From contig NZ_AYZR01000009.1 of NCBI RefSeq assembly GCF_001436555.1, forward strand, positions 1 through 64,000: DNA of 64,000 nt, given 5' to 3'. Position numbers and translations under genes: made by a program. How positions within the stretch are numbered: the stretch's first letter is position 1; each line of letters opens with the position of its first letter. The notes under the pieces were generated by a model that had not been told where the DNA came from, ran no database searches, and was given only the letters and a program-made list of their open reading frames with translations. This document shows, one piece after another, positions 1-64,000 of the stretch. This stretch comes from Lentilactobacillus senioris DSM 24302 = JCM 17472. Its GTDB lineage: Bacteria > Bacillota > Bacilli > Lactobacillales > Lactobacillaceae.

Positions 1-14
1 TTTTCATCGAATAT

Positions 15-32
15 TTTGTTCAGTTTTCAAAG
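15..32 (-). promoter_or_regulatory. rRNA leader conserved box
   Basis: On the minus strand this reads CTTTGAAAACTGAACAAA, the conserved leader segment found ahead of 16S rRNA in Bacilli. It lies about 60 bases downstream of the rrn promoter, as expected for antitermination and processing signals. No mature rRNA sequence is in the window. Confidence 0.75.
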
Positions 33-81
33 GTCTACTACTTGTCGTAAGCGCTTCGTATCAGCTCTTGACAACTATTTA

Positions 82-110
82 AATATATCATGTCGATCAA
101 GATAAGTCAA
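82..110 (-). promoter_or_regulatory. rrn operon promoter
   Basis: On the minus strand a -35 TTGACT (105-110) is separated by exactly 17 bases from a -10 TATATT (82-87), and the -35 is preceded by AAAAGTTG. The layout closely matches the Bacillus subtilis rrn P2 promoters. It fires toward position 1, so a 16S rRNA gene should begin just outside the window. Confidence 0.85.
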
Positions 111-210
111 CAACTTTTTTCAATTAATTTTTTAATTTCAAATCGTCGTTTGTCTTACCTCTCAAGCAACGAGATTAATATTACAGAATAAATCGCCATT
201 CGTCAAGTAC

Positions 211-242
211 AAAAAAGAGATAAGTTTATAACTTATCTCTTT
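211..242 (-). terminator. intrinsic terminator of the LTA operon
   Basis: An 11-bp stem (AAGAGATAAGT with its complement) is followed on the minus strand by six T. It lies about 20 bases past the ltaS stop codon and separates the operon from the rrn promoter. Confidence 0.85.
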
Positions 243-261
243 ACTTGATTATTCAATTAAA

Positions 262-2322
262 CTATTTCAGTTCTGGTGCATCTGTCTTATATAGGTTCAT
301 TGTTGATTTACCGCTGTTTTCGGCTTCAATACTAGTTGGCTTTTCTTTTTGAGACTTCTTCAAATTGTCCAAAGCATTCGTGTATTTATACGTAAAATCT
401 TTTGAATCAACAGGTTTAAATCCCTTTGGAGTATAGAAACGGAGCAAATCTCCGTAAATTACCCTATCAGATAACGATAATTCTGTTGTGATATGGTTTT
501 GGATACTATTGATTTCTTTTTGCTGAGAAGTAGTTGGAGTAATCTTCTTGCCTGTCTTAGTTAGATAAACAGTACTTCCCACCTTCGTATACTTAGGCGT
601 AACAAAGTCACCATTTCTAAACGCTACTCTTTGATCATGTTGTTTAGAAAGCAAATCCGTCCCAAATTGAATAGTATTGTTGTTATTATCTCCTAACAAG
701 TGAAGCAATGTTGGCAAAACATCAATTTCTCCACCATAGGTATGGTTAATTCCACCTTTAAGCCCCTTGGAATAGATCATAAAAGGAACTTTTTGGAACT
801 GAGCCAAATCATAGCTAGTAATCGTCTTCTTATGCAACAATTGTGCAATGGCCGGACGATGGTTATTAGAGATTCCATAATGGTCACCATACAGAACAAT
901 CATACTATTATCCATTAAGCCCGTCTTCTTCAGATACTGCATGAATTCGGCAAAGGCCTCATCTAGATAATGGGCAGTCTGTACGTACGGATCTACAGTT
1001 TTGTCACCAGTTTTAGTAGCTGGAAAATCAATGTTTTGCTTATCCAGCTCATATGGATAGTGGTTAGTTAAGGTAATTAGCTTAGCATAAAATGGTTGTG
1101 GTAATTGTTGCAGATAGTTAGCAGAGTCCTTAAAGAAGATCTTATCCTTTAGACCGTAGCCAACACTATAAGATGGCTTAGTCTTATAGTACTCTGAGCT
1201 AAAGAAGTACTCATAACCCCAAGACTTATAGGTACTATCCCGATTCCAAAAACTAGGTACATCCCCATGGAATGCAGCCGTAGTGTAACCCTTTTGATCC
1301 AAGATTGCCGGTGCTGCTTGGAAAGTATTTTGACTACCATAAGTGGTCATGGCCGATCCCTGTGGTAAACCATAAAGAGAATTTTCCAACATCATTTCTG
1401 CATCGGAAGTCTTCCCTTGGGCAACTTGGTTATAAAAATTATCAAATCCTATGGTATTTTTGTTGTGATAAAACTTATTTAGTGTTGGTGTAACTTCTTT
1501 ACCATTCACTTTGTAATCAATCAAAAACTGCTGGAAACTTTCCAGATGAATAATAAAAACGTTCTTTCCCTTAGCTTTACCAAAGTACTTAATATTGGAG
1601 GCCGCCCGATTATTCTTTAGATACTTCAAAATACTATTCATGTCACTGGCTTTGGCCTGAGACCGGGTTGCCGATTCCTTTTGAGTTTGATAGGCACTAA
1701 AGGCTGCATACTCATTTAAGCCCAAATATTTAACAATATAGTTGTTATCAAACGTTCTCGTTAATAAGCCAGAACGATCAGTACTTGCGAGAGCATATTC
1801 TCCACCCATTAAAGCAAATGAGGCTAAAGAAACTGCGAAAGCCTTCCATTTCTTAAATGGTCGGTGATCCACTTTAATTACTCTAGCAATTAATAAAATG
1901 ATTAGAATTACTATATCTATATACACAAAGAAATCACTAGCATGCAAAATTTCCATCAGGCTTTTGCCAAGGTTATTTTGAACGTTACCGCTCCCTTTGA
2001 TAATTCCCATTGATAGGAAATCCGAAAACTCTCGGTAATAGACGATATTAGCAAAAATCCAAGTACTTTCGATGAAATCAACAATCATCAATAACCAATA
2101 CTTCAATTTTCCATTAAAGTATAAAGCAATGCCAAACGTTAACAGAGCAGCCGGAATTGCGTTAATCGCCAGAATAAACTCCTGAAGGGAGCCCTTTGTC
2201 CCAAGGGTAAACTTAGTCTGGTATGCTATATAAGTTTTTAAACAAAATAAGAACACCACTAAAAGGTAAAAACCCCAAGTGGTATTAAAAATACTTCCAA
2301 AGTGTTTCTTCTTTTCAGACAT
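262..2322 (-). CDS. ltaS: lipoteichoic acid synthase (LtaS family)
   Basis: This polytopic membrane sulfatase-fold enzyme is predicted to transfer glycerol phosphate from phosphatidylglycerol onto a glycolipid anchor, polymerising lipoteichoic acid outside the membrane. Five or so hydrophobic segments fill the first 180 residues and the extracellular catalytic domain follows. The catalytic threonine is in QGKTSDAEMM (Thr305), and YGDHYG and HGD metal-site motifs are present. I start at the ATG at 2322 because a GGAGG lies 7 bases upstream; the longer reading frame from 2343 runs through that ribosome-binding site. It is last in an operon with lafA, lafB and a flippase-like gene, and a terminator follows. 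LtaS rather than a primase paralogue is inferred from the operon. Confidence 0.88.
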   Translation of the reverse strand: MSEKKKHFGSIFNTTWGFYLLVVFLFCLKTYIAYQTKFTLGTKGSLQEFILAINAIPAALLTFGIALYFNGKLKYWLLMIVDFIESTWIFANIVYYREFSDFLSMGIIKGSGNVQNNLGKSLMEILHASDFFVYIDIVILIILLIARVIKVDHRPFKKWKAFAVSLASFALMGGEYALASTDRSGLLTRTFDNNYIVKYLGLNEYAAFSAYQTQKESATRSQAKASDMNSILKYLKNNRAASNIKYFGKAKGKNVFIIHLESFQQFLIDYKVNGKEVTPTLNKFYHNKNTIGFDNFYNQVAQGKTSDAEMMLENSLYGLPQGSAMTTYGSQNTFQAAPAILDQKGYTTAAFHGDVPSFWNRDSTYKSWGYEYFFSSEYYKTKPSYSVGYGLKDKIFFKDSANYLQQLPQPFYAKLITLTNHYPYELDKQNIDFPATKTGDKTVDPYVQTAHYLDEAFAEFMQYLKKTGLMDNSMIVLYGDHYGISNNHRPAIAQLLHKKTITSYDLAQFQKVPFMIYSKGLKGGINHTYGGEIDVLPTLLHLLGDNNNNTIQFGTDLLSKQHDQRVAFRNGDFVTPKYTKVGSTVYLTKTGKKITPTTSQQKEINSIQNHITTELSLSDRVIYGDLLRFYTPKGFKPVDSKDFTYKYTNALDNLKKSQKEKPTSIEAENSGKSTMNLYKTDAPELK

Positions 2323-2359
2323 TCCGGTTCCTCCAAAAACCAATTAACTCCCCTGCTCG

Positions 2360-3382
2360 CTATTGATCAGGATCATTAACCTTATCAGGTTTGATAACCA
2401 GGGCCACAGCCCCCGCAATCAATCCAAAATAATACGTAATTAAACGCCATAAAAGCATCGCTAAGACCATTTTGCTACTGCTGGTAATGTAACTATGAAA
2501 TAAAGATTCAAAGCTAAATTCCGCCCCTCCTGATCCACCAGGGATGGGAAACAACGAAATAATCATAACAATCATCACGTGTAAACTAACAATCATCACT
2601 ACATTGGCGTTCGTATATCCCAATGATAGCATTATGAAATACGGAATTAGATAATAAAACAATAATTGACAAAAAGTTAATACAATTACTTTTAATAGTA
2701 ATTTCCATTGTCGACCAATTCTTACACTTTCCAAATAAAGGTTATCAATTTTTTCTGCCATGGTCCCTTGTAAATTGGCATACCGATCAGCAGAAATAAA
2801 CCATTTAACTGGATAAAGGACTACCTTAGCTGCTTTTTTAGTAAATTGGGGTTTAAACATTACTAATAAGAGCCCCACAATTACAGCAAAGTGAATTAAG
2901 AAACCAAACAGCACGAACCAGGCTAAAAATTGCATTTTTTCAATCACATATTGAAAGCCAATTATTAAACTTAAGAAAAAGTTGATCACAATCATACCCT
3001 GATAAACAACAAACTTCATCAAAAGCGCCGAACTAGCCCGTCCCGCATCAATTCCGGTTTGCATCATTACAAATAGCTGTCCTGGTTGACCTCCAGAAGA
3101 AAACGGCGTAATACCATTAAATAATTGTTCTACTAACGGTACCCGTAGTGCATCCTTAAAGGTAAAGCCCTTAATACGATTAGAAATTAAAACCTTCGTA
3201 ATAAAGGTTTCAAACAGTAGATACAAACAAATACATAAAAATGCGACTAATAGCCACCACCAATTAATGGTCTGCATATCTTTAACCAGGGCCGATAATT
3301 TCACGTTTCTCATGGAATAACCAAAAATAGCAATTCCAATTAATAACATCACCGCAAACGTAATTTTATTTCTTCGAGACAT
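2360..3382 (-). CDS. flippase-like integral membrane protein (UPF0104 / MprF N-domain family)
   Basis: The 340-residue protein has about eight transmembrane segments and the family signature PFSSGGQPGQ (around residue 95) and PIPGGSGGAE (around 285). These are typical of the lysylphosphatidylglycerol synthetase/flippase fold, without the C-terminal aminoacyltransferase domain of full MprF. The start overlaps the end of lafB by 17 bases and has an AAGGA 8 bases upstream, which indicates translational coupling. Because the neighbours make a diglycosyl lipid and an LTA polymerase, it may move the glycolipid anchor across the membrane, a job done by the unrelated LtaA in Staphylococcus. That role is inference; the family is functionally diverse. 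Confidence 0.8.
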   Translation of the reverse strand: MSRRNKITFAVMLLIGIAIFGYSMRNVKLSALVKDMQTINWWWLLVAFLCICLYLLFETFITKVLISNRIKGFTFKDALRVPLVEQLFNGITPFSSGGQPGQLFVMMQTGIDAGRASSALLMKFVVYQGMIVINFFLSLIIGFQYVIEKMQFLAWFVLFGFLIHFAVIVGLLLVMFKPQFTKKAAKVVLYPVKWFISADRYANLQGTMAEKIDNLYLESVRIGRQWKLLLKVIVLTFCQLLFYYLIPYFIMLSLGYTNANVVMIVSLHVMIVMIISLFPIPGGSGGAEFSFESLFHSYITSSSKMVLAMLLWRLITYYFGLIAGAVALVIKPDKVNDPDQ

Positions 3383-4409
3383 AACGTTTATCCTTAGCCT
3401 GTTTAGTATAAAAATCGTACCAAGTTTGAGCTAAATGATCCTCTGAGTAACGTTGAGCAGCTTTTTTAGACCGTTGTTGCAAGTCCAATAAAGCATCATG
3501 ATCAATGATCAAGCGGTGAAGTTGATCATTCATATCACTTTCATTACTGGTAGGAACGTAATAACCATCAATAATTGATTCATACAAGGTTAAATTTCTT
3601 AACATTACAGGTGTATGCGTAGAAAACGCCTCTAGGACTGACATTGGGAACAATTCATTATATGAAGGCAATAGGAATAAATCCGCCATATTATAGTAAT
3701 CCACAATTTTGTCTCGAGGTACGATTCCTGGAAAACTTAGGTTGGCTGGTGGATTTTGTACCACTCGTTCTAATTCTGCGTAACCCGCGGTCATCTTGCC
3801 AAACGAAAAACCACCTGTCCAAACAAATTGAACATCTGGGTTGTCTTGTGCCAACTTGATAAAGTCCAAAACACCCTTTCTAGTTTGAATTTGACCGCTA
3901 CCTAGCACCATAAACGCATCGGAAGAATATCCGTATTGTTTACGCAGTGCTTGTTTTTGGTCACTATCAACCGGATAAAATGACTTGGGATCTACAAAGT
4001 TAGGAATATAGGTAATTTTTTGTTCATCAATACCATAAGCCACTAATTTAGGAATAAATGTGGGGTTTACCACCACGATGTGATCCATCCGTTTGTAAAA
4101 AGCAATTACATATTTGTAAAAAAGCCCCCTAAACGGCTGCGGAATTTTTAAACTTCCTTCTAAGGTTTCGGGTAAAAAGTGAACGTAGCCGATCTTTTTA
4201 CCTCTACCAGGTAGAAAGGTAGACATATAAAAGCTTGGATTAATAGTGTGATAATGGGAAATATCGGCTCTGTGACCATAGTCATTAATAGTGATCTTAA
4301 ATTGCCCATTAAAATGACTTCGCAGCATCTTAACTAATTCAACATATGCACTCCCTACCCCCTGACCTTTAACCTTGTCAGCGGTAGAAAACATATTAAT
4401 TTTTAACAT
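3366..4409 (-). CDS. lafB: family 4 glycosyltransferase, probable second glycolipid anchor transferase
   Basis: This GT-B fold glycosyltransferase (347 residues) resembles LafB, which adds the second sugar to monoglucosyl-diacylglycerol to make the diglycosyl anchor of lipoteichoic acid. The C-terminal half has GSGQIQTRKG at the donor site and an E-x7-E motif in NELFPMSVLE (around residue 255). No signal peptide is seen; such enzymes work at the cytoplasmic membrane face. The start is supported by GGAG 7 bases upstream. It lies 14 bases after lafA and overlaps the flippase-like gene. The sugar transferred (glucose or galactose) cannot be told from sequence. Confidence 0.82.
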   Translation of the reverse strand: MLKINMFSTADKVKGQGVGSAYVELVKMLRSHFNGQFKITINDYGHRADISHYHTINPSFYMSTFLPGRGKKIGYVHFLPETLEGSLKIPQPFRGLFYKYVIAFYKRMDHIVVVNPTFIPKLVAYGIDEQKITYIPNFVDPKSFYPVDSDQKQALRKQYGYSSDAFMVLGSGQIQTRKGVLDFIKLAQDNPDVQFVWTGGFSFGKMTAGYAELERVVQNPPANLSFPGIVPRDKIVDYYNMADLFLLPSYNELFPMSVLEAFSTHTPVMLRNLTLYESIIDGYYVPTSNESDMNDQLHRLIIDHDALLDLQQRSKKAAQRYSEDHLAQTWYDFYTKQAKDKRYVSKK

Positions 4410-4423
4410 CTAAAAACTCCGTT

Positions 4424-5617
4424 CTAATCTTCTGTAATATCAACTGGTTTTTTGGCTTCCGCTAATTCCTGATTGATTTGAAGTTCACGATAAAAATCAG
4501 CAACTCGATTAGCAAAAGTCGTTGCAGAAATGGCGTCGATTTTCTTTTGCAATACTTTTTTAACTTTAGGATCAGTTGCATCAACTGGTTCTTTTAAATA
4601 ATGAACTATATTGGAGATAAACTCCTCTTGAGAGGTGAAGGTTTTGCCTAGTGAATCAGCATTAATTAGATCGTCTGTATACGGACTAGACTTAACCACT
4701 ACTGGTATCCCAGCAGCCATTGCTTCTATATATGTTAATCCTTGTGATTCTGATTCAGAAGCGGACACAAAGACATCCGCAGCTTGGTAAAAAGCATTAA
4801 CGTTATCGTTACTGATCTCACCAGTGAAAATAACACTTTGAGTTAATTTTTCGTCAGCTACTTGTTGCTTAAGATCATCGACTGCTGGTCCATCCCCTAC
4901 AATCATTAAAACGGCGTTTGGTACCTGTTGTAGAATTGCTGGAAAATCACTAATAACGGCAGCAATGTTTTTTTCGTAAGCCAAGCGACTGACAGACAAC
5001 ATAATCGGTGTATCGTCCTTTAGGCCATATTGTTGACGAACATCAACATCACTTTTTCCCGCAAATAAACCAACATCAATTCCGGTCGGAATAATACGAA
5101 ATTCGCTTTTTACTCCGTAATTAGTTAGCGTATCTAATACCCGGTTACTAGGAGCAATCACACCGGACATGTTGTGACAAAATGCCAAGGTACCTTCTTT
5201 AACGTGAATTGGTTTTAATAGCTTTCCATTAGCCACATAATGTAAATAATCTTCATACATTGTGTGATAAGTATGCACACAAGGAATATTCAAATTGCGC
5301 GCAACGAACTTACCGATCATCCCCATCGAAAATTCAGTCTGCGTGTGTACAATATCTAAATGAAGCTCTTTGGCAATTTCATAAGCTTGAAATAACCCTC
5401 GAAATGCAATTCTGCGATCAGTAAAAGAAACAAATGGAATGCTACTAAACCGAAAAATATTTTCTTCTTTAGCATCCTTATCTACGTGTGGATCGGTCGT
5501 TGTAAAAATATAGACTTGGTGTCCCTGACGGGTAAGCTCATTTCTAAGTGTTTTGATCGAAGTGGCTACCCCACTAACTTGGGGAAAATATGTATCTGTA
5601 AATAGTCCAATATTCAA
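4424..5617 (-). CDS. lafA: 1,2-diacylglycerol 3-alpha-glucosyltransferase
   Basis: This GT4 enzyme (397 residues) is predicted to move glucose from UDP-glucose to diacylglycerol, the first step of glycolipid anchor synthesis. The N-terminus LFTDTYFPQVSGVATSI is characteristic of the LafA/Ypf type, and the donor site carries E-x7-E in SESQGLTYIEAMAAG (around residue 300). The start codon is TTG, with a GAGAGGGG 9 bases upstream; no ATG is placed better. It is the first gene of lafA-lafB-flippase-ltaS and has its own promoter at 5673-5701. The dagK product elsewhere in the window works on the same lipid pool. Confidence 0.85.
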   Translation of the reverse strand: MNIGLFTDTYFPQVSGVATSIKTLRNELTRQGHQVYIFTTTDPHVDKDAKEENIFRFSSIPFVSFTDRRIAFRGLFQAYEIAKELHLDIVHTQTEFSMGMIGKFVARNLNIPCVHTYHTMYEDYLHYVANGKLLKPIHVKEGTLAFCHNMSGVIAPSNRVLDTLTNYGVKSEFRIIPTGIDVGLFAGKSDVDVRQQYGLKDDTPIMLSVSRLAYEKNIAAVISDFPAILQQVPNAVLMIVGDGPAVDDLKQQVADEKLTQSVIFTGEISNDNVNAFYQAADVFVSASESESQGLTYIEAMAAGIPVVVKSSPYTDDLINADSLGKTFTSQEEFISNIVHYLKEPVDATDPKVKKVLQKKIDAISATTFANRVADFYRELQINQELAEAKKPVDITED

Positions 5618-5672
5618 AAAAAGCGCCCCTCTCGTCGTTTTTTATTGATTTCACTTCATGTTAACCAGTGTA

Positions 5673-5701
5673 ATTATATTTGTTTGAAACATTGAATGCA
5701 A
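5673..5701 (-). promoter_or_regulatory. promoter of the lafA operon
   Basis: TTGCAT (5696-5701) and a perfect TATAAT (5673-5678) are 17 bases apart on the minus strand, about 50 bases upstream of lafA. Confidence 0.75.
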
Positions 5702-5773
5702 ACACCTTAACCATAGCTTAAATATAAACTTCTTAAAGCTCCAATTAATAAGTACTAATTGAAAAATTAATTG

Positions 5774-5819
5774 CAAAAAAAGCGTACTAAAAGGTTTTCT
5801 GCCTCTTAATACGCTTTTA
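5774..5819 (-). terminator. terminator after ptsI
   Basis: The minus strand carries AAAAGCGTATTAAGAGG pairing with CCTTTTAGTACGCTTTT, a stem of about 17 bp including two G-U pairs, followed by a T-tract. It lies just past the ptsI stop codon. Confidence 0.85.
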
Positions 5820-5830
5820 ATAATTTTTGG

Positions 5831-7555
5831 TTAGTTTATTTCTGATACAGTTTCTTCCACTTTTTGCTTAACATCTTCGTTAGTTTCAGCTTCAGTAACT
5901 GCCCAATCTGCTAATGCCTTCATTTGACTTGAATCTAGGCGCTTAATCAATGAGCGGGTCTTCAAGATTGAAGTAGCACTCATTGAAAATTCGTCTAGTC
6001 CCATGCCCAATAGGATCGGCACTGCAATTTGGTCACCAGCCATTTCTCCACACATACATGCAATTTTACCTTCAGCATGACAAGCATCTACTACTCGTTT
6101 AACTAATCTTAAAATTGATGGGTTGTATGGTTGGTACAAATAGGAAACCCGTTCATTGCCTCGATCAGCAGCCATTGAATATTGAATTAGATCATTAGTT
6201 CCAATACTCATAAAGTCAACTTCTCGAGCAAATTTATCAGCTAAGACAGCGGAAGCAGGAATTTCAATCATAATACCTAATTTAATATCCCCCACTGGTT
6301 GCCCAGCATCCACTAATTTTTGCCGTTCTTCCAAATAAATTTGCTTAGCTTGTCTGAATTCATTCAAGGTAGCAATCATTGGGAACATGATCCACAATTG
6401 ACCAAAATTAGAAGCTCTTAAGAGAGCTCTTAATTGAGTTCTAAAAATTTCGGTCCGGTCTAAACTAATTCGAATAGCCCGATAGCCTAAGAAAGGATTC
6501 ATTTCTTCTGGTAATGGTAAGTATGGTAGTTCTTTATCTCCACCAATATCCATAGTCCGAATAACTACAGGTTTACCTTCCATACCTTCAACTACTTCTT
6601 TATAAGCTTCGAATTGATCATCTTCTGATGGCAATTCGTTAGAATCCATGTATAAGAACTCAGTACGGTAAAGCCCAATTCCCTCAGCGCCATTCTCTAA
6701 AACTCCAGGAAGATCTTTAGGAGTTCCGATATTAGCTGCCAAAATTGGGTGCTTACCATCTTTAGATGTAGTTTGTTCTGATTTCAACTTTTGCCATTCA
6801 GCCTTTTCAGCTAAATAAGCCGTTTGCTTCTTCTGGTATTGTGCAACTTGTTCAGCAGTAGGCTCAACAATGACGTCACCAGTTAAACCGTCAACGATAA
6901 CATTTTGATCTTCGTTAATCAATTCAGTTGCTTGTTCCGAGCCAACAACGGCAGGAATTTCCAACGTTCTGGACATAATCGCAGAATGAGAAGTTCTCCC
7001 ACCTAAATCAGCTACAATCCCTTTAACAAACTGCCGATCAAATTGAGCAGTATCACTAGGGGTTAAATCGTGAGCAATAATAACAACCTCATGGTCAATT
7101 AACGCTGGGTCTGGTAATGCAACTCCTAATAAGTGACTCATTACTCGTTTGGTAACATCAGCCACATCAGAAGCCCGCTGTTGCATATATTCATTGTCGT
7201 CCATTCCTTGGAAAATTTGGATATATCCGTCGGTAATTGACTTCAACGCTGCTTCAGCGTTTTCTTGCTTATCAGTTATTTCAGTATTAATTTGTTTAAT
7301 CATTTCTGGGTCGGACAGAATTGTAATATGTGCCTCGAAAACTTCCGCTTCATCTTCGCCTAAGTTGCTCTTAGCTTTTTCTTTGATAGTTTCCAATTCT
7401 GATTTCGACGCATCAAATGCATCATTAAGTCGCAAAATCTCTTTTTGAGGGTCAGAAATCGTCTGAGTATCAAAACTAAGATCGGGTTCGACTAACCGGA
7501 AAGCAGGCGCAATTGCTACTCCATCACTCGCAGCAATTCCCTTTAGCTTCTCCAT
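5831..7555 (-). CDS. ptsI: phosphoenolpyruvate-protein phosphotransferase (Enzyme I)
   Basis: Enzyme I takes phosphate from phosphoenolpyruvate and passes it to HPr, driving all PTS sugar uptake. The 574-residue length is normal. The phospho-accepting histidine is in [12 protein letters not shown] (around residue 190), and the C-terminal PEP-binding half has GTNDL and the catalytic cysteine in [10 protein letters not shown] (around 503). It starts 2 bases after the ptsH stop, so the two are one operon, and a terminator follows. It is a cytosolic dimer in known relatives. Confidence 0.97.
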
Positions 7556-7557
7556 AA

Positions 7558-7824
7558 TTAATCAGATAAACCTTCTTTTTGCATAGTTTCGCTAATTGCT
7601 TCAATAGCGTCTTTTTCATCATCACCATCAGCGGTAATTGTTACTTCGGCGTTTTGGCCAACACCAAGTGACATAACGCCCATAATGGACTTCAAGTTAA
7701 CTGACTTGTCTTGATATTGCAAAGTAATATCTGAGTTGAATTTACTTGCAGTTTGAACTAATAAAGTAGCAGGACGAGCGTGAATCCCTGTTTCGGCAAT
7801 AATCTTAAAATCTTTCTTTTCCAT
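7558..7824 (-). CDS. ptsH: phosphocarrier protein HPr
   Basis: HPr (88 residues) relays phosphate from Enzyme I to sugar-specific EII proteins. His15 is in GIHARPA and the regulatory Ser46, target of HPr kinase, is in [11 protein letters not shown]-Ser-HPr is the CcpA co-repressor in Firmicutes. I use the ATG at 7824: it gives the family length and puts AGGAG 10 bases upstream, whereas the ATG at 7833 would sit against the ribosome-binding site. A possible weak catabolite-responsive element (TGAAAGCGGTTGAT, 7936-7949, two mismatches) lies upstream. Confidence 0.96.
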
Positions 7825-7867
7825 TTGAATCATTCTCCTCTAAATTAAAATTAGTGAAAGAACGGCA

Positions 7868-7895
7868 ACTATACAGTTGAAATCTTTCTTACAAA
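7868..7895 (-). promoter_or_regulatory. putative ptsHI promoter
   Basis: TTTGTA (7890-7895) and TATAGT (7868-7873), 16 bases apart, lie about 45 bases upstream of ptsH. Both hexamers are imperfect. Confidence 0.5.
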
Positions 7896-7963
7896 CTTAA
7901 GAATATCAATTATTTGATGAAAATACAAGCATTTCATCAACCGCTTTCATGACTTTGAGCAAA

Positions 7964-8152
7964 CTATTTGGGGCCATTTTCAAAATGATAAACAATTATT
8001 CCATTTGCTTGGGCTTCTCCCACTATCTTTTTGCGAGACTCAAAGTTCATATATGCTGATTGAAATTCCATGAATTCGTCAGTAGTAATCTGTAAAGTTG
8101 CTAACTCTCCACTAGCCAATTGACGTAAAAGTTCCGCATAATCTTTTTGCAT
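7964..8152 (-). CDS. small conserved-looking protein of unknown function
   Basis: The 62-residue product is predicted to be cytosolic, with a helical N-terminal half (KDYAELLRQLASGEL) and a short strand near the end (GIIVYHFENG). It has no cysteine and no membrane segment. A GGGAG lies 10 bases upstream of the ATG. It is divergent from clpE and upstream of ptsHI on the same strand, but a gap of about 140 bases with the putative ptsH promoter separates it from ptsH. The codons and ribosome-binding site look real. I do not recognise a function. Confidence 0.65.
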   Translation of the reverse strand: MQKDYAELLRQLASGELATLQITTDEFMEFQSAYMNFESRKKIVGEAQANGIIVYHFENGPK

Positions 8153-8191
8153 TCCTTATTTTCTCCCATTTAAAATTTTTAATCAAATTAC

Positions 8192-8219
8192 TTGATTCTA
8201 ACCTAGCACGTTGTATAAT
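8192..8219 (+). promoter_or_regulatory. clpE promoter
   Basis: TTGATT (8192-8197) and a perfect TATAAT (8214-8219) are 16 bases apart. The predicted start of transcription falls at the edge of the CtsR box. Confidence 0.8.
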
Positions 8220-8228
8220 ATCTTCAAA

Positions 8229-8245
8229 GGTCAAAGAAGGTCAGT
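8229..8245 (+). promoter_or_regulatory. CtsR operator
   Basis: GGTCAAA-GAA-GGTCAGT matches the CtsR direct heptad repeat (GGTCAAA-N3-GGTCAAA) with two changes in the second heptad. It sits immediately after the -10 box, where binding would block transcription; heat or protein stress relieves CtsR in relatives. Confidence 0.85.
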
Positions 8246-8290
8246 CTTTTTCTTTGACTTTATTCCATTATAAGAGGAGGACGACAGTTA

Positions 8291-10549
8291 ATGCTATGCC
8301 AAAATTGCCACAAAAATGAGGCAACTATTCACCTATATACTAATGTAAACGGTGAAAAGCAAACTATTAATCTCTGTCAGCAATGCTATCAACTCCTAAC
8401 GAACACACAAGGAAATTTCCCAAATAACGGAGGTGCTACTAATATGGCTCAAGACCCATTTGGCTTTGGTAGCTTAGATGATTTATTCCGAGCTATGCAA
8501 AATGGAAATGGTCAGTCTGAATTTGCTTCTCAAACGCCACCTACTCAACCTCAAGGCCCACGTAATGGTAACCGTGGTAATAACGGTAATCCAAATGATG
8601 GTCAATCTCTTCTTAGCCAATACGGTATCAATATGACCCAAATGGCTAAGGATGGCAAAATTGATCCGGTAATTGGCCGTGATAAAGAAATTCAACGAGT
8701 TGTTGAAATTTTAAACCGCCGTACCAAAAACAACCCAGTCTTGATTGGTGAGGCCGGAGTTGGTAAAACCGCGGTAGTTGAAGGATTGGCCCAACAAATT
8801 GTAGCTGGTCAAGTTCCCCAAAAATTACAAAACAAACAAGTTATTCGTTTGGACGTAGTTTCTCTAGTCCAAGGAACCGGAATCCGGGGCCAATTCGAAC
8901 AACGAATGCAACAATTAATTAAAGAAGTTCAAGAAAACCCTGATATCGTATTATTTATAGATGAAATTCATGAAATCGTAGGCGCTGGGAACGCTGAAGG
9001 CGGAATGGATGCCGGGAACGTGTTAAAACCCGCTCTTGCTCGTGGTGAATTCCAATTAATCGGAGCTACTACTTTAAAAGAATACCGAGATATTGAAAAA
9101 GACTCCGCCCTTGCTAGACGACTTCAACCAATTACCGTTGAAGAGCCTAGTGTCAAAGAATCCATCAAGATTCTGATGGGAATTCAAAAACGCTACGAAG
9201 ATTATCACCATGTTAAGTATACTGAAGGTGCTATTGAAGCGGCAGTCAAGTTGTCTGATCGCTACATTCAAGAACGTTTTCTTCCCGATAAAGCCATCGA
9301 TTTACTTGATGAAGCGGGTTCTAAGAAGAACTTAACAATTAACGTAGTGGATCCTAAAGTAATCGACGAAAAAATTGCAGATGCTGAAAAGCAAAAACAA
9401 ACTGCTCTGCAACAAGAAGATTATGAAAAGGCCGCCTACTACCGGGACCAAGTTACTAAATTGAACCAAAATAAACAAAACGGTAACGTAGATGCCGATA
9501 AAGAACCTAAAGTAACTGCCAAAGATATGGAAAAAATCATCGAAGAAAAGACAGATATTCCAGTTGGTGAGTTACAAGCTCAAGAACAGCAACAACTAAA
9601 GAACTTGGCTACTAACTTGAAAGAAAATGTGATTGGTCAAGATCAAGCAGTTGATAAAGTTGCTCGAGCAATTAGAAGAAACCGGGTTGGTTTTAACGGA
9701 ACTGGCCGACCAATTGGTTCATTTCTTTTCGTCGGTCCTACCGGAGTTGGTAAAACCGAATTAGCCAAGCAACTAGCTAGCGAACTCTTTGGGTCTAAAG
9801 ATTCCATGATCAGATTTGATATGTCTGAATACATGGAGCCCCATTCAGTGGCTAAGTTAATCGGGTCCCCTCCTGGATACGTGGGATATGACGAAGCTGG
9901 TCAATTAACCGAACAAGTGCGTCGTCACCCATACAGTTTAATTTTGTTGGATGAAGTAGAAAAAGCCCATCCGGACGTTTTACACATGTTCTTGCAAATT
10001 CTAGATGATGGCCGCTTAACCGATAGTCAGGGACGGACCGTTTCCTTTAAGGATACGATTATTATCATGACTAGTAATGCTGGCTCTGGCGGTGACGTTG
10101 AAGCTAGTGTCGGGTTTGGTGCTGCCGCTGCTGGCAAGACCCACTCCGTATTAGACAAGTTAAATAAATACTTCAAGCCAGAATTGCTTAACCGGTTTGA
10201 TGACGTTGTTGAATTTGCCCCACTTACCCAAAAAGATCTAGGTCAAATCGTTACCCTTATGATTGGTGATGTTAATGAAATGTTAGCCAAGCAAGGATTA
10301 ACCATTAAGGTAACTGATAAAGCCAAAGATAAGTTGGTGGAATTGGGTTACAATCCTGCCATGGGTGCTCGTCCACTTCGCCGAGTTATTCAAGAAGAAA
10401 TCGAAGATCGAATTGCAGATTACTACTTGGATCATGAAAGTGCGGTTAACTTGCTAGCCGATGTGGATAAAGATGGTAAGATCTTTATTTCGGCAGTCGA
10501 CTTAGAACCTAAAGCCAAAGCTGATAATTCTGATTCTGAAACTAAATAA
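8291..10549 (+). CDS. clpE: ATP-dependent Clp protease ATP-binding subunit ClpE
   Basis: ClpE is a two-ring AAA+ unfoldase that feeds damaged proteins to ClpP. The N-terminus has the ClpE-specific zinc finger (two CxxC pairs within residues 3-35), then a glycine- and asparagine-rich linker. The first AAA domain has Walker [10 protein letters not shown] near residue 153, a UVR-like coiled segment ([12 protein letters not shown]) follows near 375, and the second AAA domain has GPTGVGKTE near 482. Length 752 fits. An AGGAGG lies 10 bases upstream of the ATG. Control by CtsR is read from the operator at 8229-8245, and a terminator follows. Confidence 0.97.
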
Positions 10550-10556
10550 TATTTTT

Positions 10557-10597
10557 TAAAAGAAGCTAATTGGAAAATTTCCTTAGCTTCTTTTTTG
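10557..10597 (+). terminator. clpE terminator
   Basis: AGAAGCTAA pairs with TTAGCTTCT, with an inner GGAAA/TTTCC, followed by six T. It begins a few bases after the clpE stop. Confidence 0.9.
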
Positions 10598-10638
10598 TTT
10601 GAATCTTAAAAATGACGACTTATTCGCCTGATAAGCTG

Positions 10639-10647
10639 TGCTACAAT
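10639..10647 (+). promoter_or_regulatory. extended -10 promoter element
   Basis: TGCTACAAT is an extended -10 box about 40 bases upstream of the MucBP-type gene. The -35 region (TTATTC, 16 bases upstream) is weak. Confidence 0.45.
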
Positions 10648-10684
10648 AATGGTATTAATTATTTTAGCGAAGGACGGAATCAAT

Positions 10685-11749
10685 ATGAGCCTACTCTCAT
10701 GGTTAAGCAACCGTTTTAAACGCAAAACGCCGGTATCTCAACCGGCTCCTAGCACTTCTCATAAAAGTAATTTGCCTAAACAAGAACCAGAACCACTTAT
10801 CAACCCCCAGGATGAGATTAAACCTCAACCTCCTAAAATAAAGCACCAATCAATCAAAAATGAATTAAAATTAAAAACCACCACCATCACCTACTTTTTT
10901 GTGGATGAACAAAACGAATTGATTCAAGCTCCAGACAGAATAGTTGGCACAGTGGGACAAAGGGTTCACTATCAACTTCCAACCGTTGCCGATTACTACT
11001 TTGCTGGAGTTGACGAGTTAATAACTACTTTTCCTGAAGAAGATGCTGCGGTAACTATTTCGTACGTTAAAATGCCTGGAAGCCCGGTCCAAATTTACCA
11101 CTTAAATTACGATACAGGACAAGTTATGCATCCAATGCAAGTCATAACTGGGACAGTAGGCCAAGCATACCAAACTACTCCCCTATCTTTTCCAGGTTAT
11201 CGAGTCATCCAAAGTACCGGATTAACCAAAGGAATCTTTACTAGTAAGACCAATCAAATCGTTTATTTTTACCGCCCACAAAATTGGCATACCGTCCAAC
11301 CGGTACATCAATTCATTAAGTTAACAGCTCCAACAACGGTGTTTTCGGGTATCGACGGTGATCCATTACCGGTATCGTTGCCGGCTCAAGTTATCCTTCG
11401 AGTTTTTACCATCATTACTACTAATGAAGATCAAGGATGGCTAGACTTAGGCGGAGCGGAATGGATTAAAGCATCCGCCCATTACGAAAAAATTACATCA
11501 CCAGTCACTGACGAAATTATTTCGCCTAATTGGCAACGTGAGCAATTAGTTACTACTGCAACAGTTGATATTGCACCTAATACCACCGTTGCTAGCTACA
11601 ATCGACCAAATGGCCAAGCAGTCAATAACTGGACTAATAACACTGCCATTGAGGTCACCTCTAAAGTCGTAGATGAGCAACAAGTGGTTTGGTATCAATT
11701 GGAAGACCAAAGTTATCTTCCGGCCATTTTTGTTAATATACCCGAGTAA
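10685..11749 (+). CDS. MucBP-domain protein without signal peptide
   Basis: Two consecutive MucBP-type repeats are visible: one near residues 60-110 (TITYFFVDEQNELI, then GTVGQRVHY) and one near 125-185 (QIYHLNYDTGQVM, then GTVGQAYQT and a YFYRP end). Two SH3-like segments follow (around 190-260 and 275-350). Such domains normally sit on secreted adhesins. Here the N-terminus (MSLLSWLSNRFKRKTP) is amphipathic and basic rather than a signal peptide, a proline- and lysine-rich linker follows, and there is no LPxTG anchor. I start at 10685 because AAGGA lies 10 bases upstream. Location and role are uncertain; amphipathic membrane attachment inside the cell is one possibility. Confidence 0.75.
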   Translation: MSLLSWLSNRFKRKTPVSQPAPSTSHKSNLPKQEPEPLINPQDEIKPQPPKIKHQSIKNELKLKTTTITYFFVDEQNELIQAPDRIVGTVGQRVHYQLPTVADYYFAGVDELITTFPEEDAAVTISYVKMPGSPVQIYHLNYDTGQVMHPMQVITGTVGQAYQTTPLSFPGYRVIQSTGLTKGIFTSKTNQIVYFYRPQNWHTVQPVHQFIKLTAPTTVFSGIDGDPLPVSLPAQVILRVFTIITTNEDQGWLDLGGAEWIKASAHYEKITSPVTDEIISPNWQREQLVTTATVDIAPNTTVASYNRPNGQAVNNWTNNTAIEVTSKVVDEQQVVWYQLEDQSYLPAIFVNIPE

Positions 11750-11751
11750 AT

Positions 11752-11785
11752 AAAAAAGACTCACCAAATTGGTGAGTCTTTTTTA
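11752..11785. terminator. bidirectional terminator
   Basis: A 14-bp stem (AAAAAAGACTCACC with its complement) and a 5-base loop lie between two convergent genes, with T-tracts in both directions. It can serve the MucBP gene (+) and pepD (-). Confidence 0.9.
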
Positions 11786-13213
11786 TTATAAGTTTTTATC
11801 CATATTGTAAGTTAATTTAGATAAGGTCAAGCTTTGTTCGAACAAGGAATGAATTAATTGTTCAGTGTTAATTCTCATTTCCTTAACGATAGCATAGTTT
11901 TGTTCGGTTAAGAAATTAGTTAGTTCAGCACCCTTTAGCCCCTTAGATTCTTCCAAGGCTTGGTTGACATGAGCCCGTAGTTTTTCTTTACTTGCAGTAA
12001 GATAATCTACATCCATTTGGTGGAATTGTTGGTAATGAGCTTCAACTAGCACAGATAATTTCCGGTACATCCAATAAGCACTAACGTCATCACAATGAAG
12101 AGGAGTCTCTGAATAAGTAGGATCAGTATCCGTAGCATTAGCAAAGAATGGAACGTAAGGACTGAAAGCTGGTACTCCTAAACATAGCCACATAATGGCA
12201 GCCTTATCTTCAGGGACGTCATTTCTAATTTGAAGCACGTGAGAATTTTGGGTCCGATTCATTGAAATTGGACGGAACTTAGTCTTAGTTTCCTCGTTGC
12301 CGGAACTCAACGGATCAAATTCAGTTTCGTTATAGTGAGAACCCAAAATGTATTCGATATCTTCGACACTGATTTTCTTTTCAGTTCGACAAATAAATGG
12401 TAACTCTGAAGAAGTTGGTTCCTGCTTAATTTCAGGATTCAAATAGCTTTGGCCGAACCAAACTCGTGGAGTGTTGTAGAAACGATCTTTTTCGTTACTA
12501 GTACCAAAAATGTGACGGAAATTCCAACCATGTTGATCGGTGTTCAAATGATTGCTTTCCACAAATTTTTGAATCCCTTCTGAATACATAAAGTTATCAG
12601 GGTCATCAAAATTAACTTGTTGAATGGCTACTTGGTTAGCAGTAATTGCATACGCATCATCTGGGATACGTTGAGCTACCCAGTGGTGACCAGTAACAAT
12701 TTCCATGTACCAAACTTCGTCTTTATCGTTGAACAAGACCCCATTTCCCTCTGGAGAACCGTATTCTTTGATCAAGTTCCCTAGATAACGAACTCCATCC
12801 CTAGCAGAATTGATAAATGGTAGTACCATGGATGGCATAGAATCTTCGGCCAATCCATTAGCCACTAGTGGATCACAAGAAAGAGCCCGTTCGTTACCGT
12901 AAACACTTTCGGTAGCGCTCATTCCCACGTTTTTTTCGTTAAAGCCACTTTCAGCGTAAACCCCTTTTTCATCAACTTCAACGTTAGGAACGGCTTGGTA
13001 GCGGTAACCATTTTCTGGCATAGGGGCTGTAAATCCATTTTGCTTTGAAACCCACGTTTCGTGTCGGTCACTTACAGCTGGATGCATGTAAAACCGTTGA
13101 GGAGTCAATGGCAAGAAAGTATCATCATTTCTGGCAATCATAGTAGAACCATCAATTGAAGCCTTCTTACCAACTAAAACACTCGTACAAGCAGATAAAT
13201 ATTTTTGAGTCAT
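11786..13213 (-). CDS. pepD: C69 family dipeptidase
   Basis: This Ntn-hydrolase cleaves a broad range of dipeptides in the cytosol, a late step of casein or peptide use in lactobacilli. The nucleophile cysteine is Cys9 in YLSACTSVLVGKK, exposed in relatives after processing of the short N-terminus, and the conserved DGSTMIARNDD follows. Length 475 matches PepDA-type enzymes. It has its own promoter overlapping the end of prfC and shares a bidirectional terminator with the convergent MucBP gene. The symbol is by family resemblance. Confidence 0.9.
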   Translation of the reverse strand: MTQKYLSACTSVLVGKKASIDGSTMIARNDDTFLPLTPQRFYMHPAVSDRHETWVSKQNGFTAPMPENGYRYQAVPNVEVDEKGVYAESGFNEKNVGMSATESVYGNERALSCDPLVANGLAEDSMPSMVLPFINSARDGVRYLGNLIKEYGSPEGNGVLFNDKDEVWYMEIVTGHHWVAQRIPDDAYAITANQVAIQQVNFDDPDNFMYSEGIQKFVESNHLNTDQHGWNFRHIFGTSNEKDRFYNTPRVWFGQSYLNPEIKQEPTSSELPFICRTEKKISVEDIEYILGSHYNETEFDPLSSGNEETKTKFRPISMNRTQNSHVLQIRNDVPEDKAAIMWLCLGVPAFSPYVPFFANATDTDPTYSETPLHCDDVSAYWMYRKLSVLVEAHYQQFHQMDVDYLTASKEKLRAHVNQALEESKGLKGAELTNFLTEQNYAIVKEMRINTEQLIHSLFEQSLTLSKLTYNMDKNL

Positions 13214-13244
13214 TTAACAGCCACTTCCTTTAGTCATTTTTTAA

Positions 13245-13273
13245 AGTATAGTCATCTTTGCCCTATTTAGCAA
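13245..13273 (-). promoter_or_regulatory. pepD promoter
   Basis: TTGCTA (13268-13273) and TATACT (13245-13250) are 17 bases apart, starting right after the prfC stop codon. Confidence 0.6.
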
Positions 13274-14848
13274 TTAGAGTTTTGCGGTTAACTTAACATC
13301 TGGGTACTTATCTTCAAACCAGCGCAAGGCAAATTGGTTTTCAAATAAGAAGAGTGGATCACCGTTACGGTCCTTAACCAACAAGTTTCGTGATGAAGAC
13401 ATTCGTTCATCAAGCTGGTCCGGATCAATCCAGCGCGCTGTCTTTTTTCCCATCGGTTCCATGGTAATTTCAGAGTTATATTCATTTTGCATCCGGAATT
13501 GGAAGACTTCAAATTGTAATTGCCCAACGGCCCCTAAAATATAATCGTTAGTGGAATAAGAAGTGTACAGTTGCACAGCACCTTCCTGGACTAGTTGTTG
13601 AATCCCCTTATGGAAGGATTTTTGCTTCATTACGTTCTTGGCTGCTACCCGGACAAACAATTCTGGAGTAAATTGCGGTAATTTTTCAAAATTAATCTTA
13701 GGCTTACCAGTGAAAATAGTATCCCCAATTTGGAAGTTACCAGTATCGTATAAACCAATAATGTCTCCAGCAACCGCTGTTTGAACGTTTTCTCTGGTGT
13801 TAGCCATAAATTCGGTCACGTTAGACAAGCGAATTTTTTTATCGGTTCTAGCTAAATTAACATCCATACCCTTTTCAAATTCACCGGAACAAATTCGCAC
13901 AAATGCAATCCGATCCCGATGATTAGGGTTCATGTTAGCTTGAATTTTAAAGACAAAGCCAGAGAATTGTTCTGCAGTCGGTGCTACTACAGTATCCTCT
14001 TGGGTTTTATGCTCTCCAGGAGCTGGCGCAAATTTCAAATAAGCATCGAAGAAAGTTTTGACCCCAAAATTAACTAAGGCTGAGCCAAAGAAGACTGGAG
14101 TTTGATCTCCCTTAGCAATTTTTTCTTGGTCAAAATCATTTCCGGCCATTTCTAATAATTCAACACTATCGCGAGTTTCCTTAAATTGTGGATCTTCCGC
14201 TAACTCTGAATCATTAATAGGGTTGTCATCATCGTCTAACTCTACCAAAGTACTATCATCAGCATGATTATACTTTTCAACTCGGTGGTTAAAACGGTCG
14301 TAAATCCCAGTTAAAGTTTTCCCCATCCCAATTGGCCAGTTCATTGGGTAAGCTTCGATGCCCAAGACTTCTTCAAGTTGATCAATCAAGTCCATTGGGT
14401 CGCGACCGTCCCGGTCCAGCTTATTCATAAAGGTAAAGATCGGAATTCCCCGCATCTTACAAATTTGGAACAGTTTCTTGGTTTGAGGTTCAATCCCTTT
14501 AGCAGAATCAATCACCATGACGGCAGAATCCACCGCCATCAAAGTTCTATAAGTATCTTCTGAGAAATCCTCATGTCCGGGAGTATCTAAGATATTAATG
14601 CGTTTGCCAGCGTAATCAAATTGCATTACAGAACTAGTAACGGAAATCCCTCGCTTTTGTTCGATTTCCATCCAATCAGATTTAGCAAAGTTACCGGTTT
14701 TACGAGCTTTAACCGTTCCGGCTTCTCGCACTACCCCACCGAATAATAGTAATTGTTCAGTAATCGTTGTTTTCCCCGCATCGGGATGTGAAATAATCGC
14801 AAACGTTCTTCTAGTTTCCACTTCGTCTGCTAGTTTTTGAGTATCCAT
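13274..14848 (-). CDS. prfC: peptide chain release factor 3
   Basis: RF3 is a translational GTPase that recycles RF1/RF2 after peptide release. The P-loop is SHPDAGKTT (residues 20-28), with the G2/G3 region GISVTSS and [14 protein letters not shown], and [11 protein letters not shown] at G4. Length 524 is normal. An AAAGGAAA sits upstream of the ATG. No operon partner is evident; pepD downstream has its own promoter. Confidence 0.96.
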
Positions 14849-14922
14849 ATCATTTTCCTTTCAGCCATTAAATCAATCACTTAATTTTAGCACATCTCTA
14901 ACAGCCACCCTAATTTTTGCCA

Positions 14923-14964
14923 ATAAAAAACGATCAGTTTTCCGACCTAAATCGTTAACTGACC
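14923..14964 (-). terminator. terminator after tagD
   Basis: GGTCAGTT pairs with AACTGATC (one G-U) on the minus strand and is followed by GTTTTTT. It lies just downstream of the tagD stop. Confidence 0.75.
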
Positions 14965-14978
14965 GCCGATTATTTTTA

Positions 14979-15389
14979 TTAAGCTTCCCAATCTTTAGCT
15001 TTAGAAAGTCCTAAGTCTTGTTTGATCTTAGTCGTAGAAATACCTTCAGTCCGTGGTAAGTAAACCACTTCACAGTAATCTTCTAAGAAATCAAACTTAC
15101 CCTTCCAGTCATCGCCCATTACAAAGACATCAATATTGTTTTCTTGGACGTCCTTGATCTTTTGGTCCCAACCTTTTTCTGGAATCACTTCATCAACGTA
15201 CTTGATGGCTTCCAAAATGTACTTTCGATCTTCATAAGGGGTGTAAGCTTTCTTACCTTTTTCTGCGTTAAATTCATCAGAAGACAAACAAACAGTTAAG
15301 CTATCGCCTAGTTCACGTGCTCGCTTCAATAACCGAATGTGACCTTTATGAATCAAATCAAATGTTCCGTAAGTAATTACTTTTTTCAT
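14979..15389 (-). CDS. tagD: glycerol-3-phosphate cytidylyltransferase
   Basis: TagD makes CDP-glycerol from CTP and glycerol 3-phosphate, the activated precursor for glycerol-phosphate wall teichoic acid. The nucleotidyltransferase HxGH motif is in TFDLIHKGHIRLL (His14 and His17), and the RTEGISTTKI signature is near residue 117. Length 136 is typical. It stands alone between terminators here; other teichoic acid genes must be elsewhere, though a UDP-GlcNAc 2-epimerase lies about 5 kb away. It could also serve CDP-glycerol use in exopolysaccharide. Confidence 0.93.
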   Translation of the reverse strand: MKKVITYGTFDLIHKGHIRLLKRARELGDSLTVCLSSDEFNAEKGKKAYTPYEDRKYILEAIKYVDEVIPEKGWDQKIKDVQENNIDVFVMGDDWKGKFDFLEDYCEVVYLPRTEGISTTKIKQDLGLSKAKDWEA

Positions 15390-15497
15390 AATCTCTCCCG
15401 CTTTATTGTTAATTTAATGGTGGTGCTTATTAAAATTGCCAAATCCAACTTAAATCATAGCAATCTCAAAAACGTTAGTCAATAATCCTAAGCTAGA

Positions 15498-16625
15498 TTA
15501 AGATGTTTCTTTAGGTTTTAAATGCAAAATATTATATAGATAGCTAACCACTACTTTAACCACTGCATACAGTGGAATAGCTAAAATCATTCCGGCAATT
15601 CCGGCGATGTTGCCTGCAGCCAACAAGATAATAATAATAGTCAATGGATGAATTTGTAAAGACTTTCCGATCACGTTCGGATAGACAAAGTTACCATCAA
15701 TTTGTTGGACTACTAAGACAACAATAATATTATAAACTACCGATGTCCAACTACCAGAGGCAAGTGAAACCGCCAAGGCCGGAAAGATACCAATGTAAGG
15801 CCCTAAATATGGAATGATATTACAAATTCCGGCAATTACTCCCAACAATAAGGCGTAATCTAAGCCAATAATAAAATAACCAATTGCGGTAAATGTCCCT
15901 ACAAATAAGCATTCAATCATTTGCCCACCAATATACTTAGATAGGGTATCGCTCATTTTTTCCAAGAGCTCCATAATTTGGTCTCGGCTTTTTTCCGGGA
16001 GGAATTTTTTAATATTAGGAGCTAGTTTATAGCCATCTTTTAACATGTAAAAAAGAACTACCGGAGTGGTGATAGCTATGATTACCACGTTAGTGGCAGT
16101 AGAAACAATACTACCTACCCCACTAGTTATCCCCTTTAAAATACTATTGGCATAATTAGTAATATTTTTTTCGACTTTATCAGTAATGCTAGTTAGATCT
16201 AGTTCCTTAACAAATTGTTGATCATTAAGTTGGTTCAACCAATGCTGTACCGTATTTTGCGTTGACGTAGCTGCATCCGGAACGTGATTTAATAAGGTAG
16301 TTACTTGTTCAGAGAGCTTAGGCAAGAAAGCCACCGCTAAGAAAACAATCACGCCCACTAATAAAATAAATACCAGTGCCACTGCCCACGTCCTAGAAAT
16401 ATGCTTTTTAGGTCCCAATTTAATTTTCATAATTAAATTTACAATTGGATTAAGCATATAAAATAAAAATCCAGCTAAAATAATTGGGACAAAAATCGTT
16501 GAAATAAAAATGGCGATAGGCGTAAATAAAAAACTAATTTTCGTACATAATGCAATAATGCCCACCACGATCAATATCTCTAGCGACCAAAACATAAGAG
16601 ATGATTTCTTTAACCGCTCTATCAT
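15498..16625 (-). CDS. AI-2E family transporter
   Basis: The 375-residue membrane protein has about eight hydrophobic segments and the family's C-terminal block (GICNIIPYLGPYIGIFPA near residue 265, then DGNFVYPNVIGKSLQIHP near 310). Members of this UPF0118 family are named for one autoinducer-2 exporter, but many are Na+/H+ antiporters or unknown, so the substrate cannot be assigned. A hydrophilic region of about 100 residues follows the second hairpin. It stands as a single gene. Confidence 0.85.
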   Translation of the reverse strand: MIERLKKSSLMFWSLEILIVVGIIALCTKISFLFTPIAIFISTIFVPIILAGFLFYMLNPIVNLIMKIKLGPKKHISRTWAVALVFILLVGVIVFLAVAFLPKLSEQVTTLLNHVPDAATSTQNTVQHWLNQLNDQQFVKELDLTSITDKVEKNITNYANSILKGITSGVGSIVSTATNVVIIAITTPVVLFYMLKDGYKLAPNIKKFLPEKSRDQIMELLEKMSDTLSKYIGGQMIECLFVGTFTAIGYFIIGLDYALLLGVIAGICNIIPYLGPYIGIFPALAVSLASGSWTSVVYNIIVVLVVQQIDGNFVYPNVIGKSLQIHPLTIIIILLAAGNIAGIAGMILAIPLYAVVKVVVSYLYNILHLKPKETS

Positions 16626-16745
16626 TTACTTCCTCCCTCCATACAACTAAAATTATTCTACCATACTTATTTTGGTAATAAAAAATGTGCCTAAACATTT
16701 TAATCAATGTTCAAACACAATTTCTGTTAGTCTTCATTTAAGAAA

Positions 16746-17288
16746 TTAGCGGGACAGCTCTAGGTACCGATTAAACCAAATGGCAATAAACTCTTCAGAA
16801 AACGGACCTTTGCGGTTATCGATCCAATCAATCAAAATTTTGACGTTGCGCTTTAAAGTTCGATCAATTTCAGAACCATAATGCCACCGTTTGCTAAACG
16901 CTTCATATTCGTCCACGTCCAGTAATTTTCGGTGTCCATCTGCATAAACTTTAACGTCTAAATCATAATCAATATACTTTAAGGCTTCTTGGTCCAATAC
17001 ATATGGCGATGCTAAATTACAATAATACACGATACCGTCATTTTGTAGCATAGCAACTACATTGAACCAATATTTTTTATGAAAATAAACAATCGCTGGT
17101 TCTCGAGTGACCCAATGGCGCCCGTTGTCCTCGGTGACCAACGTGTGATTGTTACAGCCAATTAAGCTATTGTCGTTCGCCTTTAAAACCATAGTGTCCC
17201 GCCAAGTACGATGCAAGCTACCATCATGCTTGTAGCTTTGGATCGCAATGAAGTTGCCCTCGCTTGGCAGTCGTCCACTGCATCCCAT
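16746..17288 (-). CDS. DUF402 nucleoside tri-/diphosphatase (NtdP-like)
   Basis: The protein carries the conserved [17 protein letters not shown] block near the N-terminus and [16 protein letters not shown] in the middle, both diagnostic of the DUF402 family that includes Staphylococcus NtdP (SA1684) and Bacillus YgaC. Relatives hydrolyse nucleoside tri- and diphosphates with divalent metal. The start is uncertain: ATG at 17288 or GTG at 17300 both lack a strong ribosome-binding site, and relatives begin just before PxEG. About 180 residues is the family size. It is a single gene downstream of recX on the same strand. Confidence 0.85.
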
Positions 17289-17377
17289 AATGGATCCCAC
17301 TTTCTGGTTGGTTTTAAGCGATTGTTACCAATCTTATTTGTCATTATAGCAGATGCCTAGGATCATGTCGTTATCGA

Positions 17378-18169
17378 TTAGTTTAATTCATTAATTATTT
17401 TTTCGATATCATCAAGGCCAAACCCCTTACGATATAGAGCCTGCTTAGTTTTTTGAATTCGTTTATAATTTTCTTCTGCTCGAAATTTATGCCAATATTT
17501 TTCTGCTACCCGCTGAATATTTTCTTGATCATCCTTATACACAGAATCGTCAACTACTTCTTGCATGATAATTTCGATAGTCTCAGAAACGAAGCCTCTA
17601 CGATATAACGTTTGTCGCGTTTTATCAACTGCCATTTTACCAGCTTCTCGACGATTCTTTTTTAATTGATTTTGGGCAACTTTTTTGCCTATTTCAATTT
17701 GATTGGTAACAGGATAGTAAGTTTGAATAGCCGCTTCAATATCGTTTCCAGCAATTTTTTTCAGCTGTAATTGATTTCGGATGGCCCCGGGTCCCTTTTG
17801 AGCCTCATTAACTACGGTTCTAACGTAGCTTTCGGCGTATCGCTGATCATTTAGGAGCTGTTGATCCTCTAATCGCTTAATTACTTCTGCGATTCGTTGT
17901 TCGTCGTCCGTCAACTCTGCCAACTTAGTCTTGACTTCTTCTACAGAACGTAATTGATGGGCCAAGTAATTTAACGCCCGGTTATACAACTTGGAAACCG
18001 TATCTGCCTCTTGCATCCGCTGTTGTAATTGATCGTCAACTTCCATTCCCTTAAAAATTTGAAAATTAATTAATACGTCTTCGCTAATCGGAAAAGCGTA
18101 TTGATCGTCCAAATAAATATTGTAACGCCCCTTACGGCGTTGAGCTTCAATTTTAGTTATTTTTTTCAT
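17378..18169 (-). CDS. recX: RecA regulatory protein RecX
   Basis: RecX binds RecA and modulates its filament and recombinase activity. The 263-residue protein has the long form with tandem three-helix repeats: LNYLAHQLRSVEEVKTKL, ARRKGF-like turns (YRRGFVSETIEIIMQ, YRKGFGLDDIEKII) and the R-x-R-rich start. It is divergent from the flavodoxin gene; recA is not in the window. Assignment rests on the repeat pattern and length. Confidence 0.92.
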   Translation of the reverse strand: MKKITKIEAQRRKGRYNIYLDDQYAFPISEDVLINFQIFKGMEVDDQLQQRMQEADTVSKLYNRALNYLAHQLRSVEEVKTKLAELTDDEQRIAEVIKRLEDQQLLNDQRYAESYVRTVVNEAQKGPGAIRNQLQLKKIAGNDIEAAIQTYYPVTNQIEIGKKVAQNQLKKNRREAGKMAVDKTRQTLYRRGFVSETIEIIMQEVVDDSVYKDDQENIQRVAEKYWHKFRAEENYKRIQKTKQALYRKGFGLDDIEKIINELN

Positions 18170-18261
18170 TTATTCCTCCAGCCAGCAGTTAAATTCATTT
18201 TCTAATTTATTTTTGCTATACTAAATTTATACTAAAAATTCGAAAAGAAAAGAGATGCGTT

Positions 18262-18723
18262 ATGATTACTGCTCAAGTTATTTACGCAACCATTACAGGA
18301 AATAACGAAGATATTGCTGATATTATCACCGAACGATTTGAAGATCGAGGCATTGACGTTAACCAAACCGAAATTTCTCAAGCAGATGCTAGTGTCTTTT
18401 TAGAATGTGATATCTGTGTTGTTTGTCCTTATACTTATGATGAAGGCGCTCTTCCTGAAGAAGGGTTGGACTTTTACGATGACCTTCAAGAATTAAATCT
18501 ATCTGGAAAACTATACGGCGTAGCAGGTTCCGGTGACACTTACTACGAAGAATTCTTTAACGTTGCCGTGGATAAATTTGAACAGGCTTTTCAAAAAGCC
18601 GGAGCTACTAAAGCTACTGAAAGCGTCAAAATTAATCTTGAACCCGATCAAGTGGACATTGAGGCCTTAGATGAATTCACTGATGATTTAATCTTAGCCG
18701 CTCAAAAGCAAGCCACAGAATAA
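18262..18723 (+). CDS. flavodoxin
   Basis: A 153-residue FMN-binding electron carrier. The N-terminal phosphate loop reads YATITGNNEDIAD (residues 9-21), the middle loop has CPYTYDEGALPEEG and the isoalloxazine loop has GSGDTYYEEF. The protein is acidic, as flavodoxins are. Its partner reductase is not nearby. It is a monocistronic plus-strand gene between recX (divergent) and yihY (convergent). Confidence 0.93.
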   Translation: MITAQVIYATITGNNEDIADIITERFEDRGIDVNQTEISQADASVFLECDICVVCPYTYDEGALPEEGLDFYDDLQELNLSGKLYGVAGSGDTYYEEFFNVAVDKFEQAFQKAGATKATESVKINLEPDQVDIEALDEFTDDLILAAQKQATE

Positions 18724-18724
18724 T

Positions 18725-18778
18725 AATAGGGAGGAACTAGCCACCTGTAAAGTGACTAAATTCCTCCCTATTTATTTT
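18725..18778. terminator. bidirectional terminator, flavodoxin/yihY
   Basis: Perfect 12-bp arms (AATAGGGAGGAA, 725-736, and its complement at 18761-18772) enclose a 24-base loop region between convergent genes. The right arm overlaps the last codons of yihY. Confidence 0.7.
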
Positions 18779-19682
18779 TCCGAATACGTCTAGCGCCTCG
18801 TTTCATTACTTGTGCAATAGCATCAGTTTGCTCTTGAATAGCTCCATGTTTTAATTCTTGAACGGTGGCATTAACCACTCCGCCAAACAATAAAATCAAA
18901 GCTGAAAAGTCTAACCAAAACATTAACACAATAAAGGTACCAATCGTTTTATAGGTGGTAATACTATTAGCAAAGTACTTAACGTAATACGTAAATCCTT
19001 GAGACAACAGCATTAATCCTAAAGTTGATACCAGCGCTCCTACCCAAATATAACGAAATTTAACTCGCGCGGTAGGCACAAAATAATAAAGTAGCATAAG
19101 TAAAAACCAGACCGAAAAAATCGTAACCGGCCATTTAACCGTATTAATTAACGATCCTAAGTCCCTTGGCAACCCTAATTTAGGAGTTAGCCACTCAATT
19201 GCCATTTGGCCAAACGTAAAGAATAACATTACTGCCATCACAATTAAAATTAAAACAATCATCCAAATAAAGGACAAAATACGATTAGAAATCGCAGTTT
19301 GATGCTTAGCTACTCCATAAGTTTGATTAATGGTCCGTTGAAATGCTGCTATAGCACGACTAGCAGACCAAATGGTTACGATAATCCCAAATGAGAATTG
19401 GCCGGTACTATAACCACTCAACGTAGATTCAATAATGGGTTTTAAAAAACTATAAATACTATCCGGAAAGATTGGTGCGGCATAATCTAAAATTTGATCT
19501 GAATCAAAATTAAATAATCTAAGTAAACTCCCCAATAAAATAATGATCGGCAAAATAGATAGCAATGAATAAAATGCTAAAACAACGGCTGAATCAGAAA
19601 TATTGCCCTCTTGATAATGACTAATCAACGAACGGGTAAAAATCTTCGTTTTTCGCCATATTACGGCCCCCCAATGCTTCAT
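18768..19682 (-). CDS. YihY/BrkB family membrane protein
   Basis: The 304-residue protein has six predicted membrane segments and the family motifs SDSAVVLAFYSLLSILP (around residue 30) and IWSASRAIAAFQRTINQTY (around 110). Despite the old ribonuclease BN label this family is a membrane protein of unknown, possibly transport, function. Its ATG overlaps the TAA of the upstream 2-epimerase gene by one base, so the two are translationally coupled. The C-terminus is basic and cytosolic. Confidence 0.88.
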   Translation of the reverse strand: MKHWGAVIWRKTKIFTRSLISHYQEGNISDSAVVLAFYSLLSILPIIILLGSLLRLFNFDSDQILDYAAPIFPDSIYSFLKPIIESTLSGYSTGQFSFGIIVTIWSASRAIAAFQRTINQTYGVAKHQTAISNRILSFIWMIVLILIVMAVMLFFTFGQMAIEWLTPKLGLPRDLGSLINTVKWPVTIFSVWFLLMLLYYFVPTARVKFRYIWVGALVSTLGLMLLSQGFTYYVKYFANSITTYKTIGTFIVLMFWLDFSALILLFGGVVNATVQELKHGAIQEQTDAIAQVMKRGARRIRKNK

Positions 19683-20806
19683 TAGTCTTCTTTAGACCCC
19701 AGGTGTTCTCGAATTGCCGTTAAAATATACTCAGCTGCATGTCCATCTCCATAGGGATTTTTAGCCGTAGCCATTTGTTCATATTCCTTTGGATCATCCA
19801 ATAATTGATTCATTGCCGTTTCAATTACTGCTGGATCAGTCCCCACTAACTTTAAGGTACCTGCAGTTATTCCTTCTGGACGCTCAGTAGTATCTCGTAA
19901 CACTAGTACTGGTTTTTCCAACGAAGGTGCTTCTTCTTGGACCCCACCAGAATCTGTCATGATGAAGTAACTACGCGCAGCTAAATTATGAAAATCCACC
20001 ACGTCAAGCGGTTCTATCAAGTGAACTCGTTTGAGGCCATCAAACGCTTCATGAGCCGCTTGTTGGACTGCTGGACTCAAATGGACAGGATAAACCACTT
20101 CCGTATCAGGATGATCTTGGATCACTCGTTTAATAGCTGCAAAGGTTCGCTTCATGGGTTCGCCCTGATTTTCTCTGCGGTGCATAGTTAACAATATCAT
20201 CTTGTTGCTAGAATCTAATTCATTTAAAACGCTGTGTTCATATTCCGCACTAACCGTCTGTTTTAAGGCATCAATAGCGGTGTTACCGGTCACAAAAATA
20301 TTTTCAGCCGGATGATTTTCCTTTAGCAAGTTTTCCTTACTAAGCTGAGTTGGCGCAAAATACATATCCGCTAAAACATCCGTTAACTGACGATTCATTT
20401 CTTCTGGATACGGAGACCACTTGTCCCACGTTCGTAAACCAGCCTCAACGTGGCCTACCTTAATTTGATGGTAAAAAGCGCTAATACTAGCTGCAAAAGT
20501 AGTGGTGGTATCACCATGAACTAAGATAATATCTGGTTGAACTTCCATAATAATCGGATCTAGTTGCTGAATTACCTTAGTAGTAATATCACTTAAACTC
20601 TGGCTTTTTTGCATGATATTTAAATCATAATCTGGAATAATCTGAAAAATACTTAATACTTGGTCTAACATTTCTCGATGTTGACCAGTTACAACGGTCA
20701 CGGGAGTAAACTCAGTTGATCGTTGTTGCATCTGTAAAATTATCGGGGCCATTTTAATGGCTTCCGGACGAGTTCCAAAAATAGTCATTACTTTGATGGG
20801 TTTCAT
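19682..20806 (-). CDS. wecB: UDP-N-acetylglucosamine 2-epimerase (non-hydrolysing)
   Basis: The enzyme interconverts UDP-GlcNAc and UDP-ManNAc, the ManNAc donor for the wall teichoic acid linkage unit and some capsules. Family motifs include IFGTRPEAIKMAPI at the start, THQ/TGQHREMLDQ, HGDTTTTFA, and DSGGVQEEAPSLEKPVLVLRD near residue 288 holding catalytic residues. Length 374 is standard. With tagD about 5 kb away it supports teichoic acid synthesis. It is coupled to yihY. mnaA is an equivalent name. Confidence 0.95.
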   Translation of the reverse strand: MKPIKVMTIFGTRPEAIKMAPIILQMQQRSTEFTPVTVVTGQHREMLDQVLSIFQIIPDYDLNIMQKSQSLSDITTKVIQQLDPIIMEVQPDIILVHGDTTTTFAASISAFYHQIKVGHVEAGLRTWDKWSPYPEEMNRQLTDVLADMYFAPTQLSKENLLKENHPAENIFVTGNTAIDALKQTVSAEYEHSVLNELDSSNKMILLTMHRRENQGEPMKRTFAAIKRVIQDHPDTEVVYPVHLSPAVQQAAHEAFDGLKRVHLIEPLDVVDFHNLAARSYFIMTDSGGVQEEAPSLEKPVLVLRDTTERPEGITAGTLKLVGTDPAVIETAMNQLLDDPKEYEQMATAKNPYGDGHAAEYILTAIREHLGSKED

Positions 20807-20947
20807 AATCGTCCTCCTTCGCTCGCCATATTATACCAAATTTAGCAACAACTTTTAATTGTATTATAAAAAAGGACCGGTCACTAATATGATATAATTA
20901 GCTGGTGTGGCATTATTTTAATATTCTAATTTTAAGGGGATTTAACT

Positions 20948-22177
20948 ATGAGTGACTTAACAACCAACTTAACTAAATACGCTAGCCTAATCGTTAATCT
21001 GGGCGTTAACGTTCAACCCAAGCAAACCATCATTATCTATGCAGCCGTTGATCAAGTTCAACTAACCCGCTTGATTACTAAAGCTGCTTATGCCAAGGGG
21101 GCCGCAGAAGTAATCGTTAAATGGGATGATCCGGTGATTGATCAGGAATTTTTAACGAATGCAGATCCACTAAGACTCCAAACCCCTTATACGTTTGAAA
21201 AGCAAGCGGCTAAGGAATTAATGAATAAAAAAGCCAGTCGTATTTCAATCTTATCTAATTCACCGGACGCATTTAAACTGGTTCCCACGAAACAACTCCA
21301 AGCATATAAAATTGGAAAAACCATCGTTAAGCAACCGGTAATGAAGGCTACCATGAATAATGATATTAGTTGGCTAGTTGTCGCTGCTGCTAGTCCCGAG
21401 TGGGCTCAAATGGTCTATCCTGATGAAGAGGTAGAGGCTGCAACTGCGCATTTATGGCAAACTATTTTTGAAGCCAACCGCTTAAATACAGCTAATCCAG
21501 AAACTAGTTGGGCAGAACACATCGCCTTTTTAGATAATCAAGCGGCTTGGTTAAATACGAATCAGTTTGATGCCCTTCATTATCAATCCACAGATACCGA
21601 TCTAACAATTGGATTACCAGCCAATCACGTCTGGAAAGCTGCTGGAGATAAGGACAGTTCTGGCAATTCATTTGTCCCTAATATGCCCACTGAAGAAGTC
21701 TTTACCGCTCCTGATAATCGTCGCATCGATGGAACGGTTTCTAGTACCCTACCACTAAGTTACGATGGTCAAATTATTAATGGTATCCAACTAACCTTTG
21801 AAAGTGGTAGAATTATTTCGGCTAAGGCTGAACAAGGCAGCGAACTATTAAATAGTCTAATTAATACCGATGACGGTTCCCATAGTTTAGGGGAAGTCGC
21901 CCTTGTGCCTGAAGATTCACCAATTGCTCAAACCAAAACCATTTTTTACAATACTTTATTTGATGAAAATGCTTCGGATCATATCGCAATTGGTGCTAGT
22001 TATCCGTTTAACATTAAAAATGGTACTAATATGACAGCTGAACAGCTAGCAGCTGTTGGCCTAAATCAATCAGACGTTCACGTTGATTTCATGATTGGTT
22101 CTAAGGATATGAATATTACTGGTATTACTAAAACACAACAGGAAATCCCCATTATGCGAAATGGCAATTGGGTTTAA
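20948..22177 (+). CDS. pepS: M29 family aminopeptidase PepS
   Basis: A cytosolic metallopeptidase that removes N-terminal residues from peptides. The family metal-ligand region is seen in SLGEVALVPEDSPI (around residue 315) and NTLFDENASDHIAIGASYP (around 335-355), with HVDFMIGSKDMNITG at the end. Length 409 is typical. A TATAAT at 20893-20898 lies about 50 bases upstream. The next gene starts 17 bases after its stop and may be co-transcribed. Confidence 0.93.
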   Translation: MSDLTTNLTKYASLIVNLGVNVQPKQTIIIYAAVDQVQLTRLITKAAYAKGAAEVIVKWDDPVIDQEFLTNADPLRLQTPYTFEKQAAKELMNKKASRISILSNSPDAFKLVPTKQLQAYKIGKTIVKQPVMKATMNNDISWLVVAAASPEWAQMVYPDEEVEAATAHLWQTIFEANRLNTANPETSWAEHIAFLDNQAAWLNTNQFDALHYQSTDTDLTIGLPANHVWKAAGDKDSSGNSFVPNMPTEEVFTAPDNRRIDGTVSSTLPLSYDGQIINGIQLTFESGRIISAKAEQGSELLNSLINTDDGSHSLGEVALVPEDSPIAQTKTIFYNTLFDENASDHIAIGASYPFNIKNGTNMTAEQLAAVGLNQSDVHVDFMIGSKDMNITGITKTQQEIPIMRNGNWV

Positions 22178-22194
22178 TTTTTGGAGGAAAGATT

Positions 22195-23136
22195 TTGAAA
22201 ACCATTAGTTTAATTGTTCCCTGTCATAACGAGGAACAAACTATTAACATTTTTTACGACACTACTGCGAAAGTTTTTGAACAACTAAATGAACAAAATG
22301 TTGAAACCTACGTTCCAGAATATGTTTTTATCAACGATGGTTCGACAGACAAAACCTTATCCGTCTTACGAGACTTACAAACTGCTCATCCAGAAACAGT
22401 ACATTACATTTCATTTTCTCGTAACTTTGGTAAGGAATCTGCCTTTGCTGCTGGTTTCAATAATGCCAACGGTGACTTTGTAGCTGTTATGGATGTCGAT
22501 TTACAGGATCCACCAGAATTACTATTACAAATGGTTCCTATCTTGGAAAGTGGCGAATACGAATGTGTCGGTAGTGTTCAAACGTCTCGGAAGCAAAATC
22601 CGGTTCGTGCTTTCTTGTCTTCATCATTTTATAAACTAATTAATAAAATGTCAGAAGTCGAACTCAGGCAAAATGTTCGGGATTATCGCTTAATGACCCG
22701 TAAGTATGTTAATGCTGTTTTAGAGCTTCCTGAATACAATCGTTTCACTAAGGGCATCTTTTCTTGGGTTGGTTTTAAAACTAAGTATCTAGAATATGAA
22801 GGTGTAGAACGATCAGCTGGAACCAGTTCTTGGTCTTTATTCCAATTATTTGAATACTCATTGGAAGCCATCGTTGACTTCTCAGATGTACCACTCAAAA
22901 TTGCGGCATTTATTGGTGGAATTATCTGTTTCTTCTCAATTATCGCCCTCTTCTTCGTAGTAATTCGAGCTGCATTTTTCGGTGGTTCCGTCAATGGCTG
23001 GGCTTCTATGGTTTCCATCTTGCTATTTATGAGTGGTGTTCAATTATTCTGTTTAGGAATTGTTGGTAAGTACATTGGTAAAATCTACCTAGAAACTAAG
23101 CATCGCCCAGAATATATTGTAGAAGAAAAGCGGTAA
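22195..23136 (+). CDS. family 2 glycosyltransferase (GtrB/CsbB type)
   Basis: This enzyme is predicted to load a sugar onto undecaprenyl phosphate at the inner membrane face. The GT2 domain has SLIVPCHNEEQTI, NDGSTDKTLSVL and DVDLQDPPELL (metal DxD-like), and ends in two membrane helices (around residues 230-300). The start is a TTG at 22195 with GGAGG 7 bases upstream; a reading frame from the ATG at 22168 would begin inside pepS. It is followed 1 base later by a GtrA-type gene. In known systems a third, GT-C membrane transferase moves the sugar to teichoic acid; none is in the window. Confidence 0.88.
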   Translation: MKTISLIVPCHNEEQTINIFYDTTAKVFEQLNEQNVETYVPEYVFINDGSTDKTLSVLRDLQTAHPETVHYISFSRNFGKESAFAAGFNNANGDFVAVMDVDLQDPPELLLQMVPILESGEYECVGSVQTSRKQNPVRAFLSSSFYKLINKMSEVELRQNVRDYRLMTRKYVNAVLELPEYNRFTKGIFSWVGFKTKYLEYEGVERSAGTSSWSLFQLFEYSLEAIVDFSDVPLKIAAFIGGIICFFSIIALFFVVIRAAFFGGSVNGWASMVSILLFMSGVQLFCLGIVGKYIGKIYLETKHRPEYIVEEKR

Positions 23137-23137
23137 G

Positions 23138-23560
23138 ATGATGAAATGGATTTTAGCAAAGTATAAACAATATCAAGAGGTCATTTCTTATCTCTTTTGG
23201 GGAGTAGTTACTACCGTTGTTAATATCGGAATCTTCATCATTCTTAAACACATTACTGGCTGGAACTATCAAATCGATAACGCTATCGCTTGGTTTGTCT
23301 CAGTAGTTGTTGCCTTTATTTCCAATAAAGCTTTCGTGTTTAAATCCCAATCGGTTTCTTTAAGTCAAACAGCTCGTGAATTCGTCTCCTTTACCGGTGG
23401 GCGGGTAGCGACTTTACTGATTGAATCTCTTATCTTATGGGTGGGAATTTCCCTTCTCCATGGCAACGACGTTATCGTTAAAATTATTGATAACGTAGTG
23501 GTGGTAATCATAAATTATTTCTGGTCTAAATGGGCTGTTTTCAATAGCAAGACTAAATAA
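23138..23560 (+). CDS. GtrA family membrane protein (putative lipid-linked sugar flippase)
   Basis: The 140-residue protein has four hydrophobic segments and the GtrA signature pattern FWGVVTTVVNIGIF near the N-terminus and AFISNKAFVFKS near residue 65. GtrA proteins are thought to flip undecaprenyl-phosphate sugars made by their GtrB partner. It starts 1 base after the glycosyltransferase stop, so the two form an operon. Which polymer is decorated is unknown. A candidate small RNA promoter begins directly after its stop. Confidence 0.88.
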   Translation: MMKWILAKYKQYQEVISYLFWGVVTTVVNIGIFIILKHITGWNYQIDNAIAWFVSVVVAFISNKAFVFKSQSVSLSQTAREFVSFTGGRVATLLIESLILWVGISLLHGNDVIVKIIDNVVVVIINYFWSKWAVFNSKTK

Positions 23561-23589
23561 TTGTAATTTTGTTTTTATTCGGCTATTAT
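23561..23589 (+). promoter_or_regulatory. promoter of candidate small RNA
   Basis: TTGTAA (23561-23566) and TATTAT (23584-23589) with a 17-base spacer lie immediately after the gtrA stop codon and ahead of a structured segment with no gene. Confidence 0.5.
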
Positions 23590-23595
23590 ATAGTC

Positions 23596-23692
23596 ACGGA
23601 ATGATAATTCCATGACATAGAACACCTGAATTCTTACATAAGAGGTTATGATAGCTCTTTGTTCCCTCACTTCGGTGGGGGATTTTCTTTTG
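23596..23692 (+). ncRNA. candidate small RNA of about 97 nt
   Basis: Between its own promoter and an intrinsic terminator lies a non-coding segment. The 5' hairpin is GGAAT-GATA-ATTCC (23598-23611), extended by three pairs across one mismatch. The 3' hairpin is CCCTCAC-TTCG-GTGGGGG (23664-23681), a stable UUCG-capped stem followed by ATTTTCTTTT. The next gene on the plus strand is far away, so it is not an obvious riboswitch. A 24-codon frame beginning at 23648 has no properly spaced ribosome-binding site. It could instead be the gtrA 3' UTR. I do not recognise a family. Confidence 0.45.
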
Positions 23693-23694
23693 CT

Positions 23695-23743
23695 TAAAAA
23701 AGCGGAAGCTAACACTCATTAAGTGCTAACTTCCGCTTTTTTA
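23695..23743. terminator. terminator of the ntd-NCS1 operon
   Basis: A roughly 22-bp stem (AAAAAAGCGGAAG... with its complement, one or two mismatches) has T-tracts on both sides. It ends minus-strand transcription after the permease and backs up plus-strand transcription. Confidence 0.85.
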
Positions 23744-23744
23744 A

Positions 23745-25148
23745 TTATTCTTGAATCGATTTAGGACTAGCAGTTAATAATTTCATTCCAACCCAATAAA
23801 TCAGCGCCGTAATTGCCATCGCGATAAAAGTTGCTCCTACGGTATTAGCAATTAACGGAATTTGTTTTAATCCCCAGTAAACCAATACTCCCAGGATCCA
23901 ACTGGTAATCGCTGTCCAGTTTATTCCGTTTTGATACCAGTAAGAACCTTCAACCTTAGTTAGTTCATCCACTTGATAATTTTCATGTTTCAGCCAGAAA
24001 AAGTCTACTAAGAAAATTGCGATTTCAGGTCCTAAAAACATTCCAATGCCGTCTAAGAAAGTTTCAAATACTTCTAAGAAGCTTGCTAAGTACACCGGAA
24101 TAAAAGTTACTAACGTAGCCACAATCGTTACAATCCATAAGCTAGCGTTTAACGACAAGCGGTGCACAATGTTAGTTAGTGCCGAACCAGCCGACATCAA
24201 GTTAACTGCGTTAGCAGTAGTACTAGTCAAAACAATTACTAATAGTGCTAGAAAGCCAAGTCCCAATTTAGCCGCAACTGTACTAGGATCAGAGTTGTTA
24301 GGATCAAAATGGTTCAATGTAATAGCCGTCCCAATCGTAGCAAATAATCCAATGAATGCAAACCAGAACAAACCGATATTGGCTCCCAAAAACGAAGAAG
24401 TCGTCGCAGCCGACTTTTTAGCCGTAAACCTGCTAAAGTCAGAAGCCGCCGTTACCCAGGCTAAGTTAAAGGCCGCCAAAGTATCAGCCGCCACCCCTGA
24501 AGACATCCGTAAGTTGTGCGGTGGTCGCCAAGCAATAATTTCTTGTAAGGAAACCATTTTGAAAACTACTACTGATTCCCAGATTACAAAAATCACTACC
24601 AAAATAATTCCAATGCGTTCAATCATTTGAATCGATCGTTGCCCTAAAGAAATACTAATTAAATGCAGAACACTCATAATTAAAATTCCGACGATCAAGC
24701 CAAAGTTACCGCCCGGTTGTCCATACAATGGCCACCCAAACATAGTATTGAACAGATAGCTAATGGAAGTAGCCGCAATAAAAGTATTCACCGCTGCCCA
24801 GCCGATAAACTGAATCACGTTAATGGCGGACGGAATAAAACTGCCTCGTAACCCGAATGAGGCTCTGGTTAACGCCATCGCCGAAACTCCGGTTTTGTAT
24901 CCCATGTAGCCAGCTAATACCAATAATAGATAAGAAACTAACCCGACCACTAATAACGTGGTAGAAGCCGTTAAAAAACCACACGCGGCGATCACCCCAC
25001 CAATATACCAAGTACCGTTATTAGCGTTAGCTCCGATCCAAGTGGCGAATAAATCCCAGTTAGTCATTTTACGATTAACCAGCGGAACCGCTGTTACCTT
25101 ACCAAATTCTGATTGTGCTTTGGGTGCTACTTTAGTTTCTACTTTCAT
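23745..25148 (-). CDS. NCS1 family nucleobase:cation symporter
   Basis: The 467-residue protein has about twelve membrane segments. The first reads WDLFATWIGANANNGTWYIGG, the typical NCS1 start with the conserved N-x-x-x-W cluster, and the family is related to cytosine permease CodB and purine-cytosine permeases. It follows the deoxyribosyltransferase gene by 50 bases on the same strand, and both lie behind a PyrR-type attenuator. That context points to a pyrimidine base (cytosine or uracil) or a pyrimidine derivative as substrate; this is inference. A strong terminator follows. Confidence 0.87.
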   Translation of the reverse strand: MKVETKVAPKAQSEFGKVTAVPLVNRKMTNWDLFATWIGANANNGTWYIGGVIAACGFLTASTTLLVVGLVSYLLLVLAGYMGYKTGVSAMALTRASFGLRGSFIPSAINVIQFIGWAAVNTFIAATSISYLFNTMFGWPLYGQPGGNFGLIVGILIMSVLHLISISLGQRSIQMIERIGIILVVIFVIWESVVVFKMVSLQEIIAWRPPHNLRMSSGVAADTLAAFNLAWVTAASDFSRFTAKKSAATTSSFLGANIGLFWFAFIGLFATIGTAITLNHFDPNNSDPSTVAAKLGLGFLALLVIVLTSTTANAVNLMSAGSALTNIVHRLSLNASLWIVTIVATLVTFIPVYLASFLEVFETFLDGIGMFLGPEIAIFLVDFFWLKHENYQVDELTKVEGSYWYQNGINWTAITSWILGVLVYWGLKQIPLIANTVGATFIAMAITALIYWVGMKLLTASPKSIQE

Positions 25149-25198
25149 TGGTCCACCTTTCCTAACTATACCAGTCCGACTCTACTTTTACTGTTAGC

Positions 25199-25639
25199 TT
25201 ATAAGATTTCCCCGACGAACTCACCTTGGGGTAGTGTCTTGAAATCATAGGTAGCAAAATCCTGTGCTTGCTTGGTGTACCAGTGTAAACTTTCTGTCAC
25301 CATTAAGTTCACACCTTCTTCTTTTTCTTGGAGAGCTAAGATGGGCTTATTACTCATTGTGGCCACGCCTAATTCATAAGCGGTACCAGAATCAATGTTT
25401 TGAGCCTCAAAATCTAAAACTGTCACAATAACATCAGCTGCTGCAATTTGATCCATATCTCGCTTAAAAATTTCTGCTGCCCATTCCTTACTAAACTGTT
25501 CGGATTGAGCATCTTGATGCAAACGTGGTGAATAAAAATCACTTACCGTTGGATTTTGTTTCAGGGCCTCTTCTACCCTTTGAACTCTGTCCACCTGTTC
25601 GGGACTAAAAAACGGACTTGCAATATAAATTTGTGCCAT
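25199..25639 (-). CDS. ntd: nucleoside 2-deoxyribosyltransferase
   Basis: The enzyme swaps the base on 2'-deoxyribonucleosides, a salvage activity characteristic of lactobacilli. The fold's start IYIASPFFSPEQ, the substrate segment DFYSPRLH (around residue 35) and the catalytic glutamate in DSGTAYELG (Glu89) are visible. Length 146 is slightly short of the 157-167 of studied enzymes. GGAGG lies 9 bases before the ATG. It leads an operon with an NCS1 permease and is preceded by a promoter and PyrR-type attenuator. Type I (purine only) or II (purine and pyrimidine) cannot be told; the attenuator favours pyrimidine use. Confidence 0.92.
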   Translation of the reverse strand: MAQIYIASPFFSPEQVDRVQRVEEALKQNPTVSDFYSPRLHQDAQSEQFSKEWAAEIFKRDMDQIAAADVIVTVLDFEAQNIDSGTAYELGVATMSNKPILALQEKEEGVNLMVTESLHWYTKQAQDFATYDFKTLPQGEFVGEIL

Positions 25640-25682
25640 GGAAAAATTCCTCCGGTTAATAATTTTTCAACCCACTTCCCAT

Positions 25683-25720
25683 AAAAAAAGGCCGGACTCC
25701 GCAAGGAATCCAGTCGTTAG
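25683..25720 (-). terminator. attenuator terminator of the ntd leader
   Basis: On the minus strand GACTGGATTCC pairs with GGAGTCCGGCC (one mismatch, two G-U) and is followed by seven T, about 45 bases before the ntd start. It sits in the 5' leader rather than after a gene, so it must be conditionally read through. Confidence 0.85.
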
Positions 25721-25751
25721 GTGCACTACTGCTAGTGCTTTTTTATCGGAC

Positions 25752-25783
25752 CCTTACTAGCCTCACAGGACTAAGTTAAAAGG
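25752..25783 (-). promoter_or_regulatory. PyrR-binding anti-antiterminator
   Basis: The minus strand reads AGUCCUGUGAGGCU at 25772-25759, an exact match to the PyrR binding-loop consensus ARUCCNGNGAGGYU. It is flanked by arms that pair (CCUU... with ...AAGG) to form the bulged hairpin PyrR recognises. The 3' arm (AAGGGTCC) can also pair with the 5' side of the downstream terminator (GGATTCCTT), giving the competing antiterminator. PyrR with UMP would stabilise the terminator. Confidence 0.88.
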
Positions 25784-25805
25784 AAATATTTGGTTGTTGT
25801 TAGCT

Positions 25806-25834
25806 ATTATACGGATTCACCTAGTCATCGTCAA
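25806..25834 (-). promoter_or_regulatory. promoter of the ntd-NCS1 operon
   Basis: TTGACG (25829-25834), 17 bases, then a perfect TATAAT (25806-25811) on the minus strand. Transcription would start near 25799, just before the PyrR hairpin. Confidence 0.85.
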
Positions 25835-25931
25835 ACTGATTAGCGCAATTAAAGTAGCATTAAACCGTTTTAGTTGTTAGTAACTTAGTTTTTAACTTCT
25901 TTTATTTATAAAAAATCATAAACCGTATTAA

Positions 25932-25960
25932 TTGCAATAAAAAAATATTTAAATTATGAT
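25932..25960 (+). promoter_or_regulatory. promoter of the lipoprotein gene
   Basis: TTGCAA (25932-25937) and TATGAT (25955-25960) are 17 bases apart, about 60 bases before the lipoprotein start. The rest of 25840-26020 is AT-rich with nothing else I can assign. Confidence 0.5.
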
Positions 25961-26020
25961 TTAACATGACCAGATATGGAAGTCATTAAAAGCTATTTAT
26001 AATACAGGGGGATTAATATC

Positions 26021-26647
26021 ATGAAAAGAATTGTTACCTTTACAGCAGCATTACTATCAGTTATTACCTTAAGTGCATGTGGGGCTAAATCTGCAACTTC
26101 CGATAAGACTTCATCGAGTTCCAGTAGTACCTCTAATACTAAATTAACAACTAAAAATGGACATACTGCTAAAATGCAAGATGCAATTGATAAATATAAT
26201 CAGGTAAAAGTTGGTAGTGAATATAACAAGGGTAAGGGCGGAACTAGTGTAGAAAAGGTGAAAGCGATTTATGGTAATCCTGATAGCACTACCCATGCTA
26301 AAGTCGAAGGTACAAAAGAGAAATCTACCGTTTATAATTGGAAAAAAGTTGGTAATTCTAAAAATGGACTAACTATGTCTGTTGAATTTTATAGAGGTAA
26401 AACCATTTTTAAGAGTTACAGTGACTATAATGAAGCTCAAAAAATATCTAATACTAAGTATAAGACAATTAAAAAGGGGGCATCTTATAAATCTACATTA
26501 CAAAAGCTGGGCACTCCAGTTGCTGAATCTGTAGTTAATTCTGGAATTAGTGGAGTTATAGTAACCAAATATTATAATACCAGTGGTAAAGAAATATTAT
26601 TAACATTTGCTAATCATTCACTTTTATTTAAAGGAATGAGTAGGTAA
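26021..26647 (+). CDS. lipoprotein with two SmpA/BLIP-like repeats
   Basis: A 208-residue secreted lipoprotein. The signal peptide ends in a lipobox LSAC with lipid-accepting Cys20, and a serine/threonine-rich spacer follows. Two related domains are seen, near residues 65-140 (KVGSEYNKGKGGTSVEKVKAIYG...) and 145-205 (TIKKGASYKSTLQKLG...). The pattern of GxSxxxVxxxxGxP turns is that of the SmpA/OmlA/BLIP fold (DUF3862-like) in Gram-positive lipoproteins. Function is not known. A GGGGG lies 9 bases upstream of the ATG. Lysine- and serine-rich composition with AAA codons suggests somewhat different base use from neighbours. Confidence 0.82.
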   Translation: MKRIVTFTAALLSVITLSACGAKSATSDKTSSSSSSTSNTKLTTKNGHTAKMQDAIDKYNQVKVGSEYNKGKGGTSVEKVKAIYGNPDSTTHAKVEGTKEKSTVYNWKKVGNSKNGLTMSVEFYRGKTIFKSYSDYNEAQKISNTKYKTIKKGASYKSTLQKLGTPVAESVVNSGISGVIVTKYYNTSGKEILLTFANHSLLFKGMSR

Positions 26648-26700
26648 AAACATAGCTCTTTTAGTTAATTTTCCAAGTTTAGGTATTAATCAATTTAACT

Positions 26701-26761
26701 CTTAATAAATAAGGTGGAACAAAAATCATATTACGATTTTTGTTCCACCTTATTTATTAAG
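26701..26761. repeat. perfect 27-bp inverted repeat with 7-base loop
   Basis: The arms 26701-26727 and 26735-26761 are exact reverse complements. The core GGTGGAACAAAAATC resembles the GTGGGACAAAAATC hairpins that recur between genes in many Firmicutes and probably act as bidirectional terminators. It lies 54 bases after the lipoprotein gene and 37 bases before a minus-strand tRNA gene end. There is no long T-tract beyond the stem. Confidence 0.8.
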
Positions 26762-26798
26762 AGGCCATTTTTGTTAAAGCCTCTGCTTTATAAGTAAG

Positions 26799-26871
26799 TG
26801 ACCCCATCCGGACTTGAACCGGAATCAACCGCTTAGGAGGCGGGTGCCCTATCCAGTTGTGCTATGGGGCC
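26799..26871 (-). tRNA. tRNA-Arg (anticodon CCT)
   Basis: The minus strand folds as a 73-nt cloverleaf. The acceptor is GGCCCCA/TGGGGTC with one G-U, the D loop AACTGGATA, the anticodon loop CTCCTAA (CCT, reading AGG) and the T arm TCCGG-TTCAAGT-CCGGA. The discriminator is A73 and CCA is not encoded. Two stem mismatches are present: A12/G23 in the D stem and C27/U43 at the top of the anticodon stem. Confidence 0.9.
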
Positions 26872-26916
26872 AATACCTTTTAATTTTCTCATTTTTAAAA
26901 CTAAATGTAAAGAAGA

Positions 26917-28236
26917 TTACGACTGTTCTCGTTTGTGACGCATCCCTTTACGCTTAGAATGTTTCTTTTTATTGTGTTTCTTAGGGCTAACCGGGTTACT
27001 TGCAGTAACTGGTTTTTTTCCGGCAATTCGCACAGGTTTGTTATCATTAGTAGTTTTAGGCTTAGCTGACCGTTCAGAAACAGCGGCCTTATCAGTTGTC
27101 TTAACTACTTGCGAATTTGCGGGTTCCACGGTTGGTCTGTTAGTAGTTAATTGATTACCAGCAAAGTAAACTTTTACTGGTTGGTAACCTTGCGGACTAA
27201 TCAAATGGTTTAATTCTCGCAAATCATGATCATTACCAAAACTCAACACCTGACCGCTAGCACCCATTCGACCGGTTCGGCCACTCCGGTGAACATATAC
27301 CCGCTCGTCTTTAGGTAGGTCAAAATTAATCACCGCTGGTAAATCGGCAATATCCATCCCCCGTGCAGCCACATCGGTTGTCAGCAACAATCTTAATTTG
27401 CCATTACGGAAATCCGTCAATGCCTTTTGGCGATCCACTTGCCGTTGGTCAGCCGTTAATTCCCCAGCCGCAACGTGATTGTGGCGCAAGAACGCCGCCG
27501 TTTTCTTCAAGGTCGCTACTTGGTTAAAAAAGACCAATGCCTTAAATTTTGGCATGTGCAATAACCTCATTAGCATTTGCGCCTTCTTAGGATTAGAAAC
27601 CATTAGCAATTCGTGGGTAACTTCTCCTTGAGTATCGTCAATCTCACGAACATCTAAGGTAGTTACTTCTGGAATAAACCATTTAGACAACTCCGCTAAC
27701 ACATCGTTAGTGGTGGCGGAAAAGAACCCTAGAGTCACCTCTGTTGGAGTGTGATCCACAATGCTTCTAACCTGATCCAGAGAATCTTCGCTCAACAAAT
27801 TATCAGCTTCATCAACGATTACGGTAGTTACATTACTGGTCTTTAACCGCCCAATTTCGATCAAGTTTAAAATTCGGCCCGGTGTCCCCACTACGATCTG
27901 GGGATGCTTTTTCAACCGTTCCATTTGTCGCTTGATGTTCGCACCACCAATTAGTGAGAGTACTTTAATATCTAGTTGGGCTGCCCACTGACTCATGACC
28001 TGACTAGTTTGAGCTGCTAATTCAGCCGTGGGTTCCAAAATAATCGCTTGGGTGGTCTGTTCTGTCACAATTCGTTCTAATACTGGTACCGTGAACGCTA
28101 CGGTTTTACCAGAACCAGTCGGTGCGATTCCTAAAACACTTTGTCCCTGTAACAGGGGTCCGTACACCGCCGTTTGAATGGCTGTTGGTTGTTGATAACC
28201 TAATTGAGTTGCGTAAGCTTGTAATTTTTCCTGCAA
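26917..28236 (-). CDS. DEAD-box RNA helicase
   Basis: A cytosolic ATP-dependent RNA helicase, probably in ribosome assembly or mRNA decay. Motifs in order: Q-motif GYQQPTAIQ (residue 14), Walker A APTGSGKT (38), PTAELAAQ, TPGRIL, DEAD-type VDEADNLL (142), SAT in GFFSATTND (174), and HRSGRTGRMG (around 314). The C-terminal 60 residues are low-complexity and end in a strongly basic KKHNKKKHSKRKG tail likely to bind RNA. Length 439 resembles CshB-type helicases. It is 12 bases downstream of the oxidoreductase gene. Confidence 0.93.
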   Translation of the reverse strand: MQEKLQAYATQLGYQQPTAIQTAVYGPLLQGQSVLGIAPTGSGKTVAFTVPVLERIVTEQTTQAIILEPTAELAAQTSQVMSQWAAQLDIKVLSLIGGANIKRQMERLKKHPQIVVGTPGRILNLIEIGRLKTSNVTTVIVDEADNLLSEDSLDQVRSIVDHTPTEVTLGFFSATTNDVLAELSKWFIPEVTTLDVREIDDTQGEVTHELLMVSNPKKAQMLMRLLHMPKFKALVFFNQVATLKKTAAFLRHNHVAAGELTADQRQVDRQKALTDFRNGKLRLLLTTDVAARGMDIADLPAVINFDLPKDERVYVHRSGRTGRMGASGQVLSFGNDHDLRELNHLISPQGYQPVKVYFAGNQLTTNRPTVEPANSQVVKTTDKAAVSERSAKPKTTNDNKPVRIAGKKPVTASNPVSPKKHNKKKHSKRKGMRHKREQS

Positions 28237-28248
28237 AGTAGTCTCCTG

Positions 28249-29250
28249 TTATTCTTCATCGTCCGGAAAGACCAAGTTAGCATCTTGACGTAAATTAAAG
28301 AGCACTTTATTTACGTTCATGCTTAATTGGAACCACCGGTCATAATCTAATTTATTTTGCGGATCATCTGAGTTATTAATTACCCGTTCAAAATCCTTCA
28401 CTTCTGGATACATTGGGTTAACTTCGTCAACGTTACCAATGGTAGTTCTTTCACCTTCACCATTAACATAAACCACGTCGCCAATTTCACCAGCATCGTC
28501 AATTTCAATGGTATCTCTTAACCCGTAAATTTCTGATTGCATGTATGAATTGCTAGTCTTGCCAAAGTTTAAAACAACGTTATATTCTGGGTATTGCAAA
28601 ATAGCAGTCCCCTTGCCATCAACTTCTGTACTAATAATTTGTGGGAAGTAAGATACTTCATCAGGCATCCCAAACAAAGTTACGGCATCATAAACGGTGT
28701 AAACCCCTAAATCTTGAAGCGCCCCACCAGCAAACTTCAATGAGAAGATATTAGGCACTTCTCCGTCTAACACCTTGTCATAGCGAGAAGAATACTTTTC
28801 ATAAGTAAATTCCGCCCCTTGAATAACTGGCATTTTAGCTACTTGTTTTTCAATAGCCTTAAAGTTAGCAGTATGAATTTGGCGAGCAGCTTCGAAGAAT
28901 AAGACGTTAGGTTTTTGTTTTAATAACGCTTCGATTTCTGCCATTTGTTTTTGATTAGTAAATGCGGGTTTTTCCACAATGATATGTTTATCAGCCGCAA
29001 TTGCCAACTTAGCATATTTAAAGTGCAAACTGTTAGGCGAAGCAATATAAACAACGTCAAACGAACCATCGTTAAAGAAACGATCCAAGTCATCGAAAGT
29101 TTCCGCTGCATGGTTATGTTCTGCAAAGGCCTTAGCCTTGTCCATTGTTCGTGAATAGACACTGGTTAACTTGAAATCAGTGTTTAACTCCGTTGCATCA
29201 ATAAACTGTTGAGTAATCCAATTGGTACCAATAATTCCTAATTTAATCAT
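28249..29250 (-). CDS. Gfo/Idh/MocA family oxidoreductase
   Basis: An NAD(P)-dependent dehydrogenase of unknown substrate. The Rossmann start is KLGIIGTNWITQQFI and the conserved catalytic motif EKP is in IIVEKPAFTN (around residue 90); the C-terminal beta-sheet domain includes GGALQDLGVYTVYDA. I start at 29250 because GGAGG lies 6 bases upstream; a longer frame to 29289 runs through it. It sits 12 bases upstream of the DEAD helicase gene. Substrate probably a sugar or inositol derivative by family. Confidence 0.88.
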   Translation of the reverse strand: MIKLGIIGTNWITQQFIDATELNTDFKLTSVYSRTMDKAKAFAEHNHAAETFDDLDRFFNDGSFDVVYIASPNSLHFKYAKLAIAADKHIIVEKPAFTNQKQMAEIEALLKQKPNVLFFEAARQIHTANFKAIEKQVAKMPVIQGAEFTYEKYSSRYDKVLDGEVPNIFSLKFAGGALQDLGVYTVYDAVTLFGMPDEVSYFPQIISTEVDGKGTAILQYPEYNVVLNFGKTSNSYMQSEIYGLRDTIEIDDAGEIGDVVYVNGEGERTTIGNVDEVNPMYPEVKDFERVINNSDDPQNKLDYDRWFQLSMNVNKVLFNLRQDANLVFPDDEE

Positions 29251-29377
29251 AGTTAGCCTCCTTCGATCTTCATATTTATATTGTATCAATGTTTTTTTAT
29301 AAAGAATACTTCAAAGACCATATCTAGCAAATGTTTTTGGTACAATAAAGGGGAATTAATTGCAAAGGATGGTCGAT

Positions 29378-29731
29378 ATGCGAAGAAGAACGGTAATTTT
29401 ATTTGTGGCATCATTAGTTGCGGGTTTACTCAAAACTCCCAAAAAACATAAGGAACTGCCTAATGGTAAAACTGACCCGCGTTTTTTTGTAGGTTCTTGG
29501 CAGTATACTGATCAAGAAAATCGACTCCATCATTTAACTATCAATCCCGATCTGGAATTAATAATTGATCAAAAACCAGTTAAGGGGAATGTGGAAACTA
29601 TTAACGCCTATCAATTAATTTTCTTGGATGCGTTAGGCTACCATTTAATCATCAAAGCAAATGAAATCGGCCCCGTCGAATTTTTTGACGAAGCCGATAA
29701 CGTTAATTATTCACTTAATAAAGCTAATTGA
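29378..29731 (+). CDS. small DUF4828-like protein
   Basis: A 117-residue protein with a short hydrophobic N-terminus (RRRTVILFVASLVAGLL) that could be a membrane anchor or uncleaved signal. A compact beta-rich domain (FVGSWQYTDQENRLHHLTINPDLELIID) follows, resembling DUF4828 proteins of lactobacilli. I start at 29378, 8 bases after AAGGA; the upstream ATG at 29360 has no ribosome-binding site. Its 3' end overlaps the convergent GH25 gene by 8 bases. Function unknown. Confidence 0.65.
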   Translation: MRRRTVILFVASLVAGLLKTPKKHKELPNGKTDPRFFVGSWQYTDQENRLHHLTINPDLELIIDQKPVKGNVETINAYQLIFLDALGYHLIIKANEIGPVEFFDEADNVNYSLNKAN

Positions 29732-30494
29732 CATTGGCGGACAAATATTGTTCCCACTTCAATTGATTACCATTAAATACGGCCTGAGTAAAACTTTGTT
29801 TAGTACCTGAAAGGTCAATCGTTGGTTTTCCCGGAACCGATAAAAAGCTGGCATCTCCATTGGGTTTACCTAATGTTCCATCAGAATACCAAAGTTGATA
29901 TTTAGTTCCGATCTTAATCTCTAAGTGGTCTAACACTGATTTAGGTCCCCAAAAAAGTAATGGTCGTTGGTAGTAATGGGTCAATTGTTTAGCTAGCTTT
30001 ATAATTTTTTGACTAGTAGCTTGCCAGTCCACGTTGTCATCAGAATAGGTTCCATAATAATCAATATACAACGCTATCGGTAAACTACCGGTGTTAGTTT
30101 TTACTTGATTAATTATATTATGGTACTGTGAGTTAGCAGTGCTGCTAAAACTAAACACATGATAAACTCCTACTGGCAGCTGAGCACCTTGACTACGAGA
30201 ATAATTACTATTAAAGCTATCATCGCTAAAAGCTGCTCCTTGAGTAGCTTTTAGATAAACAAAATCTACTTGTGCTTTTTTTAAAGCATCAAAATCTACA
30301 TAACCATCATTTTGGCTTAAGACTACCCCAGCAATGGGGTATTTTTTTAATTGCTGCTTTTCATAATATTTATATCCCAGCCAACCACCAATGGCCACCA
30401 ATAAAATAACTCCAAGCAAGGAGTAAATAATCATTGACCGGCGCCTACGTTGATAAGTTTGAGTATAGATCGGTTGAATATCCTTGCGCCCCAT
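29724..30494 (-). CDS. membrane-anchored GH25-like protein lacking catalytic acids
   Basis: A basic N-terminus (RRRRS) and one membrane helix (residues 21-42) are followed by a glycoside hydrolase 25 (muramidase) domain. Fold markers are present: DGYVDFDALK, YLKATQGAAF, GVYHVFSFS and a late LWYSDG. However, the first catalytic Asp of the GxDxS motif is Val58 (GVVLS), and the DxE pair is Asp145-Tyr-Tyr147, so the glutamate is gone. Muramidase activity is therefore unlikely; a peptidoglycan-binding or scaffold role is possible. It overlaps the convergent DUF4828-like gene and lies 20 bases downstream of rpiR. Confidence 0.8.
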   Translation of the reverse strand: MGRKDIQPIYTQTYQRRRRSMIIYSLLGVILLVAIGGWLGYKYYEKQQLKKYPIAGVVLSQNDGYVDFDALKKAQVDFVYLKATQGAAFSDDSFNSNYSRSQGAQLPVGVYHVFSFSSTANSQYHNIINQVKTNTGSLPIALYIDYYGTYSDDNVDWQATSQKIIKLAKQLTHYYQRPLLFWGPKSVLDHLEIKIGTKYQLWYSDGTLGKPNGDASFLSVPGKPTIDLSGTKQSFTQAVFNGNQLKWEQYLSANVN

Positions 30495-30514
30495 CAGTTC
30501 ATCACCTTACTACG

Positions 30515-31360
30515 TTACTTCCGGGTTTCACCTATGATCCGGTGGACATTTTGAATGGATTGCTCGGTATCGGGCCCCATCCGCACACTAGTCATCATAA
30601 ATAACGTATCCACAATGGTTGTTTGGGCAATCAATGAATACATCCCTTCAGAACGATAATTAGATTCATCACTAGAAGAAATAAAGGTAATATCACTTTT
30701 TTCAGCTAGTGGTGATTCCGGATAACTGGTAATCCCAATTACGGTTGCTCCAGCCTCGTGTAACGTATCGGCTAGTTTTAACGTTTGCATGTTTCTTCCA
30801 GAGTGTGAAATCACAATTGCACAATCATCCTTAGTTAATTTTACCGCTTGCATCAACTGTACGTCAAAATCTGGGTAGTAAAAACAAGGAATAGGTGTTC
30901 TTAAAAATTTGTGATAACCATCTAATGCTGCTACTGAAGATCCCCCTAACCCAAAGAAGCCTAATGTATGACAGTTAATAATTCTTAAAACTGCTCGAGC
31001 AAATTCGCTATCTTCGATATTTTCTCTAGTATCTTGAATAGCTCGTTGAGCACTAGCAAAAATTTTATCAGCGATTTGGGGTAATGTATCGTCTGGATTT
31101 ATTTCCTTAAATATAGGTAGATTTGATGGTCGTAGTTGAGTATAGGCTAATGCCAATGAAAACTCTCGGAAATTATTATAGCCTAGATTTTTTACCAACC
31201 GTGAAATAGAGGCGGTAGATGTTTTGGTTACGGCCGCCATTTCTTCAATATTTAGTTCTGAAGCTCTTTGGGGATTATTAATTACGAAACGAGCAATTTT
31301 TTTATTGGCCTTACTAAGGTCCTCAAAAGTCTGTTTTAATAACTGTATTGGAGAACTCAT
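30515..31360 (-). CDS. MurR/RpiR family transcriptional regulator
   Basis: An N-terminal helix-turn-helix (NIEEMAAVTKTSTASISRLVKNLGY, residues 36-60) is joined to a C-terminal SIS phosphosugar-binding domain (FGLGGSSVAALDGYHKF; VISHSGRN; ITSYPESPLA). It is divergent from gntK, so it probably controls gluconate uptake with a phosphosugar such as 6-phosphogluconate as ligand. I start at the ATG at 31360, preceded by AGAGGTGA; the GTG at 31369 overlaps that site. A TGAAAA/TTTTCA palindrome at 31423-31437 is a candidate operator. Confidence 0.9.
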   Translation of the reverse strand: MSSPIQLLKQTFEDLSKANKKIARFVINNPQRASELNIEEMAAVTKTSTASISRLVKNLGYNNFREFSLALAYTQLRPSNLPIFKEINPDDTLPQIADKIFASAQRAIQDTRENIEDSEFARAVLRIINCHTLGFFGLGGSSVAALDGYHKFLRTPIPCFYYPDFDVQLMQAVKLTKDDCAIVISHSGRNMQTLKLADTLHEAGATVIGITSYPESPLAEKSDITFISSSDESNYRSEGMYSLIAQTTIVDTLFMMTSVRMGPDTEQSIQNVHRIIGETRK

Positions 31361-31422
31361 CGCGGTCACCTCTTTAATTTTTTTAATTTATGTAAATATT
31401 TTACAGCAAAACAGTTGAATTG

Positions 31423-31437
31423 TGAAAATTTTTTTCA
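31423..31437. promoter_or_regulatory. candidate RpiR operator
   Basis: TGAAAATTTTTTTCA is a near-palindrome (TGAAAA, three bases, TTTTCA) between divergent rpiR and gntK, the shape of known MurR/RpiR sites. A further core AAGCGCTT at 31449-31456 resembles the centre of a catabolite-responsive element but has three mismatches to the consensus. Confidence 0.45.
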
Positions 31438-31465
31438 TATAATTAATTAAGCGCTTCAAAGTAAA

Positions 31466-31493
31466 TTATTATTTTTAGTTTTCATGTTAGAAT
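31466..31493 (+). promoter_or_regulatory. putative gntK promoter
   Basis: TAGAAT (31488-31493) with a weak TTATTA 16 bases upstream. It would give a leader of about 100 bases before gntK. Confidence 0.45.
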
Positions 31494-31503
31494 AAAGGTG
31501 CTT

Positions 31504-31558
31504 GTGAATCACCGGGAATTCCCGTTTTTTTTATCCAAATCGAGGTAACCGGTTTCAC
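31504..31558 (+). promoter_or_regulatory. candidate leader attenuator of gntK
   Basis: A terminator-like hairpin CGGG-AATT-CCCG (31513-31524) is followed by eight T (31525-31532) inside the gntK leader. Its 5' arm is also part of GTGAATCACCGG (31504-31515), which can pair with CCGGTTTCAC (31549-31558) to give an alternative structure. The two folds exclude each other, the layout of a transcription attenuator. No known riboswitch class is recognised. Confidence 0.4.
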
Positions 31559-31602
31559 TTGCTACTATATCCTAATTTTTGAACGAGAGGATGGAATCAA
31601 TT

Positions 31603-33153
31603 ATGGAGTATATGTTAGGCGTTGATATTGGAACTACCAGTGTCAAAACAGTCCTTTACGATTTAGATGGAAAGGTACAAGGCTACTCAAACGATGGCTA
31701 CGACCTTTATCAAGACACCCCAGATATGGCCGAGGAAGATCCAGAAGAAATCTTCTCCGCAATGAGCGAAGGAATTACCGAAATTTTAAGAAAAGCCAAC
31801 GTTAAAAGTGGCGAACTTAAAGGAGTTTCTTTCTCATGTGCCATGCACAGTTTAATTTTGCTTGATGAAGATCACAAACCTTTAACTCGAGCAATCACTT
31901 GGGGAGACAACCGTTCAGTTCAATACGCTGACAGTTTGAAGGCTAGTCCTGAAGGAATGGAACTTTACCAAAAGACCGGGGTTCCAATTCACCCAATGAC
32001 TCCCCTATCAAAAATGATTTGGTTACGCAATGACGAAACTGAATTATTTAACAAGGCCCGTTACTTCGTTGGAATTAAGGAATATATCCTCTACAAATTG
32101 TTTGGTCAATTAAAAGAAGATTATTCTATCGCCAACGCAACTGGTTTGTTTAACATTTACAACCTTGATTGGGACGATCAAGCTCTTGAAATTGCTGGTG
32201 TTACTCGCGATCAGCTTCCTGAACTAGTTGATACTACTTACCAACTTCATGGTTTGAAGGAAGAATACGCTAAAGTCTTCGGCATGGATTCAGACGTACC
32301 ATTCATCATTGGGGCTTCTGATGGTCCGTTAGCTAACCTTGGAGTTAATGCTATTAAGCCTGGAGTTGTCGCAGTTACCATTGGTACTTCTGGTGCCGTT
32401 CGGGTTGTTACTGACAAGCCAAGAACTGATCCTAAAGCCCGGGTATTTTGTTACTACCTAGCTAAGGATATGTGGGTAATCGGTGGGCCAGTTAACAACG
32501 GTGGGGTTGTCTTCCGCTGGGTTCGCGACGAACTTTGTGCTCCAGAAAAAGTTACGGCAGAACAATTGCAAGTTGATCCATACGATTTGTTGACTGACAT
32601 TGCTGCTAAGATTCCTGCTGGCTCAGACGGTTTGATCTTCTTCCCATACTTAGGTGGGGAACGGGCTCCAATTTGGGACGCCAATGCTCGGGGTTCATTC
32701 TTCGGACTTAGTCGTACTCATACCAGAGCTCACATGATCCGGGCAACTCTTGAAGGGATTGTTTATAACCTTTACACCGTTATGCTCGCCCTTGAAGAAG
32801 TAGTTGGCAAACCAACTAGCATCCAAGCTAATGGTGGCTTTGCTCGTTCAGAACTTTGGCGTCAAATGCTTACCGATATCTTCGAACAAGACGTTTCAAT
32901 TCCAGAAAGTTTCGAAAGTACTGCTCTAGGGGCTGCTACTTTGGGAATGTACAGTTTGGGCTTGATTGATAGTCTTTCAGAAGTTTCTAAGTTTGTGGGA
33001 ACTACTGTAGCTCACCATCCAAACCCAGAAAACTTCGAAGCATACCGGGAATTAATTCCAATTTATATTCGTTTAAGCCGTTCACTTCAACCAGAATATA
33101 AAAATATAGCTGAGTTCCAGCGGAGACATGACCGTAAAAAGGATGAGCTTTAA
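31603..33153 (+). CDS. gntK: gluconokinase (FGGY family)
   Basis: The enzyme phosphorylates gluconate to 6-phosphogluconate, which enters the phosphoketolase/pentose phosphate route. The FGGY ATPase start is LGVDIGTTSVKTVLYD; WGDNRS, GASDGPLANLG, TIGTSGAVR and GGFARSELWRQ are visible. I start at 31603; AGAGG is 12 bases upstream, longer than usual, and an ATG at 31591 would touch it. That gives 516 residues, normal for the family. gntP follows after 55 bases, and the divergent RpiR gene is the likely regulator. Confidence 0.92.
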   Translation: MEYMLGVDIGTTSVKTVLYDLDGKVQGYSNDGYDLYQDTPDMAEEDPEEIFSAMSEGITEILRKANVKSGELKGVSFSCAMHSLILLDEDHKPLTRAITWGDNRSVQYADSLKASPEGMELYQKTGVPIHPMTPLSKMIWLRNDETELFNKARYFVGIKEYILYKLFGQLKEDYSIANATGLFNIYNLDWDDQALEIAGVTRDQLPELVDTTYQLHGLKEEYAKVFGMDSDVPFIIGASDGPLANLGVNAIKPGVVAVTIGTSGAVRVVTDKPRTDPKARVFCYYLAKDMWVIGGPVNNGGVVFRWVRDELCAPEKVTAEQLQVDPYDLLTDIAAKIPAGSDGLIFFPYLGGERAPIWDANARGSFFGLSRTHTRAHMIRATLEGIVYNLYTVMLALEEVVGKPTSIQANGGFARSELWRQMLTDIFEQDVSIPESFESTALGAATLGMYSLGLIDSLSEVSKFVGTTVAHHPNPENFEAYRELIPIYIRLSRSLQPEYKNIAEFQRRHDRKKDEL

Positions 33154-33208
33154 TTAGGGATCTTGTTTTCGATATTAATATCATAAAGTCTGAAGGGAGA
33201 CTTATATT

Positions 33209-34564
33209 ATGAAGTTACTTGCCTTATTAATTGGGATCATCTTCTTATTAGTCCTAATTATTAGATTCAAGATTAACACTTTCGTAGCATTAGTTTTAAC
33301 AGCTGCGGTTACCGCCCTCTTACTAGGTATGCCAATGCAAAATATTGCTACGTCAATTGAAACTGGTATCGGTGGTCAGTTGGGGGAACTATCGATGGTC
33401 TTTGGTTTTGGGGCCATGTTGGGCCGACTGGTATCTGATTCCGGTGGGGCCTACATTATCGCCAACACCTTGATCGAAAAATTCGGTCGAGCTCGTTTGC
33501 AATTAGCCGTAATGGTTGCCTCATTTATCCTTGGGATCGCCCTCTTCTTCGAAGTTGGGATGGTATTGTTGGTTCCTATCGTCTTCGCCATCGCGGTTGA
33601 GGCTGGGGTACCAATCCTATTTCTAGGAATTCCAATGGCCGCTGCCTTGTCAGTTACCCACGGATTCTTACCACCTCATCCTGCTCCAACTGCCATTGCC
33701 CAAGCCCTGGGTGCTAACGATGGTAAAGTCCTACTCTTTGGTTTAGTAGTTGCTATTCCAGCAGCTTACATTGCTGGTCCTGTATTTACCAAAGTTGCTG
33801 AAAAGTTTGCTCCTGACGCTTTTGAAGCTAAAGGAAACCTATCTTCTATCGGGGAAATCAAACACTTTTCTAAAGAAGAATCACCATCATTTGGTCTTTC
33901 TGTTTTAACCGCCCTCTTCCCAGTTATCTTGATGGCTATCACTACCGTTTACAAGATGACCGTTGAAGGTGGAACTACTCCTAAGAACCCATCTACTATG
34001 GATTCAATCGTTGCCTTCATTGGTTCACCAAGTATTGCAATGTTAATTTCATTAATGTTTGCAATGTGGGCCATGGGCTGGTCACGAAAGAGAACTACTG
34101 CTCAAATCATGGAATCACTTGAAAATGCCGTTAAATCAATTGCTATGTTGCTCTTAGTTATTGGTGGTGGTGGTGCCTTCAAGCAAGTTCTTATTGATGG
34201 TGGTGTTGGTAAAGAAGTTGCTAGCATGTTTGCTAATACTTCCATTTCACCATTGATCCTTGGTTGGTTAGTTACCGTTGTTCTCCGGGTAGCCTTAGGT
34301 TCTGCAACTGTTTCTGCCTTAACTGCTGCCGGAATTGTAGCTCCATTGATGGCTCAATCAGGTGTTGATCCTGCCCTCATGGTACTAGCAATTGGTGCCG
34401 GTTCATTAGCTGCTTCTCACGTTAACGATGCCGGATTCTGGATGTTCAAAGAATACTTTGATCTTTCAGTTAAACAAACTTTGCAAATCTGGACTGTTTT
34501 GGAAACTGTTATCTCAGTAGTCGGAATTATCATTGTTATGATCTTAAATATGTTCTTCCACTAA
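33209..34564 (+). CDS. gntP: gluconate:H+ symporter (GntP family)
   Basis: A 451-residue permease with about twelve to fourteen hydrophobic segments. Family motifs include GFGAMLGRLVSDSGGAY (around residue 70), HGFLPPHPAPTAIAQALGAN (around 150) and AAGSLAASHVNDAGFWMFKEYF near the end. Paired with gntK it imports gluconate. AAGGGAG lies 9 bases before the ATG, and a terminator follows. Confidence 0.94.
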   Translation: MKLLALLIGIIFLLVLIIRFKINTFVALVLTAAVTALLLGMPMQNIATSIETGIGGQLGELSMVFGFGAMLGRLVSDSGGAYIIANTLIEKFGRARLQLAVMVASFILGIALFFEVGMVLLVPIVFAIAVEAGVPILFLGIPMAAALSVTHGFLPPHPAPTAIAQALGANDGKVLLFGLVVAIPAAYIAGPVFTKVAEKFAPDAFEAKGNLSSIGEIKHFSKEESPSFGLSVLTALFPVILMAITTVYKMTVEGGTTPKNPSTMDSIVAFIGSPSIAMLISLMFAMWAMGWSRKRTTAQIMESLENAVKSIAMLLLVIGGGGAFKQVLIDGGVGKEVASMFANTSISPLILGWLVTVVLRVALGSATVSALTAAGIVAPLMAQSGVDPALMVLAIGAGSLAASHVNDAGFWMFKEYFDLSVKQTLQIWTVLETVISVVGIIIVMILNMFFH

Positions 34565-34586
34565 AATCTAAATTGCTATCATTCTA

Positions 34587-34614
34587 AGGAATCCAATTAC
34601 TGGATTCCTTTTTC
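34587..34614 (+). terminator. gntKP terminator
   Basis: AAGGAATCCA-ATTAC-TGGATTCCTT with a TTTTT tail. Confidence 0.88.
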
Positions 34615-34630
34615 ATTGGCTTTTGAGCCT

Positions 34631-34676
34631 TAAAAATCCCCCTTAACCGTTGTTAAACTGGTTAAGGGGGATTTAG
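34631..34676 (-). terminator. pdp terminator
   Basis: On the minus strand AAATCCCCCTTAACC pairs with GGTTAAGGGGGATTT and is followed by TT; it lies just past the pdp stop and faces the gntP terminator. Confidence 0.85.
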
Positions 34677-34685
34677 TTTAATTAA

Positions 34686-35987
34686 CTATTCAATGGTCTC
34701 ATAGATCAATTCTGGCGCTTTTGCACTATCACTAATTTCGATGTTGTTATACAACAGTTCTTTAATATCCGCTACGTCTTCGCGGTTACTGTAAATTGTC
34801 AGTAGTGGTTCACCGGACTTTACACTATCGCCAATCTTCTTATTCAACATAATACCAACAGCGTAATCTAATTGATCATCAGCTTTTTGACGACCACCGC
34901 CAAGCAACATGCTGGCAATTCCCATTTCATCAGCTTCTAGCTTAGAAACGACTCCACTAGTTTTAGCTGAGAGTTCAATTTGGTATTTGGCTTGTGGTAA
35001 CACTGCTTGAGGCGCATCCACTACGGTAGCGTCTCCACCTTGAGCAGCCACCATCGCTCTAAAGCGCTCTAGAGCTTCTCCATTATTAATCACGTCTAAG
35101 CACATTTGCTTTCCTTCAGCTACGGTTTGAGCTTTATGTCCCATCACTGCCATATAACCACCAATAGTGGTAATTAATTCAACCAAATCAGCAGGACCAT
35201 TTCCCTTCAATAATTCAATCGATTCTTCGATTTCTAATGCGTTACCAATCGCTTTACCTAGTGGTTGATTCATATCAGAAATGATTGCCATGCATTGCAT
35301 CCCTACTCCTTGACCAATATCAACAAGTGCTCGCGCTAATTTTTCTGATTCTGGTAAGGTCTTCATGAATGCTCCAGCTCCAGTTTTAACATCAATAATC
35401 AGTGCATCTGTACCAGATGCGATCTTCTTACTCATGATGGAGCTGGCAATCAACGGAATGGAGTCTACCGTGTCGGTTACATCTCGTAATGCGTAAATTT
35501 TCTTGTCCGCCGGTGCAATGTTGCCAGTTGCCCCAATAATTGCTAATTTTTCGTCATTTACCTGGCGTTTAAAGTCAGCTTCACTAATTTCTACCTGATA
35601 ACCCGGAATGGCTTCTAACTTATCTAGGGTTCCGCCAGTGTGACCTAATCCCCGACCAGAAATCATTGGCACTGGAATACCCAAAGCAGCCACTACGGCG
35701 GCTAACGGAATACTAGTCTTATCACCAACGCCCCCAGTAGAATGCTTGTCAACTTTTACCCCCTCAATATCACTTAAGTCCAGGTGATCACCAGACTTCA
35801 TCATCGTCATTGTCAGGTTAGATTGTTCTTCCTTAGTCATCCCGTTAAAATAAATGGCCATTAAAAAGGCACTAGTTTGATAATCTGGGATGGAACCGTC
35901 AACTACCCCATCAACAAAAAATTGAATTTCTTCTGGAGTTAATTCCTTGCCTGATCGTTTCTTGTCAATCACATCTACCATGCGCAT
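34686..35987 (-). CDS. pdp: pyrimidine-nucleoside phosphorylase
   Basis: The enzyme splits uridine, thymidine and deoxyuridine into base and (deoxy)ribose 1-phosphate. Motifs: [12 protein letters not shown] (phosphate site, around residue 81), [19 protein letters not shown] (around 114) and KTGAGAFMK (around 190). Length 433 matches the Pdp dimer. GAGGAG is 8 bases before the ATG. It follows deoR on the same strand, but a terminator and a perfect catabolite-responsive element lie between, so it may be partly uncoupled from the deo operon. Confidence 0.95.
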
Positions 35988-36003
35988 AATAATCGCTCCT
36001 CTT

Positions 36004-36017
36004 TGTAATCGATTTCA
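36004..36017 (-). promoter_or_regulatory. catabolite-responsive element before pdp
   Basis: The minus strand reads TGAAATCGATTACA, a full match to the TGNAANCGNWNNCA cre consensus, 16 bases upstream of the pdp start codon. CcpA bound here would act as a roadblock on pdp transcription. Confidence 0.8.
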
Positions 36018-36027
36018 TTATTTCGTT

Positions 36028-36060
36028 AATAAAAACTCAATCCAAAATGAATTGAGCTTT
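36028..36060 (-). terminator. terminator between deoR and pdp
   Basis: CTCAATTC pairs with GGATTGAG on the minus strand (one G-U) followed by TTTTTATT, directly after the deoR stop. A weak promoter (TTGGAT, 17 bases, AATAAT) overlaps its 3' half. Confidence 0.75.
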
Positions 36061-36065
36061 ATCAG

Positions 36066-37013
36066 TTAATCTAACGTTACTAATTTTTGAGCTAATAGTT
36101 GATCAATTACCGCACAATTAGCATATCCAGCTTTTAGGACAGCGTGAACGCCGGCGGCTTTAGCTACGCCGGTTGCAACTAGTATTGCATGCTCTTTTTG
36201 CTTTAGGTCGTCTAAGGCAATGCCGATTGTTCGTTCGTTAATCGCGGTACTGACAATCTCACCATTAGCATCAATGAATCTTGAGCAAACGTCTCCCACC
36301 GCCAGTTGCTGTAGTTCGTTTTTCTCAGATTCGTTAAAATATCCCAATTGAAAAATCAGAGCTTCGGTCCGAACAGTTCCTACAGTAAAGATAGCTACGT
36401 TAGCGTTTCTTCCCAGTTCCAAGATGTGGTTAATGTGACGGTCTTTTTCCACCATTTCCTTAGTGACCCGATTATCAAAAATTACTGGCAAAGGTAAAAA
36501 TTCCGGATTACCGTGGTAAGCTGCCGCCAGTTCATTAGCACTTTCGTAAGCAAAAGTTTTTTGGTTAGAAAAACTAACACTTCCCTTTAACTGCACTACT
36601 TGCACCCCGCTAACGGATTGTTCTTCAATGTTTTCCGCTAGTAAATGGACGGTCTTACCCCAGCCAATTCCAATGATGTCACCCGGTTTCACCAAAGTGG
36701 TTAAAAACTCTGCCGCATACTGACCGTAACTGTTTTGAAACGTATTCTCCAAAGGATTTCCCGGAACCACTTTGATAGTAGCTCCGTACTTTTGGGAAAG
36801 TTGTTGAGCCAAGTTAGCTGAGTCTAATAGTGGATTGACAATTTCAATTTTAACGATTCCCCTGTCCCTAGCAAACTGCAATAATCTAGAAACCGTGGGA
36901 CGCGAAATACCTAACCGGCTTGCAATCTGAGCCTGGCTTAAATCTTGTTGATAATACAATTCCGCTACTTCTTGACTTTGGACTAGTTTGTCCGTTTCTA
37001 ACTTTTCGCTCAC
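36066..37013 (-). CDS. deoR: SorC-family deoxyribonucleoside regulator
   Basis: A 315-residue SorC-type repressor like Bacillus DeoR. The helix-turn-helix is DLSQAQIASRLGISRPTVSRLL (residues 24-45), and the sugar-phosphate-binding domain has GIGWGKTVHLLAENI (around 116) and the late ATGVAKAAGVHAVLKAGYAN. In relatives the inducer is deoxyribose 5-phosphate. It lies inside the operon it probably controls, 11 bases after deoD. A match to the Bacillus DeoR operator is found upstream of deoC. Confidence 0.9.
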   Translation of the reverse strand: MSEKLETDKLVQSQEVAELYYQQDLSQAQIASRLGISRPTVSRLLQFARDRGIVKIEIVNPLLDSANLAQQLSQKYGATIKVVPGNPLENTFQNSYGQYAAEFLTTLVKPGDIIGIGWGKTVHLLAENIEEQSVSGVQVVQLKGSVSFSNQKTFAYESANELAAAYHGNPEFLPLPVIFDNRVTKEMVEKDRHINHILELGRNANVAIFTVGTVRTEALIFQLGYFNESEKNELQQLAVGDVCSRFIDANGEIVSTAINERTIGIALDDLKQKEHAILVATGVAKAAGVHAVLKAGYANCAVIDQLLAQKLVTLD

Positions 37014-37024
37014 AATACATTCCC

Positions 37025-37741
37025 CTAGTCTTGCATATTGGCAATCGCCGTATCTAACGATAAGCGAATCATTTCATCAAAGGAAGTTTCTCGATCCTTA
37101 GCTGATAAACTTTCACCAGTTTGTAAATGATCACTAACCGTTAAAATGGTTAAAGCTCGAATATGATATTTAGCTGCTAATAAGTATAGACCTGCTGTTT
37201 CCATTTCAGTAGCTAATACTCCGTAATCAGTAAGTTTTTGCATGTCTAATTCATCGTTATAGAATCGATCAGCTGCAAAAATATTTCCCACCTTAACGTC
37301 TACATCATTAGCTTTGGCAGTTTGGTAAGCTGAATCTAATAATTCGAAGTCCGCAATTGGAGAGTAGTACACACCAGGACCAAAAGTATTAGCGATAATT
37401 GATGAATCAGTCGTTCCAGCTTGACCTAAAATAATGTCTCGCATTTTAACATCCGGACTCATGCCACCACAGCTACCTACTCGGTAAATGGTATCTACAC
37501 CGAATTCCTTGATCATTTCAGTAGTGTAAATGGCTAGCGATGGAATTCCCATACCAGCTCCCTGGACTGAAATTTTGTGACCCTTATAGGTTCCGGTAAA
37601 GCCAAGCATGTTACGCACAGAACTGTAACAAACTGGATTGTCTAAGTAAGTTTCTGCAATATACTTAGCCCGCAATGGGTCTCCTGGCATCAAAACGGTT
37701 GAAGCAATATCTCCTCTGTTGGCACCAATGTGTGTACTCAT
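37025..37741 (-). CDS. deoD: purine-nucleoside phosphorylase DeoD-type
   Basis: The hexameric phosphorylase splits purine (deoxy)nucleosides to base and pentose 1-phosphate. Visible motifs: VLMPGDPLRAKYIAETYL at the N-terminus (phosphate loop), GAGMGIPSLAIYTTEMI, YRVGSCGG and the ATEMETAGLY base/ribose site (around residue 180), with catalytic Asp in TVSDHL (around 205). Length 238 is standard. Twelve bases separate it from deoB. Confidence 0.96.
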   Translation of the reverse strand: MSTHIGANRGDIASTVLMPGDPLRAKYIAETYLDNPVCYSSVRNMLGFTGTYKGHKISVQGAGMGIPSLAIYTTEMIKEFGVDTIYRVGSCGGMSPDVKMRDIILGQAGTTDSSIIANTFGPGVYYSPIADFELLDSAYQTAKANDVDVKVGNIFAADRFYNDELDMQKLTDYGVLATEMETAGLYLLAAKYHIRALTILTVSDHLQTGESLSAKDRETSFDEMIRLSLDTAIANMQD

Positions 37742-37753
37742 GTTTTTGTCCTC

Positions 37754-38950
37754 CTATTTCAAATCAGCTAAGAAACTTTGACCTTCGTCGTTACCGGCAA
37801 CGTTAAAGTTAGCTAAGACGGTTTGCCCGAAGTCTGCAAAGGTGGAGCGTAATCCTAAGCTACCACTTTCTGTCATGGATGGTGAGTAAGCTAATAGTGG
37901 AACCATTTCACGGGTATGATCACTACCTTTAAAGCCAGGGTCATTTCCGTGATCGGCAGTAATTAAGAGTAAATCATCATCCTTTAAGTTAGCTAAGACT
38001 TTGGCTAACCGTTGGTCAAAGTCCATTAAGGCTTGGCCAAAACCAATTGGATTTCTACGGTGGCCATACATAGCATCAAAATCAACCAAGTTCATGAAGC
38101 AAAAACCAGTAAAGTCTTCTGCCATTACATGGTCTAAATGATCCATTCCATCCATATTGCTTTCGTTATGGTAACCTTCTTCAATTCCTTGACCAGAGAA
38201 AATGTCATTAATTTTCCCGATTCCTACGGTATGAACACCATTTTCAACTAAGTAGTCCAAATCGGTTTTACCAGTTGGTTTCAACGTAAAATCATGACGG
38301 TTAGCAGTTCTGACAAAATGATCTTTATCTGGTCCTACGTATGGGCGGGCAATTACTCGACCAACAGTATATTCCGGACCGTTAACAATCGAACGGGCAA
38401 ACTCACAAATTCGATAAAGTTCTTCTAACGGAATAATATCTTCGTGAGCGGCAATTTGAAGAACTGAGTCACCAGAAGTATAAACAATTAGATCACCAGT
38501 TTGCATTTGTTGTTCGCCTAATTCAGCGATAATCTTAGTACCAGATTCAGGACGATTACCAATCACTTTGCGGCCAGAAAAGTCTTCTAACTGCTTAACA
38601 ATCGAGTCTGGAAAACCATTAGGAAAAGTACTTAATGGCTTCATTACTGGTAACCCCATCATTTCCCAATGACCGTCCATGCTATCCTTACCGGCAGAAA
38701 TTTCTTTCATTTTGCCGTAATAACCTAGTGGCTGTTCAACTGCTGCCACTCCCATGATTTCCTTGTCACGTAGGTTAACTAAGCCTAGTTTTTGTAGGTT
38801 AGGAATTTCTAACTTACCCTTATAAGCTTCCCCCACGTGACCTAAGGTATCAGAACCTTCATCACCATAATTAGCGGCATCAGGAGCTTCACCAGTTCCC
38901 ACTGAATCTAATACAATTCCAAAAATACGTTTATACTTTTGTTCACTCAT
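37754..38950 (-). CDS. deoB: phosphopentomutase
   Basis: DeoB converts (deoxy)ribose 1-phosphate to 5-phosphate. It is an alkaline phosphatase superfamily metalloenzyme: [15 protein letters not shown] at the N-terminus (metal Asp), [13 protein letters not shown] with the phospho-accepting threonine/serine region, and [21 protein letters not shown] near residue 320. Length 398 is typical. It lies between deoC (29-base gap) and deoD (12-base gap) in the operon. Confidence 0.96.
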
Positions 38951-38979
38951 AGTTGCCTCCCGTAACAGTTAGTTAATTA

Positions 38980-39642
38980 TTATTCAGCTAAAATTTTGAC
39001 AGTGGCACTAACGCCTAAACGACTTGCGCCAGCTTCAATCATGTCAATAGCTTCTTTACGTGAGTGAATTCCACCAGAAGCCTTAACTCCCAAACGATCA
39101 CCAACAGTAGTCCTCATTAAGCTAACGTTAGCCAAGGTAGCGCCTTCTGAACTAAAACCAGTAGAAGTTTTAACGTAGTCTGCTCCCGCAGCTTCAGATG
39201 CTTTACATGCCCGAACCACTTGGTCTTCATTCAAGTATGAAGTTTCCAAAATTACTTTTAGTAATTTACCCTTGGCATGAACTGCTTCGGCTACGGCTTT
39301 GATGTCAGCGGTTACATTTTCGTCATGACCAGCCAACAATTCGCCGATATTGATTACCATGTCTATTTCTTCGGCCCCTTCATCGATAGAAGTATTGGCT
39401 TCGTAAACTTTAGTAGCAGTGTTAGTAGCACCTAGAGGGAAGCCAACAACGGTAATTGGGTTAACAGTTGAGCCTTCTAATTCTTTGGTTACTAGTGGCA
39501 TCCAGTATGAGTTAACACAAACGGAAGCAGTGTTATATTCTAAGGCTTCACGACAGGTTTGGATAATTTCTTCTTCAGTAGCATCTGGTTTTAAATTAGT
39601 GTGATCCAAATATTTAGCGAGTTCTGCAGTTGTTAGTTTCAT
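38980..39642 (-). CDS. deoC: deoxyribose-phosphate aldolase
   Basis: DeoC splits deoxyribose 5-phosphate into acetaldehyde and glyceraldehyde 3-phosphate. The Schiff-base lysine is in [13 protein letters not shown] (around residue 157); [20 protein letters not shown] and [12 protein letters not shown] are also present. Length 220 is usual. It is the first gene of deoC-deoB-deoD-deoR. Its promoter overlaps a cre-like site and has a DeoR-type operator just upstream. Confidence 0.97.
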
Positions 39643-39673
39643 AATGTGTATCCCCTTTCATTTTTACAAAATA

Positions 39674-39702
39674 AGCATACCTGATTTCTGCACATTTGTA
39701 AA
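39674..39702 (-). promoter_or_regulatory. deo operon promoter
   Basis: TTTACA (39697-39702) and TATGCT (39674-39679) with a 17-base spacer on the minus strand. Confidence 0.65.
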
Positions 39703-39711
39703 CGTTTTCTT
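39696..39711 (-). promoter_or_regulatory. cre-like site over the deo promoter
   Basis: AAGAAAACGTTTACAA on the minus strand differs from the cre consensus at one core position and overlaps the -35 box, consistent with CcpA repression. Confidence 0.65.
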
Positions 39712-39728
39712 TAGAAATTTTGTTCAGA
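39711..39728 (-). promoter_or_regulatory. DeoR operator candidate
   Basis: The minus strand contains TGAACAAAATTTC (39726-39714), identical over 13 bases to the centre of the Bacillus subtilis DeoR operator (ATTGAACAAAATTTCAAT as I recall it). It lies about 60 bases upstream of the expected transcription start, also as in Bacillus. Confidence 0.7.
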
Positions 39729-39744
39729 TCTTTTTGTTTGCTCA

Positions 39745-39783
39745 TTAAAAACCGCCCTAATCCTAAATTGGACTAAGGCGGTT
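39745..39783 (-). terminator. dps terminator
   Basis: AACCGCC pairs with GGCGGTT, with an inner TCC/GGA stem, followed by TTTT on the minus strand. Confidence 0.85.
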
Positions 39784-39789
39784 ACTATT

Positions 39790-40257
39790 TTATTTATCAA
39801 TTTCCGGAGCTTGATCTAATTCAGCCTGAATCATCCACAATCGTTTTTCGGTTGCGGTTTTAAAGCCAATGAAAATATCTTGGGTGCAGTAGTCTTTTTC
39901 TACTTCACTAACTTCGATACCGTGTTGGTATACTCCGGCTAAGTAACGGTAATCTTTAGCCAAGATTGTTAAACGTTCCGGGATAGTTTTCTGCCAATCT
40001 CCTGGTTCATCAGCAATTTTGGTATGCTCTGCCATTTCGGTTAACGTGGAGTAAGGAGACCCATCAAGTGTAATTAAACGTTCAGAAATTTCATCTAACT
40101 GGTCATTTAAGTCAGCCATCCAATCATCCATTAACGGATGTAGCTTCAAGAAATTAGTTCCCCGCATGTACCAGTGAGTCTGGTGCACCACCATAGCTAG
40201 TTGGGATAGATCGGCGACTAATTGATTTAATGTTTCTTTAGTTTCTTTATATTGCAT
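39790..40257 (-). CDS. dps: Dps family ferritin-like protein
   Basis: A 155-residue mini-ferritin that stores iron and protects DNA from peroxide as a dodecamer. The inter-subunit ferroxidase ligands are visible: histidine in VVHQTHWYMRG, histidine and aspartate in LHPLMDDW, and DEISERL. I start at 40257, where GGAGG lies 8 bases upstream; an earlier in-frame ATG at 40275 precedes that site. It is monocistronic. The N-terminus has few basic residues, so direct DNA binding is not certain. Confidence 0.92.
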   Translation of the reverse strand: MQYKETKETLNQLVADLSQLAMVVHQTHWYMRGTNFLKLHPLMDDWMADLNDQLDEISERLITLDGSPYSTLTEMAEHTKIADEPGDWQKTIPERLTILAKDYRYLAGVYQHGIEVSEVEKDYCTQDIFIGFKTATEKRLWMIQAELDQAPEIDK

Positions 40258-40354
40258 CTTCATAACCTCCATCACTAAACTAATCTGAGCTAATACTTAA
40301 GATGTTACGAGTTTATTGTACCATTGGATCATAAAAATTGCTAAAAAGAGCGGT

Positions 40355-40387
40355 TAAAAAAACACCCCTAGTTACCTAGGAATGTTT
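40355..40387 (-). terminator. rlmCD terminator
   Basis: AACATTCCTAG pairs with CTAGGGGTGTT on the minus strand (two G-U), followed by seven T. Confidence 0.85.
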
Positions 40388-40406
40388 TATCATCTCTAAT
40401 GATTAA

Positions 40407-41780
40407 TTAATCAGTTGTTCGTTCCAACACCGTTACACTTTCCACGTGAATCGTTTGTGGAAATTGATCTACTGGTTGGATTGGTTGGTTCACTTGATAG
40501 CCTTTTTCAGCAAACAATTGCACGTCACGCGCCAAAGTAGCTGGGTTGCAAGAAACGTAAACCACTTTTTTAGGGTTCATTTCGGCAACACTATCAATCA
40601 ACGTGCTGTCAAGGCCCTTCCGGGGTGGATCCACGAATACAACATCTGGTTTCAAGCCATCTGATTGCCACTTAGCCATCTGTTCTTCAGCCTTAGCAGC
40701 TACAAAATCAACGTTGCGGATATTGTTTAACTTCGCGTTATGCTTAGCATCTTCTACCGCTTGGTCAACAATTTCGACCCCGTACACTTTTTTAACGTGT
40801 TGGGCCACCGCTAGTGAAATCGTTCCAATCCCACAATAAGCATCAACTACTACGTCGTCCTTTTTCAACTCCGCCTTATCAATGGCCAATTGGTATAACT
40901 TTTCAGTTTGGACTGGATTAACTTGGTAGAACGAAGTTGCAGAGATAGCGAAGTTTAATCCTAATAGGGTGTCAGTAATGACATCAGCTCCTGCCAACAC
41001 GTTGTTGACAGGTCCCATTAACGCATTTGTCTTTGCACTGTTGACGTTTTGAATAACGCTCTTAACCTCAGGTAACTTAGCTAAAATCCCGGCCACAATT
41101 TCTTCTGCGTGCGGAATCTTTTTCGCTCTAGTTACTAAGACAATCATCATTTGGTGAGAATAATAACCCCTTCTCACCATAATATTTCTAACTACCCCTT
41201 TATGGTGAACTTCATCATAAGGTGCCACGTGGAAAGTTCGGAGTAAGTCCCGGACCACGATGATAGCCTTATCGATTTCCTTATCTTGGATATAAAAATC
41301 TTCAATCGGCACTAAATCGTGAGAATGTTTCCGGTAAAAACCAGTTTCTAGACGACCATTAATCAGCCGAACAGGAACTTGAGCTTTATTACGGTAATGA
41401 GTAGGATCGTCCATCCCTAAGGTAGGTTCTACTTCTACGTCAAGACCTAACTTATGAAAATCCATCGCTACTTGGTGCTGCTTAAACTCTAATTGAGCTG
41501 GGTAAGCTAAATGTTGTAAAGTAGCAATTCCAGTTTGAGTATAAGCTTTATCCACTAACTCCACTCGATTAGGACTAGTCGTTTTAAAAGCCACCACTTT
41601 TCCAAAAGCAAAACTACTTTTGGTCTTGATTACCTTGATTTTAACTTCTTCGCCAGGCAAAGCGTTTTCGATAAAAATAGGGAAATTATCAATTTTAGCA
41701 ACGCCTAAACCTTGGTAACTAAGGTCTTCAATCGTTACATCATAATCAGTGTTTTTTACTACAGGTATTTGTTTTTTCAT
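40407..41780 (-). CDS. rlmCD: 23S rRNA (uracil-C5) methyltransferase, RlmCD/RumA type
   Basis: A class I methyltransferase for uracil C5 in 23S rRNA (U747 and/or U1939 in studied relatives). The N-terminal TRAM domain covers about residues 8-60 (TIEDLSYQGLGVAKIDNF). The SAM site is VVDAYCGIGTISLAVAQ (around 308), FVDPPRKGLD is the family motif and the catalytic cysteine is in YVSCNPATLARD (around 411). The iron-sulfur cysteine cluster of E. coli RlmD is not seen; the equivalent place reads QTGIATLQHLAY. One or two target sites cannot be told. Confidence 0.9.
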   Translation of the reverse strand: MKKQIPVVKNTDYDVTIEDLSYQGLGVAKIDNFPIFIENALPGEEVKIKVIKTKSSFAFGKVVAFKTTSPNRVELVDKAYTQTGIATLQHLAYPAQLEFKQHQVAMDFHKLGLDVEVEPTLGMDDPTHYRNKAQVPVRLINGRLETGFYRKHSHDLVPIEDFYIQDKEIDKAIIVVRDLLRTFHVAPYDEVHHKGVVRNIMVRRGYYSHQMMIVLVTRAKKIPHAEEIVAGILAKLPEVKSVIQNVNSAKTNALMGPVNNVLAGADVITDTLLGLNFAISATSFYQVNPVQTEKLYQLAIDKAELKKDDVVVDAYCGIGTISLAVAQHVKKVYGVEIVDQAVEDAKHNAKLNNIRNVDFVAAKAEEQMAKWQSDGLKPDVVFVDPPRKGLDSTLIDSVAEMNPKKVVYVSCNPATLARDVQLFAEKGYQVNQPIQPVDQFPQTIHVESVTVLERTTD

Positions 41781-41807
41781 TATCTATCCTTAACTTCAAA
41801 TCCTTAA

Positions 41808-41843
41808 ATAAAAATTGCGCTGCATCACGCAAACGCAATTTTG
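41808..41843 (-). terminator. dagK terminator
   Basis: AAAATTGCG and CGCAATTTT flank a loop containing a short GCG/CGC; TATTT follows on the minus strand. It separates dagK from rlmCD. Confidence 0.75.
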
Positions 41844-41845
41844 AG

Positions 41846-42844
41846 TTACTCTGTTTGATCAGGAATCTGGTCAATTCCCTTTAAAAATTTAGCTTCCGCT
41901 TCCTTTTCTTCTTGGGTTTCACCAATGGCGTGATTAGGAATTTTATCCGTGTTAGCAAACATTTCAATATGCCGTTTATGATCAATAAAGGTCATTGGGG
42001 CATCTCCACCATACTCACCATCTAAATTGACTTGAATCTGATCGTTAATTGGTAAAACTTTTACTTTGCGGGTCTTCTTGTAAATGATCCGTGGATCATC
42101 TACGTGTTTACCGCCGTTTAAAACCTTAGAAAGTAAATGCAACATTTCCACTAGATTAGCAGTTTTTACAATAATCATTGTAAATTTACCATCATCTAGT
42201 TCCGCATCAGGAACGATTTGTTCTAAGCCCCCAACCGAATTGGTTAACGCTAAGAAAAACATGGACGCTTTGCCCTTGTATTCTCCACCATCATACTTAA
42301 TATCCACTTCTACTGGTCGAACCCGTGGTAATAATTCAGCTCCTTTAACTAAGTATGCTAAGTAGCCGAAAAGGGTTTTTAAGTTGGATGGCACTTCATA
42401 GGTTAACTCAGCAATTTTACCACCCGCAGCAATATTAATAAAGTAATTTTCATTAGCCTGACCAATATCCATTCTAACGGTCTGGCCTTTTAACACAATC
42501 TTAGCTGCTTCAACTGGATCTTCTCTAGGAATATGCAGGGCACGGGCATAGTCATTGGTCGTTCCCGCTGGAATAATTGCCATTTTGGGCCGATACTTTA
42601 GCGGCGCAATTCCATTAACCACTTCGTTAATAGTTCCGTCACCGCCAGCCGCCACGACCAAATCAAATCCGGCTTTGGCTGCACGCTCAGCTTCATTTTT
42701 AGCAGAATTTTTTTCTGGCGTCGTTGCAAAAGCACTAGTTTCGTACCCCGCCTCTTCAAAAATTCCCAAAATATCAATCATTTTTTGTTTCATTAATTCG
42801 CGTCCCGCCGTGGGATTATAAATAACACGTGCCCTTTTTTGCAT
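41846..42844 (-). CDS. dagK: diacylglycerol kinase (DgkB/YegS type)
   Basis: A soluble lipid kinase that returns diacylglycerol to phosphatidate. Diacylglycerol is released during LTA polymerisation, so the enzyme supports the pathway coded at 262-5617. The catalytic-domain ATP motif is VAAGGDGTINEVVNG (around residue 63), with the preceding RVIYNPTAG start and a C-terminal NLDGEYGGDAP. Length 332. It follows gatB by 21 bases. Confidence 0.93.
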   Translation of the reverse strand: MQKRARVIYNPTAGRELMKQKMIDILGIFEEAGYETSAFATTPEKNSAKNEAERAAKAGFDLVVAAGGDGTINEVVNGIAPLKYRPKMAIIPAGTTNDYARALHIPREDPVEAAKIVLKGQTVRMDIGQANENYFINIAAGGKIAELTYEVPSNLKTLFGYLAYLVKGAELLPRVRPVEVDIKYDGGEYKGKASMFFLALTNSVGGLEQIVPDAELDDGKFTMIIVKTANLVEMLHLLSKVLNGGKHVDDPRIIYKKTRKVKVLPINDQIQVNLDGEYGGDAPMTFIDHKRHIEMFANTDKIPNHAIGETQEEKEAEAKFLKGIDQIPDQTE

Positions 42845-42865
42845 AAGCTAAACTTTCCTATCCAT

Positions 42866-44287
42866 TTATTTATTCATTGATGCAATCAATAATTTATTGA
42901 CCACGGTTGGGTTGGCCTTACCATGAGTTTGTTTCATGATTTGACCAACTAAAAAGCCGATGGCTCGATCTTTACCATTATGGAAGTCTTCAATTGACTG
43001 TGGATTAGCAGCCAATACTTCATCAATAATTGGTTGTAATTGGGCTGGATCTGATAATTGAACCATGCCATTAGCTTCAACATAAGCCTTAGGTTCTTCA
43101 CCATTAGTAACGGCCTTAAAGACTTTTTTAGCCATCTTAGAAGAGATGGTTCCGTCAGTAATTAGGGTAATCATTCCTGCCAAGTTAGCTGGCGTGATCT
43201 TAGTATCATTTAGATCCACCTGATTGTCGTTCAAGTAGGCGTTAACATCCCCTTGCAAGTAGTTAGCGGCTAACTTAGGATCAGCGCCTAGGTTAATCAT
43301 TTGATCGTAAAAATCAGACATTTCTTTGGTTTGGGTAAGCACCATTGCATCATAATCGGTGATTCCCAGTTCGTTAACGTAACGAGCTCGCCGTTTACCA
43401 GGAGCTTCTGGCAAGTTTGCTTGCAAGTCGTTAACCCAGTCATCAGAAATCGTTAAGGCTGGTAGATCTGGTTCAGGGAAGTAACGGTAATCGTCAGCGC
43501 CTTCCTTAACCCGCATCAAAATCGTTTCACCAGTGGCTTCGTCAAAACGACGAGTTTCAGGTCTAACAACGCCACCTGACATTAAGACTTGTTGTTGGCG
43601 CTTTTCTTCAAAGGCCAAGCCACGCTTAACGTAGTTAAAGGAGTTCAAGTTCTTTAACTCAGTCTTAACCCCGTATTCTGTTTGGCCAATTGGACGAACA
43701 GAAATGTTAACGTCCACCCGCATTGAACCTTCTTCCATCTTAACGTCAGAAACGCCAGTAAATTGAATTTGTTGGCGTAATTCTTCCAAATAAGCATAGG
43801 CTTCATCAGGAGAAGCAATGTCTGGCTTAGAAACAATTTCGACCAATGGTGTCCCTTGCCGGTTTAAATCAACTAGGGAATAACCGGTAGAATGGGTGTT
43901 CTTCCCGGCATCTTCTTCAATATGCATTTCTGCAATCCCGATTTTTTTAGTATTACCATCAACCGTGATTTCCACCCAACCATCATGAGCCAGTGGTGTC
44001 TCAGATTGAGTAATTTGGTAAGCTTTCGGGTTATCAGGATAGAAGTAGTTTTTCCGGTCAAAATGCGGATTAGGTTCAATCTCAGCGTGTAAAGCCAAGG
44101 CGGCCTTAATTCCAGATTCCACTACTCCCTTATTAGTAGTTGGTAAGACCCCAGGGTAACCCCAATCAATTACGTTGGTATTAGCATTGGGATCATCACC
44201 AAATTCTACTGGTGAAGGGCTAAAAATTTTAGAATTAGTCTTTAATTCAACGTGGACTTCAAGTCCAATGGTAGTTTCAAAGTTCAT
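42866..44287 (-). CDS. gatB: Asp/Glu-tRNA amidotransferase subunit B
   Basis: GatB binds misacylated Glu-tRNA(Gln)/Asp-tRNA(Asn) and carries the kinase step of amidation with ammonia from GatA. Signature motifs: [19 protein letters not shown] at the N-terminus, [18 protein letters not shown] (around residue 80), and a C-terminal YqeY-like helical domain (around 330-473). Its ATG shares one base with the gatA stop. Length 473 is normal. Confidence 0.97.
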
Positions 44288-45750
44288 TAATTTTGCCCTC
44301 CTAACTGTGGGTTTTGTTTATGAAAATCAGTTGCTTTTTCAAAAGCATTGGCAGCTTGGTAAACGGTCACTTCATCAAATGGCCGTCCAATTAACTGCAT
44401 TCCGACTGGCATGCCATCGGCAAACCCAACTGGCATACTTAGCCCTGGTAAGCCGGCCATGTTAACTGGAATCGTCATGGCATCATTCATGTACATTGTC
44501 ATTGGGTCATTAACTTCAGCGCCTAAGGCGTAAGCAGTAGTTGGCGCAGTTGGTGCCAAAATCAAATCAACATTCTTAAATACTTCGGTATAGTCGTTGA
44601 TCATTAATGTCCGTACTTGAGCGGCCTTCTTAAAGTAGGCATCGTAGAAGCCGGCTGATAATGAGTAAGTTCCCAACATGATCCGCCGTTTTACTTCGTC
44701 ACCAAATCCTTGACTTCTAGTTTGCACATAGATGTCTTCCAGGTTTTTAGTGTTATCCGCTCTAAAGCCATAACGAATTCCATCGAACCGTTGTAAGTTG
44801 GATGAAGCTTCTGAAGATGACAAGATATAGTAAGCAGCAACTCCATAACGAGTATGAGGTAAGGAAACTTCCACTACCTTAGCACCCAATTGTTCATAGG
44901 TTTTAGCGGCAGCTAAAATTAATTGCTTAACTGAATCGTCAACCCCTTCGCCTAGATATTCAGTTGGTAACCCGATTGTCATTCCGGCTACCCCGGCATC
45001 TAATTTTTCAGCAAAGTTAGGCACAGCCTTATCGGAACTAGTCAAATCATGTTGATCTTGACCAGCAATAGCAGTTAACATCGCAGCATTGTCGGCAACG
45101 GTCTTAGTGAACGGACCAATTTGATCAAAACTAGAGCCAAATGCAATTAAGCCCCAACGAGATACTCGACCATAAGTAGGTTTCATCCCTACGATTCCAT
45201 TAAAGGAAGCTGGTTGGCGAATGGAACCACCAGTATCAGAACCCAATGCTCCTAGCACTTGTCCAGAAGCAACTGCTGCTGCAGATCCACCAGAAGAACC
45301 ACCAGGAACTTTGGTGTAGTCCCAAGGGTTTTTAGTGGTTTTAAAAGCAGAGTTTTCGGTGGAACCACCCATGGCAAATTCATCCATGTTGGTCTTACCA
45401 ACCATTACCATACCAGCATCAGTCAATTTTTGAACTGCTGTAGCGGTGTAAATAGGTTTGAAATTACCTAACATTTTAGAAGCAGCAGTGGTTTTAACTC
45501 CTTTAGTAACCAAGTTATCCTTGATCCCAACTGGAATTCCACTCAAAATATTTTGTTCGTCCACCCCAGCTGCGTCAATTTTTTCAGCCGCAGATATGGC
45601 TTCGTCTTCATTAATGGTAATGAAGGCTTGAACGTCTTTATCGGTTTCCTTCATGTTAGCAATCGTTTGTTTAGCTAATTCAGTGGCTGACATTTCTTTA
45701 GCCACTAATTTTTGGTGAATTGATGTAAGTGATTCATCAAAATAGTTCAT
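44287..45750 (-). CDS. gatA: Asp/Glu-tRNA amidotransferase subunit A
   Basis: The glutaminase subunit, an amidase-signature enzyme that releases ammonia from glutamine. The Ser-Ser-Lys triad is visible: Lys in GIPVGIKDN (around residue 77), the serines in [15 protein letters not shown] (around 152) and [12 protein letters not shown] (around 175). Length 487. It starts 2 bases after gatC ends and overlaps gatB by one base, so all three are coupled. Confidence 0.97.
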
Positions 45751-45752
45751 TA

Positions 45753-46061
45753 TTAGTTATCCTCACTTTCATCTAAAATCGTAGGAACCTTGATGTAGCC
45801 ATCCATAGTTTCTGGGGCATTGGCTAACAGCTCTTCTTTTTGATTCCAGTTATCCGCAATGTCTTCACGCATTACGTTTAACTGATCAGTCACACTACTA
45901 GTAGGTTTAACCCCAGTAGTATCAACTTCACTTAAGGTTTCAAATAGACCCATAATTTGGTCCAGTTGTTCTGTGAAATATGGCAATTGTTCATCACTAA
46001 TTTCGAGTTTGGCTAACCCAGCAACGTGTTGAACTTGCTCTTCTGAAATTCTAGCACTCAT
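45753..46061 (-). CDS. gatC: Asp/Glu-tRNA amidotransferase subunit C
   Basis: The small clamp subunit (102 residues) holding GatA and GatB together. The family start [21 protein letters not shown] is clear, as is the C-terminal YIKVPTIL. I use the ATG at 46061: AGAGG lies 7 bases upstream and the product has family length, while the frame extended to 46112 encodes an unrelated hydrophobic leader. It is first in gatC-gatA-gatB. Confidence 0.95.
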
Positions 46062-46135
46062 GTAAATTCCTCTTTTCATCCGGTAAAAAATAAACCAAAA
46101 ATATTCTATCACACTAACGTTACTAGTGGGACGGC

Positions 46136-49340
<3,205 letters not shown>

Positions 49341-51575
49341 CTACTCTTGTTTAACAATTGGGGCAAAGGCTGCTAATAAACGCTTGATCCCTTGTTGCTC
49401 AAAGGCAATATCTAATTCCATATCTTCGCCTTGACCAGAAACTTTCACAACCGTTCCAGTTCCCCAAGCTTTATGACTTACTTTATCACCAATTTGCCAT
49501 TGTTTCTTATTTGCACCCGTTTCTTTAGGCTTTTCTACAGTTTGACTAGGTCGTTTGTAGATTGAAGCCACCGCTTGGTCCGTTCTTCGGTCAAATGGTG
49601 TTCTTGGACCCGTACTTTCTGTTCGGCCCTGATTTTCAGGATGTAATAATTCTGGGGTGATTTCATTCACAAATCGTGATTCTGGATTACTTTGGCGTCG
49701 ACCATATAGCATCCGAGAAAACGCATTGGTGATGTACAACTTTTCTTTGGCTCGGGTAATTCCTACATAAGCTAATCTGCGTTCTTCTTGCATTTCAGAT
49801 TCATTTTGATTAGCACGAGATAGTGGGAACAAGCCCTCTTCCATTCCCATGATGAAAACAACTGGAAATTCTAGCCCTTTAGCTGCATGTAAGGTCATTA
49901 AGGTTACTTGACTGGTTTCTTCTTGTACGTCATCTTGATCAGATACCAACGCCAAATCACTTAAGAAGTCTATTAAGTTATCCACACCGGATCCGTCCTG
50001 GTGTTCTTGATCATACTTTTGAGTTACCGAAATGAATTCTTCAATGTTTTCAATTCTAGATTGAGCTTCCAAAGTCTTAGAAGCTTGTAGAGCTTTCACG
50101 TATCCGCTATTTTCTAATAGGTTTTCGGTAATTTCAGTAATGTCCATGTTGGCAGCTTTAACACTGGCTTGCTTGATTACGCCCGCAAATTGTTCAATTG
50201 CGTTTTTAGCCCTAGTAGACAAACCGTTTGCCAAGTCCACGTTTTGCGCTGCTTCTAATAAGCTCCACTGATGATCATTAGCAAACAACCGTAATTTTTC
50301 CACGCTAGTTTGTCCAACTCCGCGTTTTGGTTCGTTAATTACCCGTTCAAAACTCATGGAATCGCTAGGATTAGCCACTAAGGTTAAGTAAGCCAAAACA
50401 TCCCTAATTTCCTTTCGATCGTAGAACTTATGCCCACCAACCATGGTATAAGGAATATTAGATTTAAGTAAAGTTTCTTCCATCACCCGAGATTGCGCAT
50501 TAGTCCGGTACAGGATTGCTACACTCCCATAATTACGATGAGGTTTTTGAACTTCCTTTTGAATGTTAGCCACAATGAAGCGGGCTTCATCATTTTCGGT
50601 TTGTCCCCGATAATAAGAAATTTGTTCACCGTTATCGTTTTGGGTCCATAAGTTTTTATCTTTACGATTATCGTTATTAGCAATCACCGCGTTAGCTGCA
50701 TCCAAAATGGTTTTAGTGGAACGATAATTTTGTTCCAGCATCGTTACGTGAGCATCAGGATAATCTTTTTCAAAGTTCATGATGTTTTCCATGTTGGCCC
50801 CTCGCCAACCATAAATACTCTGGTCAGCATCCCCAACCACACAAATATTACGGTATTTAGCGGCCAACATATTAACTAACTTATATTGAGCTTCGTTAGT
50901 ATCCTGATATTCATCAACGTGAATGTAACGGAATTTATTTTGATAAAATTCAAGAGTTTCTTTAGAGCTATTGAATAGCTGAATTGTCATCATGATTAAG
51001 TCATCGAAGTCCAGCGCTTGATTGCGTTTTAATTCTGCTTGATATCGGTCGTAAACGTCACCCACAATCGATTCAAACGGACTAGTGAATTCCTGCTTAT
51101 ATTGTGCGGGAGTTAATAGATCATTTTTAGCATTAGAAATAGCCCCTAAAATAGAACGAGGATCATACTTCTTAATATCCAAATTCATATCAGTTAAGAT
51201 CCGTTTTACCAACGTCCGTTGCTCGCTGGTATCAGCAATAGTAAAAGCACGATTATAACCAATTTGATCGATATTTCTTCTGAGAATTTGCATACACAAA
51301 GAGTGAAAAGTTGATACCCAAACATCGGATCCGTTTCCGCCGAGTAAGTTATCTACCCGTTCTCGCATTTCGCGGGCTGCTTTGTTAGTGAAAGTGATCG
51401 CTAAAATGTTCCAGGGGTTAACGTGATCATGTTCGATCAAATAAGCAATTCTATGGGTTAAAACCCTCGTCTTGCCACTTCCAGCCCCTGCCATAATTAG
51501 CACTGGTCCCTGGGTCGAAATGACCGCATCTTTTTGTTCTTTATTGAGTTTTGCTGTTAAATCCTCTGTCGCCAC
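49341..51575 (-). CDS. pcrA: ATP-dependent DNA helicase PcrA
   Basis: A superfamily 1A 3'-5' helicase for repair and plasmid replication. Motifs: Walker A AGAGSGKTRVLTHR (around residue 31), motif Ia ITFTNKAAREM, motif II DEYQDTN (around 225), QSIYGWRGA, motif IV YRS and motif VI VGITRAKEKLY (around 610). A C-terminal Tudor-like segment (WQIGDKVSHKAWGTGTV) that binds RNA polymerase in relatives is present. Length 744. Confidence 0.98.
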   Translation of the reverse strand: MATEDLTAKLNKEQKDAVISTQGPVLIMAGAGSGKTRVLTHRIAYLIEHDHVNPWNILAITFTNKAAREMRERVDNLLGGNGSDVWVSTFHSLCMQILRRNIDQIGYNRAFTIADTSEQRTLVKRILTDMNLDIKKYDPRSILGAISNAKNDLLTPAQYKQEFTSPFESIVGDVYDRYQAELKRNQALDFDDLIMMTIQLFNSSKETLEFYQNKFRYIHVDEYQDTNEAQYKLVNMLAAKYRNICVVGDADQSIYGWRGANMENIMNFEKDYPDAHVTMLEQNYRSTKTILDAANAVIANNDNRKDKNLWTQNDNGEQISYYRGQTENDEARFIVANIQKEVQKPHRNYGSVAILYRTNAQSRVMEETLLKSNIPYTMVGGHKFYDRKEIRDVLAYLTLVANPSDSMSFERVINEPKRGVGQTSVEKLRLFANDHQWSLLEAAQNVDLANGLSTRAKNAIEQFAGVIKQASVKAANMDITEITENLLENSGYVKALQASKTLEAQSRIENIEEFISVTQKYDQEHQDGSGVDNLIDFLSDLALVSDQDDVQEETSQVTLMTLHAAKGLEFPVVFIMGMEEGLFPLSRANQNESEMQEERRLAYVGITRAKEKLYITNAFSRMLYGRRQSNPESRFVNEITPELLHPENQGRTESTGPRTPFDRRTDQAVASIYKRPSQTVEKPKETGANKKQWQIGDKVSHKAWGTGTVVKVSGQGEDMELDIAFEQQGIKRLLAAFAPIVKQE

Positions 51576-51650
51576 TTAATTGTCTTCCTTTCACTTAATA
51601 TCTTGTCAATTATACCAAAAATTAGCCTTCATTAGGCGTTTGCATTCAAT

Positions 51651-51676
51651 AAAAAAAGTCGGTTTTCCCGACTTAT
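51651..51676 (-). terminator. terminator after the PurK-like gene
   Basis: AAGTCGG-GAAAA-CCGACTT with seven T on the minus strand; the stem overlaps the stop codon. It separates the GH73-xpt-PurK-like unit from pcrA. Confidence 0.9.
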
Positions 51677-52854
51677 CCCACGCTTTGATATTTGCTATTA
51701 AAATCTATGTCGTCCCAGATACTAGTGCTTTCAATTTGCTTTAGAGTTTGGCTAACTGATTCGGTTGGAATCAAAATAATTCCTACAATGGTATCCAGAT
51801 CTGAGCTGGCATCTTGGTAAAAACTAAAATGCCAGTCATTTTTAATCACCCATTGAGTTTGGATTCGTTCAAAATCACGGCGCCGAACAGTTTGCATCAC
51901 CGTAGGTAAACTTGGCAATACATTAGTCAATGGCAAGCCTGAAATGGCCTTTAAGTGTTCAGTGAACTGATCGGTATTAGCTGCATACTCGAAAATCAAT
52001 CCGGCTTGGCTCAAATTAGGTGCCACTTTGTTAACGTAAATTGTTCCATTTTCTGATAAGAAAAAGGTAATCTCAAACGTTCCCACGTAGTCTAAATTAA
52101 ACGCAATTTCGTTAGCAATTCGCTTAATCTCTTGATCCACCAAAGGATCAATTTCAGGAGGCGTAAAAGCTGTTGTAACCTGACCGTCTTTATAAATTAA
52201 TTCAACGGTCGGAAAGATAGCTCGATTTCCCAAACCATCCCTAGTCACTACCACCGCATAATCACGTTGATGCTCAATAAACGATTCTAACACGTAAGTT
52301 CCAGCATCTAATAATCCAGAAGCATCCACAATATCTTTAGCTGATTTGATAAATAACTGCCTACCACTTAGTAACCCTCGCTGGATAGGCTTTAAAATTG
52401 CCGGATAACCAATCGAATTAATTCCCTGGTAAACATCTTCTAAATTAACTACCGTGGTGTAGGGAGCCATATTAATGTTTAAAGAATCAAAAAAACTCCG
52501 TTCAATTAACCGATCTTGCATAATTTCTAGCAAGTGATCACGTTGAGGCAAAGAAGTGTAACGTGACAAAAAACGTACAATTTCGGGATCAATTTCTTCG
52601 CTATTATAAGTGATTACGTCACAGCGTTCTGCAAACTGTTGCAGTGCTTTTTGATCCGTTAACGGACCTAAATATTTATAATCCGCTAACTGCATAGCTT
52701 CGTTCGTCTCATCTAAACTATACATAGCTACTTTAAAGCCCATTCGCTGTGCCATTACTATTAAAGAAGCACTACTTTGGTCATCCCCAATAACCCCAAT
52801 TGTTGCACCAGGATACAATATCCGTTCGTCAGCCACCGTCTTCACTACTTTCAT
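51673..52854 (-). CDS. PurK-like ATP-grasp protein with degenerate active site
   Basis: The 393-residue product has the full PurK (N5-carboxyaminoimidazole ribonucleotide synthase) layout: N-terminal TIGVIGDDQSSASLIVMAQRMGF, ATP-grasp LKPIQRG...GRQLFIK and the metal-site glutamate Glu261 in GTFEITFF. But the family's NExAPRxHNSGH motif reads NKVAPNLSQAGL (275-286), so the second metal glutamate is Lys276 and the substrate-binding R, H and H are lost. The PurK reaction is therefore unlikely. No purE or other purine biosynthesis gene is next to it; xpt lies upstream with an 81-base gap. Its real function is unknown. Confidence 0.8.
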   Translation of the reverse strand: MKVVKTVADERILYPGATIGVIGDDQSSASLIVMAQRMGFKVAMYSLDETNEAMQLADYKYLGPLTDQKALQQFAERCDVITYNSEEIDPEIVRFLSRYTSLPQRDHLLEIMQDRLIERSFFDSLNINMAPYTTVVNLEDVYQGINSIGYPAILKPIQRGLLSGRQLFIKSAKDIVDASGLLDAGTYVLESFIEHQRDYAVVVTRDGLGNRAIFPTVELIYKDGQVTTAFTPPEIDPLVDQEIKRIANEIAFNLDYVGTFEITFFLSENGTIYVNKVAPNLSQAGLIFEYAANTDQFTEHLKAISGLPLTNVLPSLPTVMQTVRRRDFERIQTQWVIKNDWHFSFYQDASSDLDTIVGIILIPTESVSQTLKQIESTSIWDDIDFNSKYQSVG

Positions 52855-52935
52855 TTAATGTTATCTCTAATGTTAAAGTTATTATGCCAATTTGACAAAC
52901 TTTTTAACCCCTTTACCGGCAAACTTTGTTATTTT

Positions 52936-54149
<1,214 letters not shown>

Positions 54150-54232
54150 GCCTACCCCAATCTTTCCACAGTTTACAACTATTCTATCCGGAATTTGAGC
54201 AGATGACAATTAATATTTGATAAAGAAATTGT

Positions 54233-54261
54233 TTGACAAACAGTTCTTTTTCGAGTAACTT
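54233..54261 (+). promoter_or_regulatory. promoter of the DUF2187-like gene
   Basis: A perfect TTGACA (54233-54238), 17 bases, then TAACTT (54256-54261). Confidence 0.5.
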
Positions 54262-54296
54262 AACCACTGATACTTTAAAATACGGAGATGAATTAA

Positions 54297-54563
54297 ATGG
54301 CAAAAAGCACTGAAATGTCAGCCGATCAAGCTAAGTTCCACGTTGGCGACGAAGTTGGCTTCAAACTTGAAGGTAGTGACTTTACCGGTTTTATCGACAA
54401 AGGTTACAATAACTCTTTTCTAATTACCTTTGAATCTAGTGATCCAGAAATTATTGATAAATACCACAATAAAGTAGTTATCAACAATAAGCAACTCAAA
54501 ATGATCAAAGCCGCTCCTCAACCAGATCCAGAACCAGAAGAAGACGAAGAAGATTCTAAATAG
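54297..54563 (+). CDS. small acidic-tailed DUF2187-like protein
   Basis: An 88-residue cytosolic protein. Residues 14-70 look like a small beta-barrel (FHVGDEVGFKLEGSDFTGFI, then VVINNKQLKMI) in the style of DUF2187/KOW-like proteins such as YkvS. The last 15 residues are nearly all proline and acidic (DPEPEEDEEDSK). GGAG lies 9 bases upstream of the ATG, and a strong terminator follows, so it is an independent gene. Function unknown; the acidic tail suggests a protein-interaction or nucleic-acid-mimic role, which is speculation. Confidence 0.7.
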   Translation: MAKSTEMSADQAKFHVGDEVGFKLEGSDFTGFIDKGYNNSFLITFESSDPEIIDKYHNKVVINNKQLKMIKAAPQPDPEPEEDEEDSK

Positions 54564-54568
54564 CAACT

Positions 54569-54613
54569 AAAAAGGCTCTTAATTAATCACGGATTAATTA
54601 AGAACCTTTTTTA
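54569..54613. terminator. bidirectional terminator
   Basis: AAAGGCTCTTAATTAATC pairs with GATTAATTAAGAACCTTT (one mismatch) across ACG, with six T on the plus strand. It lies between convergent genes. Confidence 0.9.
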
Positions 54614-55201
54614 TTTGTGCTTGTTGATAACTTTTAATAACGGCTGACCAATTAGTGGAGTTACAATTCCGCTAAAAATAGCTTCTGGCACTCCGTTGGT
54701 CCCAATAACCCCTAGCAAATAAGGTAACAATGCCTTTACGTTAACTTGATATAACTGTGGAGCGTTTCCCTTATAGAATAAGTAAATCAAGCCTAATACC
54801 AAAATAGTATTTGTTAATGAACCACAAATTGCGGCCACTGAAATAGCAATTCCCGTTTTTTTGAATCTACCTTTTAGCTGTTGGTAAACAACTCCGGCCA
54901 CTACCCCTACCATAATTCGTGGTAAAACAGAGACTACCGGGTTAACAAAGACAATCGTAGCTAAAGGGCTGGTGGGCCACACAAAAGCTCTGACAAAGGT
55001 GATAACCCCCCAGACGCCCCCAATAATCGCTCCGTCAACGGTTCCTAACAAAATTGCGGCCAGCGCAACCGTTACTGGAATAATAGTAATCGACAACGGT
55101 CCAATCGGAATTAATCCTAAAATTGGCACCGATGTTTGCAAGATAATAATAGCTATAAACATAGCGAGCATATTAAGCCGATATGCATTATTTTTCTTCA
55201 T
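54611..55201 (-). CDS. ECF transporter substrate-binding S component
   Basis: A very hydrophobic protein (about 196 residues, six helices) with the ECF S-component N-terminal helix pattern (MLAMFIAIIILQTSVPILGLIPIG) and IGGVWGVITFVRAF. It belongs to the ECF_trnsprt family that includes pantothenate and folate binders; the vitamin cannot be told. The energising EcfA1-A2-T module is in the same window at 61085-63544, and S components in lactobacilli share it. The start may be ATG 55201 (AGGGG 10 bases upstream) or ATG 55210. No riboswitch is seen in its short leader. Confidence 0.83.
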   Translation of the reverse strand: MKKNNAYRLNMLAMFIAIIILQTSVPILGLIPIGPLSITIIPVTVALAAILLGTVDGAIIGGVWGVITFVRAFVWPTSPLATIVFVNPVVSVLPRIMVGVVAGVVYQQLKGRFKKTGIAISVAAICGSLTNTILVLGLIYLFYKGNAPQLYQVNVKALLPYLLGVIGTNGVPEAIFSGIVTPLIGQPLLKVINKHK

Positions 55202-55279
55202 GACTCCCATACCCCTCGATAGTTTAATGGGGTTATTATACCATTTCTAAAATTATTCTTGGATAAAAAATCCCGAAGT

Positions 55280-55978
55280 TTAATTCTCTTCCGGCTTATT
55301 CAAAGTTAATTGAGTAGCGTCTACTCCAAAATACTTAGTAGTTAATTGTTCTAATTCATTCATCGCCGCAGTTGCTCGTTGAGCCTGTTGTTCATTAACC
55401 GATTCCATCACCAAAATCGCATTTTGAGTTTGTTCAGTCAACATAGTACGTTTAGCCTCTCTCCAGTTCAAACTACGACAAATCGCTCCTTCATCATCGT
55501 AGTAAATCATTTCGCCTGGTAGCGCCGGAGCATCTTCTTCTGCGCCTAATGGCCAAAAGCTTTCTCCACCTTGAGCCAGTCCTAAATGCATAGCGCCCTT
55601 GATTTGATCAATATCTTCACCACCGGTTGGAACAGCGTATTTCATCGAAACACTGTTATAAAAATCCACTAGCGGGTTAATACTGGTAAATTGGTGTCCT
55701 TGGCTAATTCGTTTCAACAGCGCTTCAATTGAGGAGCGGGCTCCTTTTTTAGTTTTAAATTTTCTAAGGGCCTGACGCCACTGAGCTACCACTTCGTTTT
55801 CGCTAAACACATCGGCAGTAATAAATTGCTGTGCGTCTTTTTCCGCATTTTGCAGTAATTTGTTAAATTCCGTCACCGAGTCAACGGGATGATTGTCAAT
55901 TCCCCGTAGTTCTAATAAATTGATTTGCCCCTCTGGAAATAATTCCCAAAATTCTGGTTCTACAACTACAGTTTTCAT
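55280..55978 (-). CDS. B3/B4 tRNA-editing-like domain protein
   Basis: A stand-alone domain (232 residues) like the B3/B4 editing domain of phenylalanyl-tRNA synthetase beta chain. The core is NPLVDFYNSVSMKYAVPTGGEDIDQIKGAMHLGLA (about residues 95-130), with GEMIYYDDEGAICRSLNWREAKRT following. Such free proteins may hydrolyse mischarged tRNA or bind amino acids. I start at 55978, with GGAGG 7 bases upstream inside the preceding gene; the TAA of that gene overlaps this ATG. It is last of marR-GNAT-B3/4. Confidence 0.85.
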   Translation of the reverse strand: MKTVVVEPEFWELFPEGQINLLELRGIDNHPVDSVTEFNKLLQNAEKDAQQFITADVFSENEVVAQWRQALRKFKTKKGARSSIEALLKRISQGHQFTSINPLVDFYNSVSMKYAVPTGGEDIDQIKGAMHLGLAQGGESFWPLGAEEDAPALPGEMIYYDDEGAICRSLNWREAKRTMLTEQTQNAILVMESVNEQQAQRATAAMNELEQLTTKYFGVDATQLTLNKPEEN

Positions 55979-56502
55979 TATTTGTCCTCCAATGTTTTCG
56001 TCATAATCCAATCCGTTTGCTTACTATTGCCAATGGTAAAAATATATTCAGTAGTTCGAATAAACCCTGCTTGAGCGTAAAAACGTTGTGCTGATAAATT
56101 ATGCTCCCAAACCCCTAACCAAATTAGTGGCTTGTTCAACTGAGTTGCTCTTTGTACTGCCCAGGCCATTAGTTGCTTTCCGATACCTATTTTTTGATAA
56201 GTATTTAGCACGTAAATTCGTTGAATTTCTAATGCCATCGGGTAATCTCGTTCGGTTTGAGCCGTTGCTACGTTAAGCTTTAAATAACCTACTACTTTTT
56301 CGTTCACCTTAGCAAAATAAAATTCTGAATTAGGATTTGCTAGTTCTTGTTTTAGTTTGGTTTCGGTAAGTTGCTCATCCAGGTACCTAGCAATATCATC
56401 CCGGTTATTCTCCGTCTCAAATGTAGCCGCAAAAGTTTTTCGACTTAGCGTCACCAGTTGTGTCAATTCTGTTGGGTGCACCGCTTCAATCATGATCTGC
56501 AT
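55978..56502 (-). CDS. GNAT family N-acetyltransferase
   Basis: A 174-residue acetyltransferase. The acetyl-CoA motif is RIYVLNTYQKIGIGKQLMAWAV (Q/RxxGxG/A type, around residue 105-125) and NKPLIWLGVWEHNLSAQRFYAQAGF gives motif B. The substrate is unknown. Its start lies within the last codons of the MarR gene (17-base overlap) and its stop overlaps the next start, so the three genes are translationally coupled. An alternative ATG at 56493 is possible. Confidence 0.88.
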   Translation of the reverse strand: MQIMIEAVHPTELTQLVTLSRKTFAATFETENNRDDIARYLDEQLTETKLKQELANPNSEFYFAKVNEKVVGYLKLNVATAQTERDYPMALEIQRIYVLNTYQKIGIGKQLMAWAVQRATQLNKPLIWLGVWEHNLSAQRFYAQAGFIRTTEYIFTIGNSKQTDWIMTKTLEDK

Positions 56503-56962
56503 CTTGTTTTAAATACCCCCTAATACCGCCTTTTTTAACCAATTCCCAGTCTCCATTAACGTTTTCTTCCACTTGATTTAACAATCTCGCTAATTGCTCT
56601 TTCTCGGCTTGACTTAATCCCATTAATGCCACTTGGTTAGAATAATCATTTTCTGCTTTAATAATCGGGTAAATGGACAGCCCCCGTTCGGTCGCAAAAA
56701 TATGTTTATTTTTCTTGTTAGTTCCACTACTTCTTCGTTCAACCAATCCGTTTGATTCCAATTTTTTAATTGCGCGGGCCACAGTTGATCGATCAACCTT
56801 CAGCATTGTGGATAACTCTTCTGAAATAATTCCCGGTTGCTCACAAACTCGAACTAAATAAAGGTATTGGCCTTTGGTTAATTCATACGGTTTAAATTCA
56901 ATGTTACTAATTGAATCCAAAGCTCTTGCAATATTACCTAATGATCGCAAAATTTCTACCAT
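56486..56962 (-). CDS. MarR family transcriptional regulator
   Basis: A 158-residue winged-helix regulator. The DNA-binding region is ISEELSTMLKVDRSTVARAIKKLESNGLVERR (around residues 47-78) and flanking helices form the dimer. It leads the operon with a GNAT enzyme and a B3/4 protein, which it probably autoregulates. Its promoter (56992-57020) carries a TTGCATTTGCAA palindrome over the -35. The ligand is not known. No cysteine suggesting redox sensing is conserved beyond Cys55. Confidence 0.9.
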   Translation of the reverse strand: MVEILRSLGNIARALDSISNIEFKPYELTKGQYLYLVRVCEQPGIISEELSTMLKVDRSTVARAIKKLESNGLVERRSSGTNKKNKHIFATERGLSIYPIIKAENDYSNQVALMGLSQAEKEQLARLLNQVEENVNGDWELVKKGGIRGYLKQDADHD

Positions 56963-56991
56963 TGTTTCTCTCCTACTTAAGCTTAAATTTT

Positions 56992-57020
56992 ATTATACCG
57001 ATTTTTTATTGCAAATGCAA
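56992..57020 (-). promoter_or_regulatory. marR promoter with palindromic operator
   Basis: TTGCAT (57015-57020), 17 bases, TATAAT (56992-56997). The palindrome TTGCAAATGCAA (57009-57020) covers the -35, a typical MarR site. Confidence 0.72.
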
Positions 57021-57042
57021 CATTATCGACAAGCTTCAGAAC

Positions 57043-57058
57043 ATACCATTTGTGGTAT
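57043..57058. promoter_or_regulatory. second palindrome in the marR-rhodanese gap
   Basis: ATACCA-TTTG-TGGTAT is a perfect 6-bp inverted repeat between two divergent promoters. It could bind MarR or CstR, or be chance. Confidence 0.35.
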
Positions 57059-57116
57059 ATGGTTAATTAGAGCTTTATTTAATTAGTAATTATGATAACC
57101 ATCTTTTTTAGCATCA

Positions 57117-57146
57117 TTGACAAATAGGCATTTAAGCGTTTAATAT
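57117..57146 (+). promoter_or_regulatory. rhodanese-cstR promoter
   Basis: A perfect TTGACA (57117-57122) with TAATAT (57141-57146) 18 bases downstream. Confidence 0.7.
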
Positions 57147-57165
57147 ACCTCTCTGGGTATATTAA
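57140..57165 (+). promoter_or_regulatory. CstR/CsoR-type operator
   Basis: TTAATATACC-TCTCTG-GGTATATTAA is a perfect 10-bp inverted repeat with a G/C-rich centre flanked by AT arms, the form of CsoR/CstR sites (ATACC...GGTAT). It overlaps the -10 box. Confidence 0.8.
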
Positions 57166-57196
57166 TTAAATAAATTTATACGTTAAGGAGCAAACC

Positions 57197-57493
57197 ATGT
57201 TTGACAACATCACCACTAATGAATTAGCCATCAAAATGCAAGCTAGTAACCTTAAACTCATCGATGTTAGAGAGGACTACGAATTCGATGAAGGACACGT
57301 TCCTGGTGCACTAAATTTACCGCTTAGTCAATTGTTATCCGACTACCAGCAATTAGATACGGCCACCCCTTATTACTTAATCTGTCGTTCCGGAGCCCGC
57401 TCAGCTAACGCCGCTACGTTTTTAACCCAACAAGGTTATCAAGTTACTAACGTTACCGGAGGCATGCTGGCCTGGAATGGAGTTGTCGAGTAA
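57197..57493 (+). CDS. rhodanese-like sulfurtransferase
   Basis: A single-domain rhodanese of 98 residues. The start LKLIDVREDYEFDEGHVPGALNLPL is canonical and the persulfide-forming Cys63 is in the active loop CRSGARS. It moves sulfane sulfur between thiols in the cytosol. AAGGAG is 6 bases before the ATG. Its TAA overlaps the cstR ATG, and both are behind a CstR-type operator, so it is probably induced by persulfide or sulfide stress. Confidence 0.93.
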   Translation: MFDNITTNELAIKMQASNLKLIDVREDYEFDEGHVPGALNLPLSQLLSDYQQLDTATPYYLICRSGARSANAATFLTQQGYQVTNVTGGMLAWNGVVE

Positions 57494-57753
57494 TGCCAAC
57501 TTGTGATAAAACCGTCTTAAATCGTTTAAAACGCACGGAAGGTCAACTTCGCGGAATCCAAAAAATGATCTCTGAAGAAAAGGATTGTACCGCGATTGTT
57601 ACCCAATTAAGTGCCGTTCGTTCTAGCGTTGACCACATTATGGGGTTAATTGTCGCCGAAAATTTAAAAAGTTGCTTTGAAAACCCGGAAATAGATGCAA
57701 TCGCTCAAGAAGCAAAAGTGACGGAAGCCATTAAACTAATTATGAAAAAATAA
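57493..57753 (+). CDS. cstR: CsoR/RcnR family repressor, CstR-like
   Basis: An 86-residue all-helical repressor with RLKRTEGQLRGIQKMI at the start. The two sensing cysteines are Cys32 (EKDCTAIV) and Cys61 (NLKSCFEN), and the residue that is histidine in copper-sensing CsoR is Asn57. That pattern matches CstR, which senses persulfides by crosslinking the two cysteines. It is translationally coupled to a rhodanese gene, the usual CstR partner. An extra Cys4 is present. Autoregulation is read from the operator at 57140-57165. Confidence 0.87.
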   Translation: MPTCDKTVLNRLKRTEGQLRGIQKMISEEKDCTAIVTQLSAVRSSVDHIMGLIVAENLKSCFENPEIDAIAQEAKVTEAIKLIMKK

Positions 57754-57754
57754 A

Positions 57755-57796
57755 AACCTGCCAAAGCTAGTTATTACTAGTCTCAGCAGGTTTTTT
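57755..57796. terminator. bidirectional terminator, cstR/rclA
   Basis: AAACCTGC pairs with GCAGGTTT, with an inner CTAG/CTAG, and T-tracts on both sides between convergent genes. Confidence 0.85.
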
Positions 57797-57797
57797 A

Positions 57798-59153
57798 TTA
57801 TTTGATTGTCCCAAACAAGTCGTTAAAGGCTTCAGTCATTGTAGGATGAGAATAAATTTGGTCTCGTAAAACCTCATATGGTAAATGTTGGTGCATAGCT
57901 AAAGAAATCATGTTGATTAATTCTTGGGCTTCAATGCAGTATAACGTAGCTCCCAAGATCTCATGGTTAGCTGGGTCCACTAACACTTTTAAGTACCCGG
58001 TTGTATTACCTAATACGTGCGCTTTTGGCACAGCGGTAGTAGCTAGTTTACCAACTTGGTATGCGATTTGTTGGTTCTTAGCCTGTTCTTCATTTAAGCC
58101 AATCGTTGCCACCGGAGTGTTTAAGAAGACTACGTGGGGAACTAATTCTTGCTCTGCTAAGGTTCGTTTGCCATCTCCTACTAGTTGATCCAACACAATT
58201 CGGTAATCGTCTAAGGAAATGTAAGTAAATTGTGCGCCACCCCGGACGTCCCCCATTGCCCAAATGTTATCCACATTAGTTCGCAAGTGGTCATCCACAA
58301 TGATGCCCCGCTGATTAGTGGCAATCCCCGCCTTATCTAAACCAAGTTTAGCAATATTAGCTTTTCTCCCAGTAGCCACTAAAATGGTATCAGCAGTTAT
58401 CGTGCGCTGTTGGCCGTCTTGATTAAACTCAATTTTGGCTTCTCCTACTTGATTAATTACCTGGGTGACTTGGGCATTTAATTCAAACTCAACTCCCTTA
58501 GCAGCCATGTCACGTTGAACAGCCATTGCTAGTTCTCGTTCATCCCGTGCCATAAATTGTTTACCCGCATCAATAATTGTCACTTGAGAGCCAAAATTAG
58601 CGTAGATGGAGGCAAATTCTAATCCAATGTAGCCACCGCCAACAATAGCAAGGTGCTTAGGAAGTCTGCGTTGATCCATCAAGGTTTCACTTGTTTGCAT
58701 AAATGGACTAGTTGCTAACCCCGAAATTTCAGGAATAATCGGGGTACTCCCGGTATTAATAAAAATTCGCTCGCCACTAATTTGATCAACCTTACCATTT
58801 TGATATGTAACTTTAAGTTGCTTAGGCGCTTCAAACTCTGCCCAGCCATTTAACACGGTCACGGTTGCTTTGTCACTTAACTTATGAAGGTTACTGCTCC
58901 GCAAAGTACCGGTCACATCGTTTTTATTTACGATGGCACTCCGATAATTTTCCTGAGCATCGCCCAACCGATTATTTTGAGAACTGGTTAATAGGGTTTT
59001 GGTAGGGATGCAAGCCACGTTAATACAAGTCCCACCGTACATTTTATCCGATGCCTCAATCATAATCACAGATTCACCACGATTCGCTAACGCCCCGGCT
59101 AATGTTTTCGCCGCTTTGCCGAAACCAATAAATACGTTTTGTGCAGTAATCAT
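57798..59153 (-). CDS. rclA: RclA-type flavin disulfide oxidoreductase
   Basis: A 451-residue FAD enzyme of the class I pyridine nucleotide-disulfide family. The N-terminus IGFGKAAKTLAGAL and the redox pair in GGTCINVACIPTKT (Cys43, Cys48) closely follow E. coli RclA. GGGYIGLEFASIYANFGS is the NAD(P)H site and HPTMTEAFNDLF lies at the end. RclA relatives reduce hypothiocyanous acid and resist reactive chlorine. GGAGG is 8 bases before the ATG. No RclR-type regulator is adjacent. A mercuric reductase or dihydrolipoamide dehydrogenase is less likely given the start and end motifs. Confidence 0.87.
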   Translation of the reverse strand: MITAQNVFIGFGKAAKTLAGALANRGESVIMIEASDKMYGGTCINVACIPTKTLLTSSQNNRLGDAQENYRSAIVNKNDVTGTLRSSNLHKLSDKATVTVLNGWAEFEAPKQLKVTYQNGKVDQISGERIFINTGSTPIIPEISGLATSPFMQTSETLMDQRRLPKHLAIVGGGYIGLEFASIYANFGSQVTIIDAGKQFMARDERELAMAVQRDMAAKGVEFELNAQVTQVINQVGEAKIEFNQDGQQRTITADTILVATGRKANIAKLGLDKAGIATNQRGIIVDDHLRTNVDNIWAMGDVRGGAQFTYISLDDYRIVLDQLVGDGKRTLAEQELVPHVVFLNTPVATIGLNEEQAKNQQIAYQVGKLATTAVPKAHVLGNTTGYLKVLVDPANHEILGATLYCIEAQELINMISLAMHQHLPYEVLRDQIYSHPTMTEAFNDLFGTIK

Positions 59154-59191
59154 AAACAGTTCCTCCCATTATTCGAATTCAGATTAAACTC

Positions 59192-59221
59192 ATGGTAATT
59201 GGGAAAGCAACTAAGTGTCAA
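59192..59221 (-). promoter_or_regulatory. putative rclA promoter
   Basis: A perfect TTGACA (59216-59221) and TACCAT (59192-59197), 18 bases apart, on the minus strand. Confidence 0.45.
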
Positions 59222-59249
59222 CTGATTGGCTCATTCATTAATGAAGTCA

Positions 59250-59281
59250 CAAAAAAACACCCACCAAATGGCGAGTGTTTG
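59250..59281 (-). terminator. rplM-rpsI terminator
   Basis: AAACACTCGCCA pairs with TGGTGGGTGTTT (two G-U) followed by seven T on the minus strand. Confidence 0.88.
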
Positions 59282-59302
59282 TACAAACCGAAAAGATAAA
59301 TC

Positions 59303-59695
59303 TTAACGCTTTGAGAATTGTGAAGCTTTACGAGCTTTCTTAAGACCTGGCTTCTTACGTTCCTTCATACGAGGGTCACGAGTAAGTAAACCTGCACGCT
59401 TTAATGGGCCACGGAAGTCTGGGTCAACTTCAAGAAGTGCCCGGGCGATACCATGACGAGTTGCTCCGGCTTGACCAGAGAAACCACCACCGTTAACGTT
59501 AACCAAGGCATCATAGTTGCCAAGAGTTTCAGTAACGTTGAATGGTTGCATAACAACTTCACGTAAGTTGGCAAATGGAATGTATTCTTCGATTGCCTTG
59601 TCATTCATAACAATTTTACCAGTACCGGGAACTAAACGTACCCGAGCAACTGAATCTTTACGACGGCCAGTGCCGCGATATTGTACTTGAGCCAA
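59303..59695 (-). CDS. rpsI: 30S ribosomal protein S9
   Basis: S9 (130 residues) lies near the P-site of the small subunit; its C-terminal tail contacts tRNA. The start [24 protein letters not shown], the [19 protein letters not shown] block and the basic end [12 protein letters not shown] with terminal Lys-Arg are all typical. It follows rplM by 13 bases in the conserved rplM-rpsI operon. Confidence 0.99.
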
Positions 59696-59708
59696 TGCTG
59701 TTTCCTCC

Positions 59709-60152
59709 TTAAATTAAGTTAGTAATGTCCAAAACTTCTGGTTTTTGTGCTTGTTGTTCGTAGTCAGGACCTGCATAAACATGCAACTTCAAACCAATTT
59801 TGCGACCTAACGTTCCGTGAGGAAGCATGCCTTTAACTGAAGTTTCGATCAACTTTTCAGGGTTCTTATCACGGAAATCACCGGCAGTCCGTTGCTTCAA
59901 GCCACCGATAAATTTACTGTGACGGTAGTAAATCTTGTTCTTAGCCTTTCGACCAGTCAAGGCTACCTTGCTAGCATTAATAACGATAACGTTATCACCA
60001 GTATCCACGTTGGGAGTGAATGTTGGTTTGTTTTTTCCTCTTAAGATTGAAGCGACAACTGTTGATAAACGTCCCATAGGAACATCAGTTGCATCGATAA
60101 CGTACCATTTACGTTCTACTTCACCTGGTTTTGCCATATATGTTGTACGCAC
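59709..60152 (-). CDS. rplM: 50S ribosomal protein L13
   Basis: L13 (147 residues) is an early-assembly large-subunit protein. I use the GTG at 60152 because the family begins [18 protein letters not shown] and GGAGG lies 8 bases upstream. The frame extended to an ATG at 60167 would begin within the leader. [17 protein letters not shown] and [11 protein letters not shown] are conserved. A promoter and an L13-type leader precede it. Confidence 0.98.
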
Positions 60153-60232
60153 GTTTGTTTCCTCCATGTTCTGTGTTTGTTTGACACCAAAATAAGGTTC
60201 CGGGGCTTATCAGTGGGGCAAACAATACCAAC
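60153..60232 (-). ncRNA. L13 leader (autoregulatory mRNA leader)
   Basis: The leader of about 80 bases between the rplM promoter and start contains TTTTGGTGTCAAACAAACA and a G/C-rich CCCACTG...CCCCGGAACC segment, which resemble the Rfam L13_leader element of Firmicutes. Position directly upstream of rplM supports it. Binding of L13 to its leader is the proposed mechanism in that family. Confidence 0.6.
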
Positions 60233-60236
60233 TACA

Positions 60237-60265
60237 ATAATACAAATTAATAATGCAAAAGTCAA
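60237..60265 (-). promoter_or_regulatory. rplM-rpsI promoter
   Basis: TTGACT (60260-60265), 17 bases, TATTAT (60237-60242) on the minus strand, just after the truA stop. Confidence 0.75.
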
Positions 60266-60280
60266 TTTATTTCCTCAAAA

Positions 60281-61075
60281 TCAACGTTGATATTTCGGCA
60301 ATTTTACCGGATGTTGAGGATCATCACCCTCATAATAAACTCGTTTTAAGTATAATCCACTAGCAGGCATCGTTCGTCGAGCTTCATTTCGATCCTTAAC
60401 TTCAAATAATCGTTGAACGTCTGCCACCGGTCTAAAGCCAGAACCAATTTCCACTGCTACGCCTACAAGTATGCGGACCATGTTATATAAGAAGCCATTA
60501 CCGTAAAATTCAATTTGCAGTTCTTGATTGGCTTCATCCATGTGCGCAGTAGCTTCATAAATTGTCCGGACATTACTTTTGGCTGATGAACCAGAAGCTA
60601 CAAAGCTAGAAAAATCATGCTCGCCGACTAATTGTTCTAACGCTTGATTTAATAACTCCATGTCTACTGGGTATTTCCAGTGACCAGTATAGTTTCGTTT
60701 AAACGGATTTTTAAACTGTCCTAAATCAAGGCGGTACAAATAGCGTTTACCAGAAACATCATAACGGGCGTGAAAATCAGGTTCCACAATTTCTGCTTTT
60801 TTAATCTGCATGTCTAGTGGAATCATACTGTTTAATGCCTTAAACATATTTTCTGCTGGTATGTCAATCGGAAAATCGAAGTGCGCCGTTTGAGCTAACG
60901 CGTGAACTCCCGCATCGGTTCTTCCTGAGCCAAAGACTTCAATTGCTGGTTGGGGATCTTTAGCCATTTTGTTGACAACCTTAGTTAATACCCCTTCGAT
61001 CGTTCGTTCATGGGGCTGGCGTTGAAAGCCACTAAAATTAGTACCATCATACGCCATTGTAATTTTGTATCTAAT
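60281..61075 (-). CDS. truA: tRNA pseudouridine(38-40) synthase, probable ATT start
   Basis: TruA makes pseudouridine at positions 38-40 of the anticodon arm. The catalytic aspartate is in [25 protein letters not shown] and [10 protein letters not shown] are typical. The only standard start in frame, ATG at 61057, would give a protein beginning MAYDG. Relatives have a first strand just before that (Bacillus begins M-RLKCTISYDG). Here the codons upstream read [13 protein letters not shown], in frame and open back to the ecfT stop, with AGGGA 6 bases before ATT at 61075-61073. I therefore propose the AUU start; if wrong the gene is 60281-61057. It follows ecfT by 9 bases. Confidence 0.93.
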
Positions 61076-61084
61076 AATTATTCC

Positions 61085-61879
61085 CTACTTTCTAACCAAG
61101 AAAACAATAATGCCGACGGCGATAAAAATCAGCCAGGCAATTGTATCACTTAACTGCCAATTATATACGCGGTACTTAGTACGCGATTCGCTGTCAGTAA
61201 AGCCCCGTGCTTCCATTGCAGTGGATAACTCTTCAGCATGGTTAATCGCACCTGTGAATAGCGGGATTAATAATGGTACCGCCACCTTAATCCGATGTTT
61301 CAGGCTCCCTGAGCCAAAGTCAACACCCCGAGACCGCTGAGCATTCATAATAGTGATCATTTCATCCATCAACGTCGGCACAAACCGTAAGGCAATCGAC
61401 AGCATCAAAGCCAAAGTATCTACCGGAAAATGCAGCTTCTTTAAAGGTCGCAAAATAGTTTGAACCCCATCAGCAATGGCCAACGGTGCGGTCGTTAACG
61501 TCAAGACCGTTGAGATCATGATGATCAATAGAAACCTTACAAAGATATAGCCACCATTAATCAAACTCAGATCACTTACCGAAAAAGGTCCCCAGTGCCA
61601 GAGGACTTTGCCACCGCTACTAAAGAAGACTTGTAGTAACACGGTAAAAATAATTAACCAAATTAATGGCCTAATTCCTCGTATAAAGAAACCAATTGAG
61701 ATTCCGGATAAAATGATCGCAGCTATAATTAGTACCGCTAAAACTGCATAAGAAGCCACGTTATTGGCTAAAAAGATAATGGCAACAAAATAAAAGCACA
61801 ACAACAATTTTGATTGCGGACTCATTTGGTGAATAATTGAGTGTCCAGGCAAATACCGGCCAAAAATAAAATTATCCAT
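61085..61879 (-). CDS. ecfT: ECF transporter transmembrane subunit EcfT
   Basis: The membrane scaffold (264 residues, about five helices) that couples S components to the EcfA ATPases. The coupling motifs are ARG-type: NAQRSRGVDFGSG (around residue 158) and AMEARGFTDSESRT (around 220). It overlaps ecfA2 by 8 bases. It would energise vitamin uptake with S components such as the one at 54611-55201. Confidence 0.96.
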   Translation of the reverse strand: MDNFIFGRYLPGHSIIHQMSPQSKLLLCFYFVAIIFLANNVASYAVLAVLIIAAIILSGISIGFFIRGIRPLIWLIIFTVLLQVFFSSGGKVLWHWGPFSVSDLSLINGGYIFVRFLLIIMISTVLTLTTAPLAIADGVQTILRPLKKLHFPVDTLALMLSIALRFVPTLMDEMITIMNAQRSRGVDFGSGSLKHRIKVAVPLLIPLFTGAINHAEELSTAMEARGFTDSESRTKYRVYNWQLSDTIAWLIFIAVGIIVFLVRK

Positions 61880-62741
61880 GATTAGCCCCCAATTCCGTTA
61901 AAATCGCATTAGTTAAATCAGTTAAAGTCAACGGTCGGCTGGGTAATGGAAAGCCAGCTAACTTTAATTGTTCTGCAAATTCTGCACTGGTAGGTAAAGT
62001 TAATTGCATCTGACGGACCCATTTAAGATCTGCAAAAATATCTTGTGGACTACCCTGTTTAGTAATTTCGCCATGACTCATTACCACTACCTGTTCAGCG
62101 TATTGCACAACGTCATCCATTTGATGGGTGACCAAAATGATGGTAATCCCCATTTCATCATGTAGCCGAGCTACCAGAGCCATAATATCAGCATGGCCCC
62201 GAGGATCTAAGCCCGCGGTGGGTTCGTCCAAAATTAGAATGGAAGGATTCATTGCTAATACTCCTGCAATTGCCACCCGCCGCATTTGCCCACCTGACAG
62301 ATCAATTGGTGATTGATCTTGATATTGTTGAGGTAACCCCACCAAATCCATTGCATTTAAAGCTGCTTGCTTGGCTTCCGCCTCCGTTGCTCCATAATTA
62401 AGTGGACCAAACATAATATCTTTGATAACCGTTTCTTCAAAAATCTGTTTTTCTGGAAACTGAAATACCATGCCTACTTTTTGACGCAGCGGACGCAGAT
62501 TTTTATTAGTGGTCTTATGAGTAATTACATAATCACCCACGCTGACTTCACCACTTGTAGGTTTGATTAACGCATTAATGTGTTGAATGAGAGTAGATTT
62601 ACCACTTCCGGTATGACCGATAATTGCGGTAAAGCTCCCTTCCGTTAACGTTAAATTAATATCCTTAAGTGCTTGGTGCGCATCAGGAGAGTCCTCATGG
62701 TAGACATAATTTACATTTTGGAATTTAATTTGACCAGCCAT
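61872..62741 (-). CDS. ecfA2: ECF transporter ATPase EcfA2
   Basis: An ABC ATPase (289 residues). Walker A is IGHTGSGKSTLIQHIN (around residue 42), the Q-loop VFQFPEKQIFEETV, the signature LSGGQMRRVAIAG (around 143) and Walker B ILILDEPTAGLDPRG. The start is fixed by GAGGAGG upstream of the ATG inside the end of ecfA1 (31-base overlap). It pairs with EcfA1 as a heterodimer. Confidence 0.96.
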   Translation of the reverse strand: MAGQIKFQNVNYVYHEDSPDAHQALKDINLTLTEGSFTAIIGHTGSGKSTLIQHINALIKPTSGEVSVGDYVITHKTTNKNLRPLRQKVGMVFQFPEKQIFEETVIKDIMFGPLNYGATEAEAKQAALNAMDLVGLPQQYQDQSPIDLSGGQMRRVAIAGVLAMNPSILILDEPTAGLDPRGHADIMALVARLHDEMGITIILVTHQMDDVVQYAEQVVVMSHGEITKQGSPQDIFADLKWVRQMQLTLPTSAEFAEQLKLAGFPLPSRPLTLTDLTNAILTELGANHG

Positions 62742-63544
62742 TTGATCACCTCCTCATCGTTTAAATACTGATCAGGTAAGCTCACTCCCGCTTTTCGGAG
62801 TTGTTCAGCCAATTGACTGGCAAATGGTACATCTAGTCCATCATTTTTAAGTAGTTCCGGATTATTTAATACCTTATCCGGCGTATCTTCCAATACTAAT
62901 TGACCGTTATTAAGTAACATGATTCGATCAGCCACTGCGGCTTCATTAATATCATGTGTAATGGAAATAACCGTTAAATCCTCCTGTTGTTTAAGGGTTT
63001 GGATTAAGGAAATAATTTCTTTTCGCCCTCGAGGATCTAACATGCTAGTAGCTTCATCTAAGATTAAAATTTGTGGACGCACAGCAATAATTCCAGCAAT
63101 CGCCACCCGTTGTTTTTGGCCTCCAGACAAATTAGCCGGAATTCGTTCCCGAAAATCCAGCATGTTAACCGCCTTAAGACTATCTTCAATGATTGGTCCC
63201 ATTTGCTCTCTAGAAACTTGGCGATTTTCCAATCCAAAGGCTACATCTTCTTCAACAGTCGCCCCCACAAATTGGTTATCTGGATTTTGAAATACCATTC
63301 CAATTTGGTTGCGAACAGCTCCAAGATGCTCTTCGTCAACGGGTAACCCCGAAACCATGATCTGACCGCCTGCGGGTTCCAATAAGCCGTCCATTAATTT
63401 GGCCAACGTACTTTTACCGCTACCATTTTGACCAATAATAGCGAGCCATTCTCCCTGTTTAACGTTAAGGGATAGGTCGTTGAACACAACGTGTTCATCT
63501 GGATATTCAAATGAAAGGTGACTAACCGTTACGATATTTGTCAT
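62711..63544 (-). CDS. ecfA1: ECF transporter ATPase EcfA1
   Basis: An ABC ATPase (277 residues). Walker A is IGQNGSGKSTLAKLMDG (around residue 38), the Q-loop MVFQNPDNQFVGATVEEDV is characteristic of EcfA1, the signature is LSGGQKQRVAIAG and Walker B ILILDEATSMLDPRG. It is first in ecfA1-ecfA2-ecfT-truA, downstream of rplQ, a gene order conserved across Firmicutes. Confidence 0.96.
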   Translation of the reverse strand: MTNIVTVSHLSFEYPDEHVVFNDLSLNVKQGEWLAIIGQNGSGKSTLAKLMDGLLEPAGGQIMVSGLPVDEEHLGAVRNQIGMVFQNPDNQFVGATVEEDVAFGLENRQVSREQMGPIIEDSLKAVNMLDFRERIPANLSGGQKQRVAIAGIIAVRPQILILDEATSMLDPRGRKEIISLIQTLKQQEDLTVISITHDINEAAVADRIMLLNNGQLVLEDTPDKVLNNPELLKNDGLDVPFASQLAEQLRKAGVSLPDQYLNDEEVIKWLVKLNSKM

Positions 63545-63575
63545 TGCTGCTCTTCCTTAACCTTTTTTATGTACA

Positions 63576-63690
63576 AAAAAATCACTGACAGGTTAACGGC
63601 GCATGAGAAATTCATCTCACATTCAAACTAGACTAGGACAAAGCCACCATCATAGCGTTCTATACCGAAAACCCGAGTGATTCTCGTGAA
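63576..63690 (-). ncRNA. candidate L17 downstream element
   Basis: The space between rplQ and ecfA1 (about 170 bases) folds as a multi-stem RNA on the minus strand. The closing stem pairs AATCACT (minus, 63682-63676) with AGTGATT (63586-63580), followed by seven T in all. An inner hairpin TGAGA/TCTCA lies at 63604-63619. Rfam's L17DE motif sits in exactly this place, downstream of rplQ in Lactobacillales. The assignment is by position and shape; I could not run a covariance search. Confidence 0.55.
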
Positions 63691-63714
63691 AACAAATTGT
63701 TTAATTATTTAAAA

Positions 63715-64000
63715 CTAGTCAACTAATTGTAAGATGACCATTTGGGCACCGTCCCCGCGACGAGGCATAGTCTTGTAAATTCGAGTGTACCCACCGTTAC
63801 GGTCAGCATACTTAGTTGCAAGATCTCCGAATACCTTTTGCAATGCAGTAGTTACAGTTACGTTATCGCCGTCTTCGTTAACGTCGGCAACTACGTCACG
63901 TAAAAATGCAGCAGCTTGGCGACGAGCATGAAGATCCCCGCGCTTGCCAAGTGAAATCATCTTATCAGCAGTTGAGCGAACTTCTTTGGCTTTAGCTTCA
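63715..64000 (-). CDS. rplQ: 50S ribosomal protein L17 (3' part)
   Basis: The C-terminal 94 residues of L17 are present; the gene runs off the right edge. [30 protein letters not shown] is a standard L17 segment, and [25 protein letters not shown] is the family end. The ATG at 63960 is an internal methionine, not the start. It is the last gene of the ribosomal alpha operon in Firmicutes. Confidence 0.98.

Follow-up and report, generated by a model that had tools for sequence, protein, structure and literature searches.

A PyrR-type attenuator predicted to control a nucleoside deoxyribosyltransferase gene and an NCS1 permease gene in Lentilactobacillus senioris and related lactobacilli

The window denotes the whole stretch of DNA analysed here, i.e. 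positions 1-64,000 of contig NZ_AYZR01000009.1 of Lentilactobacillus senioris DSM 24302 = JCM 17472 (GCF_001436555.1). Between 25834 and 25683 its minus strand carries, in this order, a promoter, a PyrR-type hairpin, a middle hairpin and a terminator, followed by ntd, coding for a nucleoside 2-deoxyribosyltransferase, and by the gene of an NCS1-family permease (Table 1). With a gap of 50 nt the two genes are likely transcribed jointly in the window. An initial annotation had proposed a promoter, an exact PyrR-binding loop ARUCCNGNGAGGYU within a bulged hairpin, a competing pairing and a terminator with seven T, all ahead of ntd. These elements were recovered. The loop, AGTCCTGTGAGGCT as DNA and AGUCCUGUGAGGCU in the hairpin, occupies 25772-25759 and is an exact match to the consensus; it is the single match of the pattern ARTCCNGNGAGGYT in 64 kb, where 0.07 matches are expected by chance. 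The lower stem of the hairpin is CCUUU/AAGGG. In the predicted fold of an unfinished transcript, 25757-25747 pairs with 25712-25701, and this candidate antiterminator overlaps both the PyrR-type hairpin and the terminator. The intrinsic terminator lies between the PyrR-type hairpin and ntd in the window as well as in the alignment of relatives. The fold energy of the window leader is unremarkable (z -1.64; 14 of 200 shuffles were equally good).

Table 1. Features of the ntd leader and the genes behind it (window positions).
Feature	Position	Strand	Basis
Promoter, sigma-A type, TTGACG-17-TATAAT	25806..25834	-	11/12 consensus bases
Putative PyrR-binding hairpin (anti-antiterminator), bulged	25751..25783	-	RF00515 match, loop, fold
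Antiterminator 5' strand, predicted	25747..25757	-	overlaps 3' arm of the lower stem of the PyrR hairpin; fold before the terminator 3' arm
Middle hairpin	25723..25738	-	fold; sequence and length vary strongly among species
Antiterminator 3' strand, predicted	25701..25712	-	overlaps terminator 5' arm
Leader terminator	25683..25713	-	stem 25713-25692, CC, seven T at 25689-25683
ntd ribosome-binding site GGAGGA	25648..25653	-	direct sequence reading
ntd, nucleoside 2-deoxyribosyltransferase, 146 aa	25199..25639	-	PF05014, PDB sequence and fold matches
NCS1-family permease, 467 aa, 50 nt behind ntd	23745..25148	-	PF02133

Ntd matched PF05014 with 81.6 bits (gathering score 28.8); no NCBIfam model matched. 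By sequence the nearest solved chain was 6evs (E 4.6e-26), the nucleoside 2-deoxyribosyltransferase of Bacillus psychrosaccharolyticus; 1s2d and 1f8x were also found. An AlphaFold model of Ntd, built from 14 sequences, had a mean pLDDT of 75.5, with residues 79-84 and 142-146 below 50. Its best fold matches were again 6evs (TM 0.81), the closest relative by sequence and fold although only 37% identical in the fold alignment, and the purine deoxyribosyltransferase 1s2d (TM 0.80). Tyr5, Glu89 and Asn111-Leu112-Met113 line up with 1f8x and do not vary among 14 orthologues. The roles of the catalytic Glu, a nearby Tyr and the Asn-Leu-Met stretch are in part described in a report on the homologue CtNDT (PMC10913048), and the Bacillus enzyme is called type II in another paper (PMC6270756). 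The Pfam assignment, the PDB sequence match and the predicted fold thus support that the window enzyme is a nucleoside deoxyribosyltransferase. It is very improbable that Ntd is a nucleotide N-glycosidase of the MilB/BcmB or DNPH1 type. The fold superfamily is shared, and MilB and DNPH1 do appear lower in the fold search, yet the MilB-type CMP glycosidases reached a TM of only 0.63-0.66 at 21-22% identity, the top matches by sequence and fold are deoxyribosyltransferases, and Glu89 and Asn111-Leu112-Met113 coincide with the Glu and the NLM stretch of 1f8x.

The permease matched PF02133 with 164.9 bits (gathering score 23.5) and stayed below all five NCBIfam cut-offs listed, the best model being thia_cytX with 175 bits. 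The only solved relative found was the hydantoin permease Mhp1 (2jln, E 1.9e-5). Substrates of the NCS1 family include purines, hydantoins, allantoin and pyrimidines. A pyrimidine base is a plausible substrate here.

The Rfam model RF00515 aligned over its full length to 25787-25682 with 49.1 bits (E 4.9e-6 in a search of 301 bases). It falls 4.9 bits short of the gathering score of 54, a value set by curators that does not describe the RNA itself. Scanned at the gathering threshold, the whole window gave two Rfam matches, an L13 leader and a tRNA; the PyrR leader was not listed. The L13 ribosomal protein leader (RF00555, 60174-60229, minus strand) scored 54.1 bits at a gathering score of 44. 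The initial annotation had named a covariance score below threshold as a result that would speak against a PyrR element. Taken literally the score is of that kind. In our view it does not refute a PyrR element, given that the two other good sites in this genome reach only 50.0 and 49.8 bits and that 7 of 12 Levilactobacillus ntd leaders pass the cut-off. In the L. senioris genome (1.57 Mb, nine contigs) the best PyrR sites scored 50.0, 49.8 and 49.1 bits, and the next one 31.5. The site with 50.0 bits lies upstream of a uracil permease gene (PF00860 in two pieces), so the gathering cut-off misses the classic target of the family in this genome, too. The site with 49.8 bits lies upstream of an operon read from the sequence as a PhnD-type ABC transporter. 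The PyrR protein itself is encoded in this genome (245.8 bits, cut-off 138). Placement of the window element in the PyrR attenuator family is therefore supported by its orthologues and its anatomy rather than by its own score.

Two other leaders of the genome may be described here. Behind the 49.8-bit leader (G000:C8:100640-100773, L002) the operon (about 5505-10774 in L022) reads as a PhnD-like lipoprotein, PhnC, two PhnE-type permeases and a 5'-nucleotidase. A relative (G199) has a PyrR site before genes that are 90% (phnD) and 86% (phnC) identical to it. This suggests a nucleotide or nucleoside, and not a phosphonate, as substrate of this transporter. Ahead of pyrF-pyrE-pyrD (G000:C8:150695-150816; L009, L027) the PyrR match is weak (23.7 bits, E 0.345). 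Its loop GGUUCAGAGAAGCC is off consensus; the stem pairing is retained in the fold and a terminator-like hairpin follows.

Is the leader conserved ahead of ntd in other bacteria? When 14 aligned orthologues were used to scan genome contigs, 38 loci were obtained. They come from Lentilactobacillus senioris and many species of Levilactobacillus, together with four records named Lactiplantibacillus and three of Lactobacillus that lack a species name. In 27 of the loci the strict loop is contained in the 200 nt ahead of ntd, and six more were added when one or two changes were allowed. The loop, whose absence from ntd leaders of close relatives would have told against the initial annotation, was thus found in 33 of 38 loci. 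A chance match of the loop, considered as an explanation, is ruled out by this count together with the 0.07 matches expected. All 34 leader-bearing sequences have a promoter of the form TTGACN-16..18-TATAAT in the 300 nt preceding ntd. An NCS1 match behind ntd was present in exactly the 33 leader-bearing loci. Leader and NCS1 gene were both missing in five (L071, L072, L076, L081, L082), where an Rfam scan at E up to 1 yielded no PyrR match. Four of these are named Lactiplantibacillus; the fifth (L081), from an uncultured Lactobacillus, groups with L071 in the tree. The coincidence of leader and permease (33/33 versus 0/5) should not be counted as 38 independent observations: the five leaderless loci cluster together, and almost all of the 33 come from a single genus. 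Sixteen of the 33 leader-bearing loci have 21-47 nt between ntd and the NCS1 gene. In the other 17 (L062, L063, L066, L068, L069, L073, L074, L077-L079, L083-L088, L095) the two genes are 135-2098 nt apart, so that co-transcription is unsure there. The NCS1 match is in two pieces in L074 and 308 aa long in L087. In L058-L061 and L064 a scan at E up to 0.01 listed four leaders and not that of L064, which has two loop changes.

Among the matches listed from a draw of 251 family genomes (two genomes without match do not appear), an orthologue of at least 72% identity was present in 14. Eleven of those listed belong to the presumed Levilactobacillus group, two to the genus of the window (of 12 genomes, own included) and one to the Lactiplantibacillus group. 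The leader was found on 13 of these 14 closest orthologues, own included, the exception being L032. The second ntd of the L. senioris genome (46% identity) lacks a PyrR leader. A narrow loop pattern had no match within 330 nt upstream of 16 ntd genes that are less closely related (L042-L057); this pattern also missed the variant loop of L031 that was spotted by eye. The five leaderless copies, the second ntd and the 16 distant genes rule out that the leader is a general feature of ntd. PyrR sites beside other ntd genes were sought by comparing positions by eye among the matches listed; two cases were inspected. In these (L133, L134) ntd lies 7-9 kb off on the same strand, the PyrR site fronts a uracil-permease-like gene and unrelated genes are in between. 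In a tree of ntd (146 columns, long outgroup branches) two Lentilactobacillus, five Lactiplantibacillus-type and six Levilactobacillus copies form one set with support of 99/96. We read this as a probable transfer of ntd between genera, with leader and permease lost in one line.

The leader alignment comprised 34 sequences from close kin, 33 of them distinct. Over the distinct leaders 92.9% of the hairpin and terminator cells were paired, compared to 32-66% with slid partners; the two helices of the PyrR-type hairpin reached 99.4% and 99.5%. Only 2 of 25 pairs had compensatory changes, a number matched in 258 of 500 shuffles; 21 of the 500 attained the covariation score and 28 the percentage paired. 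Covariation is weak, and so the case for an attenuator is carried by conservation. In 28 of 34 leaders the middle hairpin folds with an energy of -3 kcal/mol or lower. A Levilactobacillus-type antiterminator was paired in 93.3% of cells versus 6-50% with slid partners; it had no compensatory change at all and its measures do not exceed those of shuffles. The eight pairs counted for it are absent from the predicted fold of the window leader, in which the register differs. In L093 the predicted fold of the unfinished transcript lacks all expected pairs of PyrR hairpin and antiterminator. Could the leader be a relic, or a plain terminator from another operon, that has lost its response to PyrR? 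Weak covariation and a score below the gathering cut-off would fit; however, the invariant loop bases, the promoter in 34 of 34 sequences, the paired stems in 33 distinct leaders and the link of the leader to the gene pair argue for selection, and the uracil permease site of the same genome scores alike. We consider a relic hardly to be expected.

Sites of RF00515 (E up to 0.01) were then collected from 12 genomes, assigned to Levilactobacillus on the basis of coordinates shared with named records, for example G084 with L059 (L. brevis ATCC 14869). Among 29 sites the first gene downstream was ntd in 12, a uracil permease in 11, pyrF in three and pyrR in one; the remaining two sites front an aspartate carbamoyltransferase-like gene, named by eye, and an unassigned gene (L123). 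As the other sites front uracil permease, pyrF and pyrR, RF00515 marks real pyrimidine genes here. Every one of the 12 genomes has ntd with a PyrR leader, and in nine of them the ntd site is the best-scoring PyrR site. At or above the Rfam cut-off were the ntd leaders of seven genomes. All 12 encode pyrR, and only four encode pyrF (one genome is just 72% complete). With 12 ntd and 11 uracil permease sites and pyrF in 4 of 12 genomes, PyrR appears to control mostly salvage genes in Levilactobacillus. Tentatively, and at slightly less than even odds, we extend this: in Levilactobacillus and kin PyrR may be chiefly a salvage regulator whose most constant target is the ntd-NCS1 pair, which would free uracil from deoxynucleosides and import a pyrimidine base.

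Taken together, the full-length RF00515 match, the genomic pyrR and the occurrence of the leader at 33 of 38 loci and in every one of the 12 Levilactobacillus genomes bear out the attenuator reading of the initial annotation. We assign a probability of roughly 85% to the proposal, drawn from the sequence, that a PyrR-type transcription attenuator controls ntd-NCS1 as a pyrimidine salvage operon under UMP. The analysis itself shows how the leader is built and that it is conserved, that pyrR is present, how the genes are ordered and to which family the enzyme belongs. Binding of PyrR and a response to UMP are what we infer; the tie of Ntd to UMP is made because of the established biology of PyrR. 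At ample UMP, nucleotide-bound PyrR would hold the anti-antiterminator hairpin (25783-25751). The terminator (25713-25692) would then form and transcription would stop ahead of ntd. At little UMP, PyrR would leave, and the 3' arm of its hairpin would pair with the 5' arm of the terminator, allowing readthrough. Ntd would strip the base from deoxyuridine (or deoxycytidine) via exchange with a purine base or by slow hydrolysis, the freed uracil would be converted to UMP by uracil phosphoribosyltransferase, and the NCS1 permease would import a nucleobase, most likely a pyrimidine. Cleavage of a deoxyuridine analogue is on record for this family: LdNDT, a type II enzyme from L. delbrueckii, hydrolyses deoxy-fluorouridine, and does so faster with an acceptor base (PMC7831932). 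In which direction Ntd works in vivo and what the permease carries are likewise inferences.

The pyrimidine genes of the L. senioris genome bear on this proposal. Genes read as carA, carB, pyrF, pyrE and pyrD are present, as is upp (303 bits); for pyrB and pyrC no match above the family cut-offs was found in this genome, i.e. the pathway is a half one. Therefore, the strain should depend on salvage, and obtaining uracil from deoxynucleosides under the control of UMP would then make sense. The PyrR-linked uracil permease (G000:C4:151847-153029; L021 6749-8030) is split into two overlapping frames, possibly an assembly error; that of a relative (G133) is a single open frame of 429 aa. Three other nucleobase-carrier genes of PF00860 have a single open frame each.

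A working attenuator is also compatible with the reverse use of Ntd, which at low UMP would make pyrimidine deoxynucleosides from imported bases and purine deoxynucleosides. PyrR responds to uridine nucleotides and not to dTTP. Spending scarce pyrimidine bases on deoxynucleosides at low UMP would be poor logic, and genomes without pyrF, or without pyrB and pyrC, should need uracil first. Therefore we hold this reversal to be clearly unlikely, even though the linked NCS1 gene could supply the bases and the reaction of the related CtNDT is given as fully reversible in the portion of the report cited above (PMC10913048). Less unlikely, if still doubtful, is that the permease imports a purine base as acceptor when Ntd strips pyrimidine deoxynucleosides. 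The PyrR-linked base carriers that we know of are uracil carriers only, and the three other single-frame PF00860 genes may serve purines. On the other side, purines are among the NCS1 substrates, as also the Pfam title has it, and the permease passes no NCBIfam substrate model; moreover, according to part of a study on LdNDT, the type II enzyme of L. delbrueckii, hydrolysis of deoxy-fluorouridine is faster with an acceptor base, by up to 30-fold (PMC7831932).

Is such a target of PyrR already on record? PyrR attenuation usually governs genes for pyr biosynthesis and uracil uptake, and we know of no NCS1 carrier as PyrR target. In a full-text literature search, judged mostly by titles and openings of abstracts, no report of PyrR control of ntd was found among the matches listed. 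RegPrecise is said to hold the regulon lists of a survey of 43 RNA families. As stated in part of that paper, the families, including PyrR, were scanned in 255 genomes, 15 of them from Lactobacillaceae (PMC3766115), and its supplementary regulon lists may already contain the L. brevis ntd site. The type of switch is thus familiar; what is new is its ntd-NCS1 target, for which priority is not claimed.

Nucleoside deoxyribosyltransferases are widely used biocatalysts, but what they do in the cell is, to our knowledge, not well defined. A PyrR switch on ntd, conserved across the sampled part of a genus, gives this subfamily a testable role, namely pyrimidine supply. Through a switch that serves lactic acid bacteria as a sensor of their UMP supply, the leader probably ties deoxynucleoside salvage to pyrimidine hunger; if a salvage role of PyrR in Levilactobacillus and kin is true, deoxynucleosides would be a source of UMP under regulation by UMP itself. 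From the side of regulation, the leader also hints at what an uncharacterised NCS1 permease carries, and PyrR is retained in genomes that lack pyrF.

How does the window compare with known systems? The permease shares its family, PF02133, with Mhp1 (2jln), CytX and CodB, from which it is set apart by scores below the NCBIfam cut-offs and by a weak match to Mhp1. The PyrR-controlled pyrP is a base carrier under the same switch, present in 11 of 12 Levilactobacillus genomes and in L. senioris; it belongs to PF00860, whereas the window permease belongs to PF02133. The closest counterparts of the leader are the pyr-operon attenuators (RF00515) of Bacillus subtilis, Lactococcus lactis and lactobacilli. 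They have the same loop in a bulged hairpin and a terminator with a T run, and pyrR likewise acts from elsewhere in the genome; an overlapping antiterminator is predicted in the window. The difference lies in what is governed: the pyr-operon attenuators front a pyr biosynthesis gene or a uracil permease, whereas the leader of the window fronts ntd and an NCS1 permease.
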